64,000 nucleotides of DNA, taken from assembly GCF_009299795.1 (NCBI RefSeq), contig NZ_VIGP01000005.1:1-64000 (forward strand), in the 5' to 3' direction. Source of the DNA: Brachybacterium subflavum (GTDB lineage Bacteria > Actinomycetota > Actinomycetes > Actinomycetales > Dermabacteraceae). How positions within the stretch are numbered: position 1 is the first letter of the stretch; each line of letters starts with the position of its first letter. The notes under the pieces are model-generated. The model saw nothing but the letters and a program-made list of their open reading frames with translations, did not search any database and was not told the origin of the DNA. The position numbers were made by a program, and so were the translations under genes. Shown here piece by piece: positions 1 to 64,000 of this stretch.

Positions 1-89
1 TCATCCAGCACCGCGAACGCCGACCCCGACGACACGTCACCAGGCAGGTCCAAAGACCCCTGCGACTCCGGCTGCTCCACCGCACTCAC
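1..89 (-). CDS. N-terminal fragment of an unidentified protein (cut by window edge)
   Basis: A GTG at 87-89 read on the minus strand opens a frame that stays open for 29 codons to the window edge (it begins VSAVEQPESQGSLDLP). A purine-rich ribosome site (AAGGGGG) lies about 8 nt before the GTG. Most codons end in G or T rather than C, unlike the neighbouring genes. That bias, and the acidic Ser/Gly-rich start, would suit the multi-copy DUF222/HNH proteins of Micrococcales, but this is a guess from 29 residues. No function can be assigned from the fragment. Confidence 0.5.
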   Translation of the reverse strand, partial: MSAVEQPESQGSLDLPGDVSSGSAFAVLD

Positions 90-636
90 ACCACACACCC
101 CCTTTCAGAGAATCCAGATCCCCGCGACCACAGAAAGCACAGGAAAACAAATGTCGGGACCGCGGCCAGAATCCGTCAGCCTCACCACGGAAGCCACAAT
201 CCCGACCACCCGATCGATATGTCCGATTCTATCCCGCGGCACCCCAGAACACCAGGCCCGAGCGAAGAATGTGGATACATCTGGGAAGATTCTCCATCCC
301 ATCGCTCCGGGCCACCGGAAAGTGGATAATCTCGTGGATAAACCACCCTTGTGGAGGAACCGATACACCCGTCACCCGATGCATCGGCGAGACCCCCACC
401 CACCCCTACGGCGGTGCTCACCCCGGCCCCACGCCACGCCACACACCCACACCCCTCACGAAAGCCGCCGATCCTATAGCTCCGTCCGCCTCTCGCCTCG
501 CTCGCCGCACCTTCCCTCGTGATGGACTCACGTCCGCTTCGAACGTCCTCGCCGGGCACGACCGGCCCGCCGCGCACTACCCAGCACCTCCCGGCCGCAC
601 GCCACCACACCCTCCGTCGGCCCTACGAGACACCCC
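90..636. other. Long non-coding region with DnaA-box-like motifs
   Basis: No convincing gene is seen here; the open frames have poor codon structure and no ribosome sites. The plus strand is strongly C-rich from about 360 to 630. Three sequences one mismatch from the DnaA box (TGTGGATAA on this strand) occur at 270-278 (TGTGGATAC), 321-329 (AGTGGATAA) and 333-341 (CGTGGATAA), all in the same orientation, the last two 12 bp apart. The region separates divergent genes and so should also hold promoters. Confidence 0.45.
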
Positions 637-665
637 TTGACTCCCTATAGGATCCACATCACACT
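637..665 (+). promoter_or_regulatory. Candidate promoter for the MFS transporter gene
   Basis: A TTGACT at 637-642 and a CACACT at 660-665 are separated by 17 bp. This is a reasonable sigma-70-like pair about 60 bp upstream of the start codon at 727. The -10 is weak. Confidence 0.4.
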
Positions 666-726
666 AGCGATCGAACCATGGCAGGGACGCCGCGACGACG
701 CGGCCCTGAGGTGCGAAGGAGCGCTC

Positions 727-2079
727 ATGACTGCCTCTCACGGTCCGACCCAACCCGCCGATGCGGACTCCGCCGGGATCAACCCCGGCACCCACCGCCT
801 GGTGCCGCGCGCACCCGCGATCTCGTGGTGGATGCTGCTGCTCACCACGGTCGCCATCCTCATGACCTCGGTCGATCATCAGATCCTCCCCGCGGTGCTG
901 CCGGAGGTCTCGCAGGAGTTCGGGCTCTCGCCGGAGCAGGCGGGACTCATCAACTCGGTGTACTTCGCGGGGCTCGTCGCCGGCGGCATCGTGTTCGGCT
1001 ACCTCTCCGACCGGATCGGCTCCGGCTACCGGCGCACGTGGACGTGGAACATCGCGATGCTGCTCGCGATCATCGGCGGCGCCCTCACCTTCGGCCTCGC
1101 CGGGAGCTTCCTGGCGTTCCTGCTGCTGCGCATCCCGATGGGCATCAGCCGCGGCGGGTCGGAGCCCGTGAACGTCGCGATCGTCGCGGAGTGGTGGCCC
1201 AAGGAGCACCGCGGATTCGCCGTCGGCGTCCACCACACCGGCTTCCCCATCGGGCAGTTCCTCGCCGGTGCGCTCATCGCGATCGTGCTCGGCTCGGGGA
1301 ACTGGGCGACGGCGTTCCTGGTGATCCCGCTGCTCGGCATCCCGATCATCATCGGCCAGGCGTTCCTGGGCAGGCGGCGGAACCAGGCCACCCTCTATCG
1401 GAAGATCGAGGAGAGGGGGCAGACTCCCCCGCTGCCCCAGCTCACCGACCGCAGCGCGGCCGGCCTCTGGGGCCCTGTGCGCGAGGCGCTTCGCCATGCG
1501 AACGTGCGCTGGGCCGTGGTGCTGTGCTTCCTGTTCCTGTGGGGCGAGGCCGGGGTCGTCACGTTCCTGACCACGCAGTTCAAGGGGATCGGGATGGACA
1601 CCTCGCAGGCGATCCTGGTCTCCGGCGCCTCGGGCCTGACGGGCTGGATCGGCCAGGTCGTGTGGGGGACGCTCTCGGACCGTCTGGGCAGGAAGTTCTC
1701 GATCGCCTTCCTGATCCTGGGGTGGACGGGCACGCTCCTCGCGATGATCCTCATCCACGACGTGATCACGGCGTGGATCATCCTGCTGGCGTGGGGCCTG
1801 TTCCGGAACGCGCCGTTCCCCGTGGTCTACGCGCTGCTGGTCGACTCGGTGCCGCGGGCCGCCGGCACGGCGCTGGGGATCATGATCGGCGTGGCCCTGG
1901 GAGTCTCCGGGATCTTCGCCTCGGCGGTGTCCGGCGTGGTCATCACGCACCTCGGCTTCACCTGGCACTACGTCATCCTCGCGGCGATCTGCCTGCTCGG
2001 GTTCATCCCGCTCGCGCGGATCACCGAGACCGTCCGCGTCGCACGCCGCGACCTCCCCGATGCACCGCGCGCCGCATGA
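727..2079 (+). CDS. MFS transporter (ACS/organic-acid type)
   Basis: Predicted 450-residue inner-membrane transporter with twelve hydrophobic segments. The loop between TM2 and TM3 carries the major facilitator signature (GYLSDRIGSGYRR), and the equivalent loop in the second half reads GTLSDRLGRKFS. The start is ATG 727 because GAAGGA lies just upstream; an in-frame ATG at 637 lacks a ribosome site. The family imports organic anions such as sugar acids and phthalates by H+ symport. The downstream SMP-30 lactonase gene, 51 bp away on the same strand, suggests a sugar acid or lactone substrate. That assignment is inference from context only. Confidence 0.85.
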   Translation: MTASHGPTQPADADSAGINPGTHRLVPRAPAISWWMLLLTTVAILMTSVDHQILPAVLPEVSQEFGLSPEQAGLINSVYFAGLVAGGIVFGYLSDRIGSGYRRTWTWNIAMLLAIIGGALTFGLAGSFLAFLLLRIPMGISRGGSEPVNVAIVAEWWPKEHRGFAVGVHHTGFPIGQFLAGALIAIVLGSGNWATAFLVIPLLGIPIIIGQAFLGRRRNQATLYRKIEERGQTPPLPQLTDRSAAGLWGPVREALRHANVRWAVVLCFLFLWGEAGVVTFLTTQFKGIGMDTSQAILVSGASGLTGWIGQVVWGTLSDRLGRKFSIAFLILGWTGTLLAMILIHDVITAWIILLAWGLFRNAPFPVVYALLVDSVPRAAGTALGIMIGVALGVSGIFASAVSGVVITHLGFTWHYVILAAICLLGFIPLARITETVRVARRDLPDAPRAA

Positions 2080-2130
2080 GCCGCCGCGCCGCGTGAACCA
2101 CGCCCCCGACCCCCTGGAGGAGAGCACCTC

Positions 2131-3072
2131 ATGACCGCCTCAGATCTCTTCGACCCCGACGCGCGCCTCGAGAAGGTCGCCGACGGCTTCACCTGGACCG
2201 AGGGCCCCGCCTGGATCGCCGCGCGCGGCGTGCTGCGCTTCAGCGACATCCCCGGCAACCAGGTCCTCGAGTTCGACGAGGACGCCGGCGTGACACGCCA
2301 GGTCACGGGCGCGGCCGAGTTCACCAACGGCCGGACCGTCGCGCTCGACGGCGCGATCATCGAGTGCTCGCACGGCCGCCGCGCGGTGCAGATCGACCGC
2401 ACGGGATCCTCCGACGATCCGTCCACCCCCTACGCCCCCGACGTCCTCGTCGATCGCTTCGGGCGAGCCCGGCTCAACTCCCCGAACGACGTGGTCGTGA
2501 AGTCCGACGGCACGATCTGGTTCACCGATCCGTCCTACGGGATCAAGCGGCCCGTCGAGGGGCATGCGGGCGAGGAGGAGTACGGGGACAGGTACGTCTT
2601 CCGCTTCGATCCGGCCGACGGCACGCTCACGCCCGTCGTCATCGACGTCGAGGCACCCAACGGGATCGCCTTCTCGCCCGACGAGTCGGTCCTGTACGTC
2701 TCGGACTCCTCGATCGATCCGCCCGACCGCGACCACCCGGACCCCGAGCGGCCCGGCGGGCACGCGATCCACGCCTACGACCTGCTGGGCGGGCGGCACG
2801 CGAAGAACGGGCGCACGTTCGTCGAGGTCGGCCCCGGGCTGCCCGACGGCTTCCGTGTGGACGAGGACGGCAACGTGTGGTCCTCCTCCGCGACGGGCAT
2901 CCAGGTCTTCGCGCCCGACGGCTCGCGCCTGGGAAAGATCCCCGTCCCGGAGAAGGTCGCGAACTGCTGCTTCGGAGGGGCCGACGGGCGGACCCTGTAC
3001 ATCTGCGGCTCGACGAGCCTCTACCGGATCCGTACGCGGGCACGGGACGCGCATGCGCGCGGGGCCCGCTGA
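2131..3072 (+). CDS. SMP-30/gluconolactonase family hydrolase
   Basis: 313-residue cytoplasmic six-bladed beta-propeller of the SMP-30/gluconolaconase/LRE family, which uses one divalent metal to open sugar lactones. Family landmarks are visible: EGPAW near residue 24 (metal-ligand Glu), LNSPNDVVV, APNGIAFSPDE, and a YVSDSS motif holding a ligand Asp. A strong ribosome site (GGAGGAGA) precedes the ATG. It is very likely co-transcribed with the upstream MFS transporter, so uptake and lactone hydrolysis of one sugar acid is a sensible guess. The exact lactone is not readable from sequence. Confidence 0.85.
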   Translation: MTASDLFDPDARLEKVADGFTWTEGPAWIAARGVLRFSDIPGNQVLEFDEDAGVTRQVTGAAEFTNGRTVALDGAIIECSHGRRAVQIDRTGSSDDPSTPYAPDVLVDRFGRARLNSPNDVVVKSDGTIWFTDPSYGIKRPVEGHAGEEEYGDRYVFRFDPADGTLTPVVIDVEAPNGIAFSPDESVLYVSDSSIDPPDRDHPDPERPGGHAIHAYDLLGGRHAKNGRTFVEVGPGLPDGFRVDEDGNVWSSSATGIQVFAPDGSRLGKIPVPEKVANCCFGGADGRTLYICGSTSLYRIRTRARDAHARGAR

Positions 3073-3083
3073 TCACGCGGTCC

Positions 3084-3968
3084 TCACCCGTGGGCGACGA
3101 CGTCCTCCAGGCGCAGCGGGTCACGGCCGAGCACCTGCCGCACGTCCTCGCTGACCGCGGCGAGTTCGCCCGAGGCGATCGCCGTGTACGTGCTGATCCA
3201 CGCGTCGACCTGCCAGTCCGGGGCGCCGTAGGGGGCACGGGACCTGCGCGCCTCGTCCATGGTCTCGTCGACATAGGCGAAGGCCTCGCCGGTCGCGGCG
3301 GAGAGGCGCTCGGCCGCCTCGGCGAGGGTGAGGGCCTCGGCTCCGGTGACCTCCAGGGCGGTGTCCGCCCATGCGCGGGGGTCGAGGAGCACGCGGGAGG
3401 CGACCTGCGCGACGTCCTCGCGGGCGACGAAGGCGCAGCGGCCCTCGCCCGCGGGCCCGCGCAGCGTGCGGTCCTCCCCCGCCCAGGGCAGCAGCACGTC
3501 GAGGTAGAAGTCGTCGCGCAGGAAGGTCCAGGTCATGCCCGTGCGCGCGGCCGCCTCGCGGATCGCGTCCTCGGTGGCGCCGTGATCCCGCGCGAGCGTG
3601 AACTCGGCGTCGGCCGAGGCGCCCGTGAACGAGGTGTAGACGAGGTGGCGCACGCCCGCGTCGGCCGCCGCGGCGACGGCGGTCCGGTGCTGGGCGACGC
3701 GGTCGTCGGCCTCCCCGGCGGAGACCAGCAGCAGGGCGTCGAGGCCCGCGAAGGCGGCCCGGCAGGCGTCGCCGTCGCCGAACTGCGCGACCGCGATCTC
3801 GGCGCCCTCACCTCCCGCCGGGCGCGGGGCCCGCGCGGGGTCCCGGACGATCAGCCGCAGCTGATCGGCGCCGGGGCGGTCGACCAGGAGCTCCGCGACG
3901 CGACCCCCGATGTGCCCGCTCGCCCCGGTGATGCCGATCCTGCGGGCACCGGCGCCGGATCCGCTCAC
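3084..3968 (-). CDS. NmrA-like NAD(P)-binding protein
   Basis: 294-residue atypical short-chain dehydrogenase. A Rossmann motif GITGASGHIGGRVAELL lies near the N-terminus and YTSF is in the position of the NmrA/QOR2 active-site strand. Relatives are NAD(P)H-quinone reductases (QorB-like) or redox sensors. Translation starts at a GTG overlapping the stop of the upstream osmoprotectant-binding protein by four bases (GTGA), so it is the last gene of that operon. Its link to osmoprotectant uptake is unclear. It converges on the lactonase gene with an 11-bp gap. Confidence 0.8.
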   Translation of the reverse strand: MSGSGAGARRIGITGASGHIGGRVAELLVDRPGADQLRLIVRDPARAPRPAGGEGAEIAVAQFGDGDACRAAFAGLDALLLVSAGEADDRVAQHRTAVAAAADAGVRHLVYTSFTGASADAEFTLARDHGATEDAIREAAARTGMTWTFLRDDFYLDVLLPWAGEDRTLRGPAGEGRCAFVAREDVAQVASRVLLDPRAWADTALEVTGAEALTLAEAAERLSAATGEAFAYVDETMDEARRSRAPYGAPDWQVDAWISTYTAIASGELAAVSEDVRQVLGRDPLRLEDVVAHG

Positions 3969-4951
3969 TTCGCGATGCCCTTGTCCTTCAGCCAGGCCTT
4001 CGCGATGGTCGCGGAATCGGCCTTCTCGTCGACGCTGCGCGTGTTCAGCGCGATCAGCTCGTCGGTGCTGAGCGCGTCGGTGACCTTCTTGATGGCGGCG
4101 GCGCCGTCGTCGCCCACCTTGGACGAGACGATCGGGACGACGTTCTCGGGCAGCACCATGACCTTCGGGTCCTCGAGCGGGACCAGGTCGTTCTTCACGA
4201 TCGCGGGATCGGACGTGTAGAGGTCGGCGACCTGCACCTTGCCGTCCATGAGGGACTTCAGGGTGAGCGGGCCGCCGGAGTCGGAGACGGGCACCACGGT
4301 GATGTCCACGCCGTAGTCGCTCTTGGCGCCCTTGGGGCCGTAGGGGCGCTCCTCGAACTCGGGGTTCGCGGCGATCTTCAGGTCGCCGATCCCGGCGAGG
4401 TCGCCGATCTCCTGGAGCGAGTTCTGCGAGGCGAAGTCCTTGGTGACCGTGTAGGAGTCCTGGTCCGTGGCCCCGGCGTAGGGCAGGGCGCGCAGGCCGT
4501 CGTCGAGCGCCTTCTCGAGACCCTTCGCGAGGTCGTCGGCCGTGCCCTTCGCGGCGGACTCGTCGAGGTACTGCAGCAGGTTCCCGAGGTACTCGGGGAT
4601 CACGTCGATCGTGCCCTTCTGCAGCTCGGGCACGTAGACCTCCCGCTGGCCGATCTGGAACTGCCGCTTCACGGTCGCCCCCGAGCCCTCGAGGGCCTGG
4701 GCGAAGAGCTCGGCGATGATCTCGTTCGAGTAGTACTGCTGGGAGCCGACGACGATCTCGCCGCTGCCGCCGCCGTCGGACCCGCCGGAGCCCGAGCCCG
4801 AGTCGCTCTTCAGCGGGTCGTCGTTCGAGCAGGCGGCGGCGCCGAGGGCGACGATCCCCGTGCCCGCGAGGGCGGCGAGGCTGCGGCGGCCGACGACGGG
4901 GCCGGTCGTGGTGATCGGGCTGCGGGCGGGGAGGTGGCGGCGATGGGTCAT
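3965..4951 (-). CDS. Osmoprotectant (glycine betaine/choline) ABC transporter substrate-binding lipoprotein
   Basis: 328-residue secreted lipoprotein of the OpuCC/OsmF type. The leader has paired arginines (GRRSL), a hydrophobic stretch and the lipobox GAAAC, followed by a Gly/Ser-rich tether; the twin arginine suggests possible Tat export. The mature part shows the type II solute-binding fold, with VGSQQYYSNEIIAELFAQ and a conserved ADLYTSDPAI segment that in relatives contacts the quaternary ammonium ligand. It is the fourth gene of an operon running ATPase, permease, permease, binding protein. Transport of a compatible solute is inferred from family; the particular solute is not determined. 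Confidence 0.85.
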   Translation of the reverse strand: MTHRRHLPARSPITTTGPVVGRRSLAALAGTGIVALGAAACSNDDPLKSDSGSGSGGSDGGGSGEIVVGSQQYYSNEIIAELFAQALEGSGATVKRQFQIGQREVYVPELQKGTIDVIPEYLGNLLQYLDESAAKGTADDLAKGLEKALDDGLRALPYAGATDQDSYTVTKDFASQNSLQEIGDLAGIGDLKIAANPEFEERPYGPKGAKSDYGVDITVVPVSDSGGPLTLKSLMDGKVQVADLYTSDPAIVKNDLVPLEDPKVMVLPENVVPIVSSKVGDDGAAAIKKVTDALSTDELIALNTRSVDEKADSATIAKAWLKDKGIAK

Positions 4952-5006
4952 GGAGACTCCTCGATGGATGGGACGGAGGTCGGGGTGGCGTTCTCGGGGC
5001 GGGGTC

Positions 5007-5672
5007 TCAGTCCCGGGCGGCTCCGCGCGGCGCGAGGAGGCGTTCGAGGAGGCGCAGCGCCACGTCGAGGACGAGCGCGAGGGCGACCACCAGGATGGAC
5101 CCCGCGAGCATCTGCGGATAGTCCTGCAGCTGGAGACCCAGGAAGATGAAGCGGCCGAGGCCGCCGTTGCCGATGTACGAGGCGAGCATGACGGTAGCCA
5201 CGACCTGCACGATCGCGAGGCGGAAGCCGGAGATCAGCAGCGGCAGCCCGAGCGGCACCTCGACGCGGGAGAGGATCTGCCATTCGGTCATGCCCTGGGC
5301 GCGAGCGGCATCGACGGTGCGCGGGTCGACGGATTCGACCGCGGAGTAGGCGCCCGCGAGCAGGGACGGGATCGCGAGGACCACGAACGCGAGGATCGGG
5401 GCCCTCAGCCCGATACCGAGCCACAGCCCGAACAGGGTGATGAGGCCCAGCGTGGGCAGGGCGCGCGCGGCGCCGCTGAGCGCGACGACGATCCCGCGGC
5501 CGCGGCCCGTGTGGCCCACCATCAGACCGATCGGCACCGCGATGACGGCGGCGACCACCACGCCGAGCGCCGTGTACCAGAGGTGCTCGAGCAGGCGGGT
5601 GGGGATGCCGTCGGCCCCTGACCAGCGGGTGGGGTCTGCGAGCCAGGAGAAGGACTCGAGGAGCTGGCTCAT
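5007..5672 (-). CDS. Osmoprotectant ABC transporter permease 2
   Basis: 221-residue inner-membrane permease of the OpuCB/OpuCD (ProW) family with about five to six transmembrane helices. The EAA-type cytoplasmic loop that docks on the ATPase reads VDAARAQGMTEWQILSRVEVPLGLPL. The ATG start overlaps the previous permease's stop by four bases (ATGA), showing translational coupling. Together with the permease at 5669-6319 it should form a heterodimeric channel. Confidence 0.87.
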   Translation of the reverse strand: MSQLLESFSWLADPTRWSGADGIPTRLLEHLWYTALGVVVAAVIAVPIGLMVGHTGRGRGIVVALSGAARALPTLGLITLFGLWLGIGLRAPILAFVVLAIPSLLAGAYSAVESVDPRTVDAARAQGMTEWQILSRVEVPLGLPLLISGFRLAIVQVVATVMLASYIGNGGLGRFIFLGLQLQDYPQMLAGSILVVALALVLDVALRLLERLLAPRGAARD

Positions 5673-6319
5673 CGGACCCCCTCCCCGCGCACGCGGGACC
5701 AGGGCAGTGCGAGCCGGCCCCCGAGCATGATCAGCAGGTCCAGGGCGATCGCGAGGGCCGCGGTGAGCACGATGCCGGCGAGGATCTCCGCGGTGATGCT
5801 GCGCTGGAACCCGTCGATGAAGAGCATCCCCAGGCTGGGCACGCCGAGCACGCCGCCCACGGTGACCAGGGAGACCGTGCTCACCGCGACCACGCGCAGC
5901 CCCGCGACCAGGGCCGGACCCGCGAGCGGCAGCTCGACCCGGAGGAACCGCGCGAACGGCGCGTAGCCCTGCGCGGTCGCCGACTGCAGCGTGTCGCGGC
6001 TGACCGCGCGCAGGGCCTCCGAGGCGCTGGGCACCATGAGCGCGAGGCCGTAGATGGTGAGGGCGACGATGATGTTGACCGTGGAACGGATGCCGGTGCC
6101 CAGGACGATCGGCAGCACGATGAACAGCGGCAGCGACGGCACTGCGTAGAGCAGGCCCGCACCGGCCGTGAGGCCGCCGCGCAGCCACCCGCGGGAGTTC
6201 GCGAGCTTCGCGATCGGGATCGCGAGCACGAAGGCCAGCACGATCGGCGGGATCGCCTGCCCCACGTGGGCGAGCAGGCGCTCGGCCAGCAGCGGGAGGT
6301 TCGCGAGCACCCAGCTCAC
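5669..6319 (-). CDS. Osmoprotectant ABC transporter permease 1
   Basis: 216-residue membrane permease paralogous to the next gene. Its EAA-like loop reads LQSATAQGYAPFARFLRVELPLAGPAL, before the C-terminal helices. It overlaps both neighbours by four bases, so ATPase, permease 1 and permease 2 are made as a coupled unit. Length and topology match the OpuCB/YehY/YehW group of quaternary amine importers. Confidence 0.87.
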   Translation of the reverse strand: MSWVLANLPLLAERLLAHVGQAIPPIVLAFVLAIPIAKLANSRGWLRGGLTAGAGLLYAVPSLPLFIVLPIVLGTGIRSTVNIIVALTIYGLALMVPSASEALRAVSRDTLQSATAQGYAPFARFLRVELPLAGPALVAGLRVVAVSTVSLVTVGGVLGVPSLGMLFIDGFQRSITAEILAGIVLTAALAIALDLLIMLGGRLALPWSRVRGEGVR

Positions 6320-7140
6320 GAGCCGGATCCCTCGCGCAGGACGCCGACGGGCCGGTCGCCCGCGTCGAGGACGACCTGCTGGCCGCTGACCTCGTCCACG
6401 TGCAGAGCGCGCTTGCCGGCGCCGCTTCCCACGAACGACTCGACGAACTCGTCGGCCGGATCGGCGAGGATCTCCGCCGGGGTGCCCTGCTGGGCGATCT
6501 CGCCGCCGGGGCGCAGGATCACCACCTGCTCGCCGATGAGGAAGGCCTCGTCGATGTCGTGGGTGACGAAGAGGATGGTCTTGCCGAGCTCGCTCTGCAG
6601 GCGCAGCAGCTCCTTCTGCAGCTCGGCGCGGACGATGGGGTCGACGGCGCCGAAGGGCTCGTCCATGAGCAGGATGTTCGGGTCCGAGGCGAGAGCCCGG
6701 GCGACGCCCACGCGCTGCTGCTGCCCGCCCGAGAGCTGCGAGGGATAGCGGTCGCCGAGGCGATGGTCGAGGCCCACCATCTCCAGGAGGGCCAGCGCCC
6801 GGGAACGGGACCGTCGCCGGGAGACGCCCTCGAGGAGGGGGACGGTCGCGACGTTCTCGGCGACCGTGCGGTGCGGGAGCAGCCCGGAGGCCTGCATGAC
6901 GTATCCGATGCTGCGGCGCAGCTTCACGGGGTCCATGCCGGCGACGTCCTCATCGTCGATGAGGACGCGGCCCGAGGTCGGGTCGACCATGCGGTTCACC
7001 ATCCGCATGAGCGTCGTCTTGCCGGAGCCGCTGGTGCCCACGAGCACCACGCTCGCATGGGAGTCGATGGTGAGGGAGAAGTCCCCCACGGCGGTCGTGC
7101 CGCCGGGATAGGTCTTCCCGACGTGGTCGAATCGGATCAC
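6316..7140 (-). CDS. Osmoprotectant ABC transporter ATP-binding protein
   Basis: 274-residue ABC ATPase, first gene of the four-gene transporter operon. Walker A is GTSGSGKTT (about residues 35-43), the signature is LSGGQQQR, and Walker B ILLMDEPFGAVD is followed by the switch histidine in VTHDID. Relatives in the OpuCA/ProV group usually carry two C-terminal CBS domains that sense ionic strength. Here only a roughly 40-residue tail follows the nucleotide-binding domain, so CBS-type osmosensing appears reduced or lost. Translation starts at GTG with GGGAGG just upstream. Confidence 0.88.
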   Translation of the reverse strand: MIRFDHVGKTYPGGTTAVGDFSLTIDSHASVVLVGTSGSGKTTLMRMVNRMVDPTSGRVLIDDEDVAGMDPVKLRRSIGYVMQASGLLPHRTVAENVATVPLLEGVSRRRSRSRALALLEMVGLDHRLGDRYPSQLSGGQQQRVGVARALASDPNILLMDEPFGAVDPIVRAELQKELLRLQSELGKTILFVTHDIDEAFLIGEQVVILRPGGEIAQQGTPAEILADPADEFVESFVGSGAGKRALHVDEVSGQQVVLDAGDRPVGVLREGSGS

Positions 7141-7234
7141 GGCCGCCTCCCAGCGCGGGGGTCGTCGTACAGATGTTCGAGACGTGCGCGCCCGACACTA
7201 CGCCACCGCAGTGGCCGGTGCGAACGGGACACGG

Positions 7235-8077
7235 TCAGCGCGATCGTCCGGTCCCCTCGGCCGCGCGGCGCCGCATGCGCCGCTCGAGGAGGCCGGCGGC
7301 CTTGGTGAGCAGGAAGTTGAGCACGATGTAGATCACCGAGACGACCACGTAGGTCTGCACCAGGAAGCGGGTGATGGAGACCATCGTCTTGCCCTGGAAC
7401 TGCAGCTCGTTGTAGCTCACCACGAAGCCGAGGGTCGAGTCCTTGAGCAGGCTCACCAGGGCGAGGATCAGGCTCGGCAGCACGAGGCGCACGGCCTGCG
7501 GCAGGATCACGTAGCGCATGGTCTGACCGCGGGAGAGCCCGATCGCGGACGACGCCTCGTCCTGGCCGCGGTCCACCGCCCCGATGCCCGCGCGGAACAC
7601 CTCCGCGGTGCTCGCGGAGCTCACCAGGATCATCGGCACCACGAGCATCCAGAAGCGCGGCAGGTTCACGCCGTAGGCGGGCAGCGCCAGCAGGAACGCG
7701 TAGACGACCAGCAGCATCGGGATGCCGCGGAAGAACTCGATCCACACCGCGGAGATCGCACTGAGGGCCCGCGCCCGCGAGATCCGCCCCAGGGCCAGGA
7801 CGAGCCCGAAGGGGAAGGCGATGACGGCGGCGACGGCCGTCGCCTCGAGGGTTCCCATCAGGCCCTTGCCGAGGAACGCGATGTAGTCGCGGCGCAGGTA
7901 GGGCAGCCATTTGTCGGCCGCGAGCTGGCCGTTGCGCTGGAACTGCCACAGGCCCAGGGCGATCAGCGCGAGGATCCCGAGGGAGGAGACGATCGAGATC
8001 AGCAGGATCCGCCGACGGCCCCGTGGGCCGGGGGCGTCGAAGAGGACCTGGGTGGCGGAGGTGCTCGTGGTGCTCAT
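7235..8077 (-). CDS. Polar amino acid ABC transporter permease (GluD-like)
   Basis: 280-residue inner-membrane permease of the HisM/GlnP family. A roughly 55-residue N-terminal part with one extra membrane segment (RRILLISIVSSLGILALIAL) precedes the five-helix permease core. The loop SSAIGLSRGQTMRYVILPQAVRLVLP is the EAA motif. It overlaps the upstream permease by four bases (ATGA). The extended N-terminus is typical of GluD in corynebacterial glutamate importers. It is the last gene of the cluster. Confidence 0.85.
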   Translation of the reverse strand: MSTTSTSATQVLFDAPGPRGRRRILLISIVSSLGILALIALGLWQFQRNGQLAADKWLPYLRRDYIAFLGKGLMGTLEATAVAAVIAFPFGLVLALGRISRARALSAISAVWIEFFRGIPMLLVVYAFLLALPAYGVNLPRFWMLVVPMILVSSASTAEVFRAGIGAVDRGQDEASSAIGLSRGQTMRYVILPQAVRLVLPSLILALVSLLKDSTLGFVVSYNELQFQGKTMVSITRFLVQTYVVVSVIYIVLNFLLTKAAGLLERRMRRRAAEGTGRSR

Positions 8078-8766
8078 GCCTGCGCCGCCCCCTGGAGCCT
8101 GTCGGCGGTGCGCATCGGGCGCGAGCCGCCCGGGGCGACCGCCCTCTCGACGCGTCGTCCGAGGTAGGCCACGCCCAGCGAGAGCGCGAGGTACAGGGCG
8201 CCCGCGACCAGGAACAGCAGCACTGCCTGCGCGGAGGCGATGTTCAGCTGCTGGGTGACGTAGGTGATCTCGACGACGGAGATCGCCGCGCACAGCGAGG
8301 ATCCGATGACGGTCGCGATGAACACGTTCACGAGCGGCTGCACCATCGTGCGGAAGGCCTGCGGGAGCACCACGTAGCGCAGCACCCCGAAGAAGCCCAG
8401 CCCGATCGAGCGGGCGGCCTCGGCGTGGCCGATCGGGACGGTGTTGATGCCCGAGCGGATGTTCTCGCACACGAAGGCCGCGCCGGAGAGCGTCAGCCCC
8501 GCGACCCCGCACCAGAAGTAGGGCAGCAGCACGCCGGCATCCGGCAGGCCGAAGGCCAGCAGGATCAGCAGGCTCAGCAGCGGGATGTTGCGGAAGATCT
8601 CCACGTACACGGTGGCGGCCCAGCGCAGCGGCGGGATCGGGCTGACCCTGCACACCGCGAGCGCGGTGCCCAGGATCAGCGCGAAGGCGTATCCGAGCAC
8701 CGTGAGCGCGATCGTGGTGCCGATCCCCTGCAGCAGCAGCGGGATGTTGTCGAGGATGATCTGCAT
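8074..8766 (-). CDS. Polar amino acid ABC transporter permease (GluC-like)
   Basis: 230-residue inner-membrane permease, HisQ/GluC type, with the EAA loop RSIGLGFFGVLRYVVLPQAFRTMVQP and five to six hydrophobic segments. A good ribosome site (GGAGGGA) precedes the ATG. It should pair with the downstream GluD-like permease and receive substrate from the binding protein encoded 49 bp upstream. Confidence 0.85.
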   Translation of the reverse strand: MQIILDNIPLLLQGIGTTIALTVLGYAFALILGTALAVCRVSPIPPLRWAATVYVEIFRNIPLLSLLILLAFGLPDAGVLLPYFWCGVAGLTLSGAAFVCENIRSGINTVPIGHAEAARSIGLGFFGVLRYVVLPQAFRTMVQPLVNVFIATVIGSSLCAAISVVEITYVTQQLNIASAQAVLLFLVAGALYLALSLGVAYLGRRVERAVAPGGSRPMRTADRLQGAAQA

Positions 8767-8815
8767 GGCGTCCCTCCGTCGCTCCTCCGTCGGACCGTGG
8801 TCGGCTCCCCGCGGA

Positions 8816-9787
8816 TCAGGAGGGCAGGTCGCCGATGGTCGGGGGCTCGGGCGTCTCGTCCTCGATGACCTGGCCGATGGTGGCCTCGTAGAGCTTCTTC
8901 CAGGTGCCGTCGTCCTCGATCGCCTTGAGGAAGCCGTTGACGAAGTCGAGGCCGCCCGCGTCCTTGTTCAGACCGATGCCGTAGGGGTCCTCGGTGAAGG
9001 GCTCGCCGACGACGGTGACCGACGGGTCCGCCTTCGAGTTCCCCAGCAGCACGCCCTGGTCGAGCACGTAGGCGTCGACGCGCTTCTGCTTGAGGGCGGC
9101 GACGCAGGACTCGTTGTCCGCGAGGGTCTCCGTCTTCCCCGGATCCTTCACGTGCTCCTCGATGGCCTGGATGCCGGTCGAGTTCGACTGGGTGACGAGC
9201 TTCTTGCCGGTGAGGTCGTCGGGCCCGGTGATCGAGTCCTTGTCCTCGGTGCGCACCTGGATGGCGGTGCCCGAGAGGTAGTAGGGGCCGCCGAAGTCGA
9301 TGAGGTCCATGCGCTCGGGGGTGATCGAGTAGGTCGCGATCACGCAGTCCACGGAGCTGTTCTGGACGAGCTTCTCGCGGGTGTCGACGGTGGTGTCCAC
9401 ATAGTCGACCTTCTCCTCGCCGCCGTCGCCCAGGATGTAGCGCGCGAGCAGCTGGGTGATGCCCGCATCGAAGCCCGTGACCTTGTTCGTCGAGGGGTCG
9501 ATGAGGGAGAACACCTGGTTGGCGGTGGTGCCGCCGCGGGTGAGCTTGCCGGCGTCCTTGATCTTCTTCGCCCAGGCGCTCTTCTGCACGTCGGCGTCCT
9601 CGGCGACGGGGCCGCCGGCGATGACGCCGTCGTAGGCGGAGGACGCGCCGCCGTCGTCGCTGCCGCCGCCGAGCGACGGGGCGTCGTCGGAGTCGGAGGA
9701 GCAGGCGGCGAGCGCGGCGCCGATCGGGAGGGCGGCCGCGGCGGCGACCACGGCGCGGCGGCCGGGGCGGATGCTGGTGGAGGTCAT
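8816..9787 (-). CDS. Polar amino acid (glutamate/cystine-like) ABC transporter substrate-binding lipoprotein
   Basis: 323-residue lipoprotein: an Arg-rich n-region (PGRRAV), a hydrophobic core, and lipobox LAACS, followed by a Ser/Asp/Gly-rich linker. The mature domain is the type II periplasmic-binding fold of family 3, with VTGFDAGITQLLARYIL and ATYSITPERMDLIDFGGPYY as landmarks shared with GluB of corynebacteria. AAGGAGAA lies just upstream of the ATG. Glutamate is the default substrate for GluB-like proteins, but the neighbouring D-cysteine desulfhydrase makes cystine or another sulfur amino acid a real alternative. Confidence 0.82.
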   Translation of the reverse strand: MTSTSIRPGRRAVVAAAAALPIGAALAACSSDSDDAPSLGGGSDDGGASSAYDGVIAGGPVAEDADVQKSAWAKKIKDAGKLTRGGTTANQVFSLIDPSTNKVTGFDAGITQLLARYILGDGGEEKVDYVDTTVDTREKLVQNSSVDCVIATYSITPERMDLIDFGGPYYLSGTAIQVRTEDKDSITGPDDLTGKKLVTQSNSTGIQAIEEHVKDPGKTETLADNESCVAALKQKRVDAYVLDQGVLLGNSKADPSVTVVGEPFTEDPYGIGLNKDAGGLDFVNGFLKAIEDDGTWKKLYEATIGQVIEDETPEPPTIGDLPS

Positions 9788-9842
9788 CGGGTTCTCCTTC
9801 GTCGGGAACGGGATCGGGGATGGAGGGATCGGTCGCGCGGGT

Positions 9843-10613
9843 TCAGTGCGGCAGGATCTTCGAGAGGAAGTCCTTGGCGCGCTGGGACTCGGGGGCGGTG
9901 AAGAACTGCTCGGGCTCGCCCTGCTCGACGATCTCGCCGGCGTCCATGAAGACGACGCGATCGCAGACCCGGCGGGCGAAGCCCATCTCGTGGGTGACCA
10001 CGAGCATCGTCATGCCGGCCTCGGCGAGCTCGGTCATCACGTCGAGGACCTCGTTGATGACCTCGGGGTCCAGGGCCGACGTGGGCTCGTCGAACAGCAT
10101 GGCCTTGGGCTTCATGGCGAGCGCGCGGGCGATCGCGACGCGCTGCTGCTGGCCGCCGGAGAGCGCCGCGGGCAGGCTGTGCTCCTTGCCGGTGAGGCCC
10201 ACGCGGGCCAGCAGGTCCATCGCCTCCTTCGTGGCCTCGGACTTCGAGACTCCGCGGACCTTCGTCGGGCCGAGGGTCACGTTGTCGACGGCGCGCAGGT
10301 GGGGGAAGAGGTTGAAGGACTGGAAGACCATGCCGACGTCGCTGCGCAGGCGCGCCAGGTCCCGCCCCTCCTCCGGGAGGGGCTCGCCGTCGATGCGGAT
10401 CTCACCGGCGCTGATGGTCTCCAGACGGTTGATGCAGCGGCACAGCGTGGACTTGCCGGAGCCGGAGGCGCCGATGAGCGCGACGACCTCGCCGCGGTGG
10501 ATGTCGAGGTCGATGTCCTTGAGGGCCTGGAAGTCGCCGAAGTGCTTGTCGACGCCGCGCACCGAGATCACGGGCTCGGCGCCCGACGGGCTGCCCGGGC
10601 TGTGTTCGCTCAT
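9843..10613 (-). CDS. Polar amino acid ABC transporter ATP-binding protein (GluA/GlnQ-like)
   Basis: 256-residue ABC ATPase with Walker [10 protein letters not shown] (about residues 48-56), signature LSGGQQQR, Walker [14 protein letters not shown] and switch histidine in [10 protein letters not shown]. These match the PAAT family (GlnQ, GluA, TcyC). The start is set at ATG 10613, which has AGGGA upstream; two further in-frame starts lie higher but interrupt the divergent promoter region. It heads the ABC cluster running ATPase, binding protein, permease, permease. Confidence 0.86.
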
Positions 10614-10803
10614 GCGGGAAGCATTCCCTGATCCGGGCATTCTGTCCACGCGATCCGGCCCGCACGGTGGGATCGATGCGCTCTCGTGACCGCTCGCGGC
10701 GCTGGTCACCGGCGCATGCACGGGTCCGCGCGGGCCACCGCGTAGGGTGCCACGGACCGCCACACAGCGCCTCCGCGCGCACCGCATCCGAAAGGCCGAG
10801 AGC

Positions 10804-12156
10804 GTGCCCTCCCCCGATCCCCGCACCGCCGTGTCCCCGTCGTCGGCCCCGCCCTCGCGGGCCCGGCGCCTGCTGCGCAGCTACCGCTTCCCCCTGGCCA
10901 TCCTCGCCGGGGTCGTCATCGGCGCGGTCGTCGGCCTCGTCCTCGGCGAGCGCGCGAGCGTGCTGAAGCCCTTCGGCACGCTGTTCGTGAACATGATGTT
11001 CACGCTCGTGGTGCCGCTCGTGTTCTTCTCGATCGCCTCCGCGGTGGCGGGCATGTCCTCGGTCAAGCGCCTCGGGAAGATCCTCGGCGCGATGCTCGCG
11101 ATCTTCGCCGCGACCGGGATCGTCGCCTCGCTGCTCATGATCGCGGCGCTCGCGGTGTTCCGGCCCACCGAGGGCGTGCAGGTCGAGCTCACGCAGCCCG
11201 AGAAGACCGAGGACGTCGGCTCGATCGGCGATCAGCTCGTGCAGACCTTCGTGGTCGACGACTTCTCGAAGATCCTCTCGTCCGAGCACATGCTCGCGCT
11301 CATCGTCTTCGCGGTGCTGGTGGGGATCGCGACGTCGGGCATCGGCGAGAAGGGCGCGCCGTTCGCACGGTTCCTCAGCTCCGGGTCCGAGGTGTTCCTG
11401 AAGTTCACCTCGATCATCATGTACTACGCCCCCATCGGCCTGGGCGCGTACTTCGCGGCGCTCATCGGTGAGCTGGGCGCGCAGCTCGTGGGCGACTACC
11501 TGCGCGCCTTCCTCGTCTACTACCCGGTCGCGATCCTCTACTTCCTGCTCGCCTTCACCCTCTACTCCTTCCTCGCCGGCGGCAGGCGCGGCGTGACGCG
11601 GTTCTGGACGCACATCCTGGAGCCCGCAGCGGTGTCGCTCGGCACCTCCTCGTCGGTCGCGGCGATCCCCGCGAACCTGAGGGCCGGCGAGAGGATCGGC
11701 GTGCCGCGGGACGTGCGCGAGACGATCGTCCCGATCGGGGCGACGATCCACATGGAGGGCTCCTCGCTGAGCGCCATCCTCAAGATCGCCTTCCTGTTCG
11801 CGGTCTTCCAGCGGGACTTCCTCACGCCCTCGAACATCCTCATCGCGATCGCCGTCGCCCTGCTCTCGGGCATGGTGATGGCCGGGATCCCCTCGGGCGG
11901 GTTCATCGGCGAGCTGATGATCATCACGCTCTACGGCTTCCCCGCCTCCGCGCTGCCGATCATCCAGATCATCGGCACCGTCATCGACCCGCCGGCGACC
12001 ACCGTGAACGCCGTGGGCGACCAGGCGAGCAGCATGCTCGTCGCGCGCGTCCTCGACGGGAAGGACTGGATGGACCAGCCCGACGAGCAGGCGGGCCCCG
12101 ATCCCGACGCGGCCGAATCCGCCGCAGCAGACCTCGCCGACGCACGAACGGAATGA
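10804..12156 (+). CDS. DAACS-family dicarboxylate/amino acid:cation symporter
   Basis: 450-residue secondary transporter of the glutamate-transporter fold (GltP, DctA, SstT, TcyP). Two re-entrant hairpins are visible: the serine-rich HP1 tip ([15 protein letters not shown]) and the HP2 segment (GSIPSGG-like, here [11 protein letters not shown]). TM7 has IHMEGSS in place of the usual NMDGT, a divergence that may change cation or substrate choice. GTG 10804 is preferred as start because AAAGG lies 8 nt upstream; an ATG 19 codons earlier lacks one. It is translationally coupled to the D-cysteine desulfhydrase gene, so uptake of cystine, cysteine or a related amino acid is a fair hypothesis. Confidence 0.82.
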
Positions 12157-13172
12157 CCATGGACCTCGCCTCCCTCCCCCGCCGCCGGTACACCGACGGC
12201 CCCACCCCGCTGCAGCACCTCGAGCGCCTGAGCGCCGAGCTCGGCGGACCGCAGATCTGGGTCAAGCGCGACGACCTGCTGGGCCTGACCCTGGGCGGGA
12301 ACAAGACCCGCAAGCTCGAGTTCCTCGTCGCCGACGCGCTGGCCCGCGGTGCCGACACCCTGGTCACGGCCGGCGGGGTGCAGTCCAACCACTGCCGGCT
12401 CACCCTGGCCGCCTCCCGCGTCGAGGGCCTCGCCTGCCATCTCGTGCTCGAGGAGGACCTGGGGCCGGGCGGCGAGGCCGCGCCCGGCGGGAACCCGCCG
12501 GAGGACACGGGCAACCACTTCCTGTTCGACCTCCTCGGCGCGGAGCGCGTCGAGGTCCACCCGCACGGCGCCGACCTGGGCGCCCGCATGGAGGAGATCG
12601 CCCGGGAGCTCGAGGCGAGCGGCGCCCGCCCGTACGTGATCCCGATCGGCGGCTCGAACGCGCTGGGCGCGCTCGGCTACGTCGATGCGGCCGACGAGCT
12701 GCTGCACCAGATCCAGGAGAAGGGACTGGAGGTCGAGACGATCGTGACGCCGAGCGGCTCCGCCGGGATGCAGGCGGGGCTGGTCGCCGGGCTGCACGCC
12801 GCGGGCAGCGGGATCGACGTGGTCGGCATCAACGTCAGCCGCCCGCGCGAGGAGCAGGAGCCGAAGATCATGGCGCTCACGAGAGAGGTCACGCAGCTGC
12901 TGGGCCTGCCCGAGGTGCCGCGCAAGAAGATCGTCGGTCTCGGCGACTTCGTCGGCCCGGGGTATGCGCTGCCCACGCCCGGCATGGTCGAGGCGCTGCG
13001 GCTGTTCGCGCGCACCGAGGGGCTCGTGCTCGACCCCGTCTACACGGGCAAGGCCGCGGCGGGGCTGGTCGCGCGGATCCGCAGCGGCGAGCTCGGTCCC
13101 GACCGGAGCGTCGTGCTCATGCACTCCGGGGGCGTGCCGGGCCTGTTCGCCCGCACCGCGGCCTTCGCCTGA
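12153..13172 (+). CDS. dcyD: D-cysteine desulfhydrase (PLP-dependent)
   Basis: 339-residue fold-type II PLP enzyme that would split D-cysteine into pyruvate, sulfide and ammonia; relatives include ACC deaminase. The PLP lysine lies in LGGNKTRKLE (Lys51, the same number as in E. coli DcyD), followed by VQSNHCRLT, and GSAGMQAGL provides a phosphate-binding glycine loop. The ATG overlaps the symporter stop (ATGA); a second ATG two codons later is an alternative. In enterobacteria dcyD lies beside cystine ABC genes, which resembles the arrangement here. D-cysteine specificity versus ACC deaminase is assigned by similarity only. Confidence 0.85.
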   Translation: MTMDLASLPRRRYTDGPTPLQHLERLSAELGGPQIWVKRDDLLGLTLGGNKTRKLEFLVADALARGADTLVTAGGVQSNHCRLTLAASRVEGLACHLVLEEDLGPGGEAAPGGNPPEDTGNHFLFDLLGAERVEVHPHGADLGARMEEIARELEASGARPYVIPIGGSNALGALGYVDAADELLHQIQEKGLEVETIVTPSGSAGMQAGLVAGLHAAGSGIDVVGINVSRPREEQEPKIMALTREVTQLLGLPEVPRKKIVGLGDFVGPGYALPTPGMVEALRLFARTEGLVLDPVYTGKAAAGLVARIRSGELGPDRSVVLMHSGGVPGLFARTAAFA

Positions 13173-13200
13173 GCCCGTCGGCCCATCGCCCTTCGGCCCA

Positions 13201-14004
13201 TCAGGGGCGGTAGAAGCCCTGGTAGACGGCGTCGAACGGGGCGCGGCCGTGCTGGCGGTGCTCGATCGCGCTGGTGACGACGCGCTTCGCGGTGCGCGCT
13301 GCATCGAGTGCGTCGGAGCCCTTGGCGAGCTCCGCGGTGACGGCCGCGGCGAGCGTGCAGCCCGCGCCGGAGACGCGGTGCTCGCCGATCTTGGGGCTGC
13401 GCAGCACGACCTCGCGCTCGTCGTCGACGAAGACGTCCACGGCGTCCTCGCCCCGGAGCTCGACGCCGCCCTTGGCGAGCACGGTGACGCCCCAGCGCTC
13501 GTGGATCGCGCGGGCCGCGGCGGTCAGGTCCTCGAGGGTCTCGACGGGCCCGGTGCCCGCGAGGATCCGGGTCTCCCCCAGGTTCGGGGTGACGAAGGTG
13601 GCGCGCGGGAGGATCCTCTCCATCAGCGCGTCGTCCGTGGCGCGGGCCGGGGTGTCGCCCTCGCCCTCCTTGCAGATCATCACCGGGTCGAGCACCACGT
13701 GGGGGAAGTCGTGCTCGGCGAGCGCGCCCGCGACCACGTCGATCGTCTCCGGGGTGCCGAGCATGCCGAGCTTCACCGCGTCGACCTCGTGCACGGCGGT
13801 GCTCGACTCGATCTGGTCGGCGATCGTCCGCGGCGCGATCGGCACAAAGCGGTGCGCCCAGCCGTCCTGCGGATCGAAGCTGACGATGCAGGTCAGGGCC
13901 ACGCTGCCGAAGACTCCGAGCTGGTGGAAGGTCTTGATGTCGGTCTGCGCGCCCGCGCCTCCGGTGGCCTCGGAGCCGGCGATGGCGAGGGCGACGTGGA
14001 CCAT
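13201..14004 (-). CDS. pdxK: Pyridoxal/pyridoxine kinase of the ThiD-like type
   Basis: 267-residue ribokinase-family kinase. LAIAGSEATGGAGAQTDIK forms the substrate/anion site, DPVMICKEGEGDT is the conserved region that in Gram-positive PdxK enzymes replaces the ThiD version, and HRVSGAGCTLAAA near the C-terminus holds the catalytic Cys/Asp-type loop (GAGCT instead of the usual GTGD/GTGC). These features look closer to the bacillar/staphylococcal PdxK than to HMP kinase, though dual activity is possible. GGAGG precedes the ATG. Its product, PLP, is the cofactor of the adjacent DcyD. Confidence 0.78.
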   Translation of the reverse strand: MVHVALAIAGSEATGGAGAQTDIKTFHQLGVFGSVALTCIVSFDPQDGWAHRFVPIAPRTIADQIESSTAVHEVDAVKLGMLGTPETIDVVAGALAEHDFPHVVLDPVMICKEGEGDTPARATDDALMERILPRATFVTPNLGETRILAGTGPVETLEDLTAAARAIHERWGVTVLAKGGVELRGEDAVDVFVDDEREVVLRSPKIGEHRVSGAGCTLAAAVTAELAKGSDALDAARTAKRVVTSAIEHRQHGRAPFDAVYQGFYRP

Positions 14005-14091
14005 GGTGAGCCTCCGGATGCTGGGGTCGGCGGCGCGGGTGTGGCGCGGCCGACGGGGAACGGGCGATCGCCCACTCTACGACCCGGCCGA

Positions 14092-14097
14092 TAGTGT
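14092..14097 (+). promoter_or_regulatory. -10 element for a leaderless gtrA-like transcript
   Basis: TAGTGT ends 6 nt before the GTG start at 14104, and no ribosome site is present in the gap. Transcription would begin on or next to the start codon. Confidence 0.55.
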
Positions 14098-14103
14098 GCA
14101 GGG

Positions 14104-14631
14104 GTGCCCGGATCAGCATCGGACGGGCTCTGGGCCCGGCATCTGGGTCCGAGCCTGAAGTTCCTCACCGTGGGCGGCCTCGTCTTCCTCATCGACGCCG
14201 CCCTCTACAACCTGCTCGTCTTCTGGTCCCCCGCAAGCGGCTGGGGGCACGGGCTGCTGCACGCGCACCCGATCAGCGCGAAGGTGCTCACGATCGTGGC
14301 GGCCTCGTCCCTCACCTACCTGGGCAACCGGCTGTGGACCTATCGCGACCGGCCGAGCCCGCGCACCGCCCGCTCGATCCTCATGTTCGTGGGCCTGAAC
14401 GTGCTCGCCTCCGCCCTGCAGCTTGCCTGCCTGGGCTTCTCGCGGTATGTGCTGGGGCTCGACTCCGCGCTCGCGGACAACGTCTCCGGGACCCTCATCG
14501 GACAGGTGGTCTCGACCACCTTCCGATATCTCACCTACGGGCGATTCGTGTTCCCGCACGGCCACGGGACGGCGCGCGAGGACGCCGGTGTCGCCCCGGA
14601 GGAGCGCAGCGGCTCCCTGCAGGACCGCTGA
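14104..14631 (+). CDS. GtrA-like membrane protein
   Basis: 175-residue protein with four transmembrane helices typical of the GtrA/DPMS_TMD family (LKFLTVGGLVFLIDAALYNLLV at the start of TM1, then a Leu/Ala-rich TM3 and STTFRYLTYGRFVF near the C-terminus). GtrA proteins are thought to flip or present polyprenyl-phosphate sugars for cell-wall polysaccharide or teichoic acid decoration. No glycosyltransferase gene is adjacent, so the partner is unknown. Start GTG 14104 is chosen because a -10 hexamer sits directly upstream, predicting leaderless translation. Confidence 0.82.
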   Translation: MPGSASDGLWARHLGPSLKFLTVGGLVFLIDAALYNLLVFWSPASGWGHGLLHAHPISAKVLTIVAASSLTYLGNRLWTYRDRPSPRTARSILMFVGLNVLASALQLACLGFSRYVLGLDSALADNVSGTLIGQVVSTTFRYLTYGRFVFPHGHGTAREDAGVAPEERSGSLQDR

Positions 14632-14637
14632 CCGTCC

Positions 14638-14643
14638 TAGAAT
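14638..14643 (+). promoter_or_regulatory. Candidate -10 element of the mtlA promoter
   Basis: TAGAAT lies just after the gtrA-like stop codon, giving a roughly 105-nt leader before mtlA. No clear -35 is seen, as is common in actinobacterial promoters. Confidence 0.4.
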
Positions 14644-14754
14644 CCAGGCAGACCGGCGGACATCCTCCGCGTCGGCCTCGGCGTTCCACCGGCACGCCGC
14701 TCCGCCCACCCGGGTTGCGACCTTTCCCGCCCCGGGGCGTCGATGAGGACAGTC

Positions 14755-16971
14755 ATGACTACAACAACCGAGGCCAAGAGCGGGTTCAACCCGCGCGTGG
14801 TCCTGCAGAAGGTCGGCACCTCGTTGTCGAACATGGTGATGCCGAACATCCCGGCGCTCATCGCCTGGGGCATCCTCACCGCGTTCTTCATCGCTGACGG
14901 CTGGACCCCGAACGCCGCTCTCGAGAGCGCAACGACGCCGATGATCCACTATCTGCTGCCGCTGCTCATCGCGAACACCGGCGGGCGGATGGTCTACGAG
15001 GCACGCGGCGCAGTCGTGGGTGTCATCGCGACCATGGGCGTGATCGCCGGCTCCGACTGGCTGATCGCCCAGGACAACGCCGAGATGCTCAAGCAGTGGG
15101 TGGCCGCCGGCAAGGACGCCGCCGACTACACCGAGCTGGGCCAGGTCCACATGTTCATCGGCGCGATGATCATGGCGCCGCTCGCCGCATGGCTCATGAA
15201 GAAGCTCGACCGGCTGTGGCAGGACCACATCCCCGCCGGCTTCGAGATGCTCGTGAACATGTTCTCGGCCGGCATCTTCGGCTTCATCATGCTGGTGATC
15301 GGCTTCTTCGGACTGGCACCGCTCGTCAACGGCCTGATGAGCCTCCTCTCCAGCGGCGTCGAGGCCCTGGTGCACGCGCATCTCCTCCCGCTCGTGTCGA
15401 TCCTCATCGAGCCTGCGAAGGTCTTCTTCCTCAACAACGCGATCAACCACGGCGTGCTGACCCCGCTGGGGCTCTCGCAGGCATCGCAGAGCGGCAAGTC
15501 GGTCCTGTTCCTCCTCGAGGCGAACCCCGGCCCGGGCGTCGGCATCCTGCTCGCCTACACCTTCTTCGGCCGAGGCGCCGCGCGCGCTTCGGCCCCGGGC
15601 GCCGCCCTCATCCAGTTCTTCGGCGGCATCCACGAGATCTACTTCCCGTACGTGCTCATGAAGCCGATCCTGATCCTCGCTGCCATCGGCGGCGGCATGA
15701 CCGGCGTCGCGATCAACGTGGCCTTCGGCACCGGTCTCATCGCGCCCGCGTCGCCGGGGTCGATCTTCGCGATCTTCGGCGTGGCCGCGCGCGACTCCTA
15801 TCTGGGCATCGCCCTCGCGGTGCTGGGCGCCGCAGCGGTGAGCTTCGTGCTCTCCATGCTCTTCCTGAAGATCGGCAAGCAGGACGACGGCGACATCGCC
15901 TCGGCCACAGCGAAGATGGAGCAGATGAAGGGCAAGAAGTCCTCGGTCGCGGGCGCCCTGACCGGCGGCGCGGCGGAGGGCGGCGCGGCAGGCGCAGCGG
16001 CGGCTGCCGATGATTCGTCGCACACCGGCCCGATCCAGCGGATCGTCTTCGCCTGCGACGCGGGCATGGGCTCCTCGGCGATGGGCGCGACGGTGCTGCG
16101 CAAGAAGGTCCGCGCCGCCGGCTTCGACGACGTCGAGGTCACCAACAAGGCGATCTCGAGCCTGAACGACGAGTGGGACGTGGTCGTCACGCAGAAGGAG
16201 CTCACGGACCGCGCCCGCCAGCGCACCGGCTCGGCGATCCACGTGAGCGTCGACCAGTTCATGAACTCGCCGCGCTACGACGAGGTCGTCGAGCTCGTCG
16301 AGCAGCGCAACACCCCCGATGCGGCGTCAACCGACGCGTCGGCCGCTGACCAGGCCGGGTCCGATGGCGCCTCCGCCCAGGACTCCGGAGCCGGCAGCGC
16401 GGGTGCGGCGGAGGGGGCAGGGGCGGTCGCCGGAGCCGGGGCGAGCGCCGCCGCGGGCTCCGCCAACACGCACCGCGCCGAGCCGACGGATGCTGCCTCG
16501 AAGGCTCCGTCGACCGGCGACTCGTCGGTCGCCTCCGAGCCCGAGATCCTCTCGGCCTCCTCGATCGTGCTCGACGGAAGCGCCGGTGCGGCCGACGCCG
16601 CGATCGACGAGGCCGGCGGCCTGCTGGTCCGCGCGGGCGCGGTCGATACCGAGTACGTGAGGGCGATGCACGATCGCGAGGCGACCGTCTCGACGTTCAT
16701 GGGCAACGGGCTGGCGATCCCCCACGGCACGAACGAGGCGAAGGAGTCGATCTCCCGCTCGGCCATGTCGTTCGTGCGCTACCCGAACGGGATCGACTGG
16801 AACGGCAACCCCGTGAACTACGTCGTGGGAATCGCGGGCGTGGGCAACGAGCACCTCGCCCTGCTGCAGAACGTCGCCATGACGTTCTCCGACCCCGCGC
16901 AGGTGGAGCGCCTCGAGAAGGCGACCACCGCGCAGGAGATCCTGGACATCTTCTCCGAGGACAAGGACTGA
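14755..16971 (+). CDS. mtlA: Mannitol-specific PTS enzyme IICBA
   Basis: 738-residue fused permease/phosphotransferase that imports mannitol and phosphorylates it. The IIC membrane domain (about 1-370) carries the hallmark GGIHEIYFPYVLMKP. IIB (about 425-515) has the phospho-cysteine in CDAGMGSSAMG (Cys434). An Ala/Ser/Gly-rich linker of about 90 residues follows, then IIA (about 605-738) with the phospho-histidine in LAIPHGTNEAK (His657). Domain order CBA matches E. coli MtlA, but the linker is unusually long. ATG 14755 has GAGGA upstream. It is followed 6 bp later by mtlD. Phosphate comes from HPr and enzyme I encoded nearby. Confidence 0.95.
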   Translation: MTTTTEAKSGFNPRVVLQKVGTSLSNMVMPNIPALIAWGILTAFFIADGWTPNAALESATTPMIHYLLPLLIANTGGRMVYEARGAVVGVIATMGVIAGSDWLIAQDNAEMLKQWVAAGKDAADYTELGQVHMFIGAMIMAPLAAWLMKKLDRLWQDHIPAGFEMLVNMFSAGIFGFIMLVIGFFGLAPLVNGLMSLLSSGVEALVHAHLLPLVSILIEPAKVFFLNNAINHGVLTPLGLSQASQSGKSVLFLLEANPGPGVGILLAYTFFGRGAARASAPGAALIQFFGGIHEIYFPYVLMKPILILAAIGGGMTGVAINVAFGTGLIAPASPGSIFAIFGVAARDSYLGIALAVLGAAAVSFVLSMLFLKIGKQDDGDIASATAKMEQMKGKKSSVAGALTGGAAEGGAAGAAAAADDSSHTGPIQRIVFACDAGMGSSAMGATVLRKKVRAAGFDDVEVTNKAISSLNDEWDVVVTQKELTDRARQRTGSAIHVSVDQFMNSPRYDEVVELVEQRNTPDAASTDASAADQAGSDGASAQDSGAGSAGAAEGAGAVAGAGASAAAGSANTHRAEPTDAASKAPSTGDSSVASEPEILSASSIVLDGSAGAADAAIDEAGGLLVRAGAVDTEYVRAMHDREATVSTFMGNGLAIPHGTNEAKESISRSAMSFVRYPNGIDWNGNPVNYVVGIAGVGNEHLALLQNVAMTFSDPAQVERLEKATTAQEILDIFSEDKD

Positions 16972-16977
16972 TCCGGT

Positions 16978-18129
16978 ATGGCCAGCAAGAAGGCAGTGCA
17001 TTTCGGCGCCGGCAACATCGGCCGCGGTTTCGTGGGGCTGCTGCTCCACGAGGCCGGGTACGAGGTGGTCTTCGCGGACGTCGCCGACGCGCTCATCGAT
17101 TCCCTCGACGCCGCGGACTCCTACACCGTGCGGACCGTCGGCCAGCACCCGACGGAGACGGTCGTCGACGGCTTCCGCGCCATCAACTCGGGGAAGGACC
17201 TCGAGACCCTCACCGGTGAGATCGCCTCCGCCGACGTGGTCACCACGGCCGTGGGGGTGCACGTCCTGCGGTTCGTGGCGCCGGCGATCGCGGCCGGGAT
17301 CGCCGCGCGCCCGGCCGGCGCACCCCGCGTCGCCGTGATGGCCTGCGAGAACGCGATCAACGCGACGGACACTCTCGAGGAGGAGATCCGGAAGAGCTAC
17401 GAGGGCGAGGATCTCGACGCCGGGGCGCTGTTCGCGAACACCGCCGTGGACCGGATCGTGCCCGTCCAGGATCCCGCAGCGGGCCTCGACGTCACCGTCG
17501 AGGACTTCCACGAGTGGGCCGTGGACCGCACGCCCTTCGACGGGAACGTGCCTGACATCCCTGGCGTGACCTGGGTGGACGACCTCGGCCCCTACATCGA
17601 GCGGAAGCTGTTCACGGTGAACACCGGCCACGTCACCACCGCCTGGCACGGCTGGAGGGCCGGGCACGCGACCATCGCCGACGCCATCGAGGACCCGGCC
17701 GTCGAGGCCAAGGTGCGCGAGGTGCTCGCCGAGACCTCCGAGCTGCTCATCGCCAAGCACGGCTTCGACGCGCAGACCCAGCAGGACTACGCCACCAAGG
17801 TGCTCGGCCGCTTCCACAACCGCGCCCTGCCCGACCCCGTCGAGCGCGTGGGCCGCGCGCCCCTGCGCAAGCTCTCCCGGCACGACCGGATCATCGGCCC
17901 CGCCGCCGAGCTCGCCGAGCGCGACATGGCCTCCCAGGGTCTCCTGGACTCCTTCGCCGCCGCCCTCGCCTTCATACCGGAGGGCGACGAGGAGGCGGAC
18001 CGGCTGCAGGAGATCCTGCGTACCCAGGACTCCGACGGCGCCACCTCCGAGATCACCGGGCTCGAGCCCGACCATCCGCTGTACCCGCAGGTCAGGGAGA
18101 GGATCACCGAGAGGCAGTCAGCCCTCTGA
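16978..18129 (+). CDS. mtlD: Mannitol-1-phosphate 5-dehydrogenase
   Basis: 383-residue NAD-dependent polyol dehydrogenase that converts mannitol 1-phosphate to fructose 6-phosphate. The N-terminal Rossmann motif is [13 protein letters not shown] (about residues 7-19); the C-terminal catalytic domain holds [18 protein letters not shown], close to the polyol dehydrogenase signature, and [17 protein letters not shown], a conserved catalytic segment. Length matches E. coli MtlD. The 6-bp gap to mtlA indicates one transcript, with a ribosome site (AAGGA) inside the mtlA tail. Confidence 0.95.
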
Positions 18130-18299
18130 CCGGGCGGGCGAACCCCGGGGTATCCGGCGGGCACACCGGTGGGCGTCCGGCTCCAGGACAGCCCCCATCG
18201 GTGTCCGATATCGTCCCTGAGTACCCGAACACGCGCGCGGGTTGACCGTCCGCGTCCCTCGCCGCCGCACCGTGCGGCGGTCCATCGAAAGGCTGAACC

Positions 18300-18572
18300 A
18301 TGGCAGAGCGCACCGTCACCATCGCCAGCGCCTCCGGGCTCCACGCGCGCCCGGCGGCCATCTTCTCGAAGGCCGCCGGCGAGCAGCCCGCGACCGTCAC
18401 CATCGAGAAGGCCGGCGGCAACGCCGTGCAGGCCTCGAGCATCCTCATGCTCATGACCCTCGGCGCCGGCCACGGCGACGAGGTGACCCTGCGCGCCGAG
18501 GGCGACGGAGCCGACGAGTCCGTCGCGGCGCTGGCCGCGCTCCTCGAGAAGGACCTCGACGCCGAGGAGTGA
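18300..18572 (+). CDS. ptsH: Phosphocarrier protein HPr
   Basis: 90-residue cytosolic phosphocarrier. His15 in GLHARPA is the phosphorylation site, and Ser46 in QASSIL occupies the position used by HPr kinase in Firmicutes; no HPr kinase gene is seen in the window, so that serine may be unused. GAAAGG lies just upstream of the ATG. The gene follows mtlD by 170 bp on the same strand and converges on enzyme I across a long palindrome. It passes phosphate from enzyme I to MtlA and any other PTS permease in the cell. Confidence 0.95.
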   Translation: MAERTVTIASASGLHARPAAIFSKAAGEQPATVTIEKAGGNAVQASSILMLMTLGAGHGDEVTLRAEGDGADESVAALAALLEKDLDAEE

Positions 18573-18606
18573 CCCGCGGCGGGCAGCTCGGACCGTGGAC
18601 CCACAA

Positions 18607-18677
18607 GATGTGAGGGCCACGAGATATGAGGGCCACGAACCAGATCTCACCGATCCTGGTTCGTGGCCCTCATATCT
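18607..18677. terminator. Long perfect palindrome between convergent ptsH and ptsI
   Basis: A perfect 21-bp inverted repeat (arms 18622-18642 and 18657-18677, containing GAGGGCCACGAACC) encloses a 14-nt loop. A near-copy of the left-arm core, GATGTGAGGGCCACGA, also lies immediately before it at 18607-18622, as a direct repeat. Position between two converging genes suggests a bidirectional terminator, but no T-tract follows on either strand, so it could be a dispersed repeat. Confidence 0.6.
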
Positions 18678-18728
18678 TCGCCCTCGCGGGCGCGCGGCCG
18701 CAGGCGTGCTGGGAGCGACGGGCGCGCG

Positions 18729-20447
18729 TCAGAGGCCGAGCTCTCCCAGGATCGGGAGGCCGGCGCGGACGGCGTCCCGGGCGTCATCCGCGGTGCGTGC
18801 GGAGACGGCGGCGGCAGCGAGCTGCTGCGCCTGCTCGAGGGAGACCGTGGAGAGCACCTTCGCGACCGCGGGCAGGGAGCGCGGGGTCATCGAGAGGCTG
18901 TTGACGCCCAGGCCCACGAGCACGACCGCGAGACCCGGGTCGCCCGCGGCCTCGCCGCACACGCCCACCGGCTTCTGGGCGCTCTCGCCGAAGGCCTCGG
19001 GGTCGCCGCCCGCCGCGCGGGCGCCGTCGCAGGTGGCCTTCACGAGGGTGAGGACCGCCGGCTGCCACGGGGTGTTCAGGTGCGCGAGGGTGCCGAGCAT
19101 GCGGTCGGCGGCCATCGTGTACTGGGTGAGGTCGTTGGTGCCGATCGAGGCGAAGTCGCACGCGGCCAGCTGCCGGTCCGCGGTGACCGCCGCCGAGGGC
19201 GTCTCGACCATGATCCCGGCCGGGGCGAGGTCGCGCTCGCGGCACAGGCCCACGAAGTCCTCGGTGTCCTCGGTGGTCGAGATCATCGGAGCCATCACCC
19301 ACACCTTCGCGTCGCTCTGCTTCGCGGCGCCGGAGATCGCGTCGAGCTGGTTGGTCAGCACCGAGCGCTTCTCCCACGAGGTGCGATAGGCCCGCACGCC
19401 GAGCGCGGGGTTCGGCTCGTCCGTGTCCGTGAGGAAGGGCAGGGGCTTGTCGGCGCCCGCGTCGATCGTGCGCACCACGACCTTCTGGCCGGGGAACGAC
19501 GCGAAGGCCTCCAGATAGGCCTTCGTCTGCTCCTCGACGGTCGGCTCGTCCTCGCGGTCCAGGAACAGGAACTCGGTGCGGAACAGGCCCACTCCGTCGG
19601 CGTGCGCGGCGGCTGCCGCCTTCGCGTCCTTCGCGCCGCCGATGTTGGCCAGCAGCTGCATGCGGGTGCCGTCGGTGAGCTCGACGCCGCCGCCCTCGTA
19701 GGTCAGCGGGTTCTTCTGCAGCTCGGTCCAGGCCTCCGCGAAGCGGCGGTGCTCATCGGTGACGTCGTCCGTGATGGTGCCGAAGCCGGCGTCGACGAAC
19801 ACCTCGGTGCCGTCGGCGATGTCGAGCACGCCCTTGGCGGCGACGATCGCGGGCAGGCCCAGCTGGCGGGCGAGGATCGCGGTGTGCGACTGGGGGCCGC
19901 CGTCGGAGGTCACCAGCGCCATCACCAGCGCCGGGTCGAGCGTCGCGGTGTCCGCGGGGGCGAGATCGGTCGCCGTGAGCACGAAGGGCTCCTCGACATC
20001 GGGGATGCCGGGCGCCTGCTCGCCGCGCAGCTCGGCGACGATGCGGCCGCGCACGTCCTTCACGTCGGCCGCGCGCTCGGCCATGTATCCGCCCAGGCCC
20101 TCGAGCATCGAGGCGACCTGGTCGCCGGCCTCCCATACGGCGCGCGCGGCGGAGGCGCCGCCGGCCAGCACGAAGCCCTGCGCGGTCTGGGTGAGGGAGG
20201 GATCCGCCGCCATCTGCGCGGTCGCCTCGAGAACGGCCTTCCCATCGCCCTGGGCATGCTCGGCGCGATGCGTCAGCGCCTTCTGCACGCTCGCGGCGGC
20301 CTCGGCGATGCGTGCGGCCTCGGCCTGCGGATCCGCGCCCTCGGGGATCTTCTCGCCGACGGGCGGCTCCGCGACCGGCGGCGCCATCGTCCGGACCGTG
20401 CCGACGACGCGGCCGGGGCTGACCGCCACACCTGTGTACTGGGACAT
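18729..20447 (-). CDS. ptsI: PTS enzyme I (phosphoenolpyruvate-protein phosphotransferase)
   Basis: 572-residue cytosolic enzyme that moves phosphate from PEP to HPr. The phospho-histidine is in GGPQSHTAILARQLGLPAIV (His188, one off the E. coli number). The C-terminal PEP-binding barrel has FLDREDEPTVEEQ and DFASIGTNDLTQYTMAADR, the PEP-utilising signature. ATG 20447 is selected because GAGGGAG lies upstream; a longer in-frame extension has no ribosome site. It is transcribed toward ptsH rather than with it, so HPr and enzyme I are separately controlled here. Confidence 0.95.
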   Translation of the reverse strand: MSQYTGVAVSPGRVVGTVRTMAPPVAEPPVGEKIPEGADPQAEAARIAEAAASVQKALTHRAEHAQGDGKAVLEATAQMAADPSLTQTAQGFVLAGGASAARAVWEAGDQVASMLEGLGGYMAERAADVKDVRGRIVAELRGEQAPGIPDVEEPFVLTATDLAPADTATLDPALVMALVTSDGGPQSHTAILARQLGLPAIVAAKGVLDIADGTEVFVDAGFGTITDDVTDEHRRFAEAWTELQKNPLTYEGGGVELTDGTRMQLLANIGGAKDAKAAAAAHADGVGLFRTEFLFLDREDEPTVEEQTKAYLEAFASFPGQKVVVRTIDAGADKPLPFLTDTDEPNPALGVRAYRTSWEKRSVLTNQLDAISGAAKQSDAKVWVMAPMISTTEDTEDFVGLCRERDLAPAGIMVETPSAAVTADRQLAACDFASIGTNDLTQYTMAADRMLGTLAHLNTPWQPAVLTLVKATCDGARAAGGDPEAFGESAQKPVGVCGEAAGDPGLAVVLVGLGVNSLSMTPRSLPAVAKVLSTVSLEQAQQLAAAAVSARTADDARDAVRAGLPILGELGL

Positions 20448-20606
20448 CTCGGACTCCCTCTGTGATGGGCCCGTGGGGGAGGGCTCGGGCGCGCGGCGGC
20501 GCCGCGCGTGATCACCACATGCTACGTGCCTCGCCCGGGGCGAGAGTCGTATCGTCCCCGCGCCCTCCGACGGCCCGGTCGGCACCGCGACCGCCGCCAC
20601 GACCGA

Positions 20607-20612
20607 TAGGCT
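20607..20612 (+). promoter_or_regulatory. -10 element for a leaderless NYN-protein transcript
   Basis: TAGGCT ends 7 nt before ATG 20620; no ribosome site lies in between. Confidence 0.6.
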
Positions 20613-20619
20613 CGCCACC

Positions 20620-21168
20620 ATGGATGAACGCAGCTCCTATCTCCTCGTCGACGGCGAGAACATCGACGCCACGCTGGGCCTCTCGGTCCTCGGGCGCCGC
20701 CCGCACCCGGAGGAGAGGCCGCGCTGGAACACGCTGCTGAGCTTCATCCAGGAGCACTGGTCCGAGCCCACCCACGGCCTGTTCTTCCTGGCCGTCGCGA
20801 GCGACCTGCCCGCGAGCTTCGTGCAGGCGCTGCTCGCCATGGGCTACACACCGATCCCGCTGCGCGGCGACGGCAAAGTCGTGGACATCGCCATCCAGCG
20901 CACGCTCACCGCGCTCAAGGACCGTGCGTCCGACGTGGCCCTGGTCAGCCACGACCGCGACTTCGTGGACCAGATGCGCGCGCTCTCGGAGGACGAGGAG
21001 CGGCGCCTCGCGATCGTCGGCTTCCGGGAGTTCATGGCCTCCGACCTGCGGCAGGTGCCGCGCGTGGAGATCCTGGACCTCGAGTTCGACGCCGGCACCT
21101 TCACGAGCCCGCTGCCGCGCGTGCGCGTCATCGAGATCGACGAGTTCGACCCGTACGAGTTCATCTGA
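20620..21168 (+). CDS. NYN-domain (PIN-like) putative ribonuclease
   Basis: 182-residue protein with the NYN fold of PIN-type nucleases. Acidic residues expected at the metal site are in LLVDGENID (residues 9-17), KVVDIAIQ and LVSHDRDF. Residues past about 140 form an acidic C-terminal tail rich in Glu/Asp. The family contains RNA-processing and toxin-type nucleases, but the role of this actinobacterial branch is not known. Leaderless start is inferred from the -10 hexamer immediately upstream. It is divergent from ptsI. Confidence 0.75.
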   Translation: MDERSSYLLVDGENIDATLGLSVLGRRPHPEERPRWNTLLSFIQEHWSEPTHGLFFLAVASDLPASFVQALLAMGYTPIPLRGDGKVVDIAIQRTLTALKDRASDVALVSHDRDFVDQMRALSEDEERRLAIVGFREFMASDLRQVPRVEILDLEFDAGTFTSPLPRVRVIEIDEFDPYEFI

Positions 21169-21247
21169 GCCGGGCACGTCCCGCCCGGCGCGCCGGCGCG
21201 CCGCCATGGAGAGGACTGCCACGAGATCTGCGCAGAGGCGGCACCAG

Positions 21248-21253
21248 TACGCT
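21248..21253 (+). promoter_or_regulatory. -10 element for a short leaderless ORF
   Basis: TACGCT ends 6 nt before ATG 21260, the same geometry as at other genes of the window. Confidence 0.45.
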
Positions 21254-21259
21254 GACCGC

Positions 21260-21355
21260 ATGGGGATCGTGATCGAGGTTCTGGTGTCCTTCCTCGGGGA
21301 CTTCGTCTTCGCGCGAGGAAGATCGCGCAGACGTGAGCGCGCGCCGCGGGACTGA
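21260..21355 (+). CDS. Candidate 31-residue leaderless peptide
   Basis: The short frame starts at an ATG 6 nt after a TACGCT hexamer and ends at TGA 21355. The product has a hydrophobic front half (MGIVIEVLVSFLGDFVFA) followed by a very basic tail (RGRSRRRERAPRD), like a small membrane-associated peptide with an inside-positive end. It lies 92 bp after the NYN gene and before a strong hairpin terminator. No homologue is recognised; the call rests on promoter geometry and composition only. Confidence 0.4.
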   Translation: MGIVIEVLVSFLGDFVFARGRSRRRERAPRD

Positions 21356-21426
21356 GCACTGCAGGGCCGGGCGCCGTGCGTCGGCCGCGCCGCCCCGACC
21401 GTCCGCCCCTCGGCCCCATCCATGAA

Positions 21427-21459
21427 GAAGGCCCCCGCCGGATCCCGACGGGGGCCTTC
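21427..21459. terminator. Rho-independent-type terminator of the tRNA-Ser gene
   Basis: An 11-bp perfect stem (GAAGGCCCCCG paired with its complement at 21449-21459) closes an 11-nt loop. Read on the minus strand it is followed by TTC-rich sequence, so it terminates the tRNA; it would also stop plus-strand transcription from the short ORF. Confidence 0.8.
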
Positions 21460-21488
21460 ACGACCCGGGTGAATCCCTGGGTCAGGGG

Positions 21489-21574
21489 CGGTAGCGGCGG
21501 GATTTGAACCCGCGGTGGCTATTAACCACACATCATTTCGAGTGATGCACCTTCGGCCGCTCGGACACGCTACC
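21489..21574 (-). tRNA. tRNA-Ser (anticodon CGA)
   Basis: Acceptor strands GGTAGCG and CGCTACC pair perfectly with G as discriminator base. The anticodon arm is CATCA, loop CTCGAAA, TGATG, giving anticodon CGA that reads UCG. A long variable arm (about GTGGTTAATAGCCAC) is characteristic of tRNA-Ser, and the T arm holds GGTTCAAATCC. The 86-nt length fits class II. The 3' CCA is not encoded. UCG is a favoured serine codon in this GC-rich genome. Confidence 0.93.
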
Positions 21575-21653
21575 GCCCGCGAGTCTACGCAGAGCGTGAA
21601 CGGCGGGCAAACCGTCCGGGCGCGGGTGCGACCCAGTTCACCGAGGCAGGCAC

Positions 21654-21659
21654 TACCCT
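21654..21659 (+). promoter_or_regulatory. -10 element for a leaderless oligopeptidase transcript
   Basis: TACCCT ends 7 nt before the GTG at 21667; the gap has no ribosome site. Confidence 0.55.
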
Positions 21660-21666
21660 CGATCGG

Positions 21667-23925
21667 GTGATGAGCACCGACGCCTCCCGTCCCGAGTCCC
21701 GGCCCGATACGCAGCCCGCCGCCCCGTCCGACGCCGAGCCGGCGCAGGGGCCGCGGCCGCCTCGCCCGGACCGTCGGCCCACGGACCGCACCCACCACGG
21801 CGACACCGTGATCGATCCCTACGAGTGGCTGCGCGACAAGGAGGACCCCGAGGTCATCGCGCACCTCGAGGCCGAGAACGCCTATGCGGACGCCCGCACC
21901 GCCCACCTCGCGGGGCTGCGCGAGGAGCTCGTCGGCGAGTTCGTCGGCCACACCCAGGAGACGGACCTCTCCGTGCCCGTGCGCCGCGGCGACTGGTGGT
22001 ACCTCACCCGCACCACCGAGGGCCAGGACTACCCGCGGCACACCCGCGTGGCCGAGGGTCCCGACCTGCCGCGCGGCGCGGGCGGCGTGCCCGCCGTCGA
22101 CCCCGGGGAGATGCTCCCCGGCGAGCAGGTCGTGCTGGACGCGCAGGCCCTCGCCCAGGGCCAGGAGTTCTTCTCCCTCGGCGGCATGCGCCCCTCCCCC
22201 AGCCAGCATCTGCTCGCGTACAGCACGGACGTGCGCGGCGACGAGCGCTTCGACATCGTCGTCACGGACCTGCGGGCCGACGGCGCGAGCGCGGTCGTCG
22301 ACGAGGCGGTGCGCGGTGCCGGCTACGGGCTCGCGTTCTCGACCGACGAGCAGTGGCTGTTCTACGCGCGCGTGGACGACGCCTGGCGCCAGCACCAGAT
22401 CTGGCGGCACCGCCTGGGCACGAGCGCCGAGGAGGACCAGCTCGTCCTCGAAGAGGACGACGAGCGCTTCATGATCGGCTTCGAGCCCTCGCGCGACGGC
22501 TCCACGCTGCTCATCGAGTCCGCCTCGACCACCACGAGCGAGGGCTGGCTGCTGGATCTCGCCGACCCGACGTCGGATCCCCGCCCCGCGGGCGGCCGTC
22601 GGTCCGGCGTCGAGTACTCGATCGAGCACGCGGGCGACCATCTGCTGATCGTCCACAACGACGGCGTCCCGGGCTTCGCCCTCGCCACCGCGCCGCTCGA
22701 GGATCCGGGCTCCTGGACCACGATCCTCGAGGCGGCAGACGGCGAGCGCCTCGAGACGGCCGACGCCTTCGCGACCTTCGCGGCGCTCGAGCTGCGCAGC
22801 GGCGGCCTCGCGTCCGTGCGCGTGATCCCGCGCCGCGAGAGCTCGGCGGCAGCCGAGGACGGGGCGGCGCTCGGTGCGGACGCGGCCGCACGTGCCTGGG
22901 CCGTCGAGGACGCCTGGGACGTCTCCCACGGCGGCGAGCTCGACACGGTGTTCCTGCAGGCCAACCCCACGTTCGACGAGACCGTGCTGCGCTACCAGCT
23001 CACCAGCCTGCTCACCCCCGCGACGATCGCCCAGGTCGACGTGGCGACCCGCGAGCACGAGGTGCTCCGCCGCACCCCGGTGCCGGGCTTCGACCCGGAG
23101 CTGTACGTCGAGCGGCGGCTGTGGGCCCGAGCGGCCGACGGCACCGCGATCCCGATCTCCCTCGCCGTGCGCCGCGGGATCACGGCGGACGGCACGAACC
23201 CCGGCTATCTCTACGGCTACGGCTCCTACGAGGCGTCCATGGACCCGTCGTTCGTGCCCACGCGCCTGTCCCTCCTGGACCGCGGGGTCGTGATTGCCGT
23301 GGCCCATGTGCGCGGCGGCGGCGAGATGGGCAGGCCCTGGTACGAGCACGGCAAGCTGCTCGAGAAGCGCAACACCTTCACCGACTTCGTGGACTGCGCC
23401 GCGCACCTCGTCGACGCGGGCTGGGTCGCGCCGGACCGTCTCTCCGCGGAGGGCCGCAGCGCGGGCGGCCTGCTCATGGGCGCGATCGCGAACCTCGCCC
23501 CCGAGCGCTTCCGGGCGATCATCGCGGGCGTGCCCTTCGTGGACGCGCTCACCACGATCCTCGACCCCTCGCTGCCGCTCACCGTGGGCGAGTGGGAGGA
23601 GTGGGGCGACCCGCTGCACGACCCCGAGGTCTACGAGTACATGAAGTCGTACACCCCGTACGAGAACGTGCGGGCGGCCCGGTACCCGGCGATCTTCGCC
23701 TCGACCTCGCTGAACGACACCCGAGTGTTCTTCGTCGAGCCCGCGAAGTGGGTCGCGCGTCTGCGCGAGACCGTCACCGGCGACCAGGCCGAGCGGCCGA
23801 TCGTGTTCCGCTGCGAGATGGTCGCCGGGCACGGCGGGCGCTCGGGCCGCTACGCGAAGTGGGAGCAGCGGGCCGACGAGCTCGCCTGGCTGCTCGACCA
23901 GATCGGCGCGACCGCTCGGATCTGA
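21667..23925 (+). CDS. ptrB: Oligopeptidase B (S9A prolyl-oligopeptidase family)
   Basis: 752-residue cytosolic serine peptidase cutting short peptides, typically after basic residues. The N-terminal beta-propeller (about 60-470) gates a C-terminal alpha/beta-hydrolase domain. The triad is visible: Ser598 in EGRSAGGLLMG, Asp684 in SLNDTRVFFVEPAKW, and His722 in VAGHGGRSGR. These match oligopeptidase B rather than prolyl oligopeptidase. GTG 21667 and ATG 21670 are both possible; the hexamer spacing favours the GTG. An acidic/Pro-rich N-terminal extension of about 35 residues is not part of the fold. Peptides delivered by the POT transporter at 50-52 kb are plausible substrates. Confidence 0.88.
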   Translation: MMSTDASRPESRPDTQPAAPSDAEPAQGPRPPRPDRRPTDRTHHGDTVIDPYEWLRDKEDPEVIAHLEAENAYADARTAHLAGLREELVGEFVGHTQETDLSVPVRRGDWWYLTRTTEGQDYPRHTRVAEGPDLPRGAGGVPAVDPGEMLPGEQVVLDAQALAQGQEFFSLGGMRPSPSQHLLAYSTDVRGDERFDIVVTDLRADGASAVVDEAVRGAGYGLAFSTDEQWLFYARVDDAWRQHQIWRHRLGTSAEEDQLVLEEDDERFMIGFEPSRDGSTLLIESASTTTSEGWLLDLADPTSDPRPAGGRRSGVEYSIEHAGDHLLIVHNDGVPGFALATAPLEDPGSWTTILEAADGERLETADAFATFAALELRSGGLASVRVIPRRESSAAAEDGAALGADAAARAWAVEDAWDVSHGGELDTVFLQANPTFDETVLRYQLTSLLTPATIAQVDVATREHEVLRRTPVPGFDPELYVERRLWARAADGTAIPISLAVRRGITADGTNPGYLYGYGSYEASMDPSFVPTRLSLLDRGVVIAVAHVRGGGEMGRPWYEHGKLLEKRNTFTDFVDCAAHLVDAGWVAPDRLSAEGRSAGGLLMGAIANLAPERFRAIIAGVPFVDALTTILDPSLPLTVGEWEEWGDPLHDPEVYEYMKSYTPYENVRAARYPAIFASTSLNDTRVFFVEPAKWVARLRETVTGDQAERPIVFRCEMVAGHGGRSGRYAKWEQRADELAWLLDQIGATARI

Positions 23926-24012
23926 CGGGTCGCCCGGCCGCCGGAACTCGCCCGTCAGGCGGCCGTCCCGCGGTCCCGTCGGGCTGCCGTCCCGCCGTCC
24001 CGCACGGACGAT

Positions 24013-24060
24013 GGCCAGGTTCTATGACAGAAAGCGGACTTTCTGTCATAGAACCTGGCC
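24013..24060. terminator. Perfect 22-bp palindrome between convergent ptrB and metQ
   Basis: Arms 24013-24034 and 24039-24060 pair perfectly around a CGGA loop. The core (TTCTATGACAGAAAG) is clearly richer in A/T than its surroundings. Its place between two converging genes fits a bidirectional terminator; no T-tract follows. The arrangement resembles the ptsH/ptsI palindrome, though the sequences differ. Confidence 0.6.
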
Positions 24061-24131
24061 GTCATCGCGTGGGCAGTGCCCGACTCCGCGGAGCAGCGCC
24101 CCACACCGCGGCGGCGGCGCCCTGCGCCGGT

Positions 24132-24983
24132 TCAGAAGGCCGGGATGACCGACCCGTCGGTGTACGTGGTGGTGATGAACTTCTTGACGTCGTCGGAGTG
24201 CAGGAGCTCGTCGAGCTTCTTCAGCGCCGCGTTGTCCTTCTCCTCGGTGCGCACCACCACGAAGTTCGCGTAGGGGTTCTCCGCATCGCTCTTCTCGAGC
24301 ACGATCGAGTCCTCCGAGGGCTTGAGTCCCGCCTCGATCGCGTAGTTGCCGTTGACGACGCCCGCCGCGAAGTCGCCGAGCGTGCGCGGGATCTGCGCCG
24401 CCTCGATCTCGGTGAACTTCAGCTTCTGCGGGTTCTCGTCGACGTCCTTGGTCGTCGCGTCGGTGACCTTGACGCCGTCCTTGAGGGTGATCAGTCCCGC
24501 CTCGGCGAGCAGACCCAGCCCGCGACCGCGGTTCGTGGGGTCGTTGGCGATCGCGATCTCGTCGCCGTCCTTCAGCTCGTCGAGCTTCGTGATCTGCTCG
24601 GAGTACAGACCCAGCGGCTCGATGTGCACGCCCTTGAAGGCGAAGAAGTCGTACCCCTTCTCCTTCTTCTGCGAATCGAGGAACGGCTGGTTCTGGTAGT
24701 AGTTCGCGTCGATGTCGCCGTCGTTCAGCGCCTGGTTCGGGATCTGGTAGTCCGTGTAGGGCGTGATGTCGAGGTTCAGGTTCGCGTCCTCGGCGAGGTT
24801 CTTGCTGACGAATTCCAGGATCTCCTGGTGGGGCTTGGGCGAGGCGCCGATCTTGATGGTCGTCACCCCGTCCTTCTCCTCCGGGCCGTCGGAGCTCCCG
24901 CCCACCAGGCCGCAGCCGGTGATCGAGAGCGCGGCGAGGCCGGCGCCGGAGGCGAACAGGGTGCGGCGGGTCAGGTGCGACAT
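24132..24983 (-). CDS. metQ: Methionine ABC transporter substrate-binding lipoprotein
   Basis: 283-residue lipoprotein of the NlpA family. The signal peptide (SHLTRRTLFASGAGLAALSITGC) ends in a lipobox ITGC and carries paired arginines. The mature protein has IGASPKPHQEILEFV at its start, YTDYQIPNQALNDGDIDANYYQNQPFLD, and IAIANDPTNRGRGLGLL, all diagnostic of MetQ. GAGGAG precedes the ATG. It is the third gene of metNIQ, after a 72-bp gap from metI. D- and L-methionine import is the family role. Confidence 0.92.
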   Translation of the reverse strand: MSHLTRRTLFASGAGLAALSITGCGLVGGSSDGPEEKDGVTTIKIGASPKPHQEILEFVSKNLAEDANLNLDITPYTDYQIPNQALNDGDIDANYYQNQPFLDSQKKEKGYDFFAFKGVHIEPLGLYSEQITKLDELKDGDEIAIANDPTNRGRGLGLLAEAGLITLKDGVKVTDATTKDVDENPQKLKFTEIEAAQIPRTLGDFAAGVVNGNYAIEAGLKPSEDSIVLEKSDAENPYANFVVVRTEEKDNAALKKLDELLHSDDVKKFITTTYTDGSVIPAF

Positions 24984-25055
24984 GTGAGTCTCCTCAGGGG
25001 TGGGGGCGGGGCCGACGGGGCGATGCGCGTACGGGGTATCGGCGACGGGGGCATC

Positions 25056-25751
25056 TCAGGCGTTGCGGGCGCGGTGGTCGACGACGCGCGAGAGCACGGA
25101 ACCGATCGACTGCACGAGGATCACGATGACGATGAGGACGACGACGGTCGCGACCATCACGACGTTGTCGTAGGACTGGTAGCCCATGCGGTTGGCGAGG
25201 TCGCCCAGGCCCTTGCCGCCCACGGCGCCGGCCATGGCCGTGTAGCCGATGACGGCGATCGTGGTGGTGGTCAGCGAGCCGATGATCCCGGGCAGCGCCT
25301 CGGGGAAGAGCACCTGGCGGATGACCTGCCAGCGGCTCGCGCCCATCATCTGCACGGCCTCGATCTTGCCGGCGGGGATCTCGCGCAGGTTGATCTCGAC
25401 CAGGCGCGCGAGGAACGGGATCGCGGAGACCACGAGCGCGAACATGGCCGCGTTCGGGCCGGTCACGCGGCCCACGACGATCCTGGTGACGGGGATCAGG
25501 GCGATGATCAGGATGATGAACGGGAAGGACCGGCCCACGTTCACGATGAAGCCGACGATCCGGTTCACCCAGCGGGCGGCGCCGCCGGCGGCGCGGTCGG
25601 TCTCGAACAGCAGCACTCCGAGCGGGGTGCCGATGATCGCCGCGAAGAGCATCGTGCCGATCGTCATGTAGAGGGTGATCAGGGTGTTCGACCACAGGCT
25701 CGTGTTGGAGTCCCAGGTCGTGAAGACGGGATTGCTCAGCCACTCGCTCAT
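25056..25751 (-). CDS. metI: Methionine ABC transporter permease
   Basis: 231-residue inner-membrane permease with about five helices and the MetI-type EAA loop (EAVQMMGASRWQVIRQVLFPEALPGI). The ATG overlaps the stop of metN by four bases. Length is close to E. coli MetI (217). It forms a homodimer in known MetNI transporters. Confidence 0.92.
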   Translation of the reverse strand: MSEWLSNPVFTTWDSNTSLWSNTLITLYMTIGTMLFAAIIGTPLGVLLFETDRAAGGAARWVNRIVGFIVNVGRSFPFIILIIALIPVTRIVVGRVTGPNAAMFALVVSAIPFLARLVEINLREIPAGKIEAVQMMGASRWQVIRQVLFPEALPGIIGSLTTTTIAVIGYTAMAGAVGGKGLGDLANRMGYQSYDNVVMVATVVVLIVIVILVQSIGSVLSRVVDHRARNA

Positions 25752-26776
25752 GCCGAGGCCTCCTTCGCGACGACGCCGCGGCTCTCGAGCTCCCGCAGGA
25801 ACGCCTCGAGGCCCTTCTGGGTGATCGGTGTGTCGTCCTCGTTGCGCAGGGCGAGCTGCACGCGTCCCACCTGGCGCCCGGCGATGGTCTCGATGGTGCC
25901 GGCGACGATCTGCGCACGGGCGCCGTGCTCGGCGGCGATGCGCACGAGCTCCTCGCTGCTGGCCACGGCCTTCTCGTTCTGCGGATCGGCGCCGTAGTCG
26001 CAGTCGACCACGCGCGCGCTGATGCCCGTCGGGGCCGGCGGCAGCGGGATCAGCTCGCTGGAGAGGGGACCGTGCGGGTCGGAGGCGACGTCGGCGAGCG
26101 CGCCGCTCTGTCGCACCCTGCCGTCCTCGAGGAGGGTCACGGAGTCGCAGATCTCGCGGACCACGCTCATCTCGTGGGTGATCATGAGGACGGTGATGCC
26201 CAGGCGGTCGCGCAGGCTGCGGATGAGCGCGAGGATCTGCCGGGTCGTCGTCGGGTCGAGCGCGCTGGTGGGCTCGTCGCACAGCAGCACCTTGGGCTCG
26301 GCGGCGAGGCCGCGCGCGATGCCCACGCGCTGGATCTGTCCGCCCGAGAGCTGCGCGGGATGGTTGTGCTCGCGCCCGGCGAGGCCCACGAGCTCCACGA
26401 GCTCGGCGACGCGCTGAGTGCGCTGCTCGCGCGGGACTCCCGCGATCTCGAGGGGGTGGGCGATGTTGCGGGCCGCGGTGCGGGAGTCCAGCAGGTTCGC
26501 GTGCTGGAACACCATGCCGATCTCGCGGCGGGCGGCACGCAGGGCGGGCCCGTCGAGCGCGGCGATGTCCGTGCCGTCGATGCGCACGCTGCCGCTCGTG
26601 GGCTTCTCGAGCCCGGTGAGGCAGCGGATGAGCGTGGACTTCCCGGCGCCGGAGCGGCCGACGATCCCATGGATCTGGCCGGCGTCGACCGTCAGGTCGA
26701 TGCCGTCGAGCGCGGTGACGGGGTCTCCCCCGCCCGGCGCGGGGAAGACCTTGGTGAGGCCTTCGAGAGTGATCAC
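25748..26776 (-). CDS. metN: Methionine ABC transporter ATP-binding protein
   Basis: 342-residue ATPase. Walker A GRSGAGKST (about residues 40-48), signature LSGGQIQRVGIARGL, and Walker [14 protein letters not shown] are present. Residues after about 255 form the NIL domain that in E. coli MetN binds methionine and shuts transport down (trans-inhibition), so feedback control is likely here. Start is GTG 26776. No S-box or other SAM riboswitch is seen in the 119 bp upstream, so transcriptional control is presumably by a repressor. Confidence 0.93.
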   Translation of the reverse strand: MITLEGLTKVFPAPGGGDPVTALDGIDLTVDAGQIHGIVGRSGAGKSTLIRCLTGLEKPTSGSVRIDGTDIAALDGPALRAARREIGMVFQHANLLDSRTAARNIAHPLEIAGVPREQRTQRVAELVELVGLAGREHNHPAQLSGGQIQRVGIARGLAAEPKVLLCDEPTSALDPTTTRQILALIRSLRDRLGITVLMITHEMSVVREICDSVTLLEDGRVRQSGALADVASDPHGPLSSELIPLPPAPTGISARVVDCDYGADPQNEKAVASSEELVRIAAEHGARAQIVAGTIETIAGRQVGRVQLALRNEDDTPITQKGLEAFLRELESRGVVAKEASA

Positions 26777-26895
26777 AAGCAGAAGTAGAGCATCCCCCTA
26801 GCGCATCTGCCGACCCTCTCGTTCACGAATCGTCATCTGACCGGGGGCTGCGTGGTCGGGATCACCGCCGCTGACGGGATCGTGTGGTGCGGGCC

Positions 26896-27378
26896 TCAGC
26901 GGTTCCGGCGGGCGCGGAAGAACGCGCGCAGCAGGTCCCCGCACTCCTGCTCCCGCACGCTCGTGGTGAGCTCGACGCGATGGTTCAGCCGGGGCTCGCG
27001 CACGAGGTCGTAGAGGGAGCCTGCCGCGCCCGCCTTCGGGTCCGGGGCGCCGACGACGACGCGGGCGATGCGTGCGAGCACGATCGCGCCGGCGCACATG
27101 GTGCAGGGTTCGAGCGTGACGGCGAGGGTGCAGCCGGTGAGGTTCCAGCGGCCCGTCGCGCGGGCGGCCTCGCGCAGGGCGAGGATCTCGGCGTGGGCGG
27201 TGGGGTCCTCGTCGGCCTCACGTCGGTTCCCGGCCCGCGCGATCACGCATCCCTCGGGATCCAGGACGACGGCGCCGATGGGGACGTCGGCCGGCTCGCG
27301 GTCCGCGGCGGCGCGCGCCTCGTCGAGGGCGATGCCCATGAGGACGTCATCGGAGAGGAGCGGGGTGTCGTCGTCCAC
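26896..27378 (-). CDS. tadA: tRNA-specific adenosine deaminase
   Basis: 160-residue zinc deaminase that makes inosine at the wobble position of tRNA-Arg(ACG). Zinc ligands and the proton shuttle are clear: THAE (His62, Glu64) and PCTMC (Cys92, Cys95). GTG 27378 is preferred as start because a GAGAAT hexamer lies 6 nt upstream, giving a leaderless transcript; an in-frame start 30 codons earlier runs into the neighbouring gene. The essential gene lies beside upp and a reductase, an arrangement seen in many actinobacteria. Confidence 0.9.
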   Translation of the reverse strand: MDDDTPLLSDDVLMGIALDEARAAADREPADVPIGAVVLDPEGCVIARAGNRREADEDPTAHAEILALREAARATGRWNLTGCTLAVTLEPCTMCAGAIVLARIARVVVGAPDPKAGAAGSLYDLVREPRLNHRVELTTSVREQECGDLLRAFFRARRNR

Positions 27379-27403
27379 ACCCCCATTCTCCCCGGCCGCG
27401 CGT

Positions 27404-27949
27404 TCAGCTGCGCGCACCGGTGACCGCGAAGCGCGCCTCGAGCAGGCCGCCGTTCCTTCCGAACTCACGAAGCTCCAGGTCGAGCCGGCCGCCCATCAGG
27501 GGCTTCCCGCCGCCGAGCGTCACCGGGGCGACGGATACGAAGACCTCGTCGAGCATCCCGGCCTCGGCGAAGGAGAACGCGAGGTCTCCGCCGCCCACGA
27601 TCCACACGTCCTTGTCGCCGGCGGCCTCCTCGAGGCGCTCGCGGTGCTCGGCGGGAGGCCCGGAGACGCGGGTGATGCCCGCGAAGTCCTCGGGCAGCTC
27701 CCGGTGGGAGAAGACGAAGGTGGGCTGGTCGTAGACCCAGGCATCCGCGACGGTCTCGAGGTTCCCCACCACCCAGTCGTACGTCGAGCGCCCGGAGACC
27801 ACCGCCCCGACCTGCGCGGTGAAGTCGTCGTAGGGGAGGATGCTCTGCGCGGGGTCGGTGGGCTGGGAGAGCAGCCAGTCCAGGCTCTCGTGCTCGTCGG
27901 CGAGGTAGCCGTCGAGGCTCGTCGCGGTGAAATAGCGGAAGCGGGTCAT
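27404..27949 (-). CDS. Dihydrofolate reductase/RibD-like family protein
   Basis: 181-residue protein of the RibD C-terminal (DHFR-like) family. The strand [16 protein letters not shown] opens the fold, [13 protein letters not shown] and [18 protein letters not shown] are the NADPH-binding parts, and [14 protein letters not shown] is the usual C-terminal signature. These small stand-alone proteins reduce unknown substrates and are not true folate enzymes. GGAGGA precedes the ATG. It is upstream of tadA by 25 bp, so the two may be co-transcribed. Confidence 0.82.
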
Positions 27950-28067
27950 GGGTCCTCCTGCGTCCGGGGCGGTGCACCCGCGCCGATCGTCGCGTGCGGC
28001 TCCGAGGTATTGATCCCAGTATTCGCCCCTCCCCCGCGAACCGGGGCCCGCGTGCGGGGGCGTCGGG

Positions 28068-28073
28068 TAGATT
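28068..28073 (+). promoter_or_regulatory. -10 element for leaderless upp
   Basis: TAGATT ends 7 nt before ATG 28081; the gap lacks a ribosome site. Confidence 0.6.
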
Positions 28074-28080
28074 CGGCGCC

Positions 28081-28719
28081 ATGCGCGTGCTCGAACTCGA
28101 CCATCCCCTCGTCGCCCACAAGCTGACGGCGCTCCGCAAGGCCGAGACGCGGTCCTCGATGTTCCGCCTGCTGGCCGACGAGCTGGTGACCCTGCTGGCC
28201 TACGAGGCCACGCGCAACGTGGCGGTGGCCCCCGTCGAGATCCGGACCCCGGTGACGACGATGACCGGCACGCGCCTGACGGATCCCAAGCCGATGGTGG
28301 TCCCGATCCTGCGCGCGGGCCTGGGCATGCTCGACGGCATGACCCGCCTGCTGCCGACGGCCGAGGTCGGCTTCCTGGGCATGGTCCGCAACGACGAGAC
28401 CCTCGAGGTCACGACCTACGCGAACCGCCTGCCGGACGACCTCACCGACCGCCAGTGCTTCGTGCTGGACCCGATGCTCGCCACCGGCCACACGCTCATC
28501 GCCTCCGTGAACTACCTGCACGAGCGCGGCGCGAAGGACATCACCTGCGTGACCCTGCTGTGCGCCCCCGAGGGGCTGAAGACCCTCGACGAGCAGATCG
28601 ACCCGGCCATCGACCTCACCGTGGTCACCGCCGCCATCGACGAGAAGCTCAACGAGAAGGGCTACATCGTCCCCGGCCTCGGCGACGCGGGCGACCGCCT
28701 CTTCGGCGTCGTCGACTGA
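28081..28719 (+). CDS. upp: Uracil phosphoribosyltransferase
   Basis: 212-residue salvage enzyme converting uracil and PRPP to UMP. The PRPP loop is [17 protein letters not shown] and the uracil-binding end is [16 protein letters not shown]. Length fits the family (208-212). The start is set at ATG 28081 because it follows a TAGATT hexamer by 7 nt and the next residues ([19 protein letters not shown]) align with other Upp proteins; an upstream in-frame GTG/ATG extension is not needed. Confidence 0.95.
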
Positions 28720-28788
28720 GCGGACCCGTCGACGGACGACAGCTCTCGCCGGGTCTCACCTCGCGCGTCCCAGGATGCGAACACCTGC

Positions 28789-28818
28789 TTGAGAGCGGGC
28801 GCCGGCCTCGGGCATGAT
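28789..28818 (+). promoter_or_regulatory. Promoter of the Met/Cys-rich leader ORF
   Basis: TTGAGA (28789-28794) and CATGAT (28813-28818) are separated by 18 bp. The -10 ends 7 nt before the leader ATG, so the RNA should start at that ATG. This is one of the few promoters here with a recognisable -35. Confidence 0.6.
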
Positions 28819-28825
28819 GGCCGCT

Positions 28826-28933
28826 ATGTTCACGAACGCTCCGAGCCGAGAGGTCGCCACGACGGCGGCCCGCTCGATGATGCGTTCGATGATGATGTGC
28901 ATGTGCATGATGCACCGTCAGCCGAGCCTCTGA
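28826..28933 (+). CDS. Met/Cys-rich leader peptide (35 residues)
   Basis: A short frame from ATG 28826 to TGA 28933 encodes a peptide whose residues 18-29 are MMRSMMMCMCMM: eight Met and two Cys in twelve positions. It has its own promoter and a predicted leaderless start. The last codons and the stop lie in the left arm of a potential hairpin (28919-28925 with 28955-28961). The winged-helix gene begins 172 nt later on the same strand. This is the layout of a ribosome-mediated attenuator responding to Met or Cys charging. The peptide is presumably not functional itself. No experimental homologue is known to me. Confidence 0.6.
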   Translation: MFTNAPSREVATTAARSMMRSMMMCMCMMHRQPSL

Positions 28934-28961
28934 GCGCTCGAGAGTCCTCCGGGGTCGGCTG
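28919..28961 (+). promoter_or_regulatory. Hairpin overlapping the leader stop codon
   Basis: CAGCCGA (28919-28925) pairs with TCGGCTG (28955-28961); the left arm is within the last codons of the leader ORF. A ribosome paused at the Met/Cys run about 20-35 nt upstream would leave it free to fold, while a terminating ribosome would cover it. A second GC-rich hairpin follows at 28969-29003 (CCGGCCGG repeated around GAAG/CTTC). Confidence 0.45.
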
Positions 28962-29104
28962 ACAGGAGCCGGCCGGAAGGCGCGGGCTTCAGGTGCCGGC
29001 CGGGAGCACAACCCAGCGATCCGCGAACCTGACGCGTCGATCGGAACTGGGATCCCGGGTCCCCACCCGTTGCACCAGGCGTGCACGAACCCGGAGAACG
29101 CATC

Positions 29105-30001
29105 ATGAGCATCACCCTGAACAGTCCTGTCACCCAGACCCGCACCCCGCAGAGTGTCGCCGGCCAGAGCCCGGTCGCCCGCGTCGAGCGCCCCGCGCAC
29201 GATCGCGGCCCCCGCGCCCTGCGTCCCCAGCACGCCGGCCGTCCCGCCTTCCGGGCCCCCGGTGCCGCAGGGCAGTCCGCCGGATCGTCGGCGCTGGCCG
29301 CCGCGCCGGAGTCCGACCAGGTCACGCTGACCCTCACGGTCACGCTGCCGGCCGGCACGCCCGACGTCGAGGCAGCCCAGATCGCCGACGCGCTGCGCGC
29401 CAACGCCCGTCGCCTCACGGCCGGTCGCCGCGCCTCGGCGAGCGTGGGCGTGCGCTCCCCGCGCCCCTTCTCCCCCACCGGCGAGGCCGCGGAGACGAGC
29501 ACGACGAGCACCGCACCCACCCTGCGGGCGCTCCCGCCGCGCACCCAGGACGGCGAGGCCGCGCAGCCCGAGCGCACGCGCCGCACCGGCGTCGTCTCGC
29601 CGAACTCCCCGGCCCGCCGGGATGCCGAGGCGGCCCGCCAGCGCCTGCTGCGCGCCACCGCCGTGAGCCCGAACGCCGCTCCCGCCGCGAGCACGGACTG
29701 CTCGCTGGTGATCGACCTCTTCGGCCGCCGCGTGCGCATCGACGGCGAGGACGTGGACCTCACCTACAAGGAGTTCGAGCTGCTCGCGCACCTGGCGCGC
29801 GGCGCCCGCCGGATCATCGGCCGCGACGAGCTCATGGAGTCCGTGTGGGCCGACGCCTCGGCCGAGACCGGTGAGCGCACCGTCGACGTGCACGTGCGCC
29901 GCGTGCGCGCGAAGCTCGGCCGCTACCGCCGCCTGATCTCCACCGTGCGCGGTGCGGGCTACCGCCTGGACACCGGCAGCGACGTCGCGATCCTCGACTG
30001 A
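29105..30001 (+). CDS. Winged-helix (Trans_reg_C) DNA-binding protein
   Basis: 298-residue protein. Residues about 200-298 form an OmpR/PhoB-type winged helix (VDLTYKEFELLAHLARG, then RTVDVHVRRVRAKLGRY and STVRGAGYRL). No receiver domain is present; instead the first 200 residues are mostly low-complexity Ala/Pro/Arg/Ser sequence with one ordered-looking stretch near 75-115 (VTLTLTVTLPAGTPDVE). It may therefore be regulated by abundance or a ligand rather than phosphorylation. A ribosome site GGAGA precedes ATG 29105. A Met/Cys-rich leader ORF upstream suggests translation-coupled control. Confidence 0.82.
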   Translation: MSITLNSPVTQTRTPQSVAGQSPVARVERPAHDRGPRALRPQHAGRPAFRAPGAAGQSAGSSALAAAPESDQVTLTLTVTLPAGTPDVEAAQIADALRANARRLTAGRRASASVGVRSPRPFSPTGEAAETSTTSTAPTLRALPPRTQDGEAAQPERTRRTGVVSPNSPARRDAEAARQRLLRATAVSPNAAPAASTDCSLVIDLFGRRVRIDGEDVDLTYKEFELLAHLARGARRIIGRDELMESVWADASAETGERTVDVHVRRVRAKLGRYRRLISTVRGAGYRLDTGSDVAILD

Positions 30002-30037
30002 CCGCGCCGCTCCCACCGAACCCCCACCCCGAGGACC

Positions 30038-30073
30038 ACCGACCCGGACGGGCAGCCGCTCGTCCGGGTCGGT
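30038..30073 (+). terminator. Terminator after the winged-helix gene
   Basis: A perfect 13-bp stem (ACCGACCCGGACG with its complement at 30061-30073) closes a 10-nt loop 37 bp after the stop codon, followed by a short mixed tail with TTCT. Confidence 0.8.
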
Positions 30074-30519
30074 GCATTCTGCGCGGGATGCGCATTCCGC
30101 GCGGGATGCACGTCGTCGGCGCGGATCCGAGAAGAGCGAACGGCCCGGAGCTCACATCGACGCACTGTCGGGGCTCACGGGCCGTTCGCGATGCCAGCCG
30201 TCCCTCAATGGTGGTGGGTGCGGACGACCAGGCAACACGGGTCCACCGATATCGGGGGGAACGTCGGAGGACCCGATCGTCGCCTCCCGCGAGGGGGATC
30301 GAGGAGGCGACGTCCGGGACGATGCTACGGCTCGTCGAGCGAGAATGTAAACGCGAACATGCAATGCTTTGCAGGCCTTTGCGCGGCCATGACCAAGTCG
30401 GGGTCGCCGTTGTCTCCGGCACGTGTGCACCGGTCAGGCGATGGGCGTCTCGTAGAGTGGAGCACGGCCCCGCACGCACCGCGGGTGTGTCCACCACCGC
30501 AGTGAGGGAGAGCCCATCC
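30074..30519. other. Long intergenic region with a second large hairpin and an A/T-rich patch
   Basis: No gene is supported here. GCGAACGGCCCG (30136-30147) pairs perfectly with 30178-30189; the 30-nt interior can extend the stem (GAGC/GCTC, CGAC/GTCG), so a structured RNA or a terminator is possible. An A/T-richer stretch around 30340-30382 (ATGTAAACGCGAACAT) looks operator-like, with ATGT and ACAT ends in inverted orientation. TAGAGT at 30453-30458 is a plausible -10 for the ParA-like gene, leaving a roughly 55-nt leader. Confidence 0.45.
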
Positions 30520-32274
30520 ATGATCGCGCAGGCGCGCATCGACTCCGACCGGTCCGCGACCGTCCACCTGGCCGATGAGGAGATCGGGATCCACGGCGAG
30601 CACATCTCCGAGGTGCGGGCGAACGTCAAGAGCGTGTTCATCGACGCCGCCCGTCGCGCCGGCCGCGACCTCGACGTCGTGATCGCCGAGCCCGACGCCA
30701 CGCTTCATCTGCGCGTGGAGCCCTCGGGTCGCATCAGCACCCGCGAGGCCGACGACCGGCCGCTCTTCGGCCCGTCCGCAGGCCGCGCCGACCACGGGGC
30801 GGGCTCCCCCTCCGCGTCCTCCTCCCCCGCTCACTCGTACTCGGCGAGCTCGTTCGACGTGGCCTCGTTCGGACAGGGCTCGTTCGATCCCGACGGGGAC
30901 GTCGCGGCGACCGCCGTGCACCCCGCAGTCCCCGAGGGCGGCACGGCGGACAGTCCCTCCTGGATCCCGCCGTCGCTGCTCGGCGAGGAGGCCCACGAGG
31001 CGCAGGACGAGCAGGGTCCACGGGACGAGCAGGGATCCCACGGCTCCCAGGGGCCCAACGGCTCCCAGGGGTCCCAGGACGGGCGCGCCGCCGCATCCGG
31101 AGCGCAGACCGGTGCGGCGAGCGCGTCGGGCGTCGGCTCCACGGCGGCGATCGCGCCGAGCACCTCCGCCGCATCGCCCGCGCCGGCCCCCGCCTCTCCG
31201 GCGGCTTCGCCCGCCGAGCCCGGTGACCAGGCGGGCCGTTCGGCGCGCCCCGGCCATGGCCGCCGCGCCGCCGCGATGGCGCCGCAGGTGGCGGACGCGC
31301 CGCAGGTGGCGGATGCGCCGCCTTCGGGCGAGCCCCGTCGGCCCACCCTCCAGGACCTCCAGTCCGCCGGCTTTCAGCCGTCGCCCGCCCCGGCGACCCG
31401 CGGCTGGCAGGGCACCCTCACGCGCCTGACCGGCGGGCGGATCTCCCCGCGCCCCGGCCGCGCCGAGCGCGAGGAGCGCGCCCAGCTGCAGCGCATCTCC
31501 CGCACCCTCGACGGCCCGAAGAACATCGCGGTGGTGAACCTCAAGGGCGGTGCCCACAAGACCACCGCCTCGCTCATGATCGCCGCGACGCTGGGCATGG
31601 CCCGCGGCGGCGGCGTGCTGGCCTGGGACAACAACGAGACGCGGGGGACCCTGGGCTGGCGCGGCGCGCCTGCCGAGCACCACCGCACCGCCATCGACCT
31701 GCTGCGCGACCTCGACCAGCTGCGCACCGAGCAGGCCACCGTCTCCGACCTCGACCGCTACGTGCGCCGGCAGGAGGCCACCCGCTTCGACATCCTCGCC
31801 TCCGACGAGGACCCGGGCTCGGCGGCCCTCATCGACGACGCCGCGTTCCGCGAGCTCGACGAGACCCTCTCGCGGTTCTACCGCCTCAAGGTCATCGACA
31901 CCGGCAACAACGTGCGCGCCTCGAACTGGCTGGCCGGCGTGCAGTCGGCCGATCAGCTGGTGATCATCTCGACCCTGCGCGAGGACACCTTCAACGCCGC
32001 CGCCTGGATGATCGACGAGCTGCGCGCGACGGGCCTCGCCCAGCAGGTCGACCACGCGGTGACGATCCTGTCGCACTCCTCGGACAAGAAGAAGATGGAC
32101 CCCTCGCTGCGCAGCCAGCTGCACAAGCACTTCGGGGCGCACACCCGCGCGATCGTCGAGGTCCCCTTCGAGGAGCAGTTCGTGGACGGATCGCCGCTGG
32201 ACTTCTCCCGGATCCACCCGGAGACGCGGGCCGCGTGGCTGCGGGCGACCGCCGAGATCGTCGACGGCCTGTGA
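30520..32274 (+). CDS. ParA/MinD-like P-loop ATPase with long disordered linker
   Basis: 584-residue cytosolic protein. A conserved-looking head of about 85 residues (IDSDRSATVHLADEEIGIHG onward) is followed by about 220 residues of Ser/Pro/Ala/Gln-rich linker with short repeats (DEQG, GSQG, APQVAD). The ATPase starts near 330 with a deviant Walker A KGGAHKTT (residues 342-349), where the usual second lysine order KGGVGKTT is altered to AHK. IDTGNNVRASNW fills the Walker B region. Relatives act in chromosome or protein-machine positioning; no ParB partner or ESX gene is adjacent. GAGGGAG precedes the ATG. Function is unassigned. Confidence 0.75.
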   Translation: MIAQARIDSDRSATVHLADEEIGIHGEHISEVRANVKSVFIDAARRAGRDLDVVIAEPDATLHLRVEPSGRISTREADDRPLFGPSAGRADHGAGSPSASSSPAHSYSASSFDVASFGQGSFDPDGDVAATAVHPAVPEGGTADSPSWIPPSLLGEEAHEAQDEQGPRDEQGSHGSQGPNGSQGSQDGRAAASGAQTGAASASGVGSTAAIAPSTSAASPAPAPASPAASPAEPGDQAGRSARPGHGRRAAAMAPQVADAPQVADAPPSGEPRRPTLQDLQSAGFQPSPAPATRGWQGTLTRLTGGRISPRPGRAEREERAQLQRISRTLDGPKNIAVVNLKGGAHKTTASLMIAATLGMARGGGVLAWDNNETRGTLGWRGAPAEHHRTAIDLLRDLDQLRTEQATVSDLDRYVRRQEATRFDILASDEDPGSAALIDDAAFRELDETLSRFYRLKVIDTGNNVRASNWLAGVQSADQLVIISTLREDTFNAAAWMIDELRATGLAQQVDHAVTILSHSSDKKKMDPSLRSQLHKHFGAHTRAIVEVPFEEQFVDGSPLDFSRIHPETRAAWLRATAEIVDGL

Positions 32275-32349
32275 GGACGGGGCCGACCCGCTCGCTCCTC
32301 CCCACCGGGCTCCCGTCCACCGTGCGCCCCGGACGTCTGAGGATGCGCG

Positions 32350-32355
32350 TAGGTT
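32350..32355 (+). promoter_or_regulatory. -10 element for the leaderless SNF2 helicase operon
   Basis: TAGGTT ends 7 nt before ATG 32363; no ribosome site intervenes. Confidence 0.6.
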
Positions 32356-32362
32356 CGCCCTC

Positions 32363-35300
32363 ATGCCGCTGAACCGCTTGCACCTGGTCGTCGACGACGA
32401 TCTGGGCCCCGCGCTGTGGGTGCGGGTGCAGGCGGAGGGCGGCGGCTCCCGCCCTGCTGCGGACCTCTCCGGTCTGCTCGCCGAGGCGCCGAACGGCCTC
32501 GCCGACGCCCTGTCCCGAGCGCTCGGTCGGCACGAGGGCACGCTGCGCCATCGCGTGCGCGTGCGCGGCCGCACGAGCGAGCACCGCGTCCCCGCCCTGC
32601 CGCTCGACGGGCAGGCGCTGCTGGACGTGGTCGGCGCGATCGGCGGCCTCGTGGCCGCGCGCACGGGCGCGGGCACGGAACCCGCAGGGCCGACGGAGCC
32701 CACAGGGGCCTCTGACACCGTGAGCGAGGTGGCCGCCGTGATCGGGCCGCTAGTGGAGGCCGGCACCTCCCTGCGGCTGTCCGACCAGGTCATCGCCATG
32801 CCGGACCTGCTCACGGCCGTGGTGCTGGACCGGCACGCCGAACGCCTCGTCGCCGCCCGCCACCTGCGGGTGCGGGTCCTCGAGCGCTTCGGCCGCCCCT
32901 GGGCGCGCTGGTCCGCCCTCGAGGACGATGCCCAGCCGCTGCTGCACTCCCTCGTCGATGCCCGCGCGCGCGAGGCCTTCGCCCGGCACGTCGCCTCCCG
33001 TCGCCGCGCGGAGACGGAGACGCCGGAGGGCGCCGCCGCGAAGGATCCGACGGCGCTCATCTCCTCGCTGTCCGCACCCTCCGCCGATGCCCCCGTGCGG
33101 GCCGACGTCCCGACCCAGCGGCGCATGCAGGCGGCGCTCGACGCGTTCGTCGACTCCGGCCGCGCCCGCGTGCACCTCTCCTCGACCGGCTCGGAGCTCG
33201 TGGTGCGCCTGCACGAGCCGCCGCTGGGCACCGCGTGGCCCCTGCAGACCTGCCTGCGCGACGCCGACGGGACGGTGCGGCCCGTCGCGGACCTGCGCGC
33301 CGTGGGCGACGTGGGCGTCGAAGGGGCCGCGGAGGCGTCGGCCGAGGTCATGCGCCTCGCACCGACGGTGCGCGGGGCCGCCGTCGACGACACCGGCGTG
33401 GACTGGCTGCTCACCACCGCCCAGGCCTCCGCCTTCCTCGCCCATGACACCGGCGCACTCGAGGCCGCGGGCGTCACCGTGATGCTCCCGCGCGAGTGGA
33501 CGAAGCAGAAGACCCGCCTGCAGGCCGTGGTCGGCGAGGAGGAGGCCGAGCAGGAGAAGACGGGCAGCGGCGTGGGCATGCAGGCCATGGCTCGGTTCGA
33601 CTGGAAGATCTCCGTCGGGGACGTGGAACTCACCGAGGACGAGATCGCGGAGATCCGCGCCGCCCAGGCCGAGCTCGTGCAGCTGCGCGGCCAGTGGGTG
33701 CGCCTGGACTCCACGACGCTGCGCGCCGCCGAGCGGTTCCTCGACGCGTTCACGGCGAAGAGGCGCGGGCAGGGCGATGGTGAGGGCGGGCTCGGAGGCG
33801 GGGGTGCCGTCGACGGCGCGCGTCGGGCGCCGTCCCGTCGGCCCGACGCACCTCGCGATGCCGGGCGTCCCGAGCCGATCGCGGCGAGCGCCGGCAGCAT
33901 GCACTGGGGCGAGATGTTCACGCTGCTGGGCAGCGCCCAGGCCGAGGGCCTGCAGGTCCGCCTGCAGGCGGAGGATGCCGCGCCCGTGCCGCCTCAGGCC
34001 GGCGCGCCGGCGCGCGGACGCTCCAACGGTCTGCGCAACCTCGTGCCCGGCGGACCCGGGCCGCTCCCTCTTCCGCAGCCCGAGCGTCTGGACGCCTCGC
34101 TGCGCGGCTACCAGCTCGAGGGGCTGAACTGGATGTGGGCGCTGCACGAGCTGGGACTCGGCGGGATCCTGGCCGATGACATGGGGCTCGGCAAGACGAT
34201 GCAGGTCCTCGCGCTGCTCTGCCGCGAGCGGGAGGCGGACCCCGCCGCGGTCGCCCCCGAGGTGCGGCCCGCGCGGGTGCGTCCGCGCCCCGGGGCTCGC
34301 TCGCGCAGCGCGGGCGCGGGCCCCGCGCCCGGCCCCACGCTGCTGGTCTGCCCGATGTCCGTCGTCGGCTCCTGGCAGCGCGAGGCCGCGCGCTTCGCCC
34401 CGGACCTCGCGGTGCACGTCCACCACGGCGGCGATCGCATCCGCGACGCCTCCTTCGCCGAGGGCGCGGCAGACGTCGACCTCGTGATCACCACCTACTC
34501 CCTGCTGGACCGGGACCTCGAGGTGCTCTCCCAGGTGCGCTGGCACCGCCTCGTGCTGGATGAGGCCCAGCACGTGAAGAACGCCGGCACGGCCGTGGCG
34601 AAGGCGGCGCGGGCACTGCGGGCCCCGCACCGTCTGGCGCTCACTGGCACGCCGGTCGAGAACCGGCTGAGCGACCTCCATGCCCTCATGGAGACCGTGA
34701 ATCCCGGTCTGCTGGGCAGCGCCTCCTCGTTCCAGGAGCATCTCGCGGGCCCGATCGAGAAGGACGGCGACGACTCGGCGCTCGAGCGCCTGCGTGCCCT
34801 GACCACCCCGTTCGTGCTGCGACGCGTGAAGACGGATCCGAGCATCATCTCCGACCTGCCCGCGAAGATCGACATGGTGCGCACCGTGAACCTCACCCCC
34901 GAGCAGGCGGGCCTGTACGAGGCGCTCGTCGGCGAGCTCATGGCCCAGATCGACGGCGCCGACCAGAACCAGCGCCGCACGCTCGTCGTCTCCACGCTCA
35001 CCAAGCTCAAGCAGGTCTGCAACCACCCCGCCCACTACCTCGGCGACGGCTCCGCGATCCTTCGCGACGGGCAGCACCGCTCCGGCAAGCTCGAGTACGT
35101 CGACGACCTGCTCGGATCCGCCTTCGCCGACGGCGAGAAGGTGCTGCTGTTCACCCAGTTCACGACCTTCGGGCACATGCTGATCCCCTACTGGCGCGAG
35201 CGGTTCGGCCGCGAGGTCCCCTTCCTGCACGGCGGGGTGAAGAAGGCCGACCGGGACGACATGGTCGCACATTTCCAGTCCACGCCCGGCGAACCCGGGG

Positions 35301-35662
35301 CGATGCTGCTGAGCCTGCGCGCGGGCGGCACGGGACTCACCCTCACCGCCGCCAACCACGTCGTCCACCTGGACCGCTGGTGGAACCCCGCCGTGGAGAA
35401 CCAGGCCACCGACCGCGCCTTCCGCATCGGCCAGACCAAGGACGTGCAGGTGCGCAAGCTCGTGGCCGCGGGCACCGTCGAGGAGCGCATCGACAACGTG
35501 CTCGCCGAGAAGCAGGAGCTCGCGGACCTCACCATCACGCCCGTCGAGAACGCGCTGGTGAACATGGACGCGGCGCAGCTGTGGGGCATGCTCGCGCTGT
35601 CCGACGGGGACGCGCCGGACGAGCGGGCACCGGACGCTCGGGCGGAGGGAGGCGGACGATGA
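32363..35662 (+). CDS. SNF2-family DNA-dependent ATPase/helicase
   Basis: 1099-residue protein. Residues about 1-580 form an accessory N-terminal region common to bacterial SNF2 proteins (helicase-associated part ending near ALNWM-type YQLEGLNWMWAL). Motif I is DDMGLGKTMQ near residue 605, motif II is DEAQH near 733 (DEAQ in place of DEAH), motif III LTGTPVENRLSDL, and motif VI ATDRAFRIGQTKDVQVRKL near 1015. These proteins translocate on duplex DNA; their bacterial role is unclear (RapA-like RNA polymerase recycling, repair, or defence). Its stop overlaps the start of a SWIM zinc-finger gene by four bases, and the two very likely work together. Confidence 0.9.
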   Translation: MPLNRLHLVVDDDLGPALWVRVQAEGGGSRPAADLSGLLAEAPNGLADALSRALGRHEGTLRHRVRVRGRTSEHRVPALPLDGQALLDVVGAIGGLVAARTGAGTEPAGPTEPTGASDTVSEVAAVIGPLVEAGTSLRLSDQVIAMPDLLTAVVLDRHAERLVAARHLRVRVLERFGRPWARWSALEDDAQPLLHSLVDARAREAFARHVASRRRAETETPEGAAAKDPTALISSLSAPSADAPVRADVPTQRRMQAALDAFVDSGRARVHLSSTGSELVVRLHEPPLGTAWPLQTCLRDADGTVRPVADLRAVGDVGVEGAAEASAEVMRLAPTVRGAAVDDTGVDWLLTTAQASAFLAHDTGALEAAGVTVMLPREWTKQKTRLQAVVGEEEAEQEKTGSGVGMQAMARFDWKISVGDVELTEDEIAEIRAAQAELVQLRGQWVRLDSTTLRAAERFLDAFTAKRRGQGDGEGGLGGGGAVDGARRAPSRRPDAPRDAGRPEPIAASAGSMHWGEMFTLLGSAQAEGLQVRLQAEDAAPVPPQAGAPARGRSNGLRNLVPGGPGPLPLPQPERLDASLRGYQLEGLNWMWALHELGLGGILADDMGLGKTMQVLALLCREREADPAAVAPEVRPARVRPRPGARSRSAGAGPAPGPTLLVCPMSVVGSWQREAARFAPDLAVHVHHGGDRIRDASFAEGAADVDLVITTYSLLDRDLEVLSQVRWHRLVLDEAQHVKNAGTAVAKAARALRAPHRLALTGTPVENRLSDLHALMETVNPGLLGSASSFQEHLAGPIEKDGDDSALERLRALTTPFVLRRVKTDPSIISDLPAKIDMVRTVNLTPEQAGLYEALVGELMAQIDGADQNQRRTLVVSTLTKLKQVCNHPAHYLGDGSAILRDGQHRSGKLEYVDDLLGSAFADGEKVLLFTQFTTFGHMLIPYWRERFGREVPFLHGGVKKADRDDMVAHFQSTPGEPGAMLLSLRAGGTGLTLTAANHVVHLDRWWNPAVENQATDRAFRIGQTKDVQVRKLVAAGTVEERIDNVLAEKQELADLTITPVENALVNMDAAQLWGMLALSDGDAPDERAPDARAEGGGR

Positions 35663-36546
35663 GCATCCGCATGCGCTCGCGCCGCGGGCAGATCGGCGCC
35701 AGCTGGCAGGGCGCCGCCCTGCGCGAGTCCCTCGAGAGCGTGATCAGCAGCGGCCGCAGATCCGCCGGCCGGCGCCTCGCGCGCGCGGACCGCGTGCAAT
35801 GGCTCGACGTCGCCCCGCGCCGGGCCCGCGCGGGCGTTCTCGACGACGACGGGACGATCTACGAGCCCGAGCTCGACGTCTCCGCGTTCGGCGCCGCCGA
35901 CCGGCAGATCGTCGTCGACACCCTCCGCACCCACCCCGAGCTGCCCGCGCTTCTGACCAGCGGCACCTACCCGCAGGCGATCGAGTCGGAGCTCGATGCG
36001 CACATGGCGACCCTGCTGCCGGGCAGCGCCTCCGAGGTCACCCACGACTGCACCTGCCCGGACTGGCCGGGCCCGTGCGTGCACGTCGCCGCGCTCGCCT
36101 ACGTGCTGGTCGAGGCGATCGACGAGGCCCCCGTGCACCTGCTGACCCTGCGCGGCCTCACCCTCTCCGAGATCGCACAGCCCGTCGCGACGGGCAGGGG
36201 CGCACGGGCCCTCGCCGAGGCCGCGAGCCCATCGGACGACGATCCCCCGAAGGACGCGTCCGCCGCGGGGGTCCCGTCGGTGGAAGATGCGTCGGAAGAT
36301 GCGTCGGCGGGAAGCCCGTCGGCCGGTTCGCCATCGGCCGACGGCGCGACGGAGGAGACGGCGGGAGCGGAGACGGCGACGGCGACGGCGGAGACGACGT
36401 CCTCCCGCCCCGCGAGTTTCGATCCGGCGATCGCCGACCCGACCCTGCTGCAGGATGCGCTGGGAGAGGAGGCGTCCGCGATGCTCGCCTCGTTCTATGC
36501 CGCCGGCGCCGGATCCGCACCGGACGAGACCGCCGACGAGGACTGA
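35659..36546 (+). CDS. SWIM zinc-finger protein
   Basis: 295-residue protein with the SWIM signature CxCx(6)CxH at Cys131, Cys133, Cys140 and His142 (CTCPDWPGPCVHV), a zinc site for DNA or protein contacts. The N-terminal half (SWQGAALRESLESVI) matches proteins that accompany SNF2 helicases in bacteria. The last 100 residues are Asp/Ala/Ser/Thr-rich and probably disordered, with short repeats (VEDASEDAS, SAGSPSA). ATG is coupled to the helicase stop (ATGA). It is likely a DNA- or partner-binding subunit for the helicase. Confidence 0.85.
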   Translation: MSIRMRSRRGQIGASWQGAALRESLESVISSGRRSAGRRLARADRVQWLDVAPRRARAGVLDDDGTIYEPELDVSAFGAADRQIVVDTLRTHPELPALLTSGTYPQAIESELDAHMATLLPGSASEVTHDCTCPDWPGPCVHVAALAYVLVEAIDEAPVHLLTLRGLTLSEIAQPVATGRGARALAEAASPSDDDPPKDASAAGVPSVEDASEDASAGSPSAGSPSADGATEETAGAETATATAETTSSRPASFDPAIADPTLLQDALGEEASAMLASFYAAGAGSAPDETADED

Positions 36547-36568
36547 TCCCTGCTCGCCGCGCGTTCGG

Positions 36569-36621
36569 GGCCCGAAGAAGAATCCGGGCCGGCGCGCAGA
36601 GGGGGTAGCGCGCCGACCCGG
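36569..36621 (+). terminator. Overlapping hairpins after the SNF2-SWIM operon
   Basis: GGCCCG (36569-36574) can pair with 36585-36590, or CCGGG (36584-36588) plus GGCGCGC (36591-36597) can pair with 36608-36614 and CCCGG (36617-36621). The two folds share bases and exclude each other. Most simply this is a GC-rich terminator for the upstream operon. Confidence 0.5.
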
Positions 36622-36799
36622 CACTCAGGGAACCATCACGACACGACAGCTGTGCCGGATCGGGACGAGGGGGGTGTCCGTCACGAGAATCATGGAACTC
36701 CCCCGACGTGGGAAACCACTGGTGCTTCCCTGTGCATTCGCTATGTCGGGCGCTCCGACGACGCGGATCGGCGGCGCCTCGCGCCGCGGTCCGCACCCC

Positions 36800-36805
36800 T
36801 AGAGT
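36800..36805 (+). promoter_or_regulatory. -10 element for the leaderless serine hydrolase gene
   Basis: TAGAGT ends 7 nt before ATG 36813; GGGAG in the gap could also act as a weak ribosome site. Confidence 0.55.
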
Positions 36806-36812
36806 GGGAGCC

Positions 36813-38447
36813 ATGCCCCGCGCCACGACCTCGCATTCCTCTGCCCCCGTCGGCTCCGCCGCCGTCCTGCCCGACGAGGCGACGTCGCAGATCGACCGCC
36901 TCGCACGCGACGCCGTCGAGGGTGATCGCACCGCCGGGGTGGTCTGGGCCGTCGTCGGCGGCCACGACCACGAGACCCCCGTGCTCGCCGCCGGAGCCGC
37001 AGGCGAGCGCCGCCTGGCGGACGGCGAGCGGGCCCCGGACTCCGCCCCCATGGACCCCGCGACGATCTCCAGGATCGCCTCGATGACCAAGTCCTTCACC
37101 ACCGCGGCCGTGCTGCGTCTGCGCGACGAGGGCCTCGTGCGCCTGGACGACCCGATCTCCCGGCACGTGCCCGGGGCCGCGCACCTGGACCCCGTCACCC
37201 CGGACTCCCCCGCGATCACGGTGCGGGACCTGCTGACCATGTCCGCGGGTCTGGTCACCGACAACCCGTGGGGCGACCGCCAGGAGGCCATGACCCGCGA
37301 GGAGTTCGCGGCGATGCTCGCGGGCGGGCTCGGCCACGTGCACGCCCCGGGCACCGGCTTCGAGTACTCCAACACCGGCTTCGCCCTGCTGGGCCGTCTC
37401 ATCGACGAGCTCACCGGCACCCCGTACGACCAGTACATCGCCGAGACCTTCCTGCGGCCTCTGGGCATGAGCGACACCGCCTTCTCCCGCGAGGGCCTGG
37501 ACACTGCGCGCATCGCCACCGGTCATCGTCTGGCAGACCGCGAGGACCGCACCCGCTTCGAGGCCGTCGAGTTCGACTCCCCCGGCGTCTACGGGGCGAT
37601 GGCGGGCCTGTACTCGACCGTCTCCGACGTGGCGACCTGGGTGCGCTTCCTCGCCGCCGCCGATGCGCCGGACGCCGCCGACCGCGACCAGGCGCTGCTG
37701 CGCACCTCCTCCCGCCGCGAGATGCAGCAGCTGCACCGCATCCAGGAGACCCCAGCACTGCCCGCCGGGCCCGACGGCGTCTCCCCCGGATTCACGCACG
37801 TGCGCGGGTACGGCTATGGCCTCGTCGTCGAGCGCTACCCGGACCTCGGCGAGGTCGTCTCCCACTCCGGCGGCTACCCGGGGTACGGGTCCTTCATGGT
37901 GTGGCACCGCGACAGCGGCCTGGGCGTGGTGGTCCTCGCCAACAGCAAGTACGCGCCCGCGACACGGATCGCGATGGACGCCCTGCGGGTCATCGACGCG
38001 CAGGCGCCGCACCTGCTCGCGGCGCGCCTGCCGACGGCCGCGCCGCGCACCCTCGAGGCCGCGGCCGCGGCGCTGGACTGGCTGCGCGCGGGGATCGGGG
38101 CCGACGAGCGCGCCGACGACGTCGCCGACACCTGGTTCGCCGACAACATGGACCTCGACATCTCCCGCGCGGAGCGGCGCCGACGCCTCGCGACGGCTCT
38201 GCAGAGCGCGGGGCTGGGGGCCGATGCCCTCGACGCCCTGCGTGCCGAGGACGCCGAGGTGCTCTCGCGCGCGAGCGTGCGCTGGACCGTGCCGGGCGGC
38301 GCCGGGGACGGCGCGGTCGGCGACGACTCCGCCGGCCGGCGCAGGCTGCGCATCACGCTGCTCATGGATCCGCGGGCCGAGGCCCTCATCCAGTCCCTCG
38401 ACACGGTGGCCCTCGACAGCGCGGGCGCGCCCGTCACGGCCGGCTGA
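36813..38447 (+). CDS. Serine hydrolase, beta-lactamase class C/esterase family
   Basis: 544-residue protein. SxxK is Ser90-Lys93 (SMTK), and YxN is Tyr185-Asn187 (YSNTGFALLGRL), the catalytic motifs of class C beta-lactamases, DD-peptidases and EstB-type esterases. SHSGGYPGYG occupies the third motif (HxG-like). About 150 residues follow the catalytic core, longer than usual, with a possible lipocalin-like C-terminal domain. There is no signal peptide, so the enzyme appears cytoplasmic, which argues against a role in beta-lactam resistance and for esterase or peptidase activity. Substrate unknown. Confidence 0.8.
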   Translation: MPRATTSHSSAPVGSAAVLPDEATSQIDRLARDAVEGDRTAGVVWAVVGGHDHETPVLAAGAAGERRLADGERAPDSAPMDPATISRIASMTKSFTTAAVLRLRDEGLVRLDDPISRHVPGAAHLDPVTPDSPAITVRDLLTMSAGLVTDNPWGDRQEAMTREEFAAMLAGGLGHVHAPGTGFEYSNTGFALLGRLIDELTGTPYDQYIAETFLRPLGMSDTAFSREGLDTARIATGHRLADREDRTRFEAVEFDSPGVYGAMAGLYSTVSDVATWVRFLAAADAPDAADRDQALLRTSSRREMQQLHRIQETPALPAGPDGVSPGFTHVRGYGYGLVVERYPDLGEVVSHSGGYPGYGSFMVWHRDSGLGVVVLANSKYAPATRIAMDALRVIDAQAPHLLAARLPTAAPRTLEAAAAALDWLRAGIGADERADDVADTWFADNMDLDISRAERRRRLATALQSAGLGADALDALRAEDAEVLSRASVRWTVPGGAGDGAVGDDSAGRRRLRITLLMDPRAEALIQSLDTVALDSAGAPVTAG

Positions 38448-38462
38448 CCGGGTCCGGGAGGG

Positions 38463-39689
38463 TCAGAGGAGGCTCACCAGGAGCACGGCCGTCGGCACCC
38501 CGACCACGACCGCGAGGACGGCGCCGACGCCCGCTCCCAGGAGGGTGGCGCCGCGGCCGCTCGGCCTCGGCGCATGGACCGGTGCCGGTCGCGCGGACGT
38601 CTGCGCGGGAGCCGGTCCCTGCGGACGACCGCCCGCAAGCCTCTGACCTGCCGCGTTCCGCGACGTGTCCCCGTAGGGGTAGGGGCCGTGGTCCTGCGGA
38701 CCGCGCGGCGGGGCGACCTGCGCGGAGGACTGGGCGTGTCCCGGCGGTGGGGTGGAGGCCTGCGAGACGCTGCCCCGGCGGATCTCCTCCATCGAGGGGC
38801 CGCTGCGCGCGGGGGCCTCGGGGCGCTTCGCGCCCGGGGCGTCGGGCGGGAGCGGCGGCAGGGTGTCCGGGATGTGCAGGGGCGCGCCGTCGGCGAAGGC
38901 GAGCGGCAGGCCGGGAGGCACGCGCGGCAGGTCCCGGCGCACGCTCGCGGCGTCCTGGTAGCGGCGCTCGGGCTGCGGTTCGAGCATCCGTCGGATCACG
39001 GCGGCGAGCTTCGGGGAGACACCGCGCAGGCGCCTGGAGAGCTCCTCGGGTCGGAAGGCGCCGTCGCGCAGCGGGAAGGGCCCGTTGAGCGCGAACAGCA
39101 CGACGACCCCGGCCGCGTAGAGGTCGTGGCTGGGGTGCGGCTCGGCCATGGAGAACAGTTCGGGGGCCATGTACCCGGGGGTCCCGTTGATCATGCCCAC
39201 GCTCGTGAAGCGCACATCGGTCTCGTGCACGGCGATCCCGAAGTCCGCCAGGCGCGGGTGCGGCAGACGCGGCCCGGTGGACTCGAGCATGATGTTCGCG
39301 GGCTTCACGTCGCGGTGGATCCAGCCGTGGGAGTGGACGTGCGCGAGGCCGTCGAGCAGCTGGTCCAGCAGCACCACCACGGCGGGCTCGCCGAGCGGAC
39401 CCCGCGCACGGACCATCGACTCGAGGGTCCCGCCGCTGGCCAGCGGCATCGCGATCACCACGTGCTCGTCCTCGGCGCCCCAGCCGTAGGGCGTGAGCAG
39501 GTGGGGGTGGTCGAAGCTCACGCCCTTCTCGCGCACGAAGCGCATGAGATCGGCCGAGTCCCGCTGACGCAGCACCTTCGCCGCGCACAGGCGGCCGGTC
39601 TTGGAGTCCCAGGAGCGCCACACGGCGCCCGATCCGCCCCTGGCGATCAGGTCGATGAGCGCGAAGCGCCCCACGATGACGTCGGCCAT
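38463..39689 (-). CDS. Membrane-anchored Ser/Thr protein kinase
   Basis: 408-residue Hanks-type kinase. The Gly-rich loop is ARGGSGAVW, Lys38 is in AAKVL, the catalytic loop is HRDVKPANIM (Asp127), DFG is followed by TPGYMAPEL. After about residue 270 comes a Pro/Gly/Arg-rich juxtamembrane segment, then a single C-terminal transmembrane helix (GATLLGAGVGAVLAVVVGV) with almost no extracellular part, so it lacks PASTA repeats and an obvious external sensor. GGAGAG/GAGGGA precede ATG 39689. Substrates are not evident from neighbours. Confidence 0.88.
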   Translation of the reverse strand: MADVIVGRFALIDLIARGGSGAVWRSWDSKTGRLCAAKVLRQRDSADLMRFVREKGVSFDHPHLLTPYGWGAEDEHVVIAMPLASGGTLESMVRARGPLGEPAVVVLLDQLLDGLAHVHSHGWIHRDVKPANIMLESTGPRLPHPRLADFGIAVHETDVRFTSVGMINGTPGYMAPELFSMAEPHPSHDLYAAGVVVLFALNGPFPLRDGAFRPEELSRRLRGVSPKLAAVIRRMLEPQPERRYQDAASVRRDLPRVPPGLPLAFADGAPLHIPDTLPPLPPDAPGAKRPEAPARSGPSMEEIRRGSVSQASTPPPGHAQSSAQVAPPRGPQDHGPYPYGDTSRNAAGQRLAGGRPQGPAPAQTSARPAPVHAPRPSGRGATLLGAGVGAVLAVVVGVPTAVLLVSLL

Positions 39690-39889
39690 GCTCTCCGGTT
39701 CCCTCCGTGCTCCCGCTCCGCGGCCCTGCCCGCGGCGGGAGCGCAGGTCCACAGTACGATGGATCGTGCGCGAGGTCAGCGCTCCCGGCGTGCCTGTGGA
39801 CGTCCTCGAGCGCCGCGCGATCGCGCAGGACAGCAGCGCACGACACGGCGCGTCACCGCACGGCACCGCACAGCGAGAGGGGACGGCAC

Positions 39890-40192
39890 ATGGACTGGCT
39901 CGTGGACTGGCTCAGCGACCCCTCCGAGTTCGATCCGTTCGTGTTCGTCGTGCTGGTCGCCCTCACCGTCCTGCTCACCCTCGGAAGCATCGTCTGGCTG
40001 GTGCTGGAGCGCGAGGAGCCGTCGACTCGCCGCGGCAGCAGGCACGGCAGGTCCGACGGCGCCGCCGCGGACGGATCCTCGCCCCTCGCGCGGATCGCCG
40101 CGCGCAGCGAGCAGGAGGCCGCGCGCGTGCGGCGCGAGATGGACGCCGACTCCGGTCGCGGAGCCGACGCTCGAGGGGGCGCGCGCCGATGA
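39890..40192 (+). CDS. Small single-span membrane protein of unknown function
   Basis: 100-residue protein with one strong transmembrane helix (FVFVVLVALTVLLTLGSIVW, about residues 18-40) and a charged, Arg/Asp-rich cytoplasmic tail that includes a short helical stretch (RIAARSEQEAARVRREMD). An acidic N-terminus (MDWLVDWLSDPSEFDP) suggests an N-out orientation. GAGAGGGG sits 7 nt before the ATG. Its stop overlaps the start of the GNAT gene (ATGA), so the two are co-translated. No family is recognised. Confidence 0.7.
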   Translation: MDWLVDWLSDPSEFDPFVFVVLVALTVLLTLGSIVWLVLEREEPSTRRGSRHGRSDGAAADGSSPLARIAARSEQEAARVRREMDADSGRGADARGGARR

Positions 40193-40725
40193 GCGCAGAT
40201 CCGAGGCCGGCCGTCGCTGCGTCGACCGCCGCTCCCCCGCGCATCCGCCCGGCTCTCGCCGACGACGCCCCCGTGGTGCTCGGCATCCGCGACGAGGCCA
40301 TCCGCAGCTCCTCGGGCCTGTGGATCGACGAGATCCCGGAATCCGTGTCCTCCCGCGCCTGGTTCGACGCCCACCTGGACCGCGGCTCGATGCTCGTGGC
40401 CGCGGGGTCCGACGACGAGGTGCTCGGATACGCGTGCTTCTCCCCGCTGCGCGACTACGCGGGCTACCGCTTCACCGGCGAGGACTCGATCTACCTGCTC
40501 CCCGCGGCGCAGGGGCGCGGAGTGGGCCGCGCCCTGCTCGGGGCGCTCGTCGCGCATGCCCGCGAGCACGGCATGCATTCCCTGGTGGCGCTCGTCGAGG
40601 CCGGCAACGTCGGCTCGATCCGCCTGCATGAGCGCTGCGGGTTCCGGGAGGTGGGCCGCATGCCCGAGGCCGGCTTCAAGTTCGACCGCTGGTGGGACCT
40701 GGTCACGCTCCAGCTGCTCCTCTGA
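40189..40725 (+). CDS. GNAT N-acetyltransferase (Pat/MnaT-like)
   Basis: 178-residue acetyltransferase. The acetyl-CoA pyrophosphate loop is QGRGVGRALLGALVAHA; the C-terminal LVALVEAGNVGSIRLHERCGFREVGRMPEAGFKFDRWWDLVTLQ is the typical end of phosphinothricin/methionine sulfoximine acetyltransferases (split here across two segments of that pattern). Likely acetylates an amino acid analogue or free amino acid. Start is coupled to the preceding small membrane protein. It overlaps the 3' end of the convergent YczE-like gene by 23 bp. Confidence 0.82.
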   Translation: MSADPRPAVAASTAAPPRIRPALADDAPVVLGIRDEAIRSSSGLWIDEIPESVSSRAWFDAHLDRGSMLVAAGSDDEVLGYACFSPLRDYAGYRFTGEDSIYLLPAAQGRGVGRALLGALVAHAREHGMHSLVALVEAGNVGSIRLHERCGFREVGRMPEAGFKFDRWWDLVTLQLLL

Positions 40726-41365
40726 CCGCTCGGCGCCGCACCGGGATCGTCACGTGCGGGAGCACCCAGCCGACGATCGGGCCGATGGCGATCGCGTACA
40801 CGAAGGTGCCCACGCCCACCGGGCCGCCCAGCAGCCAGCCCGTGACCAGCACCGTCGCCTCGATGCCGAAGCGCAGCGGGCCGACGGGCCGTCCCGTGCG
40901 GTGGTGCAGGCCCGTCATCAGGCCGTCGCGGGGACCGGGCCCCAGATGGGCGCCGATGTAGACGGCGTCGCTCACGGCGTTCAGCAGCACGCCGCCGAGC
41001 ATCATCGTGATCGCGAGCGGCAGGCCGTGCGCCGGCGGGAGGACGAACAGCGTGAGGTCGGTGGCCACGCCGACCCACAGCGCGTTGGCGAGTGTCCCGA
41101 TGCCCGGGTGCTGGCGCAGCGGGATCCAGGCGACCAGCACCAGGAAGCTCACCACGATGATCACCGTGCCCACGCTGAGCCCGGTGCGCTGGGCGATGGC
41201 CACGTGCAGCACGTCCCAGGGATCCGCGCCGAGCCCCGAGCGGATGAGCAGCGCGAGCGCGGCGCCGTACCCGGTGAGCCCGAGGAACAGGGACAGCAGG
41301 CGCAGCCCGATGCGGTCCAGGTGGAGCTGGTCGCGCAGGCTGACGTTCTCGAGAGCGGCGGGCAT
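40703..41365 (-). CDS. YczE/YyaS/YitT-family membrane protein
   Basis: 220-residue integral membrane protein with five or six helices. GLGADPWDVLH after the first helix and the glycine-rich GIGTLANALWVG are typical of the YczE family, whose members are of unknown function (YczE supports surfactin-type antibiotic synthesis in Bacillus). A GATGCT hexamer ends 6 nt before the ATG, predicting a leaderless transcript. Its last 23 bp overlap the end of the convergent acetyltransferase gene. Confidence 0.75.
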   Translation of the reverse strand: MPAALENVSLRDQLHLDRIGLRLLSLFLGLTGYGAALALLIRSGLGADPWDVLHVAIAQRTGLSVGTVIIVVSFLVLVAWIPLRQHPGIGTLANALWVGVATDLTLFVLPPAHGLPLAITMMLGGVLLNAVSDAVYIGAHLGPGPRDGLMTGLHHRTGRPVGPLRFGIEATVLVTGWLLGGPVGVGTFVYAIAIGPIVGWVLPHVTIPVRRRAVRGAAGA

Positions 41366-41424
41366 GCGTCCAGCATCCCAGGACTCCGCCCGTCGACACC
41401 GCGATGACGCACGCTCCGCGGACG

Positions 41425-42402
41425 TCAGTGGGCGGCGGCGCGGCGCCCCTCGTTGACGGGGGCGTCGAAGCCGAGGGCGTCGCGCACGAAGGAGATCTGG
41501 GCGCGGCGGGCGCGCTGGGCGGCCGGTCCGCGCCAGACCATCGGGTAGCAGTGCCAGCCGCCGGGCTGCTCGAGGTAGGTGACCTGGACATCGGCCTCGC
41601 CCAGGCGGTCACGCAGTCGCTGGGAATCGCCCAGCAGCAGGTCCTGGTCGCCGACGGTCAGGTGCACGGGCGGCAGGCCGTGGAGGTCGCCGCCGAGCGG
41701 GCTGAGCCGCGGGTCCTCGAGCGGGAAGCCGTCCGCGTACATCGCCGCGCAGCGCGCGAGCAGGTCGGGCCGCAGCGCCGGGTCCTTCTCGGCCTGGGTC
41801 ACGCGGCGCGGGTCCTCGCCCGTCAGATCCGCCCACGGTGAGGTCAGCAGGATCGCCGCGGGCAGGGCCTCGCCGCGCTCGCGGAGGGCCTGGACCACGG
41901 CGAGCGCGAGCCCGCCGCCGGCGCTGTCGCCGGAGAGGACCCAGCGCGGGGTGACGGCGTCGAGGTCCTCGAGGATGCCGAGCACGCCCTCGACGGCGTC
42001 GTCGTAGGCGGCGGGGTAGGGCATCTCCGGCGCCATCCGGTAGTGCAGCATGGCCGCGGCCGACCCGGTGCGACGCTGCACGTCGGCGAGCCAGTCCCAA
42101 TGGTTCGGGCTCTCGCCGTTCACGTACGCGCCGCCGTGGAGATGGATGACCACCCCGGTGTTCGCTCCGGCACGGTCGATCCAGGTCACGGGGATGCCGT
42201 GATGGCGGGAGCGGGTGACCAGCGAGCGGTCGACGAGCTCGCGGTCGGGCGTGGTGGGGTGGTGGGTGCGGCGCACGTTGAGCTCGTAGAGGCCGCTGGG
42301 CATCTGGGCGCTGATGAACGCGCCGACGCGCAGGGCGCGCGCCCCGGAGGCCTCCTCCTCGTCGACCTGCGGGACGGGGGTCTCGACGTGCATGGACTTC
42401 AT
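41425..42402 (-). CDS. Alpha/beta-hydrolase esterase (HSL family)
   Basis: 325-residue cytosolic esterase. VVIHLHGGAYVNG gives the oxyanion hole (HGGA in place of HGGG), the nucleophile elbow is GDSAGGGLALAV, and the end carries the Asp (VGDQDLLLGDS) and His (PGGWHCYPM) of the triad. These place it in the hormone-sensitive-lipase group acting on short acyl esters. The ribosome site is weak, but a GAAGAT hexamer ends 6 nt before the ATG, suggesting leaderless expression. It lies downstream of the CynX-type transporter gene by 108 bp; they may or may not share a transcript. Confidence 0.85.
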   Translation of the reverse strand: MKSMHVETPVPQVDEEEASGARALRVGAFISAQMPSGLYELNVRRTHHPTTPDRELVDRSLVTRSRHHGIPVTWIDRAGANTGVVIHLHGGAYVNGESPNHWDWLADVQRRTGSAAAMLHYRMAPEMPYPAAYDDAVEGVLGILEDLDAVTPRWVLSGDSAGGGLALAVVQALRERGEALPAAILLTSPWADLTGEDPRRVTQAEKDPALRPDLLARCAAMYADGFPLEDPRLSPLGGDLHGLPPVHLTVGDQDLLLGDSQRLRDRLGEADVQVTYLEQPGGWHCYPMVWRGPAAQRARRAQISFVRDALGFDAPVNEGRRAAAH

Positions 42403-42510
42403 GAGGGCATCTTCGCATGCGCTCTCGACCGCGCGGTGCGGACACCGCGTGATGCCGCGTGACGGCGCGTGATGCCCGACCCGTCGGACCCGTCGGCCCC
42501 GCGTCGGATC

Positions 42511-43926
42511 TCAGGCGCGCTCGACGGCGTCGACGAGGTCGTCGTCCACGAGCCTGTTGGCGCTGGCCCGCCAGCCGGCCACTCCCAGCAGGACGGCGCT
42601 CGCCACCAGCAGCCACAGCACGAGCGTCATCGAGCCCGTCGCCTGCAGCAGCGCGCCCATCACGAGCGGGCCGATGCCCGCGAGCAGGTACCCCACCGGC
42701 TGGACCATCCCCGAGAGCCTCGCGGTGATCGCGGGGTCGCGGGTGCGGCCGGGGATCATCGCGATCGCGGTCGGGAAGGCGAACCCGCCGATGCCCAGCA
42801 GCGCCGCCCAGGCGACGGGCGCGGCGGCCGGCGCGATGATCAGGGCGAGGTAGCCGGCCGCGGTGAGCACGCCGAAGGCGAGCGCGAAGACCCCCAGGCG
42901 CTGGGAGCGCGCGATCACCGTCGGCATCACGAGCCCGCCGATCATGCCCCAGGCGGCGACCTGCGAGACCGTCGCCCCGGCGGCGGCGCCGGAGAGTCCC
43001 GCGTCGGTGAGGATCTGCGGGAGGAACCCGAACTGCGTGTAGGCGTTCATCGACTGCAGGCCGAACATCAGCGTGAGGAAGAGCGCCGTCGGCGAGCGTC
43101 GCAGGGGCACGGTGCGCGCCGCCACGCGGGCGGCGGCCCGGGCACGCGCGCGCTCCGTCGCGGCGTCGGGGACCGCCGGGTCGGACGCGGAATCCTCGGG
43201 GGGTCGGACGCCATCGGCCGCGCGCGGGAAGTCGTTGCCGACCTTCGCGAGCACCACGAGGCCGACGAGCACCGGCAGCACGGCGAGCGCGGTCCAGGCC
43301 TGCAGGGAGAAGCGCCAGCCGCTGCCCCCGGAGGCGAGCGGGACGGCGATCGCCGGGCCGACGGCCGCCCCGACCGACAGCAGCATCGAATAGGCGGTCA
43401 TGAGCAGCACGGTCGAGCGCCCGCCGTGGTGCTTGACCCAGGCCGGCGTGACCACGTTGACGAGCGACGGCCCCATCAGCGCGATCGCGCTGAGCAGCAC
43501 GAACAGCCCGAACGAGCCGGAGAGCGGCCGCAGGATCAGCCCGATCGTGAGCAGCGAGAAGGCGAGCACGATCGTCCCCGTGAGGCCGATCCGACGGGAC
43601 AGAGGCACCGCGAGCAGGCCGAACGCGCCGAAGCACAGGCAGGGCAGCGCGGTGAGCAGCCCGTCGGCCCAGGCGCCCACACCGTAGGCGCCGGTGATGT
43701 CCTCCATGAGCGGGCCGAGGCCGGACGCGGCGGGGCGCAGATTCAGCGAGATCGTCACCACGAAGACCAGCGCGAGCGCCAGGCCGACGGCGCCCGCGGT
43801 GCGGCCGGACGCGCGCGTGCCCGCGGCCCGTCCGGGAGCGGCGGTCGGTTCTGCGGAGCCGGGGACGACAGGACCTGAGGCGTCGGGATCGGGAGCAGAG
43901 GGGGACGGGGAGGCCGGGGAGGTCAC
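42511..43926 (-). CDS. MFS transporter, CynX/NimT family
   Basis: 471-residue inner-membrane transporter with twelve hydrophobic segments. The first loop (LLAVPLSRRIGLTG) and PAASGLGPLMEDI near TM1 match the cyanate/nitroimidazole (CynX/NimT) branch, which exports or imports small organic anions and drugs. GTG 43926 is preferred because GGAGGAG lies 9 nt upstream; using the earlier ATG 43947 would place that ribosome site inside the gene. A basic/acidic loop of about 40 residues separates the two halves. The substrate is unknown; no cyanase gene is nearby. Confidence 0.83.
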   Translation of the reverse strand: MTSPASPSPSAPDPDASGPVVPGSAEPTAAPGRAAGTRASGRTAGAVGLALALVFVVTISLNLRPAASGLGPLMEDITGAYGVGAWADGLLTALPCLCFGAFGLLAVPLSRRIGLTGTIVLAFSLLTIGLILRPLSGSFGLFVLLSAIALMGPSLVNVVTPAWVKHHGGRSTVLLMTAYSMLLSVGAAVGPAIAVPLASGGSGWRFSLQAWTALAVLPVLVGLVVLAKVGNDFPRAADGVRPPEDSASDPAVPDAATERARARAAARVAARTVPLRRSPTALFLTLMFGLQSMNAYTQFGFLPQILTDAGLSGAAAGATVSQVAAWGMIGGLVMPTVIARSQRLGVFALAFGVLTAAGYLALIIAPAAAPVAWAALLGIGGFAFPTAIAMIPGRTRDPAITARLSGMVQPVGYLLAGIGPLVMGALLQATGSMTLVLWLLVASAVLLGVAGWRASANRLVDDDLVDAVERA

Positions 43927-43971
43927 CGGTCGATTCTCCTCCTCCATGCAGCCCCTGCGCGCATCGCCCCA

Positions 43972-43977
43972 TACGCT
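43972..43977 (+). promoter_or_regulatory. -10 element for the leaderless unknown gene at 43984
   Basis: TACGCT ends 6 nt before ATG 43984; no ribosome site intervenes. Confidence 0.55.
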
Positions 43978-43983
43978 GGACCG

Positions 43984-44988
43984 ATGGAACCGATCCCCCG
44001 CTTCTGGGCCTCGCGCACCACCACCGTCCCCATCCGTCGCCGCGGCGAGGTCCCCGTGGACGTGTGGGGGTGGTCGGACCGCTCCCGCGAGGACGCGCTC
44101 TCGCGCGCCGAGCGACGGGCCCGGGATCTCGCGGGGCGCGGCATCGAGGACTCCCGGGCGGCCGAGTACTACCCCGGTCGGCCCGTGCGCGAGGAGATCC
44201 TCGAGGAGGTGCGCGGCGAGGACGGCGCGCTGCTCGCCGTGATCACCCGCAACCGCTACGGCGCTGCCGTGCTGAACACGGACGCGGTGCTCATCGCCGA
44301 CGTGGACCTGCCCGCCTCGGCGCTGGCGCGGGGCCGGCGGGGATCCGCGCGCGGTGCGGGCCCGGCTGCGGGCGCGGCCGGGGAGCGCCCCTCTCTGCTG
44401 GGGCGCCTGTTCGGACGACGGGCGCATGCGTCCGCCGCCGCGGGCGACGACGCGAGCGCCGGGGCCGATGCGCGCACGGGGACCGGGCCCGACGACGCTG
44501 CGGGCGTGTCCGATGCGCTCGACGCGACGCCCGAGGCGACGGCCGTGCGCGAGAGGATCGAGGCCTTCGCCGGGGCCCACCCCGACTGGGGCGTGCACCT
44601 GCACCGCACGGCTGCGGGCTTCCGGGTGCTGATCAGCGGGACGGGCGCGGCGCCCGCGAGCGAGCAGGCCCGCGCCATCCTCGACGAGCTCGGCTCCGAC
44701 CCTCTGTACGTCAGGCTGTGCGCGGCGCAGGGCTCCTACCGGGCGCGGCTCGCGCCCAAGCCGTGGCGCGTGGGCCGTGCGGCGCTGGGCGTGCGCTGGC
44801 CGGCCGAGGGCCGGGCGGCCGACGAGTACGCGTCGTGGGTGCGGGAGTTCGAGTCGTCCTGCGCGGACAGCGCTGCGTGCCGGCGCGTCTGGTGGAACGG
44901 CGTCGAGCCGACGAGCGATGCCGAGCGCCGGCTGCTCGCCCTGCACGACGAGCGCTCCGGCGCCGACTCCGGCCACGGGCTCGCATGA
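43984..44988 (+). CDS. Conserved-looking protein of unknown function
   Basis: 334-residue soluble protein with two ordered parts: residues about 1-110 (DVWGWSDRSREDALSRAERRARDLAG) and about 180-334 (GVHLHRTAAGFRVLISGTG then EYASWVREFESSCADSAACRRVWWN). A Gly/Ala-rich linker of about 70 residues joins them. The second part repeats a WG-x-HLHRTAAGFRV pattern that resembles proteins annotated only as hypothetical in actinobacteria. I cannot assign a fold or function. Start is leaderless; the stop overlaps the next gene (ATGA), tying it to an acetyltransferase. Confidence 0.65.
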   Translation: MEPIPRFWASRTTTVPIRRRGEVPVDVWGWSDRSREDALSRAERRARDLAGRGIEDSRAAEYYPGRPVREEILEEVRGEDGALLAVITRNRYGAAVLNTDAVLIADVDLPASALARGRRGSARGAGPAAGAAGERPSLLGRLFGRRAHASAAAGDDASAGADARTGTGPDDAAGVSDALDATPEATAVRERIEAFAGAHPDWGVHLHRTAAGFRVLISGTGAAPASEQARAILDELGSDPLYVRLCAAQGSYRARLAPKPWRVGRAALGVRWPAEGRAADEYASWVREFESSCADSAACRRVWWNGVEPTSDAERRLLALHDERSGADSGHGLA

Positions 44989-45602
44989 GTCCCGACGAGC
45001 GGGCGGATCAGGGCGGACCCGACGGACCTGTCGGCCCGGAGCGGAGCACCGAGCGCCTCGACCTCCACGTGCCGCGGCTCTCCGACCTGCCCGAGCTGCA
45101 CGCCCTGTACGCGGATCCACGGGTGTGGGAGCACTTCCCGCAGCTGCGGCACACGGACGAGCAGGACACGCGCACGATGCTCGAGCGCTGGATCCACGAG
45201 TGGAAGCGCGATGGCCTGGGCACCTGGATCGTGCGCCCCCGCGGAGAGGACGAGCTGCTGGGCAACGCCGGCTGCTCGCTGCGCGGGGCGGCCGATGAGG
45301 CGGCGCAGGGCGCGCGGTTCTGGAACCTCGGCTACCGCTTCCGCCCGGAGGCGCAGGGGAAGGGCTTCGCCCGCGAGGCGGCGCAGGCCGCGATCGAAGC
45401 TGCTCGTGCGGCCACTGCCGACGTGCCGGTGGTGGCCTTCCTGCTCGAGCACAACGAGGCCTCCGCGGCTCTCGCCCGGCGGCTGGGACTGATGCAGCGC
45501 CACCGGGGACCCGATGCGGGGAACCCCGATCCCTCGGCGATCCGGCTCGTCTTCTCCGACCGGGAGCTCAGCGACGAGGAGCTGCTCGAGACCCTGCGGT
45601 GA
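44985..45602 (+). CDS. GNAT N-acetyltransferase (RimJ/RimL type)
   Basis: 205-residue acetyltransferase. WNLGYRFRPEAQGKGFAREAAQ is the acetyl-CoA binding loop of the RimJ/RimL-like group (Acetyltransf_3), and FLLEHNEASAALARRLGLMQ is its C-terminal landmark. These enzymes modify N-termini of proteins or small amines. Translation is coupled to the preceding unknown gene by an ATGA overlap, so they probably act together. Confidence 0.82.
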   Translation: MSPDERADQGGPDGPVGPERSTERLDLHVPRLSDLPELHALYADPRVWEHFPQLRHTDEQDTRTMLERWIHEWKRDGLGTWIVRPRGEDELLGNAGCSLRGAADEAAQGARFWNLGYRFRPEAQGKGFAREAAQAAIEAARAATADVPVVAFLLEHNEASAALARRLGLMQRHRGPDAGNPDPSAIRLVFSDRELSDEELLETLR

Positions 45603-45634
45603 GCGTCCCGTCCACGTGACAGGGTCGACGCTCA
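45600..45634. terminator. Hairpin shared by two convergent stop codons
   Basis: TGAGCGTC (45600-45607), which includes the acetyltransferase stop codon, pairs with GACGCTCA (45627-45634), which includes the stop codon of the DUF4143 gene on the other strand. An 8-bp stem with a 19-nt loop is a compact bidirectional terminator candidate. Confidence 0.55.
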
Positions 45635-46885
45635 GTCGCCGAGCAGTGCGAGAGGGACGACGGCGACCCCGTCCGCGCGCCGGTAGGCCTCAGGTCCTGT
45701 GGTGAGGACGACGAGGTCGGCGACGTCGTCCCCGAGCTTCTCCCTCAGCCACAGGAGGTGGCGCACGTCGTGGTCGTCGACCGACCTCGCGAGCTTCACC
45801 TCGATGCCCACGATCCGTCCGTCGGGCGCTTCGACGATGAGGTCGACCTCTCGATCGCCGTTCCGGGTGCGCAGATGGCCCACGTGCGCATCGGCCGCAG
45901 TGGCTGACGCGCGGACGGAGAGCGTGGCGAGTGATTCTAACAGCGGCCCCACCATGTGGGCACCCCGCGGGCCCAACAGCGACTTCGCGCTCATTCCCAA
46001 TGCCCTCAGAGCGAGGGCGGGATCCACGAGCTGGTGCTTGGAAGCCTGCTGCAATCGTCCCAGCGAGATCCGTATGGGCTCCCACGCGGGTACGGGGTCG
46101 AGCACCCACAGCTGCGTCAGATGCTCTCGGTACGCGATCGTCGTCGTCTTCGCCGGTTGCGTCCCATCACCGCCCGTCGTGGCATCCATGATCTTCGCGT
46201 ACGCGGTGGTCGACGACGACACCGCCGCATAGGCGGCGATCCATCGGCGAAGCACTTCCGGGCGTCGCACCTTCAGTCCGACCTCGGGAAGGTCTCGATC
46301 GATGATCCTCAGGAGGTAGCTGTCCAGCAGGACGCGTCCAGCCCTCGCCTCGGCCCCCATGATTCCCGGGAAGCCGCTGCGCGAGAGGGCCTCCGCGTAG
46401 TCGGACGTCCTCCAGTCCGTCACCCCGGTGACCTTGGCGTCCCCCTCGCCGTCCATCATTGCTGCAAGGCTGACCGTCGGTTCGACGACACCTCTCTCGT
46501 GCAGTGCCATGGGCCGCATCCGGAGAGAGACGATCCGGCCCGCACCGCTGTGCGTCCCCTGCGCAGCGGACTCCGAGGCACTGCCGGTGAGGAGGAACCG
46601 GCCCGGATGTGCCCCGGAATCCACTCGACGCCGCACGACGTCCCACACCTCCGGCAGCCATTGCCACTCGTCGAGAAGGACCGTGCCCTTGTCACTGTTC
46701 AGCAGCGACGGATCGGATGCCAGGAGCTCGCGCTGCGCGGGATCGTCCAGCAAGTAGGTGCGGGATGCCCTCCGCAGGGCGGTGGCCGACTTCCCGACGC
46801 CTTTGGCCCCGTCGATCGCGATCGCGGGCAACGAAGGCATCAGCGCGTCGAGCGAGCTGTCGAGACTTCGTCGTCTGTATCCCAC
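45632..46885 (-). CDS. ATPase with DUF4143-type C-terminal domain
   Basis: 417-residue protein. Walker A GAKGVGKSAT (residues 26-35) and Walker B VLLDEWQWLP are followed by sensor-like LLTGSAS, forming the AAA_14 ATPase domain. From about 215 on, the DUF4143 domain ends with REVDLIVEAPDGRIVGIEVKLARS, whose D/E-xK pattern is nuclease-like in appearance. GTG 46885 is chosen because AGGGGG lies 5 nt upstream. The family is widespread, patchily distributed and of unknown role. Base composition is slightly less GC-rich than its neighbours, and three direct repeats sit upstream, both hints of transfer or unusual control. Confidence 0.82.
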   Translation of the reverse strand: MGYRRRSLDSSLDALMPSLPAIAIDGAKGVGKSATALRRASRTYLLDDPAQRELLASDPSLLNSDKGTVLLDEWQWLPEVWDVVRRRVDSGAHPGRFLLTGSASESAAQGTHSGAGRIVSLRMRPMALHERGVVEPTVSLAAMMDGEGDAKVTGVTDWRTSDYAEALSRSGFPGIMGAEARAGRVLLDSYLLRIIDRDLPEVGLKVRRPEVLRRWIAAYAAVSSSTTAYAKIMDATTGGDGTQPAKTTTIAYREHLTQLWVLDPVPAWEPIRISLGRLQQASKHQLVDPALALRALGMSAKSLLGPRGAHMVGPLLESLATLSVRASATAADAHVGHLRTRNGDREVDLIVEAPDGRIVGIEVKLARSVDDHDVRHLLWLREKLGDDVADLVVLTTGPEAYRRADGVAVVPLALLGD

Positions 46886-46927
46886 GATTTCCCCCTGACG
46901 TGCGGATCTGACGCACAAGGCCGCGCG

Positions 46928-46997
46928 TACGCTACCTTCAACAGGAACCTTACGCTACCTTCAGCAGGAACTCGGCGCTACCATCAGCATGGGAAGG
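46928..46997. repeat. Three tandem 23-24-bp repeats upstream of the DUF4143 ATPase
   Basis: Copies lie at 46928-46950, 46951-46974 and 46975-46997. The first two share TACGCTACCTTCA, then C/GCAGGAAC; the third is more diverged (GCGCTACCATCAGCATGG). On the minus strand each copy offers TGAAGGTAGCGTA, which includes a TAGCGT hexamer usable as a -10. The repeats end 43 bp before the ATPase start codon. Confidence 0.75.
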
Positions 46998-47118
46998 ATC
47001 TGCAGGGCACCCGCACAGGAGCGAGCCCCGCTCCACGAAGATTGCGGGCACCCCACGCGCGCACCCCGTCCCGCCATCCTCATATCTTCGGCGGCGCTCA
47101 GTGCCGCCGCCCCGCCGC

Positions 47119-48498
47119 TCACCCGCCGGTGAAGCCGCCGCCCCCGGGCATGTCCTTGAAGCGCGAGTAGTGGCCCTCGAAGGCCACGGCGATGGTGCCC
47201 ACGGCGCCGTTGCGGTGCTTGGCGAGGATGAGGTCGGCCTCGCCGGCGCGCTGGGACTCCTTCTCGTAGTAGTCCTCGCGGTGGATGAGCACGATGAGGT
47301 CGGCGTCCTGCTCGATCGAGCCGGACTCGCGCAGGTCGCTCATCATCGGCTTCTTGTCCTGGCGCTGCTCGCTGCCGCGGTTCAGCTGGGAGATCGCGAT
47401 CACCGGGACCTCGAGCTCCTTGGCCAGCAGCTTGAGCGCACGGGAGAACTCGCTGACCTCCTGCTGCCTCGACTCCACGCGCTTGCCGGAGCTCATCAGC
47501 TGCAGGTAGTCGATGACCACGAGCTTGAGGTCGTGCTTCTGCTTGAGCCGGCGGCACTTCGCGCGGATCTCCATGAGCGACATGTTCGCGGAGTCGTCCA
47601 TGAACAGCGGCGCGTTGCCGATGCGGCTCATGGCGCGCGCCATCGCCTGCCAGTCGCGGTCGTCCATCGAGCCGTCGCGCATCTTGCCCATCGGCACCTG
47701 CGCCTCGGCCGAGAGCAGACGCATGGTGATCTCGGTCTTGTCCATCTCCAGGGAGAAGATGACGCTGGTCTGGCCGTTGTGGATCGACGCCGAGCGCAGC
47801 ACGTCCATGCCCAGCGTCGTCTTGCCCATCGCGGGGCGGCCGGCGAAGATGATCATCTGGCCGGGGTGCAGGCCCTGCGTGATCTCATCGAACTCGGAGA
47901 AGCCCGTGGGGATGCCGGTGACCTGGCCGCCGCGGTTCTGCGTGGCCTCGATGACGTCGATGGTGCCGCCGATGACCTCTGACAGCGGCAGGAAGTCCTC
48001 GCTCTGGCCGCGCTCGGTGACCGCGTAGACCTGCGCCTGCGCCTCGTTGATGACCTCCTCGACCTCGCCGCCGTCGGCCGCGTAGCCGAGCTGGACGATG
48101 CGGGTGCCGGCCTCGACGAGGCGGCGCAGGGTCGCGCGCTCGACGACGATGTCCGCGTAGAAGCCGGCGTTCGCGGCGGTGGGGACCATGTCGATGAGGT
48201 CGGCGAGGTAGGCGCCGCCGCCCACGCGCTGCAGCTCGCCGCGCTTGGTGAGCTCGTCGGAGACCGTGACCAGGTCGGCGGGCTCGCCGCGCGAGTAGAG
48301 GTCGGTGACGGCGTCGAAGATGACCTCGTGCGCGGGGCGGTAGAAGTCCGAGCCGCGGGCCTTCTCGACGACATCGGCGATCGCATCCTTGGACAGCATC
48401 ATCCCGCCCAGCACGCCGCGCTCGGCGGCGAGGTCCTGCGGCGGGGTCCGCTCGAGTCCGCGATCGGGGCCGGGTTCGAAGGCGTCGTTCTGGGTCAC
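47119..48498 (-). CDS. dnaB: Replicative DNA helicase
   Basis: 459-residue hexameric helicase that unwinds DNA at the replication fork. The N-terminal domain (about 20-125) is followed by a linker and the RecA-like core, with Walker A GRPAMGKTTL (about residues 220-229), GHYSRF-type arginine finger region at the end, and DYLQLM as Walker B. No intein interrupts it, unlike some actinobacterial DnaB proteins. Start is GTG, with TAGACT ending 6 nt upstream, so the mRNA looks leaderless. The usual rpsF-ssb-rpsR-rplI neighbours are absent here. Confidence 0.96.
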   Translation of the reverse strand: MTQNDAFEPGPDRGLERTPPQDLAAERGVLGGMMLSKDAIADVVEKARGSDFYRPAHEVIFDAVTDLYSRGEPADLVTVSDELTKRGELQRVGGGAYLADLIDMVPTAANAGFYADIVVERATLRRLVEAGTRIVQLGYAADGGEVEEVINEAQAQVYAVTERGQSEDFLPLSEVIGGTIDVIEATQNRGGQVTGIPTGFSEFDEITQGLHPGQMIIFAGRPAMGKTTLGMDVLRSASIHNGQTSVIFSLEMDKTEITMRLLSAEAQVPMGKMRDGSMDDRDWQAMARAMSRIGNAPLFMDDSANMSLMEIRAKCRRLKQKHDLKLVVIDYLQLMSSGKRVESRQQEVSEFSRALKLLAKELEVPVIAISQLNRGSEQRQDKKPMMSDLRESGSIEQDADLIVLIHREDYYEKESQRAGEADLILAKHRNGAVGTIAVAFEGHYSRFKDMPGGGGFTGG

Positions 48499-48504
48499 CG
48501 GGAC

Positions 48505-48510
48505 AGTCTA
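48505..48510 (-). promoter_or_regulatory. -10 element for leaderless dnaB
   Basis: TAGACT on the minus strand ends 6 nt before GTG 48498; the gap is GTCCCG, with no ribosome site. Confidence 0.6.
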
Positions 48511-48694
48511 GGGAAGAGGGCCGACGCCGCCCGACGGCGCTGTGGATCCACGCGGCTCGCGTGCGGAGTCGCACGCCGCCCTTCCCAAGTCTTTGATCTT
48601 TCCACTACCGTGGACGGCCACCGCCCGACGCCGGACGCTCGCCGTGGCGGGCGCGGGCCCGGGTCGACCCCCGCCTCCGACGGAAGGACCCCTC

Positions 48695-49147
48695 ATGGCC
48701 ACCGCGACCGCACAGCGCCACTCGACCGCCCGCGACCTCGGCCTGCTCGTCGCCCGCATCGTCCTGGGCGTCGTCTTCACGGCCCACGGCATCCAGAAGA
48801 TCTCCGAGTGGGGACTGGACGCGACCGCGCAGAACTTCGCCGGCATGGGCGTCCCCATGCCCGAGCTCGCCGCCCCCCTCGTGGCGGTCCTCGAGCTCGC
48901 CGGCGGCATCGCCCTCATCCTCGGCGTGCTCACGCCGTGGGTCGGGATCCTGCTCGCGATCGACATGCTCGTCGCGGCGCTGCTCGTCCACGTGGGCTCG
49001 GGCGTCTTCGTCGACGGCGGCGGCTGGGAGCTCGTGGGCGGCCTCGGCGCCGGCGCGCTGGCGCTCGCCGCGACCGGCTCCGGCCGCCTCTCCCTGGACC
49101 ACCTCTTCGTGGGCCGGCGTTCGGGCAGGCGCTCCGCGCGCGCCTGA
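48695..49147 (+). CDS. DoxX-family membrane protein
   Basis: 150-residue protein with four predicted helices, beginning LLVARIVLGVVFTAHGIQK, the family signature. ELAGGIALILGVLTPW is the second helix region. DoxX proteins have been linked to oxidant detoxification and to quinone or thiol redox chemistry, but this member's partner is unknown. GGAAGGA precedes ATG 48695. TACCGT at 48607-48612 may be the -10. It stands alone, divergent from dnaB. Confidence 0.82.
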   Translation: MATATAQRHSTARDLGLLVARIVLGVVFTAHGIQKISEWGLDATAQNFAGMGVPMPELAAPLVAVLELAGGIALILGVLTPWVGILLAIDMLVAALLVHVGSGVFVDGGGWELVGGLGAGALALAATGSGRLSLDHLFVGRRSGRRSARA

Positions 49148-49357
49148 GAGGCGCGCACGGCGCACGGGCTGAACGACCGACGGGCCGCACGGCGCGCGGT
49201 CCGATCGGCACCGGCTCGACACGGGCTCGACACCGCCTCGACACCAGTTCCACACCGGTTCCGGGCCGACGGCCCATCGGTGACGACCACGGGGCACGAT
49301 GGGTGCGGAGCGATCCGCGCTCCCCGTGCCCCGTCGCGTTCCAGGAGGTCCCGTCCG

Positions 49358-50269
49358 ATGCCAGGTTCCGCACGATCCGAGCAGCCCGGCGGGCCCGCGC
49401 CCACCGCCGCGACCACGACCGCCCACGGGTCCGCTGTCGCTCACGTCTCCGCGTCCGCCCGCGTGGCCGTCGTGGGCGGCACGGGCACGGTCGGCGCAAA
49501 GCTCGTCCGCCTGCTCGAGGCGGAGGGCCACGAGGTGATCGTCGCCTCGCCCTCCACGGGCGTGGACACCGTGACCGGCGAGGGCCTCGAGAAGGCCCTG
49601 CGCGGCGCGGACATCGTGGTCGACACCTCGAAGCCGCGATCCTTCGCGCCCGAGGTCCTCGAGGCCTTCTTCACGACCGGGATCCGCCGCCTGCTGGACG
49701 CCGAGCGCGCCGCGGGAGTGCGCCACCACCTCTCGCTCTCGATCGTCGGGGCCGACCGCGCGCCCGACGTGCCCTTCTACCGGGCCAAGGCCGGCATGGA
49801 GCAGATCGTCCGGGACGGCGGGATCCCCTGGACGATCCTGCACGCCACCCAGTTCTTCGAGTTCGCACGCGGCATCGCCGAGGCCTCGGAGCGCACGGAG
49901 CCCACGGAGGGACCGGACGGAACGAGCCCCGCGATCCTGCTCCCGGCGATCCAGGTCCAGCCGATCGCCGGCGACGCGGTCGCCGCGCACCTCGCCCGAC
50001 TCGTCGCCGGAATCCTCACGGCCGTCCGGACCGACGGAGCCACCGCGACCCTCGGCGGCGACCTCGAGATCGCCGGGCCCCACCGGATGTCCCTCACCGC
50101 ATTCGTGCGCAGCGCCCTCGGGGCCGACTCGCCGACCCTCCGCGAGTCACCCCGTGCCCCCTACTTCGGCGGCCTGATCAGCACGGACACCCTCCTGCCG
50201 GGCCCGTCGGCCCGTCTGATCGGCCCCGCTCTGAGCGAATGGACGAGGACGGGCCGCGGCGTCTCCTAG
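49358..50269 (+). CDS. NmrA-like NAD(P)-binding protein
   Basis: 303-residue atypical SDR. After a 30-residue low-complexity start, VAVVGGTGTVGAKLVRLLE forms the dinucleotide site. The segment SLSIVGADRAPDVPFYRAKAG corresponds to the active-site strand and helix of extended SDRs, here with Tyr-x3-Lys reduced to YRAK. Members of this group include NmrA-type sensors and quinone reductases. AGGAGG precedes ATG 49358 by 9 nt. It is a distant paralogue of the protein at 3084-3968. Confidence 0.8.
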   Translation: MPGSARSEQPGGPAPTAATTTAHGSAVAHVSASARVAVVGGTGTVGAKLVRLLEAEGHEVIVASPSTGVDTVTGEGLEKALRGADIVVDTSKPRSFAPEVLEAFFTTGIRRLLDAERAAGVRHHLSLSIVGADRAPDVPFYRAKAGMEQIVRDGGIPWTILHATQFFEFARGIAEASERTEPTEGPDGTSPAILLPAIQVQPIAGDAVAAHLARLVAGILTAVRTDGATATLGGDLEIAGPHRMSLTAFVRSALGADSPTLRESPRAPYFGGLISTDTLLPGPSARLIGPALSEWTRTGRGVS

Positions 50270-50291
50270 GTCACGACGAGCGCGCACGGGT

Positions 50292-50320
50292 TTGTGCCCG
50301 CCGCGCGACGGCGGCACGAT
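50292..50320 (+). promoter_or_regulatory. Promoter of the POT transporter gene
   Basis: TTGTGC (50292-50297) and CACGAT (50315-50320) are 17 bp apart; the -10 ends 8 nt before GTG 50329, suggesting a leaderless or near-leaderless mRNA. Confidence 0.45.
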
Positions 50321-50328
50321 GGCGGCCC

Positions 50329-51834
50329 GTGAATGCCACCCAGCCCCCGGACCGCACCGAGGCGGTCCCCTCCGCAGCATCCGGCGATCCCGCCGCCCCG
50401 CACCACGGGGGCCGCACGTTCTTCGGACAGCCCTGGCCGCTGATGAACCTGTTCAGCCTCGAGATGTGGGAGCGCTTCAGCTTCTACGGCATGCAGGGGA
50501 TCCTCGCGATCTACATGTACTTCGCGATGACCCAGGGCGGTCTCGGGATCGACCAGGGCGTCGCCACCTCGATCGTCGGCGCCTACGGCGGCGCCGTGTA
50601 CGTGTTCTGCATCGTCGGCGCCCTCGTCTCCGACCGGCTCATCGGCCCGCAGCGCACCCTGTTCGCGAGCGCCGTCCTGATCATGCTCGGCCACATCTCC
50701 CTGGCGCTGCTGCCGGGAGTACCGGGCCTGGTCACGGGCCTCCTGTGCGTCGCGATCGGCTCCGGCGGGCTCAAGGCCACCGCCGCGACGCTCGTCGGGT
50801 CGCTCTACGCGGTCGACGACCCCAAGCGCGACGCCGGCTTCTCGCTCTACTACATGGGCGTGAACATCGGAGGCCTGCTCGGCCCGCTCGTGACCGGCTT
50901 CCTCCAGCAGAACTGGGGCTTCCACCTGGGCTTCGGCGCCGCCGCGGTGGGCATGGCCGTCGGCCTGGTCTGGTACGTCCTCACCCGCGACTCCCTGCCC
51001 GCGAACGCGAACCGCGTGCCCGACCCGCTGCCCCGCTCCCGGTTCGCCCTGTGGGGCGTCATCGCCGTGGTCGCCGTGCTGCTCGTCGTGATCCTCGTGC
51101 TCGCCGGCGTGATCAACCCCGACAACCTCGCGAACATCGTGGTGGGGATCTCCGTGGTCGCCGCGATCATCATCTTCGCGATCATGCTGACCAGCTCCAA
51201 GATCACCGCGACCGAGCGCTCCCGCGTCCTCGCCTTCATCCCGATGTTCATCGGCACCGCCGCGTTCTTCGCGCTCTTCCAGCAGCAGTTCACGGTGCTC
51301 GTCGTCTACGCCGACGAGCGGCTGAACCGCAGCATCTTCGGCTGGGAGATGCCGATCTCCTGGCCGCAGTCCTTCAACCCGCTGTTCATCCTGCTGCTCG
51401 CGCCCGTCTTCGCCGCGCTGTGGACGAAGCTCGGCCGTCGCCAGCCCGGGACACCGGTGAAGTTCGCGATCGGCATCCTGCTGGTGGGCATCGCCTTCCT
51501 GCTGTTCGTGCCGATGGCGCCGGTCGCGGGCGTGCCGGTGCTGTGGGTCGCGCTGATCCTGCTGGTCGCGACGTTCGGCGAGCTCTCGATCTCGCCCGTC
51601 GGCCTCTCGCTCGCGACCCGGCTCGCGCCCGCCGCGTTCCCGGTGATGATGATGGCGCTGTACAACCTGGCCGTCGCGCTCGGCACCGCCCTGTCCGGCT
51701 CGCTGTCCACGCTGTACTCGGTGGACCACGAGGTCGCCTACTTCGGGATCACGGGCCTGGTCACCATCGCTGTCGGCCTGATCATGCTCGCGATCGCCAA
51801 GCCCGTCACCCGCGGCATGGCCGGGGTGCACTGA
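50329..51834 (+). CDS. POT-family di-/tripeptide:H+ symporter
   Basis: 501-residue inner-membrane transporter with about fourteen helices. The proton/peptide motif ExxER is EMWERFSFYGMQGILAIYM in TM1, the family signature GGLKATAATLVG and DAGFSLYYMGVNIGG appear in TM4-TM5, and FGELSISPVGLSL (TM10 region) holds the conserved Glu/Ser. These match DtpT/YjdL-type importers. Peptides taken up could be degraded by oligopeptidase B at 21.7 kb. The start is GTG, directly after a promoter. Confidence 0.9.
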   Translation: MNATQPPDRTEAVPSAASGDPAAPHHGGRTFFGQPWPLMNLFSLEMWERFSFYGMQGILAIYMYFAMTQGGLGIDQGVATSIVGAYGGAVYVFCIVGALVSDRLIGPQRTLFASAVLIMLGHISLALLPGVPGLVTGLLCVAIGSGGLKATAATLVGSLYAVDDPKRDAGFSLYYMGVNIGGLLGPLVTGFLQQNWGFHLGFGAAAVGMAVGLVWYVLTRDSLPANANRVPDPLPRSRFALWGVIAVVAVLLVVILVLAGVINPDNLANIVVGISVVAAIIIFAIMLTSSKITATERSRVLAFIPMFIGTAAFFALFQQQFTVLVVYADERLNRSIFGWEMPISWPQSFNPLFILLLAPVFAALWTKLGRRQPGTPVKFAIGILLVGIAFLLFVPMAPVAGVPVLWVALILLVATFGELSISPVGLSLATRLAPAAFPVMMMALYNLAVALGTALSGSLSTLYSVDHEVAYFGITGLVTIAVGLIMLAIAKPVTRGMAGVH

Positions 51835-51846
51835 GCCGACCACCGG

Positions 51847-51873
51847 CCCGCGGGCACCTGAGGCGCCCGCGGG
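51847..51873. terminator. Terminator between the POT and DinB-like genes
   Basis: CCCGCGGGC (51847-51855) pairs perfectly with 51865-51873 around a 9-nt loop, between convergent genes. Confidence 0.6.
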
Positions 51874-51910
51874 TCGACCGGCCCCCGATGGGGTCGACCG
51901 ACCCCCGACG
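51871..51910. repeat. Two 20-bp direct repeats with a GGTCGACC core
   Basis: 51871-51890 and 51891-51910 match at 17 of 20 positions (GGGTCGACCG, then A/G CCCCCGA). The GGTCGACC palindrome is shared with the 17-bp tandem array at 58310-58420. Confidence 0.6.
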
Positions 51911-51912
51911 GG

Positions 51913-52419
51913 TCAGGTGCGGGGGATGCCCGCCGCGTAGGCGGCCTGGCCCACGTGCTGGGCGGCGTCGTCGATGACGCTCACCAGCCGCGCGCCGCGC
52001 GTGACCGGCGGGTCCCAGGCCTCGTCGATGACGGCGCCGAGCTCGTCCTCGGAGAGGGTGCGCAGGTAGGCGATGAGCGCGTCGGTCGCGGCGCGCACGT
52101 ACTCGACGAGCAGGGCGCCGTCGGTGACGACGACGGAGTGGGCCTGGTCGGCGCTCTGCCCGTAGCCGACGGCATCGCCCAGCTCGCCGAGGTCGAAGCG
52201 CTCGCGGAAGCCTCCGCTGTGCCAGACCTCCTGCTCGCCGGAGAGATCCGCGAGCTGCACGTCGATCTCGCGCCCCGTGTGCCACAGCAGCCAGGCGATG
52301 GAGTTCGGATGGCCGCCCGGGTGCTGGACGAGCAGCTCGGGAGTGAGGGTGGGCCGCAGGGCGTCGACCGCGTCCGCCGGGCGCGACGCGGCGTCGATGA
52401 GGATGTCGATGGCGTTCAT
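51913..52419 (-). CDS. DinB/DUF664-like protein
   Basis: 168-residue four-helix protein of the DinB superfamily, many of whose actinobacterial members are mycothiol-dependent transferases. Metal-binding histidines are plausible in LLWHTGREIDVQ (about residue 47) and DDAAQHVGQAAY (about 155). The third expected histidine is not obvious. TAGCGT on the minus strand ends 7 nt before the ATG; the gap GAGGGAC could also serve as a ribosome site. Substrate unknown. Confidence 0.75.
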   Translation of the reverse strand: MNAIDILIDAASRPADAVDALRPTLTPELLVQHPGGHPNSIAWLLWHTGREIDVQLADLSGEQEVWHSGGFRERFDLGELGDAVGYGQSADQAHSVVVTDGALLVEYVRAATDALIAYLRTLSEDELGAVIDEAWDPPVTRGARLVSVIDDAAQHVGQAAYAAGIPRT

Positions 52420-52426
52420 GTCCCTC

Positions 52427-52432
52427 ACGCTA
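52427..52432 (-). promoter_or_regulatory. -10 element for the DinB-like gene
   Basis: TAGCGT on the minus strand ends 7 nt before ATG 52419. Confidence 0.5.
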
Positions 52433-52465
52433 CGCCCCGGGTCCGACGGCAGTTCCGTCGGCCGA

Positions 52466-54568
52466 TCAGTGAGGGTCTGTGGGGAGCGAGGGACCCGCGT
52501 GGCGGGGCGCTCCGCCCGACGACCGGTGGGCGACCTCCTCCGCGATCCGCACCGCCTCGTCCTCACGGCCCAGCTGGCGCCAGGCGCGCTCGGCCCGGCG
52601 TGCGGCCTTCAGCGCCCGTGCGCGCTCACCGCGGGCGGCGAGCATCGCGGCGTGGCGGTCCTCGAGGTAGGCGCCCCAGTAGGAGGCCCGCGCCTCATGA
52701 CCGTCCGGCACCCGCTCCAGGGTCGCCATCGCCTCGCGCCGTGCCTCCTCGTACGGGGTGCGGGCCTTCGCGGGCATCCCGTCGGCGCCACCGGTCCGGT
52801 GGGCCCTGCGGATCCGCCCGGCCCCGCCGGCAACGCGCGTTCCGCCGTCCCCGCCGGGCGGCCCGCCGTCCCCGCCGGGCGGCCCGGCGTCCCCGGCACC
52901 CGCGGCGCCGTCGGCCCTGAGCTCGGCGGCGGCGCGCAGGCCCTCGGCGATCATCGCGCCGACGCGGGCGTCGGCCTCGTGGTCCCAGAGCAGCGCGTCG
53001 GGAAGGCTGCCCGTGCCGCGCTCGGAGCGGACGCGGCGGACGACCTCGCGGGACGCCGCGGCGGCCTCCGCCAGCCTGCCCAGATCCAGGGCGTGGCGCA
53101 GCACCAGGGCCTCCGCGTCGAGCTCGGCGCGGATGAAACGGGGCCGCTCGGCGAGCGGGGTGAAGAGATCGTCGGCGACCCAGCGGGCATCCGCCGCCGC
53201 GAGACGGAGCTGGTCGAGCGCCTCGAGGCCCTGCCCCTGCTCGTGGTGCAGCCGGGCGAGGAGGCGGGTCGCCTCGAGGCGCGAGCGGCGATCGCGCAAC
53301 TGCGCGCTCAGGGACTGCACCTCGCTGAGGGCGACCATGGCCCCGTCGTAGCGGCGGGCGGCGACGCGCTGCGCACCGACCGCGAGCAGCGGCTCGATCC
53401 GCTGCGCGTCGTGCGGGAGGGTCCGGGTGAGGGAGGCCAGGCGCCCGGCGGTGAACGTCGCCTGATCCTGCAGGTCGCAGCGCACCAGCGCGCGCAGCAG
53501 CTCGGTGATGAGGCCGACGCGCAGGGGCGGGTCCTCCACCTCGCGCAGACCCTCGAGAGCGGCGAGCGCGTGGCCGACGGCCGCCAGGGGGTTCTCCTCG
53601 AGCAGCGTCCGGGCGAGCACGGCGTGCGCGGAGACCACCACGCGCGCGGCATCGGCGAAGCCTCCCTCGCGGGCCTCGAGCCGGGAGACCTCGTCGAGGA
53701 CGTCGAGCGCGAGGCGCGTCGCCTCCGGCAGCCGGCCGGTCGCCTCGAGGTCCTGCGCGTAGCGCACGGCGAGCAGCGGCCCCGGGTCGTCCACGAGCGC
53801 CACCTGCAGCTCCGGCAGGGCGACGAGAGCCTCGCGCAGGGCGCTCTGCTCGACGTCGACGGCGCCGGGCCTCGGCAGCTCGAGGCAGCCGACGACCGCG
53901 AGCAGACCGGGCGGGACGGCGTCGCCATCGCGGCGACGGCGGTGCCGACCGTGGGCGCCCCCGCTCGCGAGCGGGACAGCGGAGGCGGCGGCCGATGCGA
54001 CGGTGGCGGAGGCCGAGGGATCCGACGGCGCGGCGAACAGGCGACGCAGGTGCGCGCCGAGCACCTCGAGGGTCGCGGCCGCCTGCTCGGGGGCGCCGGC
54101 GGCCTCGATGGTCCGGACCATGTCGCGCACGAGCTCCTGCAGCGCGACCAGGTCTCGCGGGCTCGTGGGCTCCTGCCCGGCGCGGTCGTCGTGGACAGCG
54201 AGCTCGTCGTGCGCGCCTCGCTCGTCGTGCGCGCCTCGTTCGTCGTGCGCGCCGAGGGCGGCGGTGAGCTGGGCCCTCAGCAGCTCCAGCCGCTCGGACG
54301 GCGGAGCGGGGACGCTGCGGAACCGCTCGGCGACGTACAGGGCTTCGGCGAAGCGCTCGGCATGGACGAGATCGCGCACCCGCACGGCCGCCTCGCGCAC
54401 CCCGCGGGGCGGCGGCAGCGGCGTCTCGGGACCCCGCAGCGCCTCGCGCAGACGGGCCAGCGAGGGCACCTGCACCGGCACCGACGCGAGATCGGGGACG
54501 TGCCCGCCCGCGCCGTCGCTAGGGTGCGCCGTCCCGGTCCCGGAGGACGCGGAGCGGGGAGCGGTCAT
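52466..54568 (-). CDS. Large helical-repeat (TPR-like) protein of unknown function
   Basis: 700-residue soluble protein made almost entirely of amphipathic helices rich in Ala, Leu and Arg, with helix pairs that look like TPR or related alpha-solenoid repeats (for example RDLVHAERFAEALYVAERF). No catalytic motif is seen. Near residue 105-125 it carries a three-fold peptide repeat (GAHDERGAHDERGAHDE), and a Gly/Pro-rich insert (GDGGPPGGDGG) lies near 555. TAAGTT ends 6 nt before the ATG, so the transcript is probably leaderless. A scaffold role is possible but not supported further. Confidence 0.6.
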   Translation of the reverse strand: MTAPRSASSGTGTAHPSDGAGGHVPDLASVPVQVPSLARLREALRGPETPLPPPRGVREAAVRVRDLVHAERFAEALYVAERFRSVPAPPSERLELLRAQLTAALGAHDERGAHDERGAHDELAVHDDRAGQEPTSPRDLVALQELVRDMVRTIEAAGAPEQAAATLEVLGAHLRRLFAAPSDPSASATVASAAASAVPLASGGAHGRHRRRRDGDAVPPGLLAVVGCLELPRPGAVDVEQSALREALVALPELQVALVDDPGPLLAVRYAQDLEATGRLPEATRLALDVLDEVSRLEAREGGFADAARVVVSAHAVLARTLLEENPLAAVGHALAALEGLREVEDPPLRVGLITELLRALVRCDLQDQATFTAGRLASLTRTLPHDAQRIEPLLAVGAQRVAARRYDGAMVALSEVQSLSAQLRDRRSRLEATRLLARLHHEQGQGLEALDQLRLAAADARWVADDLFTPLAERPRFIRAELDAEALVLRHALDLGRLAEAAAASREVVRRVRSERGTGSLPDALLWDHEADARVGAMIAEGLRAAAELRADGAAGAGDAGPPGGDGGPPGGDGGTRVAGGAGRIRRAHRTGGADGMPAKARTPYEEARREAMATLERVPDGHEARASYWGAYLEDRHAAMLAARGERARALKAARRAERAWRQLGREDEAVRIAEEVAHRSSGGAPRHAGPSLPTDPH

Positions 54569-54993
54569 GGGGGCAACTTACCAAGGAGCGAGTCCGAGGG
54601 CCCTGTCGGGAAGGGAACCGGCGGAACGCATGGGCGGGATGTGCGTCACCTCCTGCCTCCGCCTGTTTCGCCCGTTTCTGACGGTGCGGGATATGGCACG
54701 TCGCCCCTCGTCACGGGCGGGTCCCACGGAGCCGGGGCGGCCCGCGCATCACGACGGCCGCTCGAGGCCGCGACGGACCGCTCGGCGCGGCGTCCGCCCC
54801 GACGTGGACCCGCTCACAGCGGCGCCCCGGATTCCCACGAGCACCCGGGCGTCACTAGGATGGACGGGCATCCGCTCCCTCGCGGAGCCCGGGTCCGACC
54901 GTCGCAGCCCGCAGCGACGGCGTCCCGGAGGTTCCGGCGACAACCGATGCTTCCGCGGCCCATCCCCTCGCGCGCCAGGAGGTTCCAGCACCC
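54569..54993. other. 425-bp divergent intergenic region
   Basis: It holds the -10 of the minus-strand gene (54575-54580) and a TAGGAT hexamer at 54856-54861 as the probable -10 for the ferritin-like genes, leaving a leader of about 125 nt. GGAGGTTCC occurs twice (near 54927 and 54979); the second is the ribosome site. A 16-codon frame (54947-54997, MLPRPIPSRARRFQHP) ends by overlapping the next start codon as GTGA, but has no good ribosome site. Confidence 0.5.
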
Positions 54994-56187
54994 GTGAGCG
55001 CTCCCGCACGGCGCGGCTCCGCCCCTCGGAGCCGCACTCCACGCCCGACGCCGCGCCCCGTCGCCTCTCACGACGACGCGCCGCGCGAGGGCACGCGCGT
55101 CTTCTCCGACGGCTCCGTCGCCCCCGTCATGCGCACGTCCTTCGACGTCAGCGCCTACACGATCGAGGTGCCCGGGAAGATCGACGTCGACGCCGAGGAG
55201 ATCACGCGCGCCGCCCGGGACCTCACCGCGGGTCCGCACGGCATCGAGGCCCACGACCTCGAGGATCTGCGGCGCGACCTGGCGTTCCTCCACTCCCTGG
55301 AGTCGACCGCCCTCACCGAGACCCGCACGATGTACAGCTCGTGGACGGCGAACGAGGCCCGCATCACCGCGTTCCTCGGCAGCTGGCTGTGGGAGCGCCA
55401 CTGGTGGGCCCACGCCCTCCAGGAGATCGTCGAGGCCCTGCCCGGCGGCGGGCACGACGTCGAGCGGCCCCACCTCCCGCATCCGCGTCTCCCGCACCCG
55501 CATCTCCCGCATGCCGCCGCCGCACTGCGCCACGCGTACGTCGAGCGGGCGCTGCCGATCGTCGGCCCGGGCTGGACCTGGCTGGCCGGCGAGAAGGTCA
55601 CCGCCGGCCACATGGCGCGCATGGCGATCCAGGAGGGCGGACTGCGGGCGGCCGTCGACGCCCTCCTCCCCCGCGCCGCGCAGGTTCCCGAGGCGGGCCG
55701 CGTGCTCGGCGAGCTGCTCGCCCGGCGCACCCGCACCATGGAGTTCTTCCGCCTCGAGGCGATCGCCCGGATCACGCGCTCGCGCGGCGAGGCGATCGCC
55801 GCACGCGCGGTCCTCGCCGTCGGCGGCGACCCGATGCGCCCGGCCGGTCAGCATCTGCCGGACGAGGAGACGGCGCTTCCCAGCATCTTCCGGCGCGCCT
55901 CCGACCGCGCCGCCCTGCGCTCGGCCCGCTTCGAGATCACGCGCCTGCTCCCCGGGCCCGACCTGCATGGTCTGCTCGGCCCGGCGCGCGCGATCCGTCG
56001 CGGGGTCGGGCGTGCCGGAGGCGTCGTCGCGCACGCGGGCGGCGTCGTGGCACACGCGGGCGGCGCCGTCGCCCATGCGGGCGGGGCCGTCGCCCATGCG
56101 GGCGGGACCGTGGCCCAGAAGGGCGCCGGGATCGTGCAGCAGGGCGTCGGACGAGCGGACAGAGGAGCCGATGGCATTCGACCTTGA
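54994..56187 (+). CDS. Ferritin-like paralogue lacking diiron ligands
   Basis: 397-residue protein related to the next gene. The segment FLGSWLWERHWWAHAL (127-142) aligns with FMTVWNREEFWHGEAL of the downstream protein, but the ligand Glu and His become Arg135 and Trp138. The second ligand pair, ETRH downstream, is RTRT here (245-248); only Glu214 remains. It also has a Pro/His repeat (PHLPHPRLPHPHLPH) and, near residues 345-385, about five heptads of the form AGGxVAH. AGGAGG precedes the GTG start by 11 nt. It overlaps the next gene by 17 bp. A non-metal structural or regulatory partner is the best guess. Confidence 0.7.
   Translation: MSAPARRGSAPRSRTPRPTPRPVASHDDAPREGTRVFSDGSVAPVMRTSFDVSAYTIEVPGKIDVDAEEITRAARDLTAGPHGIEAHDLEDLRRDLAFLHSLESTALTETRTMYSSWTANEARITAFLGSWLWERHWWAHALQEIVEALPGGGHDVERPHLPHPRLPHPHLPHAAAALRHAYVERALPIVGPGWTWLAGEKVTAGHMARMAIQEGGLRAAVDALLPRAAQVPEAGRVLGELLARRTRTMEFFRLEAIARITRSRGEAIAARAVLAVGGDPMRPAGQHLPDEETALPSIFRRASDRAALRSARFEITRLLPGPDLHGLLGPARAIRRGVGRAGGVVAHAGGVVAHAGGAVAHAGGAVAHAGGTVAQKGAGIVQQGVGRADRGADGIRP
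56020..56125 (+). repeat. 21-bp in-frame tandem repeats (AGGxVAH heptads)
   Basis: Five consecutive 21-bp units encode Ala-Gly-Gly-(Val/Ala/Thr)-Val-Ala-His/Gln at the C-terminus of the ferritin-like paralogue. The near-identity of the units suggests recent expansion. Confidence 0.75.
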
Positions 56188-56959
56188 GAAGTTCGCGGAG
56201 ACCTCGGAGCCCGTGGGCTGGGACGACCTCGACTTCGACACCTTCGAGACCCAGCCGCTGGACGAGCCCACCCTGCGCTCCCTGCGCTACATGTGCGACG
56301 TCGAGTACCACACCTCCTGCTACCTGCGGGACATGCTGGTCACGCCCTCGCGGCGCGAGCACGCCACCGGCGGCTTCATGACCGTGTGGAACCGCGAGGA
56401 GTTCTGGCACGGCGAGGCCCTCGCCGCCGTCCTCCAGCGCCACGGCATCGTCGTCGACTACGACGAGCTGAAGTCCAAGCGCGTCAAGCTGGGCTGGACC
56501 CAGGCGCTCAGCCCCCTCAAGCAGTCCGCGCTCTCCAACCTCGCGGGCACCGACTTCGTCGCGGTGCACATGACCTGGGGCGCCGCGAACGAGCTCTCGG
56601 CCGTCGCCGCCTATCGTCGGCTCTCCGCGATGACCGACCACCCGGCCCTCAGCCCCCTGCTCAAGCGCATCGCCCAGCAGGAGACCCGGCACGTCGCCTT
56701 CTACACGACGCAGGGCCGCGAGCGCCTCGAGGCCTCCAAGAAGGCACGTCTGGCCACCCGCCTCGCGCTCTCGAAGGCGTGGCGGCCCGTCGGCTCCGGC
56801 GTCATGAGCGACGACGAGGTCGTGCACGTCATGGGCCATCTCTTCGGCGGCCGCGGCGAGGAGCTCGACGCCCTCGACAAGAAGATCCAGAAGCTGCCGG
56901 GCCTGGACGACCTCACCATCTTCCGCAACGCCTTCGGACGGATGGGCATCGCGATCTGA
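56171..56959 (+). CDS. Ferritin-like diiron protein
   Basis: 262-residue four-helix protein. A full diiron ligand set is visible: Glu45, Glu77-x2-His80 (EEFWHGE), Glu141 (AANELSA), and Glu171-x2-His174 (ETRHVAF). This spacing is that of acyl-ACP desaturases and ferritin-like oxidases. The C-terminal 60 residues (GSGVMSDDEVVHVMGHLF) resemble the cap of actinobacterial proteins annotated as ferritin-like with unknown substrate. AGAGGAG lies 3 nt before the ATG, inside the end of the previous gene, so the pair is co-expressed. Acyl or small-molecule oxidation is possible; iron storage is less likely. Confidence 0.75.
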   Translation: MAFDLEKFAETSEPVGWDDLDFDTFETQPLDEPTLRSLRYMCDVEYHTSCYLRDMLVTPSRREHATGGFMTVWNREEFWHGEALAAVLQRHGIVVDYDELKSKRVKLGWTQALSPLKQSALSNLAGTDFVAVHMTWGAANELSAVAAYRRLSAMTDHPALSPLLKRIAQQETRHVAFYTTQGRERLEASKKARLATRLALSKAWRPVGSGVMSDDEVVHVMGHLFGGRGEELDALDKKIQKLPGLDDLTIFRNAFGRMGIAI

Positions 56960-57341
56960 GGGGCTGGGCCGGCGGCGACCAGCGGGCGGATGAGGGCCGT
57001 GCCGGGGCTGCGGGCGGCGACGATCGGGCGAGGGCTGGTGACCGGGTCGCGCCGACTTGACGCTGCGGCTGGGTCATGGCCCCAGGGCCCGGGCGGCACG
57101 GCCGCAGAGCGCGAGCTCCGTCATGGGACGGCCTATGCGCGACGCGTATGCCGTATTTCGCACGGATGTCGCGCATGAGCCGTCGGACGACAGCAGTGGG
57201 CGGGGAGGACACGGGGACCAGCCGGTGCTCGGAGCAGGCCTCGGCCAAGAGTCCGGATCCGCCGGTCCTCCACAACGCGCCTCCGTCCACTCTCGCCTGC
57301 TCCCGCTCCCTCGGCCACGACGCTTCTGCTGGCATCGGCCC
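56960..57341. other. 382-bp intergenic region containing repeat copy A
   Basis: Apart from the 69-bp repeat at 57118-57186, no gene, terminator or clear promoter is seen. The remainder is GC-rich sequence with a TTGACG at 57057-57062 of uncertain meaning. Confidence 0.4.
57118..57186. repeat. 69-bp dispersed hairpin repeat, copy A
   Basis: The sequence starts CCGTCATGGGACGGCC and aligns without gaps with copy B at 58423-58491 at about three quarters of positions. ATGCGCGAC and GTCGCGCAT, and GACGGC and GCCGTC, form an imperfect stem within this copy. It lies just upstream of the DUF559 gene. Confidence 0.7.
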
Positions 57342-58262
57342 ATGAAGATCCCCGGAGTCATCCTCAAGACCCAGCTCCCGAGCATCGAACCCGACCTCTC
57401 CGCCCGCCGTCGTCTGCTGCGCGGGGGCGCCATGCGCTCGGTGGGCCAGTGGTACGTGACTCCCGAAGCGCCGGACGATCTCGTCGCGCTGCTCGAGATC
57501 GGAGTCCGCCCCACCTGCCTGGATGCGGCAGCCCTCCTCGGACTCTGGGTCCCCATCGGCCGCGGTGTCCATGCCTTCTGCCCCAGGGCCACATCCGCAC
57601 CGATACCGCCGCCGCGCCTGACACAGATCCGACGACGGATCGATCCGCGGACCGGTGCGCTCATCCGTCCGGCCGCCCCCGGCCCGGGCGAGCCCCGGCG
57701 TGCGCTGGAGCCGCTGGTCTACCACCGCCCCCGCATACGGACGTGGCCCGACGACGATCCGGTGCCCGACATCGGGCTCGTGCTCGAGCACGCGGCCCGG
57801 TGCCTCCCGGCACTCGACACCGCCATCCTCATCGAGTCCGCGCTCAACAAGCGCGTGCTGACCCCGCGGCAGTTGGACACCCTGCTGGCGACCCTGCCCG
57901 GCAGGTCGCGCACCACCCTGGCGCGGGTCCGATCGGACGCGCAGTCCGGCACCGAGACGGCTGTCCGCTGGTGGTTCGAGCGGCGCGGCACTCGCGTCCG
58001 CACGCAGGTGCAGGTGCTTCCGGGGATCCGCGTCGACATCCTCATCGGCACGAACTGGGTGATCGAGTGCGACAGCAAACGGTTCCACGACGACCCCGAG
58101 CAGTACCGCGAGGACCGTCGGCGCGATCTGGCCCTCACTGCTGTCGGCTACAAGGTCACGCGGCTGACCTGGGAGCAGGTGTTCCTCGAGTGGGACAGGA
58201 CCTCGGCCGTTCTCGCGACCATCCTGCAGCGCCGACTGCACCATAGGGCGCTTCCGGCGTGA
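57342..58262 (+). CDS. DUF559 nuclease-like protein with AbiEi-like N-terminus
   Basis: 306-residue protein. The C-terminal third is the DUF559 (Vsr-like PD-(D/E)xK) domain: RVDILIGTNWVIECDSKRFH gives the catalytic Asp and Glu-x-Asp/Lys pattern, then REDRRRDLALTAVGYKVTRLTWEQV. The N-terminal part (LLEIGVRPTCLDAAALLGLWVP) resembles the winged-helix start of AbiEi-type antitoxins. Such proteins are multi-copy in actinobacteria and of unknown role. Ribosome site is weak. The gene is flanked on both sides by copies of a 69-bp repeat, and no toxin partner (AbiEii) is adjacent. Confidence 0.75.
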   Translation: MKIPGVILKTQLPSIEPDLSARRRLLRGGAMRSVGQWYVTPEAPDDLVALLEIGVRPTCLDAAALLGLWVPIGRGVHAFCPRATSAPIPPPRLTQIRRRIDPRTGALIRPAAPGPGEPRRALEPLVYHRPRIRTWPDDDPVPDIGLVLEHAARCLPALDTAILIESALNKRVLTPRQLDTLLATLPGRSRTTLARVRSDAQSGTETAVRWWFERRGTRVRTQVQVLPGIRVDILIGTNWVIECDSKRFHDDPEQYREDRRRDLALTAVGYKVTRLTWEQVFLEWDRTSAVLATILQRRLHHRALPA

Positions 58263-58309
58263 CGGGTTCGGCGTTGCTGACACCTGTCGGAGGGCTGGAT
58301 GGGAAACGG

Positions 58310-58420
58310 CCACCGGTCGGCTCGGCCACCGGTCGGGGTCGACCACCGGTCGGGGTCGACCACCGGTCGGGGTCGACCACCGTTCGGGGTCGACCACCGG
58401 TCGGCCCGGCCACCGTCGGT
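58310..58420. repeat. 17-bp tandem repeat array
   Basis: Six to seven units of CCACCGGTCGGGGTCGA, four of them full length (58326-58393), with variant end units. Each unit joins ACCGGT and, across the junction, GGTCGACC, both palindromes. It lies between the DUF559 gene and the second 69-bp repeat. Confidence 0.85.
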
Positions 58421-58422
58421 TG

Positions 58423-58491
58423 CCGTCATGGGACGGCCCATGCGCGACATCCATGCGACATAGCGCGCGGATGTCGCACAGAGGCCGCCCC
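58423..58491. repeat. 69-bp dispersed hairpin repeat, copy B
   Basis: Same orientation as copy A and about 1.3 kb from it, on the other side of the DUF559 gene. ATGCGCGACAT and ATGTCGCACA flank a short loop in this copy. Confidence 0.7.
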
Positions 58492-58560
58492 GTGACTGCA
58501 CACGGGGTGCAGTAGCGTTCGGCAGCGGATCCACTGCAGCGTGCCGCAGATCCGCGCCCG

Positions 58561-61500
58561 TCAGCGCCGGAAGCGGTTCCGGATCCGGCGCAGCGGGCCT
58601 CCGCGGCCGGCTTCACGGCGCGCGCCGACACGTCGAGCGCCGCTCTGTCCGGAGCCCGTACGACTCTCGCCTTCACCGCTGCGGCCCGCGGCATGCGCAC
58701 CGGTCTCCCCCGCGGGGGCGGTGTGCGCTGGGCCGGACGCCCGGTGCGAGTTGGCCGACGGGTCGGCTTCGGACAGCGCGTCGGCCGGGGCCGAGGCACC
58801 CGCCGCAGTGGCACCATTCTGCGCATCAGCGGTGGTCGCAGCGCCAGCGGACGCTGGCGTCACGGACGCCGTCGTCGGCGAGGCACCGTCGTCAGGCGCC
58901 TCGACGGGCGACGCCGGGGACACCGGAGCAGCGGCGCCCGCGCCGGCCCCCGTCGTCGCCGGAGCCGCCGGAGAGGCGGCCGCTGCGGCCGCCGCCCGCT
59001 CGCCGAGCTCCCTCGACTGCGCCTCGCGCGCGGCCTGGGCCTCCCGCTCCGCGGCCTCGCGGCGGTCGCGCTCGGCGGCCTCGCGACGCAGACGACGACG
59101 CTCGCCCGGACCCTCGGTGAGCCGGTAGAGCACCGGCACGATCACCAGGGTGAGCAGTGTCGAGGTGACCAGGCCGCCGATCACGACCACCGCGAGCGGC
59201 TGCGAGATGAAGCCGCCCTTGCCGGTGATGCCGAAGGCCATCGGCAGCAGCGCGAAGATCGTCGCCGCCGCGGTCATGAGGATCGGGCGCAGACGCTTGG
59301 CGGCGCCCACGTGGATCGCGTCGTCCAACGCCATGCCCCCGCGCCGGTACTGGTTGACGAGATCGATGAGGACGATCGCGTTGGTGACCACGATGCCGAC
59401 CAGCATCAGCAGGCCGATCATCGAGGGCAGCCCCAGCGGGACGCCGGTGAGGACCAGCAGGCCCAGCGCGCCGGTCGCCGCGAACGGGATCGACACGAGC
59501 AGCACGAGCGGCTGGACGAGGGACTTGAAGATCCACACCAGCAGCACGTACACCAGCAGGATCGCCGCGAGCATCGCGATGCCCAGCTGGCCGAACGTCT
59601 CGTCGATGTCCGAGGCGGAGCCGCCGAGCGACGCCTTCACGCCGCTGGGCAGGTCCGCATCGTCGATCGCCTTCTGCGCCGCCTGGGAGACCGCGCCGAC
59701 GTTGTCGCTCGAGGTGGGGGCGAGGGAGACGGTGACGGTCTCGACGTTGTCCTGCGTCGCGATCGACGGCCGGGACTCCTCCTCGCTGACCTTCGCGACG
59801 TCGGTGAGCGGCAGTCCCTCGGCGAGGTCGAGGTCCTTGAGCTTCTTCAGGGTGGTGACGTCGTCCTTCTGCTCGACGTAGATGTCGAGGTCCTCGTCGT
59901 CCAGGGTGATGGTGCCGACGGAGCCGGGGTTCATCTTCTGGGCGACCAGGCCGACGACGGCCTGCTCGGTGAGGCCCTTCTCGGCGGCCTCCTTGCGGTC
60001 CACGGTCACCACGGCGGTGGGCTGGTCGCCCTCGAGATCGCTCGTGACCTCCTTGACGCCGCTGGGCGCCGGGTCGAGCTCGTCCAGGATGGCGTCGTTC
60101 GCCTCCTGGCGGTCCTTCGCCGTCGGCCCCGTGATCTGGATGTCCACGGTGCTCGAGCCGGTCGCCGACGTCATGTCGGCCGCCTCGACGTCCCCGGGAT
60201 CCGGGAGGTCCTGCAGGGTGCGGACCATCTTCGTCTGCAGCGCCTGCTGGTCGGAGTCGGCGTCGGTGGTGATCGAGAAGCTGATCTCGTTCTCCCCGCC
60301 GCCACCGCCGGCGCTGAAGCCGCCGTCGCCGCCGGAGCCGATCGTGGTCTGGACGGTCTCGACGCCGTCGAGGTCCATGAGGGCCTTCTCGGAGTCCTTC
60401 GCCTTCTTCGAGGAGTCCTCGAGGCTGGTGCCGGCGGGCAGGGTCTGGGTGATCGAGGCGATGTTCTGCCCGGTGTCGCCCAGGAAGTTGATCTTCAGCA
60501 GCGGCGTGAGGAACACGGTGCCCACGAGCACGAGGATCGCGACGGCGACCGTGATCAGGCGCCGCGGCAGCGAGTTCAGGGTGAGGCGCAGCAGCGGCGC
60601 GTAGAGGCGGTGCAGCCAGGTGCGCTCCTCGCGCGCCTCGGCCGCCTCGCGGACCTTCGCGACCTGCGCCTCGTCGTCCGGATCGTCCGGCACCGGCTGC
60701 TTCTTGGGCGGACGCAGGAACCAGTACGCGAGCACAGGGACGATGGTGAGCGCGACCAGCAGCGAGCTCAGCATCGCGATCGCGACGGTGAGCGCGAAGG
60801 GCCGGAACAGCTCCCCGGCCATGCCGGCGACGATCGCGATCGGCAGGAACACGACCACCGTCGCGAGAGTCGAGGCGGTGATGGCGCCCGCGACCTCCTT
60901 GACGGCGTCCAGGATGGCCCGTCTGCGGGTCTTGCCGTATGCGAGGTGCCGGGTGATGTTCTCGATGACCACGATCGAGTCGTCGACCACGCGGCCGATG
61001 GAGATCGTGAGCGCCGCCAGGGTCAGCATGTTCAGCGTGTAGCCCGTGACGAGCATGCCGATGAACGCGATCAGCAGCGAGGTCGGGATCGAGATCGCGG
61101 TGACCAGCGTGGGCCGCAGGCGGCGCAGGAACAGCAGGATCACGCCTACGGCCATGACCAGGCCCAGCAGGCCCTCCTCCGCCAGCGAGACGATCGACTC
61201 GCGGATGAACGGCGCCTGGTCGAAGACGACGTCGCTCTTCGCGTCGCCGCCGACCTCGGTGAGAGTGCTGTCGAGCTTCGAGGAGACGTCCTTGGAGATG
61301 TCCACGACGTTGCCGTCGGAGGTCGCGGTCACCATCATCACGAGCGACTCGCGGCCGTTGGTGCGCGAGATCGAGGTCGGGTCCTCGGTGGTCTCCTCGA
61401 CCTTCGCGACGTCGCCCAGGGTGGTGATCTCCTGCTGCCCGGACTGGCCGGCCTGGCCCTGCTGCCCGGCCTGGCCCTGCTGGCCCGACTGGCCCTGCTG

Positions 61501-62415
61501 ACCCGCCTGGCCCTGGTCCGTCGCGGCGCCCTGGTCGGCGCCCGCCTGACCCTGCTGGCCCGCCTGACCCTGCTGGCCCGCGGCGTCGCCGCCGGCCGCG
61601 CCGCCGCTCGACCCGTCGGCCGATTCCCCGGAGGCGTCGGAGGCGCCGGACGAGCCGGAGGACGCGCCCTGCGAGCCGGGCATGACGACCATGCCCTTGA
61701 GGTCGTCGATGCTGTTCATCTCCTGGCCGATGACGACGTCGATGCTCTGCTTCTCGTCGGTCACGCTGCCGCCGGGCAGGGACAGGCCGTTGGCGTCGAG
61801 CGCCGTGGAGATGTCGTCGTCGGTGAGCCCGGCCTTCTCCATCTCGTCCTCGTCGGGCGTGATGCGCACGATCTTCTCGGGCGCGCCGATCACCGCGACG
61901 GAGGAGACCCCGTCCACGCGCTCGAGCTCCGGGGTGACGCTCGTGTCGAGGCGATCGGCGAGCTCGGACGGATCCAGATCGGAGGAGACCGACAGCACCA
62001 CGGCCGGCAGGTCGCTCGTGCCGCCGGAGATGACCTGCGGGTCCGCGCCCTCGGGGAGCTGGTCGTCGATGCGGCCGACGGCGGCGTCGACCTGGTTGGT
62101 CGCGCGCGCGGTGTCGGTGCCGTAGGTGAGCTCGACGGTCACCACCGAGACGCCCGCCTGCGAGGACGACGAGGTCTTCTCGACGTCCTCGATGCCCGTG
62201 ACCGCCTGCTCGACGGGTTTGCTGATCTGCTTCTGCACCTGCTCCGAGGAGGCTCCCGGCGAGGTGGTCATCACTTGGATCTGCGGGAGCGAGACGGAGG
62301 GGATCAGCTCCTGGCGCATGGTCGTCATCGCGAAGATCCCGATGATCGAGACGGCGATGCAGACCAGAGCGATGAACGGACGATTGTTCAGGCTGAGCTT
62401 GGCCAGACGGTTCAT
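58561..62415 (-). CDS. RND-superfamily efflux pump (HAE1/SwrC-like)
   Basis: 1284-residue inner-membrane pump with two TM1-plus-five-helix halves separated by large extracytoplasmic loops. It begins MNRLAKLSLNNRPFIALVCIAV; the proton-relay TM4 region reads SIGRVVDDSIVVIENITRHLA (with the DD pair), and the second half has MLVGIVVTNAIVLIDLVNQ. Residues 245-328 of the first loop are a low-complexity Ser/Gly then Gly/Gln/Ala tract. The last 150 residues are a charged, Ala/Glu/Arg-rich cytoplasmic tail. AGGAGA precedes ATG 62415. No membrane-fusion gene is adjacent. Substrates are probably drugs, lipids or surfactants. Confidence 0.88.
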   Translation of the reverse strand: MNRLAKLSLNNRPFIALVCIAVSIIGIFAMTTMRQELIPSVSLPQIQVMTTSPGASSEQVQKQISKPVEQAVTGIEDVEKTSSSSQAGVSVVTVELTYGTDTARATNQVDAAVGRIDDQLPEGADPQVISGGTSDLPAVVLSVSSDLDPSELADRLDTSVTPELERVDGVSSVAVIGAPEKIVRITPDEDEMEKAGLTDDDISTALDANGLSLPGGSVTDEKQSIDVVIGQEMNSIDDLKGMVVMPGSQGASSGSSGASDASGESADGSSGGAAGGDAAGQQGQAGQQGQAGADQGAATDQGQAGQQGQSGQQGQAGQQGQAGQSGQQEITTLGDVAKVEETTEDPTSISRTNGRESLVMMVTATSDGNVVDISKDVSSKLDSTLTEVGGDAKSDVVFDQAPFIRESIVSLAEEGLLGLVMAVGVILLFLRRLRPTLVTAISIPTSLLIAFIGMLVTGYTLNMLTLAALTISIGRVVDDSIVVIENITRHLAYGKTRRRAILDAVKEVAGAITASTLATVVVFLPIAIVAGMAGELFRPFALTVAIAMLSSLLVALTIVPVLAYWFLRPPKKQPVPDDPDDEAQVAKVREAAEAREERTWLHRLYAPLLRLTLNSLPRRLITVAVAILVLVGTVFLTPLLKINFLGDTGQNIASITQTLPAGTSLEDSSKKAKDSEKALMDLDGVETVQTTIGSGGDGGFSAGGGGGENEISFSITTDADSDQQALQTKMVRTLQDLPDPGDVEAADMTSATGSSTVDIQITGPTAKDRQEANDAILDELDPAPSGVKEVTSDLEGDQPTAVVTVDRKEAAEKGLTEQAVVGLVAQKMNPGSVGTITLDDEDLDIYVEQKDDVTTLKKLKDLDLAEGLPLTDVAKVSEEESRPSIATQDNVETVTVSLAPTSSDNVGAVSQAAQKAIDDADLPSGVKASLGGSASDIDETFGQLGIAMLAAILLVYVLLVWIFKSLVQPLVLLVSIPFAATGALGLLVLTGVPLGLPSMIGLLMLVGIVVTNAIVLIDLVNQYRRGGMALDDAIHVGAAKRLRPILMTAAATIFALLPMAFGITGKGGFISQPLAVVVIGGLVTSTLLTLVIVPVLYRLTEGPGERRRLRREAAERDRREAAEREAQAAREAQSRELGERAAAAAAASPAAPATTGAGAGAAAPVSPASPVEAPDDGASPTTASVTPASAGAATTADAQNGATAAGASAPADALSEADPSANSHRASGPAHTAPAGETGAHAAGRSGEGESRTGSGQSGARRVGARREAGRGGPLRRIRNRFRR

Positions 62416-62613
62416 GAGTCTCCTGGGCCGGAGGGCCGGGACGATCGAGCGGGGCGGTCGGACGCGGCCGACACAGGACGGCCATCCTCGGGCATTCGAC
62501 CACAGGTCGGACATGGCGAGCATCAGCCGAAGGTCGGAGCATGGGGTGTGATCCGTCCGCCGGCCGCCGTCCGCCCCCGGCGCCCGGTCGCCCACCGGCC
62601 GCCGCGCCCCTGA

Positions 62614-62619
62614 CAGGAT
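62614..62619 (+). promoter_or_regulatory. -10 element for the leaderless MATE gene
   Basis: CAGGAT ends 6 nt before GTG 62626; no ribosome site is present. Confidence 0.5.
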
Positions 62620-62625
62620 GGATCC

Positions 62626-64000
62626 GTGCCCCGCCCGACCCCCGACCCCTCCTCCGCGCAGACCCCCGATTCCTCTCCCGGCCCCTCCCCCGCCGCGGCC
62701 CGCCGCTCCGTGGACCGCGAGATCCTGCGCCTCGCCCTGCCCTCGCTCGGCGCGCTGGTCGCCGAGCCGCTGTTCGTGATCGCGGACTCCGCGTTCATCG
62801 CACGCGTCTCGACGACCTCGCTGGCCGGGCTCGGGCTCGCCTCGACGGTGCTGACCACCGTCGTCGGCCTCTCGGTGTTCCTCGCCTATTCGACGACCGC
62901 GTCGGTCGCGCGGGCCGTCGGCGCCGGTCGCATGCGCGAGGCGATCGCCCGCGGGGTCGACGCCGCCTGGCTCGCCCTCATGATCGGCGCAGGCTGCCTG
63001 CTGGTGCTCGTCGCGGCGGGCGGCGTGCTGCTCCCGCTCTTCGGGGCGGGGGCCGACGTCACCTCCGAGGCCGCCGTCTACCTGCGGATCTCCGCGCTCG
63101 GCCTCCCCGCGATGCTCTCGGTGCAGGCGACCACGGGCCTGATCCGCGGACTGCAGGACGCGCGGCTGCCGCTCATCGTGGCCGTGGGCGGAGCGCTGCT
63201 GAACATCCCCCTGAACGCCCTGCTTATCTTCGGCCTGGACATGGGGATCGCCGGCAGCGCCACCGGCACCGTGATCAGCCAATGGCTGATGGCCGGCGTG
63301 CTGCTGGGGGTGGTCGTGCGCCATGCGCGCCGCGAGGGCGTGGCGCTGCGGCCGCACCTGGGCTCGGTCGCGGCGACCGGCCGCGAGTCCTTGCCGATGT
63401 TCGTGCGCACCCTCAGCCTGCGCATCGTCACCCTCGTCACCGTGCTCGTCGCGGCGCGCCTGGGCGCCGTGCAGCTGGCCGCCCATCAGCTCGCGAGCAC
63501 CGTGTTCATGCTGCTCTCGCTCGCGCTCGACGCCCTGGCGATCGCGGGCCAGGCGCTGACCGGCAGACATCTGGGCGCCGCGGACACCACCACCGTCCAC
63601 GCCGTGACCAGCCGTCTCACCCGCTGGGGCGTGGGCGGCGGGGCCGCAGTGGGGGTGGTGCTCCTCGCGGCGAGCTACGTGGTGCCCTCGTGGTTCAGCC
63701 CGGACCCGGCGGTGCAGGAGAACCTGCGCGCGGCGATGTGGGTGCTGGTCGTCGCCCAGCCCGTCGCCGGCTTCGTGTTCGTGCTCGACGGCGTGCTCAT
63801 GGGCGCGGGCGATGCCCCCTACCTGGCCCGGGCCGGCATGCTCACGATGCTCGCCGTGATGCCGGGGGCGATCGTCGTCTGGCTCTGGGCGCCGGCGGGA
63901 CCGCTGGGCCTGGCCGCCCTCTGGGTCGCCACGAACCTGCTGTTCATGGTCGCCCGCGCCGTCGCCCTCGGAGTGCGCGTGCGCGGGGACGCCTGGATGC
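62626..64000 (+). CDS. MATE-family efflux transporter (DinF-like), 3' end beyond window
   Basis: 458 codons are visible before the window ends, so the protein is nearly complete for a 440-470-residue family. After a Pro/Ser-rich start of about 28 residues, ILRLALPSLGALVAEPLFVIADSAFIAR is TM1 of the DinF/NorM fold, and AAHQLASTVFMLLSLALDALAIAGQALTG is the seventh-helix signature. Twelve helices are expected. The pumps export drugs or toxic compounds using H+ or Na+. It is divergent from the RND pump, 210 bp apart, so the two may share a regulatory region. Confidence 0.88.
   Translation, partial: MPRPTPDPSSAQTPDSSPGPSPAAARRSVDREILRLALPSLGALVAEPLFVIADSAFIARVSTTSLAGLGLASTVLTTVVGLSVFLAYSTTASVARAVGAGRMREAIARGVDAAWLALMIGAGCLLVLVAAGGVLLPLFGAGADVTSEAAVYLRISALGLPAMLSVQATTGLIRGLQDARLPLIVAVGGALLNIPLNALLIFGLDMGIAGSATGTVISQWLMAGVLLGVVVRHARREGVALRPHLGSVAATGRESLPMFVRTLSLRIVTLVTVLVAARLGAVQLAAHQLASTVFMLLSLALDALAIAGQALTGRHLGAADTTTVHAVTSRLTRWGVGGGAAVGVVLLAASYVVPSWFSPDPAVQENLRAAMWVLVVAQPVAGFVFVLDGVLMGAGDAPYLARAGMLTMLAVMPGAIVVWLWAPAGPLGLAALWVATNLLFMVARAVALGVRVRGDAWM

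Follow-up and report, generated by a model that had tools for sequence, protein, structure and literature searches.

A short reading frame filled with methionine codons precedes the gene of an orphan OmpR-type winged-helix regulator in Brachybacterium subflavum. From comparative sequence analysis and predicted RNA folds it seems rather likely that this leader is a ribosome-mediated attenuator which reads Met (ancestrally, probably Met and Cys) and controls the regulator, probably at the level of translation. By comparison with relatives, the Met run, a hairpin inside the reading frame (P1) and four pairing arms were found to be conserved, as was, in Brachybacterium, a complementarity to the Shine-Dalgarno (SD) region of the regulator.

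The leader and its promoter

Coordinates are those of the window, the whole 64,000-nt stretch of DNA that was analysed, and are collected in Table 1.

Table 1 Features of the leader region and the regulator gene
Feature	Position	Strand	Description and basis
Box GTYYCRNNNTGYGAAC	28767-28782	+	Upstream of the leader promoter; genus alignment, by eye in some other genera
Promoter	28789-28818	+	-35 TTGAGA 28789-28794, -10 CATGAT 28813-28818; consensus scan
Met-run leader ORF, leaderless type	28826-28933	+	35 codons plus stop; encodes MFTNAPSREVATTAARSMMRSMMMCMCMMHRQPSL
Hairpin P1 inside the ORF	28852-28870	+	28852-28858 pairs with 28864-28870
Met (here also Cys) codon run	28877-28912	+	Twelve codons, of which eight are Met and two Cys
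Arm 1	28917-28930	+	Within the final codons of the leader (GTCAGCCGA.CCTC)
Candidate anti-SD CTCCGGG	28947-28953	+	Complementary to 29090-29096
Arm 2	28951-28963	+	GGGGTCGGCTGAC; partner arm 1 or arm 3
Arm 3	28965-28974	+	GGAGCCGGCC; partner arm 2 or arm 4
Arm 4	28979-28990	+	GGCGCGGGCTTC; helix 3:4
Small hairpin GTGC/GCAC	28993-29009	+	Loop CCGGGA, complementary to TCCCGG downstream
Regulator SD region CCCGGAG	29090-29096	+	Sequence, complementarity
Orphan OmpR-type winged-helix regulator	29105-30001	+	Pfam PF00486 Trans_reg_C, residues 213-287

The original prediction described a 35-codon ORF with its own promoter and a leaderless start, eight Met and two Cys codons within twelve positions, and a winged-helix gene downstream on the same strand. 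These claims were borne out: the codons were counted as described, the downstream gene carries the Trans_reg_C domain, and -35 and -10 sites were found with 7 nt between the -10 and the leader ATG. The start would thus be of the leaderless type, as judged from the promoter position alone. Two promoter-like sites were present in 28000-30500, against a mean of 0.1 in shuffled sequence, and in an alignment of 23 genus sequences the TTG of the -35 is invariant and the -10 region partly conserved. The stop codon (28931-28933) had been placed in one arm of a hairpin; it does lie inside the hairpin of arms 1 and 2, between the arms rather than strictly in one of them. From this stop to the regulator ATG there are 171 nt. 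The sequence ATGATGNNNATGNNNATGATG occurs only once in the 4.0-Mb genome. The box upstream of the promoter also has one match genome-wide and was, on that ground, rejected as a regulon motif; as it is conserved in the genus, it might perhaps serve autoregulation.

Conservation of the Met run

In a first sample, regulator orthologues were present in all 23 other genomes of the genus, and a Met-run leader lay upstream in 22 of the 22 with readable upstream DNA (the 23rd orthologue, L014, stops at a contig edge and is outside that count). The family Dermabacteraceae yielded 46 distinct leader regions with 40 distinct peptide ends. Within the last 16 codons before those of arm 1, each of the 46 leaders has 5-11 Met (median 9); Met makes up 399 of the 736 residues there, and Cys 18, found in 11 leaders with at most two in each. 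Counting back from the arm-1 codons, Met is found at -3 in 46/46 leaders, at -5 in 45/46 and at -2 and -7 in 44/46 each. The N-terminal half and the residues that separate the Mets drift, but the Met count is maintained. Within the family there is no conservation of the Cys codons. Orthologues lacking the Met and Cys codons had been named as what would refute the prediction; Met proved to be kept, and Cys holds only outside the family.

These counts were compared with shuffled DNA (60 shuffles per locus, the best short upstream ORF being scored for Met plus Cys). Over 17 of the 46 family loci the last 14 codons held 6.0 Met plus Cys, the shuffled mean being 1.25. The observed count was never matched by shuffled DNA at 16 of the 17 loci, in one of which (L017) the best observed ORF was in another frame and was not the leader; at L064 it was matched in 1/60 shuffles.

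A covariance model built on the leader end (102 nt), run with stricter search filters by which weak matches may be lost, gave one match each in 27/27 genomes of the genus (this one included) and in 6/7 other genomes of the family, and 0/362 matches in other genomes from a sample of the order. In the seventh family genome (G327) the regulator follows upp and a short candidate ORF ends in MSMPEMRSGMHRCLCRA before its stop, with Met and Cys scattered; it is outside every count. A DNA pattern made for the family found 28 stretches over 84,980 named species. Twenty-seven are titled Brachybacterium, Dermabacter, Helcobacillus or Dermabacteraceae, and the 28th is a metagenome-assembled genome (Actinomycetales bacterium) whose leader is identical to a locus of the genus.

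As insertions and deletions come in whole codons and the Met run is kept, the ORF appears to be translated. The Met-run leader is real and conserved, is very probably translated, and lies within a switching RNA.

RNA helices of the leader region

P1 has 7 pairs, and 99.4% of its cells are paired in the 23 genus sequences. Its 13 double-change cells were reached by 0/500 shuffles and its 3 pairs with a double change by 15/500; the number of pair types is unremarkable (416/500). The N-terminus of the peptide varies while P1, inside the stretch that encodes it, still pairs. It is a possible pause hairpin.

Arms 1 to 4 form three helices, 1:2, 2:3 and 3:4, which are mutually exclusive and overlap the end of the leader ORF. 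The last leader codons, CGT CAG CCG AGC CTC, show zero synonymous changes in the 23 genus sequences, as expected for the arm of an RNA pairing. Covariation is clearest in helix 3:4 (99.7% of cells paired; 3/10 pairs changed on both sides) and thin in 1:2 and 2:3, which hardly vary. The core of helix 1:2 (93.8% of cells paired) is invariant, so that its support is mainly conservation. For helix 2:3, 96.3% of cells are paired, which 0/500 shuffles equal, and its covariation is weak (18-51/500 shuffles reach its counts). The structure made of 1:2, 3:4 and the small hairpin has 96.4% of cells paired; when the two whole structures are slid, at most 40.5% (this one) and 49.1% of cells are paired. 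Five pairs with double changes were observed against six in the control slid by -3, so this count alone proves nothing. Of the layout originally proposed, attenuation by Met or Cys supply, the Met-dominated leader and the exclusive hairpins are conserved in the family; the part played by Cys is not.

A long, strongly conserved RNA of several helices, with a possible long-range pairing CCGGGA/UCCCGG, might also be read as a structured RNA or riboswitch (for SAM, for example) that carries the short ORF by chance. This is very improbable. A gathering scan of the whole window with Rfam matched one tRNA only and nothing at the leader locus, SAM riboswitch and T-box families included; the whole-codon indels and the kept Met run point to translation; and the long-range element is missing in two deep members of the family, where the leader and arms 1-4 are retained. 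The small hairpin is missing in the deep members L064 and L094.

Possible Shine-Dalgarno pairing and the proposed switch

The segment following the leader stop contains a candidate anti-SD sequence. In 33 Brachybacterium sequences its duplex with the regulator SD was more stable within species (-16.7 kcal/mol) than across species (-15.7 kcal/mol; p=0.0018, 10,000 permutations, the sequences being taken without correction for phylogeny). The duplex of the post-stop segment with the SD had -15.7 kcal/mol against -9.5 kcal/mol for shuffled segments in 39 sequences; one of 40 had been dropped because no regulator start was recognised, and the start in L066 is doubtful. The complementarity is supported in Brachybacterium only: it was weak in 5/5 sequences from other genera, and outside Brachybacterium z fell below -2 in just 2/19 loci, the other 17 being unsupported. 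As an anti-SD in Brachybacterium, arm 4 was considered in 36/40 sequences (four had no recognised regulator start) and was rejected, its mean pairing being 0.11 with a stalled ribosome and 0.08 with the ribosome at the stop. One further set lost 2/31 sequences in which no regulator start was recognised.

Constrained folds, in which the ribosome footprint is held unpaired, were computed for 33 of 38 Brachybacterium leader regions. The predicted SD:anti-SD pairing was 0.22 in naked RNA, 0.21 with the ribosome on the first Met and 0.15 on the fourth-last Met; with the ribosome further on it was 0.65 (last Met) and 0.59 (stop). It exceeded 0.5 in 5-7 of the 33 RNAs when arm 1 was free, and in 20-21 once the ribosome had reached the last Met or the stop. 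Helix 1:2 stood at 0.69-0.79 with arm 1 free, and in these two late ribosome positions helix 2:3 stood at 0.47-0.52. The free fraction of the SD was 0.37 (naked), 0.36 (first Met), 0.21 (fourth-last Met), 0.10 (last Met) and 0.15 (stop); being already low at the fourth-last Met, it is not a clean read-out. The window's own RNA is predicted to shift weakly in the same way, with SD:anti-SD pairing at 0.00 in naked RNA and on the first Met, 0.11 on the last Met and 0.37 at the stop. When its arm 1 is covered, helix 2:3 reaches only 0.12-0.16 and 3:4 stays at 0.68-0.72; at the stop the two are 0.16 and 0.72, so 3:4 is not lowered.

These folds suggest how the switch could work. A leaderless ribosome would begin at the 5' AUG, and P1 may pause RNA polymerase. 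When Met-tRNA is scarce the ribosome would stall near the beginning of the Met run, before it comes to arm 1. Pairing of arm 1 with arm 2 would then trap the anti-SD beside arm 2 and leave the regulator SD open (ON). When Met is ample the ribosome would arrive at the leader end and cover arm 1, so that 1:2 is blocked, 2:3 becomes possible, and the anti-SD could pair with the regulator ribosome site (OFF). Met as the signal, the stalling, the polarity and a translational output are inferred. When the ribosome is held on the last Mets the predicted fold resembles that of the stop state, and the fold of naked RNA corresponds to ON; the polarity therefore depends on the stall position, and the great invariance of the last Mets is a counterpoint to an early stall.

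A leader reading frame with repeated codons for one amino acid and mutually exclusive helices matches an attenuator of the trp/his type; an intrinsic terminator is missing. The same sensor might have trp-like polarity, a transcriptional output, or both: a stall on the last Met would mask arm 1 and let 2:3 prevent 3:4, and otherwise transcription would be ended by 3:4 or, over the 171 nt that are not translated, by Rho. The topology of arms 1-4 is of the trp type, and Met is most invariant at -2, -3, -5 and -7, as if stalling there mattered. The Met/Cys codons of another family (f7, see below) abut the 5' arm of its hairpin, and Rho has been proposed for terminator-less mycobacterial Cys leaders in the available part of PMC1262725. 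This arrangement is nevertheless rather unlikely. No terminator-like site was found in a scan of 28000-30500 and a U-run is absent from the aligned relatives, which makes a classical transcriptional attenuator less likely; the SD complementarity would be left unexplained; and the window's own RNA keeps 3:4 when arm 1 is covered.

The regulator and its neighbourhood

No receiver domain was found in the regulator with Pfam. The N-terminus has a short stretch conserved in the alignment and modelled as beta-alpha-beta; the AlphaFold model has a mean pLDDT of 69.5, with 90 or more in the winged-helix blocks. In L066 the usual ATG context of the regulator reads ATC, and the start codon may differ. 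A perfect 12-bp inverted repeat without a U-run (30136-30147/30178-30189) lies 3' of the regulator and is a possible transcript end.

The metNIQ operon had been placed about 2 kb away, and this agrees with what was found: metN and metQ (domains NIL and Lipoprotein_9; TIGR02314 below its cut-off) lie on the opposite strand, metN at about 2 kb. Near the regulator metN also occurs in 5/6 stretches from other genera of the family that are long enough (L062, L063, L064, L066 and L067, not L065; L079 is too short to count). Of five other Brachybacterium stretches, none showed a clear metN within range; in L068 and L071 the DNA on the metN side is too short, and L072 offers only a weak ATPase match (35% identity). 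Genes for a ParA-like ATPase and an SNF2-type helicase follow the regulator (30520-35662), and the order upp, regulator, ParA-like, SNF2 recurs in 4/6 stretches from other genera (L062, L063, L066 and L067). Within Brachybacterium upp is not always adjacent: it is >5 kb off in L068 and absent from about 6 kb in L069. Extra DNA separates upp from the leader in L068, L069 and L070, which shows that the surroundings vary within the genus. That the regulator acts on Met or sulfur genes would be a guess.

The SAM-IV riboswitch was absent at threshold in 17/19 genomes of the genus, this one included; G016 and G017 gave the only two matches, both borderline (38-41 bits). SAM-IV is strong in several other families, f6 among them. 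This correlation, and it is only that, hints that SAM-IV was replaced by the Met leader in the genus.

Leaders in other Micrococcales families

A profile search found the regulator orthologue (E at most 1e-45) in 18/18 genomes of three other families, f6, f7 and f19, and in 0/62 genomes of other families in the same batch. The upp gene precedes the regulator on its strand, within the 1.5-kb flank, at 18/29 loci (10/10 in f7, 5/10 in f6 and 3/9 in f19). Leaders ending in Met and Cys before the stop were seen in two further families (MMMPARASMCCRMCR and MCPAGMCMLCVRCR), the third being weak. In f19 the leaders read like MTTNARPLSAQEANGTAGMMMPGRVGMCCRMCR up to the stop at 8/8 loci with upstream DNA, and their last 14 codons hold 6.75 Met plus Cys against 1.08 in shuffles, all eight loci standing at 0/60 (L150, cut by a contig end, was left out of this test). 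The f7 leaders, which read like MTSTTHSTRMCPAGMCMLCVRCR up to the stop, have 4.3 against 1.04 over 10 loci; six stand at 0/60 and the rest at 3, 9, 13 and 16 of 60, the last three not being clear of the shuffles. In f6 the figure was 2.6 against 1.25 shuffled, but the reverse strand gave 2.9 (10 loci), so there is no enrichment over it; a CCRMHA-like end, or the DNA for it, is present at 5/10 f6 loci (L113, L116, L117, L138 and L142).

In f7 the last leader codons pair with a downstream arm, with 6 outer pairs in 9/9 loci, and one pair in one locus is kept by a double change. For L148 the 5' arm that entered this count is a copy lying further upstream, with the same six outer letters.

The ends of the f19 leaders and of some f6 leaders (L116 765-855, L110 1034-1136, 0-based) have TGTTG(T/C)CGAATG in common, with UGU and CGA codons. 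Such codons are rare in high-GC genomes. This shared end, and the fact that a transcription regulator rather than an enzyme is controlled, would also suit arrest by the nascent peptide or a general sensing of translation stress, as for WhiB7, in which the peptide or antibiotics and not the level of Met-tRNA stall the ribosome. Such a mechanism is improbable here: the family maintains its Met count although the N-terminal half and the residues among the Mets change, and the fixed RQPSL is accounted for by RNA pairing, there being no synonymous change in the genus. At the peptide level the f19/f6 end resembles CMCRRMCAF of Streptomyces lividans, which suggests one wider leader family. The sequences of these families fit a deeper history of Met/Cys reading, and those of Dermabacteraceae fit reading of Met alone.

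A further scenario, somewhat less likely than not, is that an old leaderless Met/Cys leader, of the type predicted ahead of metNIQ in Streptomyces, moved onto the regulator in four Micrococcales families and so put the regulator at the top of a sulfur-amino-acid circuit, and that in Dermabacteraceae it became a reader of a Met run, acquired a switch of four arms that acts at the SD, and took over the role of SAM-IV. If true, no Met-codon attenuator before this one would have had the support of covariation or stood in front of a regulator. In other bacteria S-box/SAM riboswitches are known to read the Met supply. Were a regulator under a conserved Met reader, a single gene would give access to the control of sulfur amino acids in genomes mostly without SAM-IV; such a reader would also link the Streptomyces prediction to a wider leader family, and would be a clean test case for the coupling of leaderless translation to RNA folding.

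Comparison with known systems

In the open-access literature searched, no description was found of a Met leader ahead of a regulator or from Dermabacteraceae, and the accessible portion of PMC2965389 has no Met leader. The original prediction knew of no leader dominated by Met with Cys; that such leaders are unknown was not borne out, as the part of PMC8079986 that was available holds an RNA-seq-based prediction of a leaderless metL leader, MSTTSDRTPATEATTTPGARCMCRRMCAF followed by its stop, before metNIQ of S. lividans. It ends in CMCRRMCAF and has no typical Rho-independent terminator. The principle is therefore not new, and metL makes Met/Cys reading more likely and less novel. The leader described here shares with metL the leaderless-type short ORF, Met and Cys codons close to the stop, and the lack of a typical terminator, and the metL end resembles the f19/f6 leaders of this regulator; unlike metL, as far as that text describes it, it precedes a regulator and not a Met importer, has a long Met run, is dominated by Met, and shows conservation and competing arms.

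A survey of 2005 (PMC1262725) describes Cys-run leaders in its accessible part and reports that it saw no conserved RNA structures ahead of the methionine operons of Actinobacteria. Mycobacterial Cys-rich leaders and attenuation are treated in the sections available of PMC4633059 and PMC13236596, the latter citing Canestrari 2020 for Cys-run leaderless ORFs. Such ORFs, in mycobacteria and other Actinobacteria, resemble the present leader, on these excerpts, in their leaderless-type start, sulfur codons near the stop and lack of an intrinsic terminator, and differ in that here Met dominates and a winged-helix regulator rather than a cys operon follows. With the classical attenuators (trp, ilv and leu; trp of Corynebacterium and Streptomyces) it has in common a run of codons for a single amino acid and the competing helices 1:2, 2:3 and 3:4; set against them as the available text of PMC1262725 presents them, it has Met codons, no U-run terminator, arm 1 after the codon run, a possible anti-SD output and a regulator as the controlled gene. 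Like SAM-IV it would be an RNA control tied to the supply of Met or SAM, although this locus has no Rfam match.

The whiB7 leader is an actinobacterial case of leader control of a transcription regulator and is not known to have a Met run. It controls a WhiB protein, and the leader here precedes an OmpR-type winged helix. The whiB7 leader is mentioned in the part of PMC13236596 that was available. Against the literature searched, the novel elements are the run of Met codons, the switch with four arms and a regulator as the gene that would be controlled.
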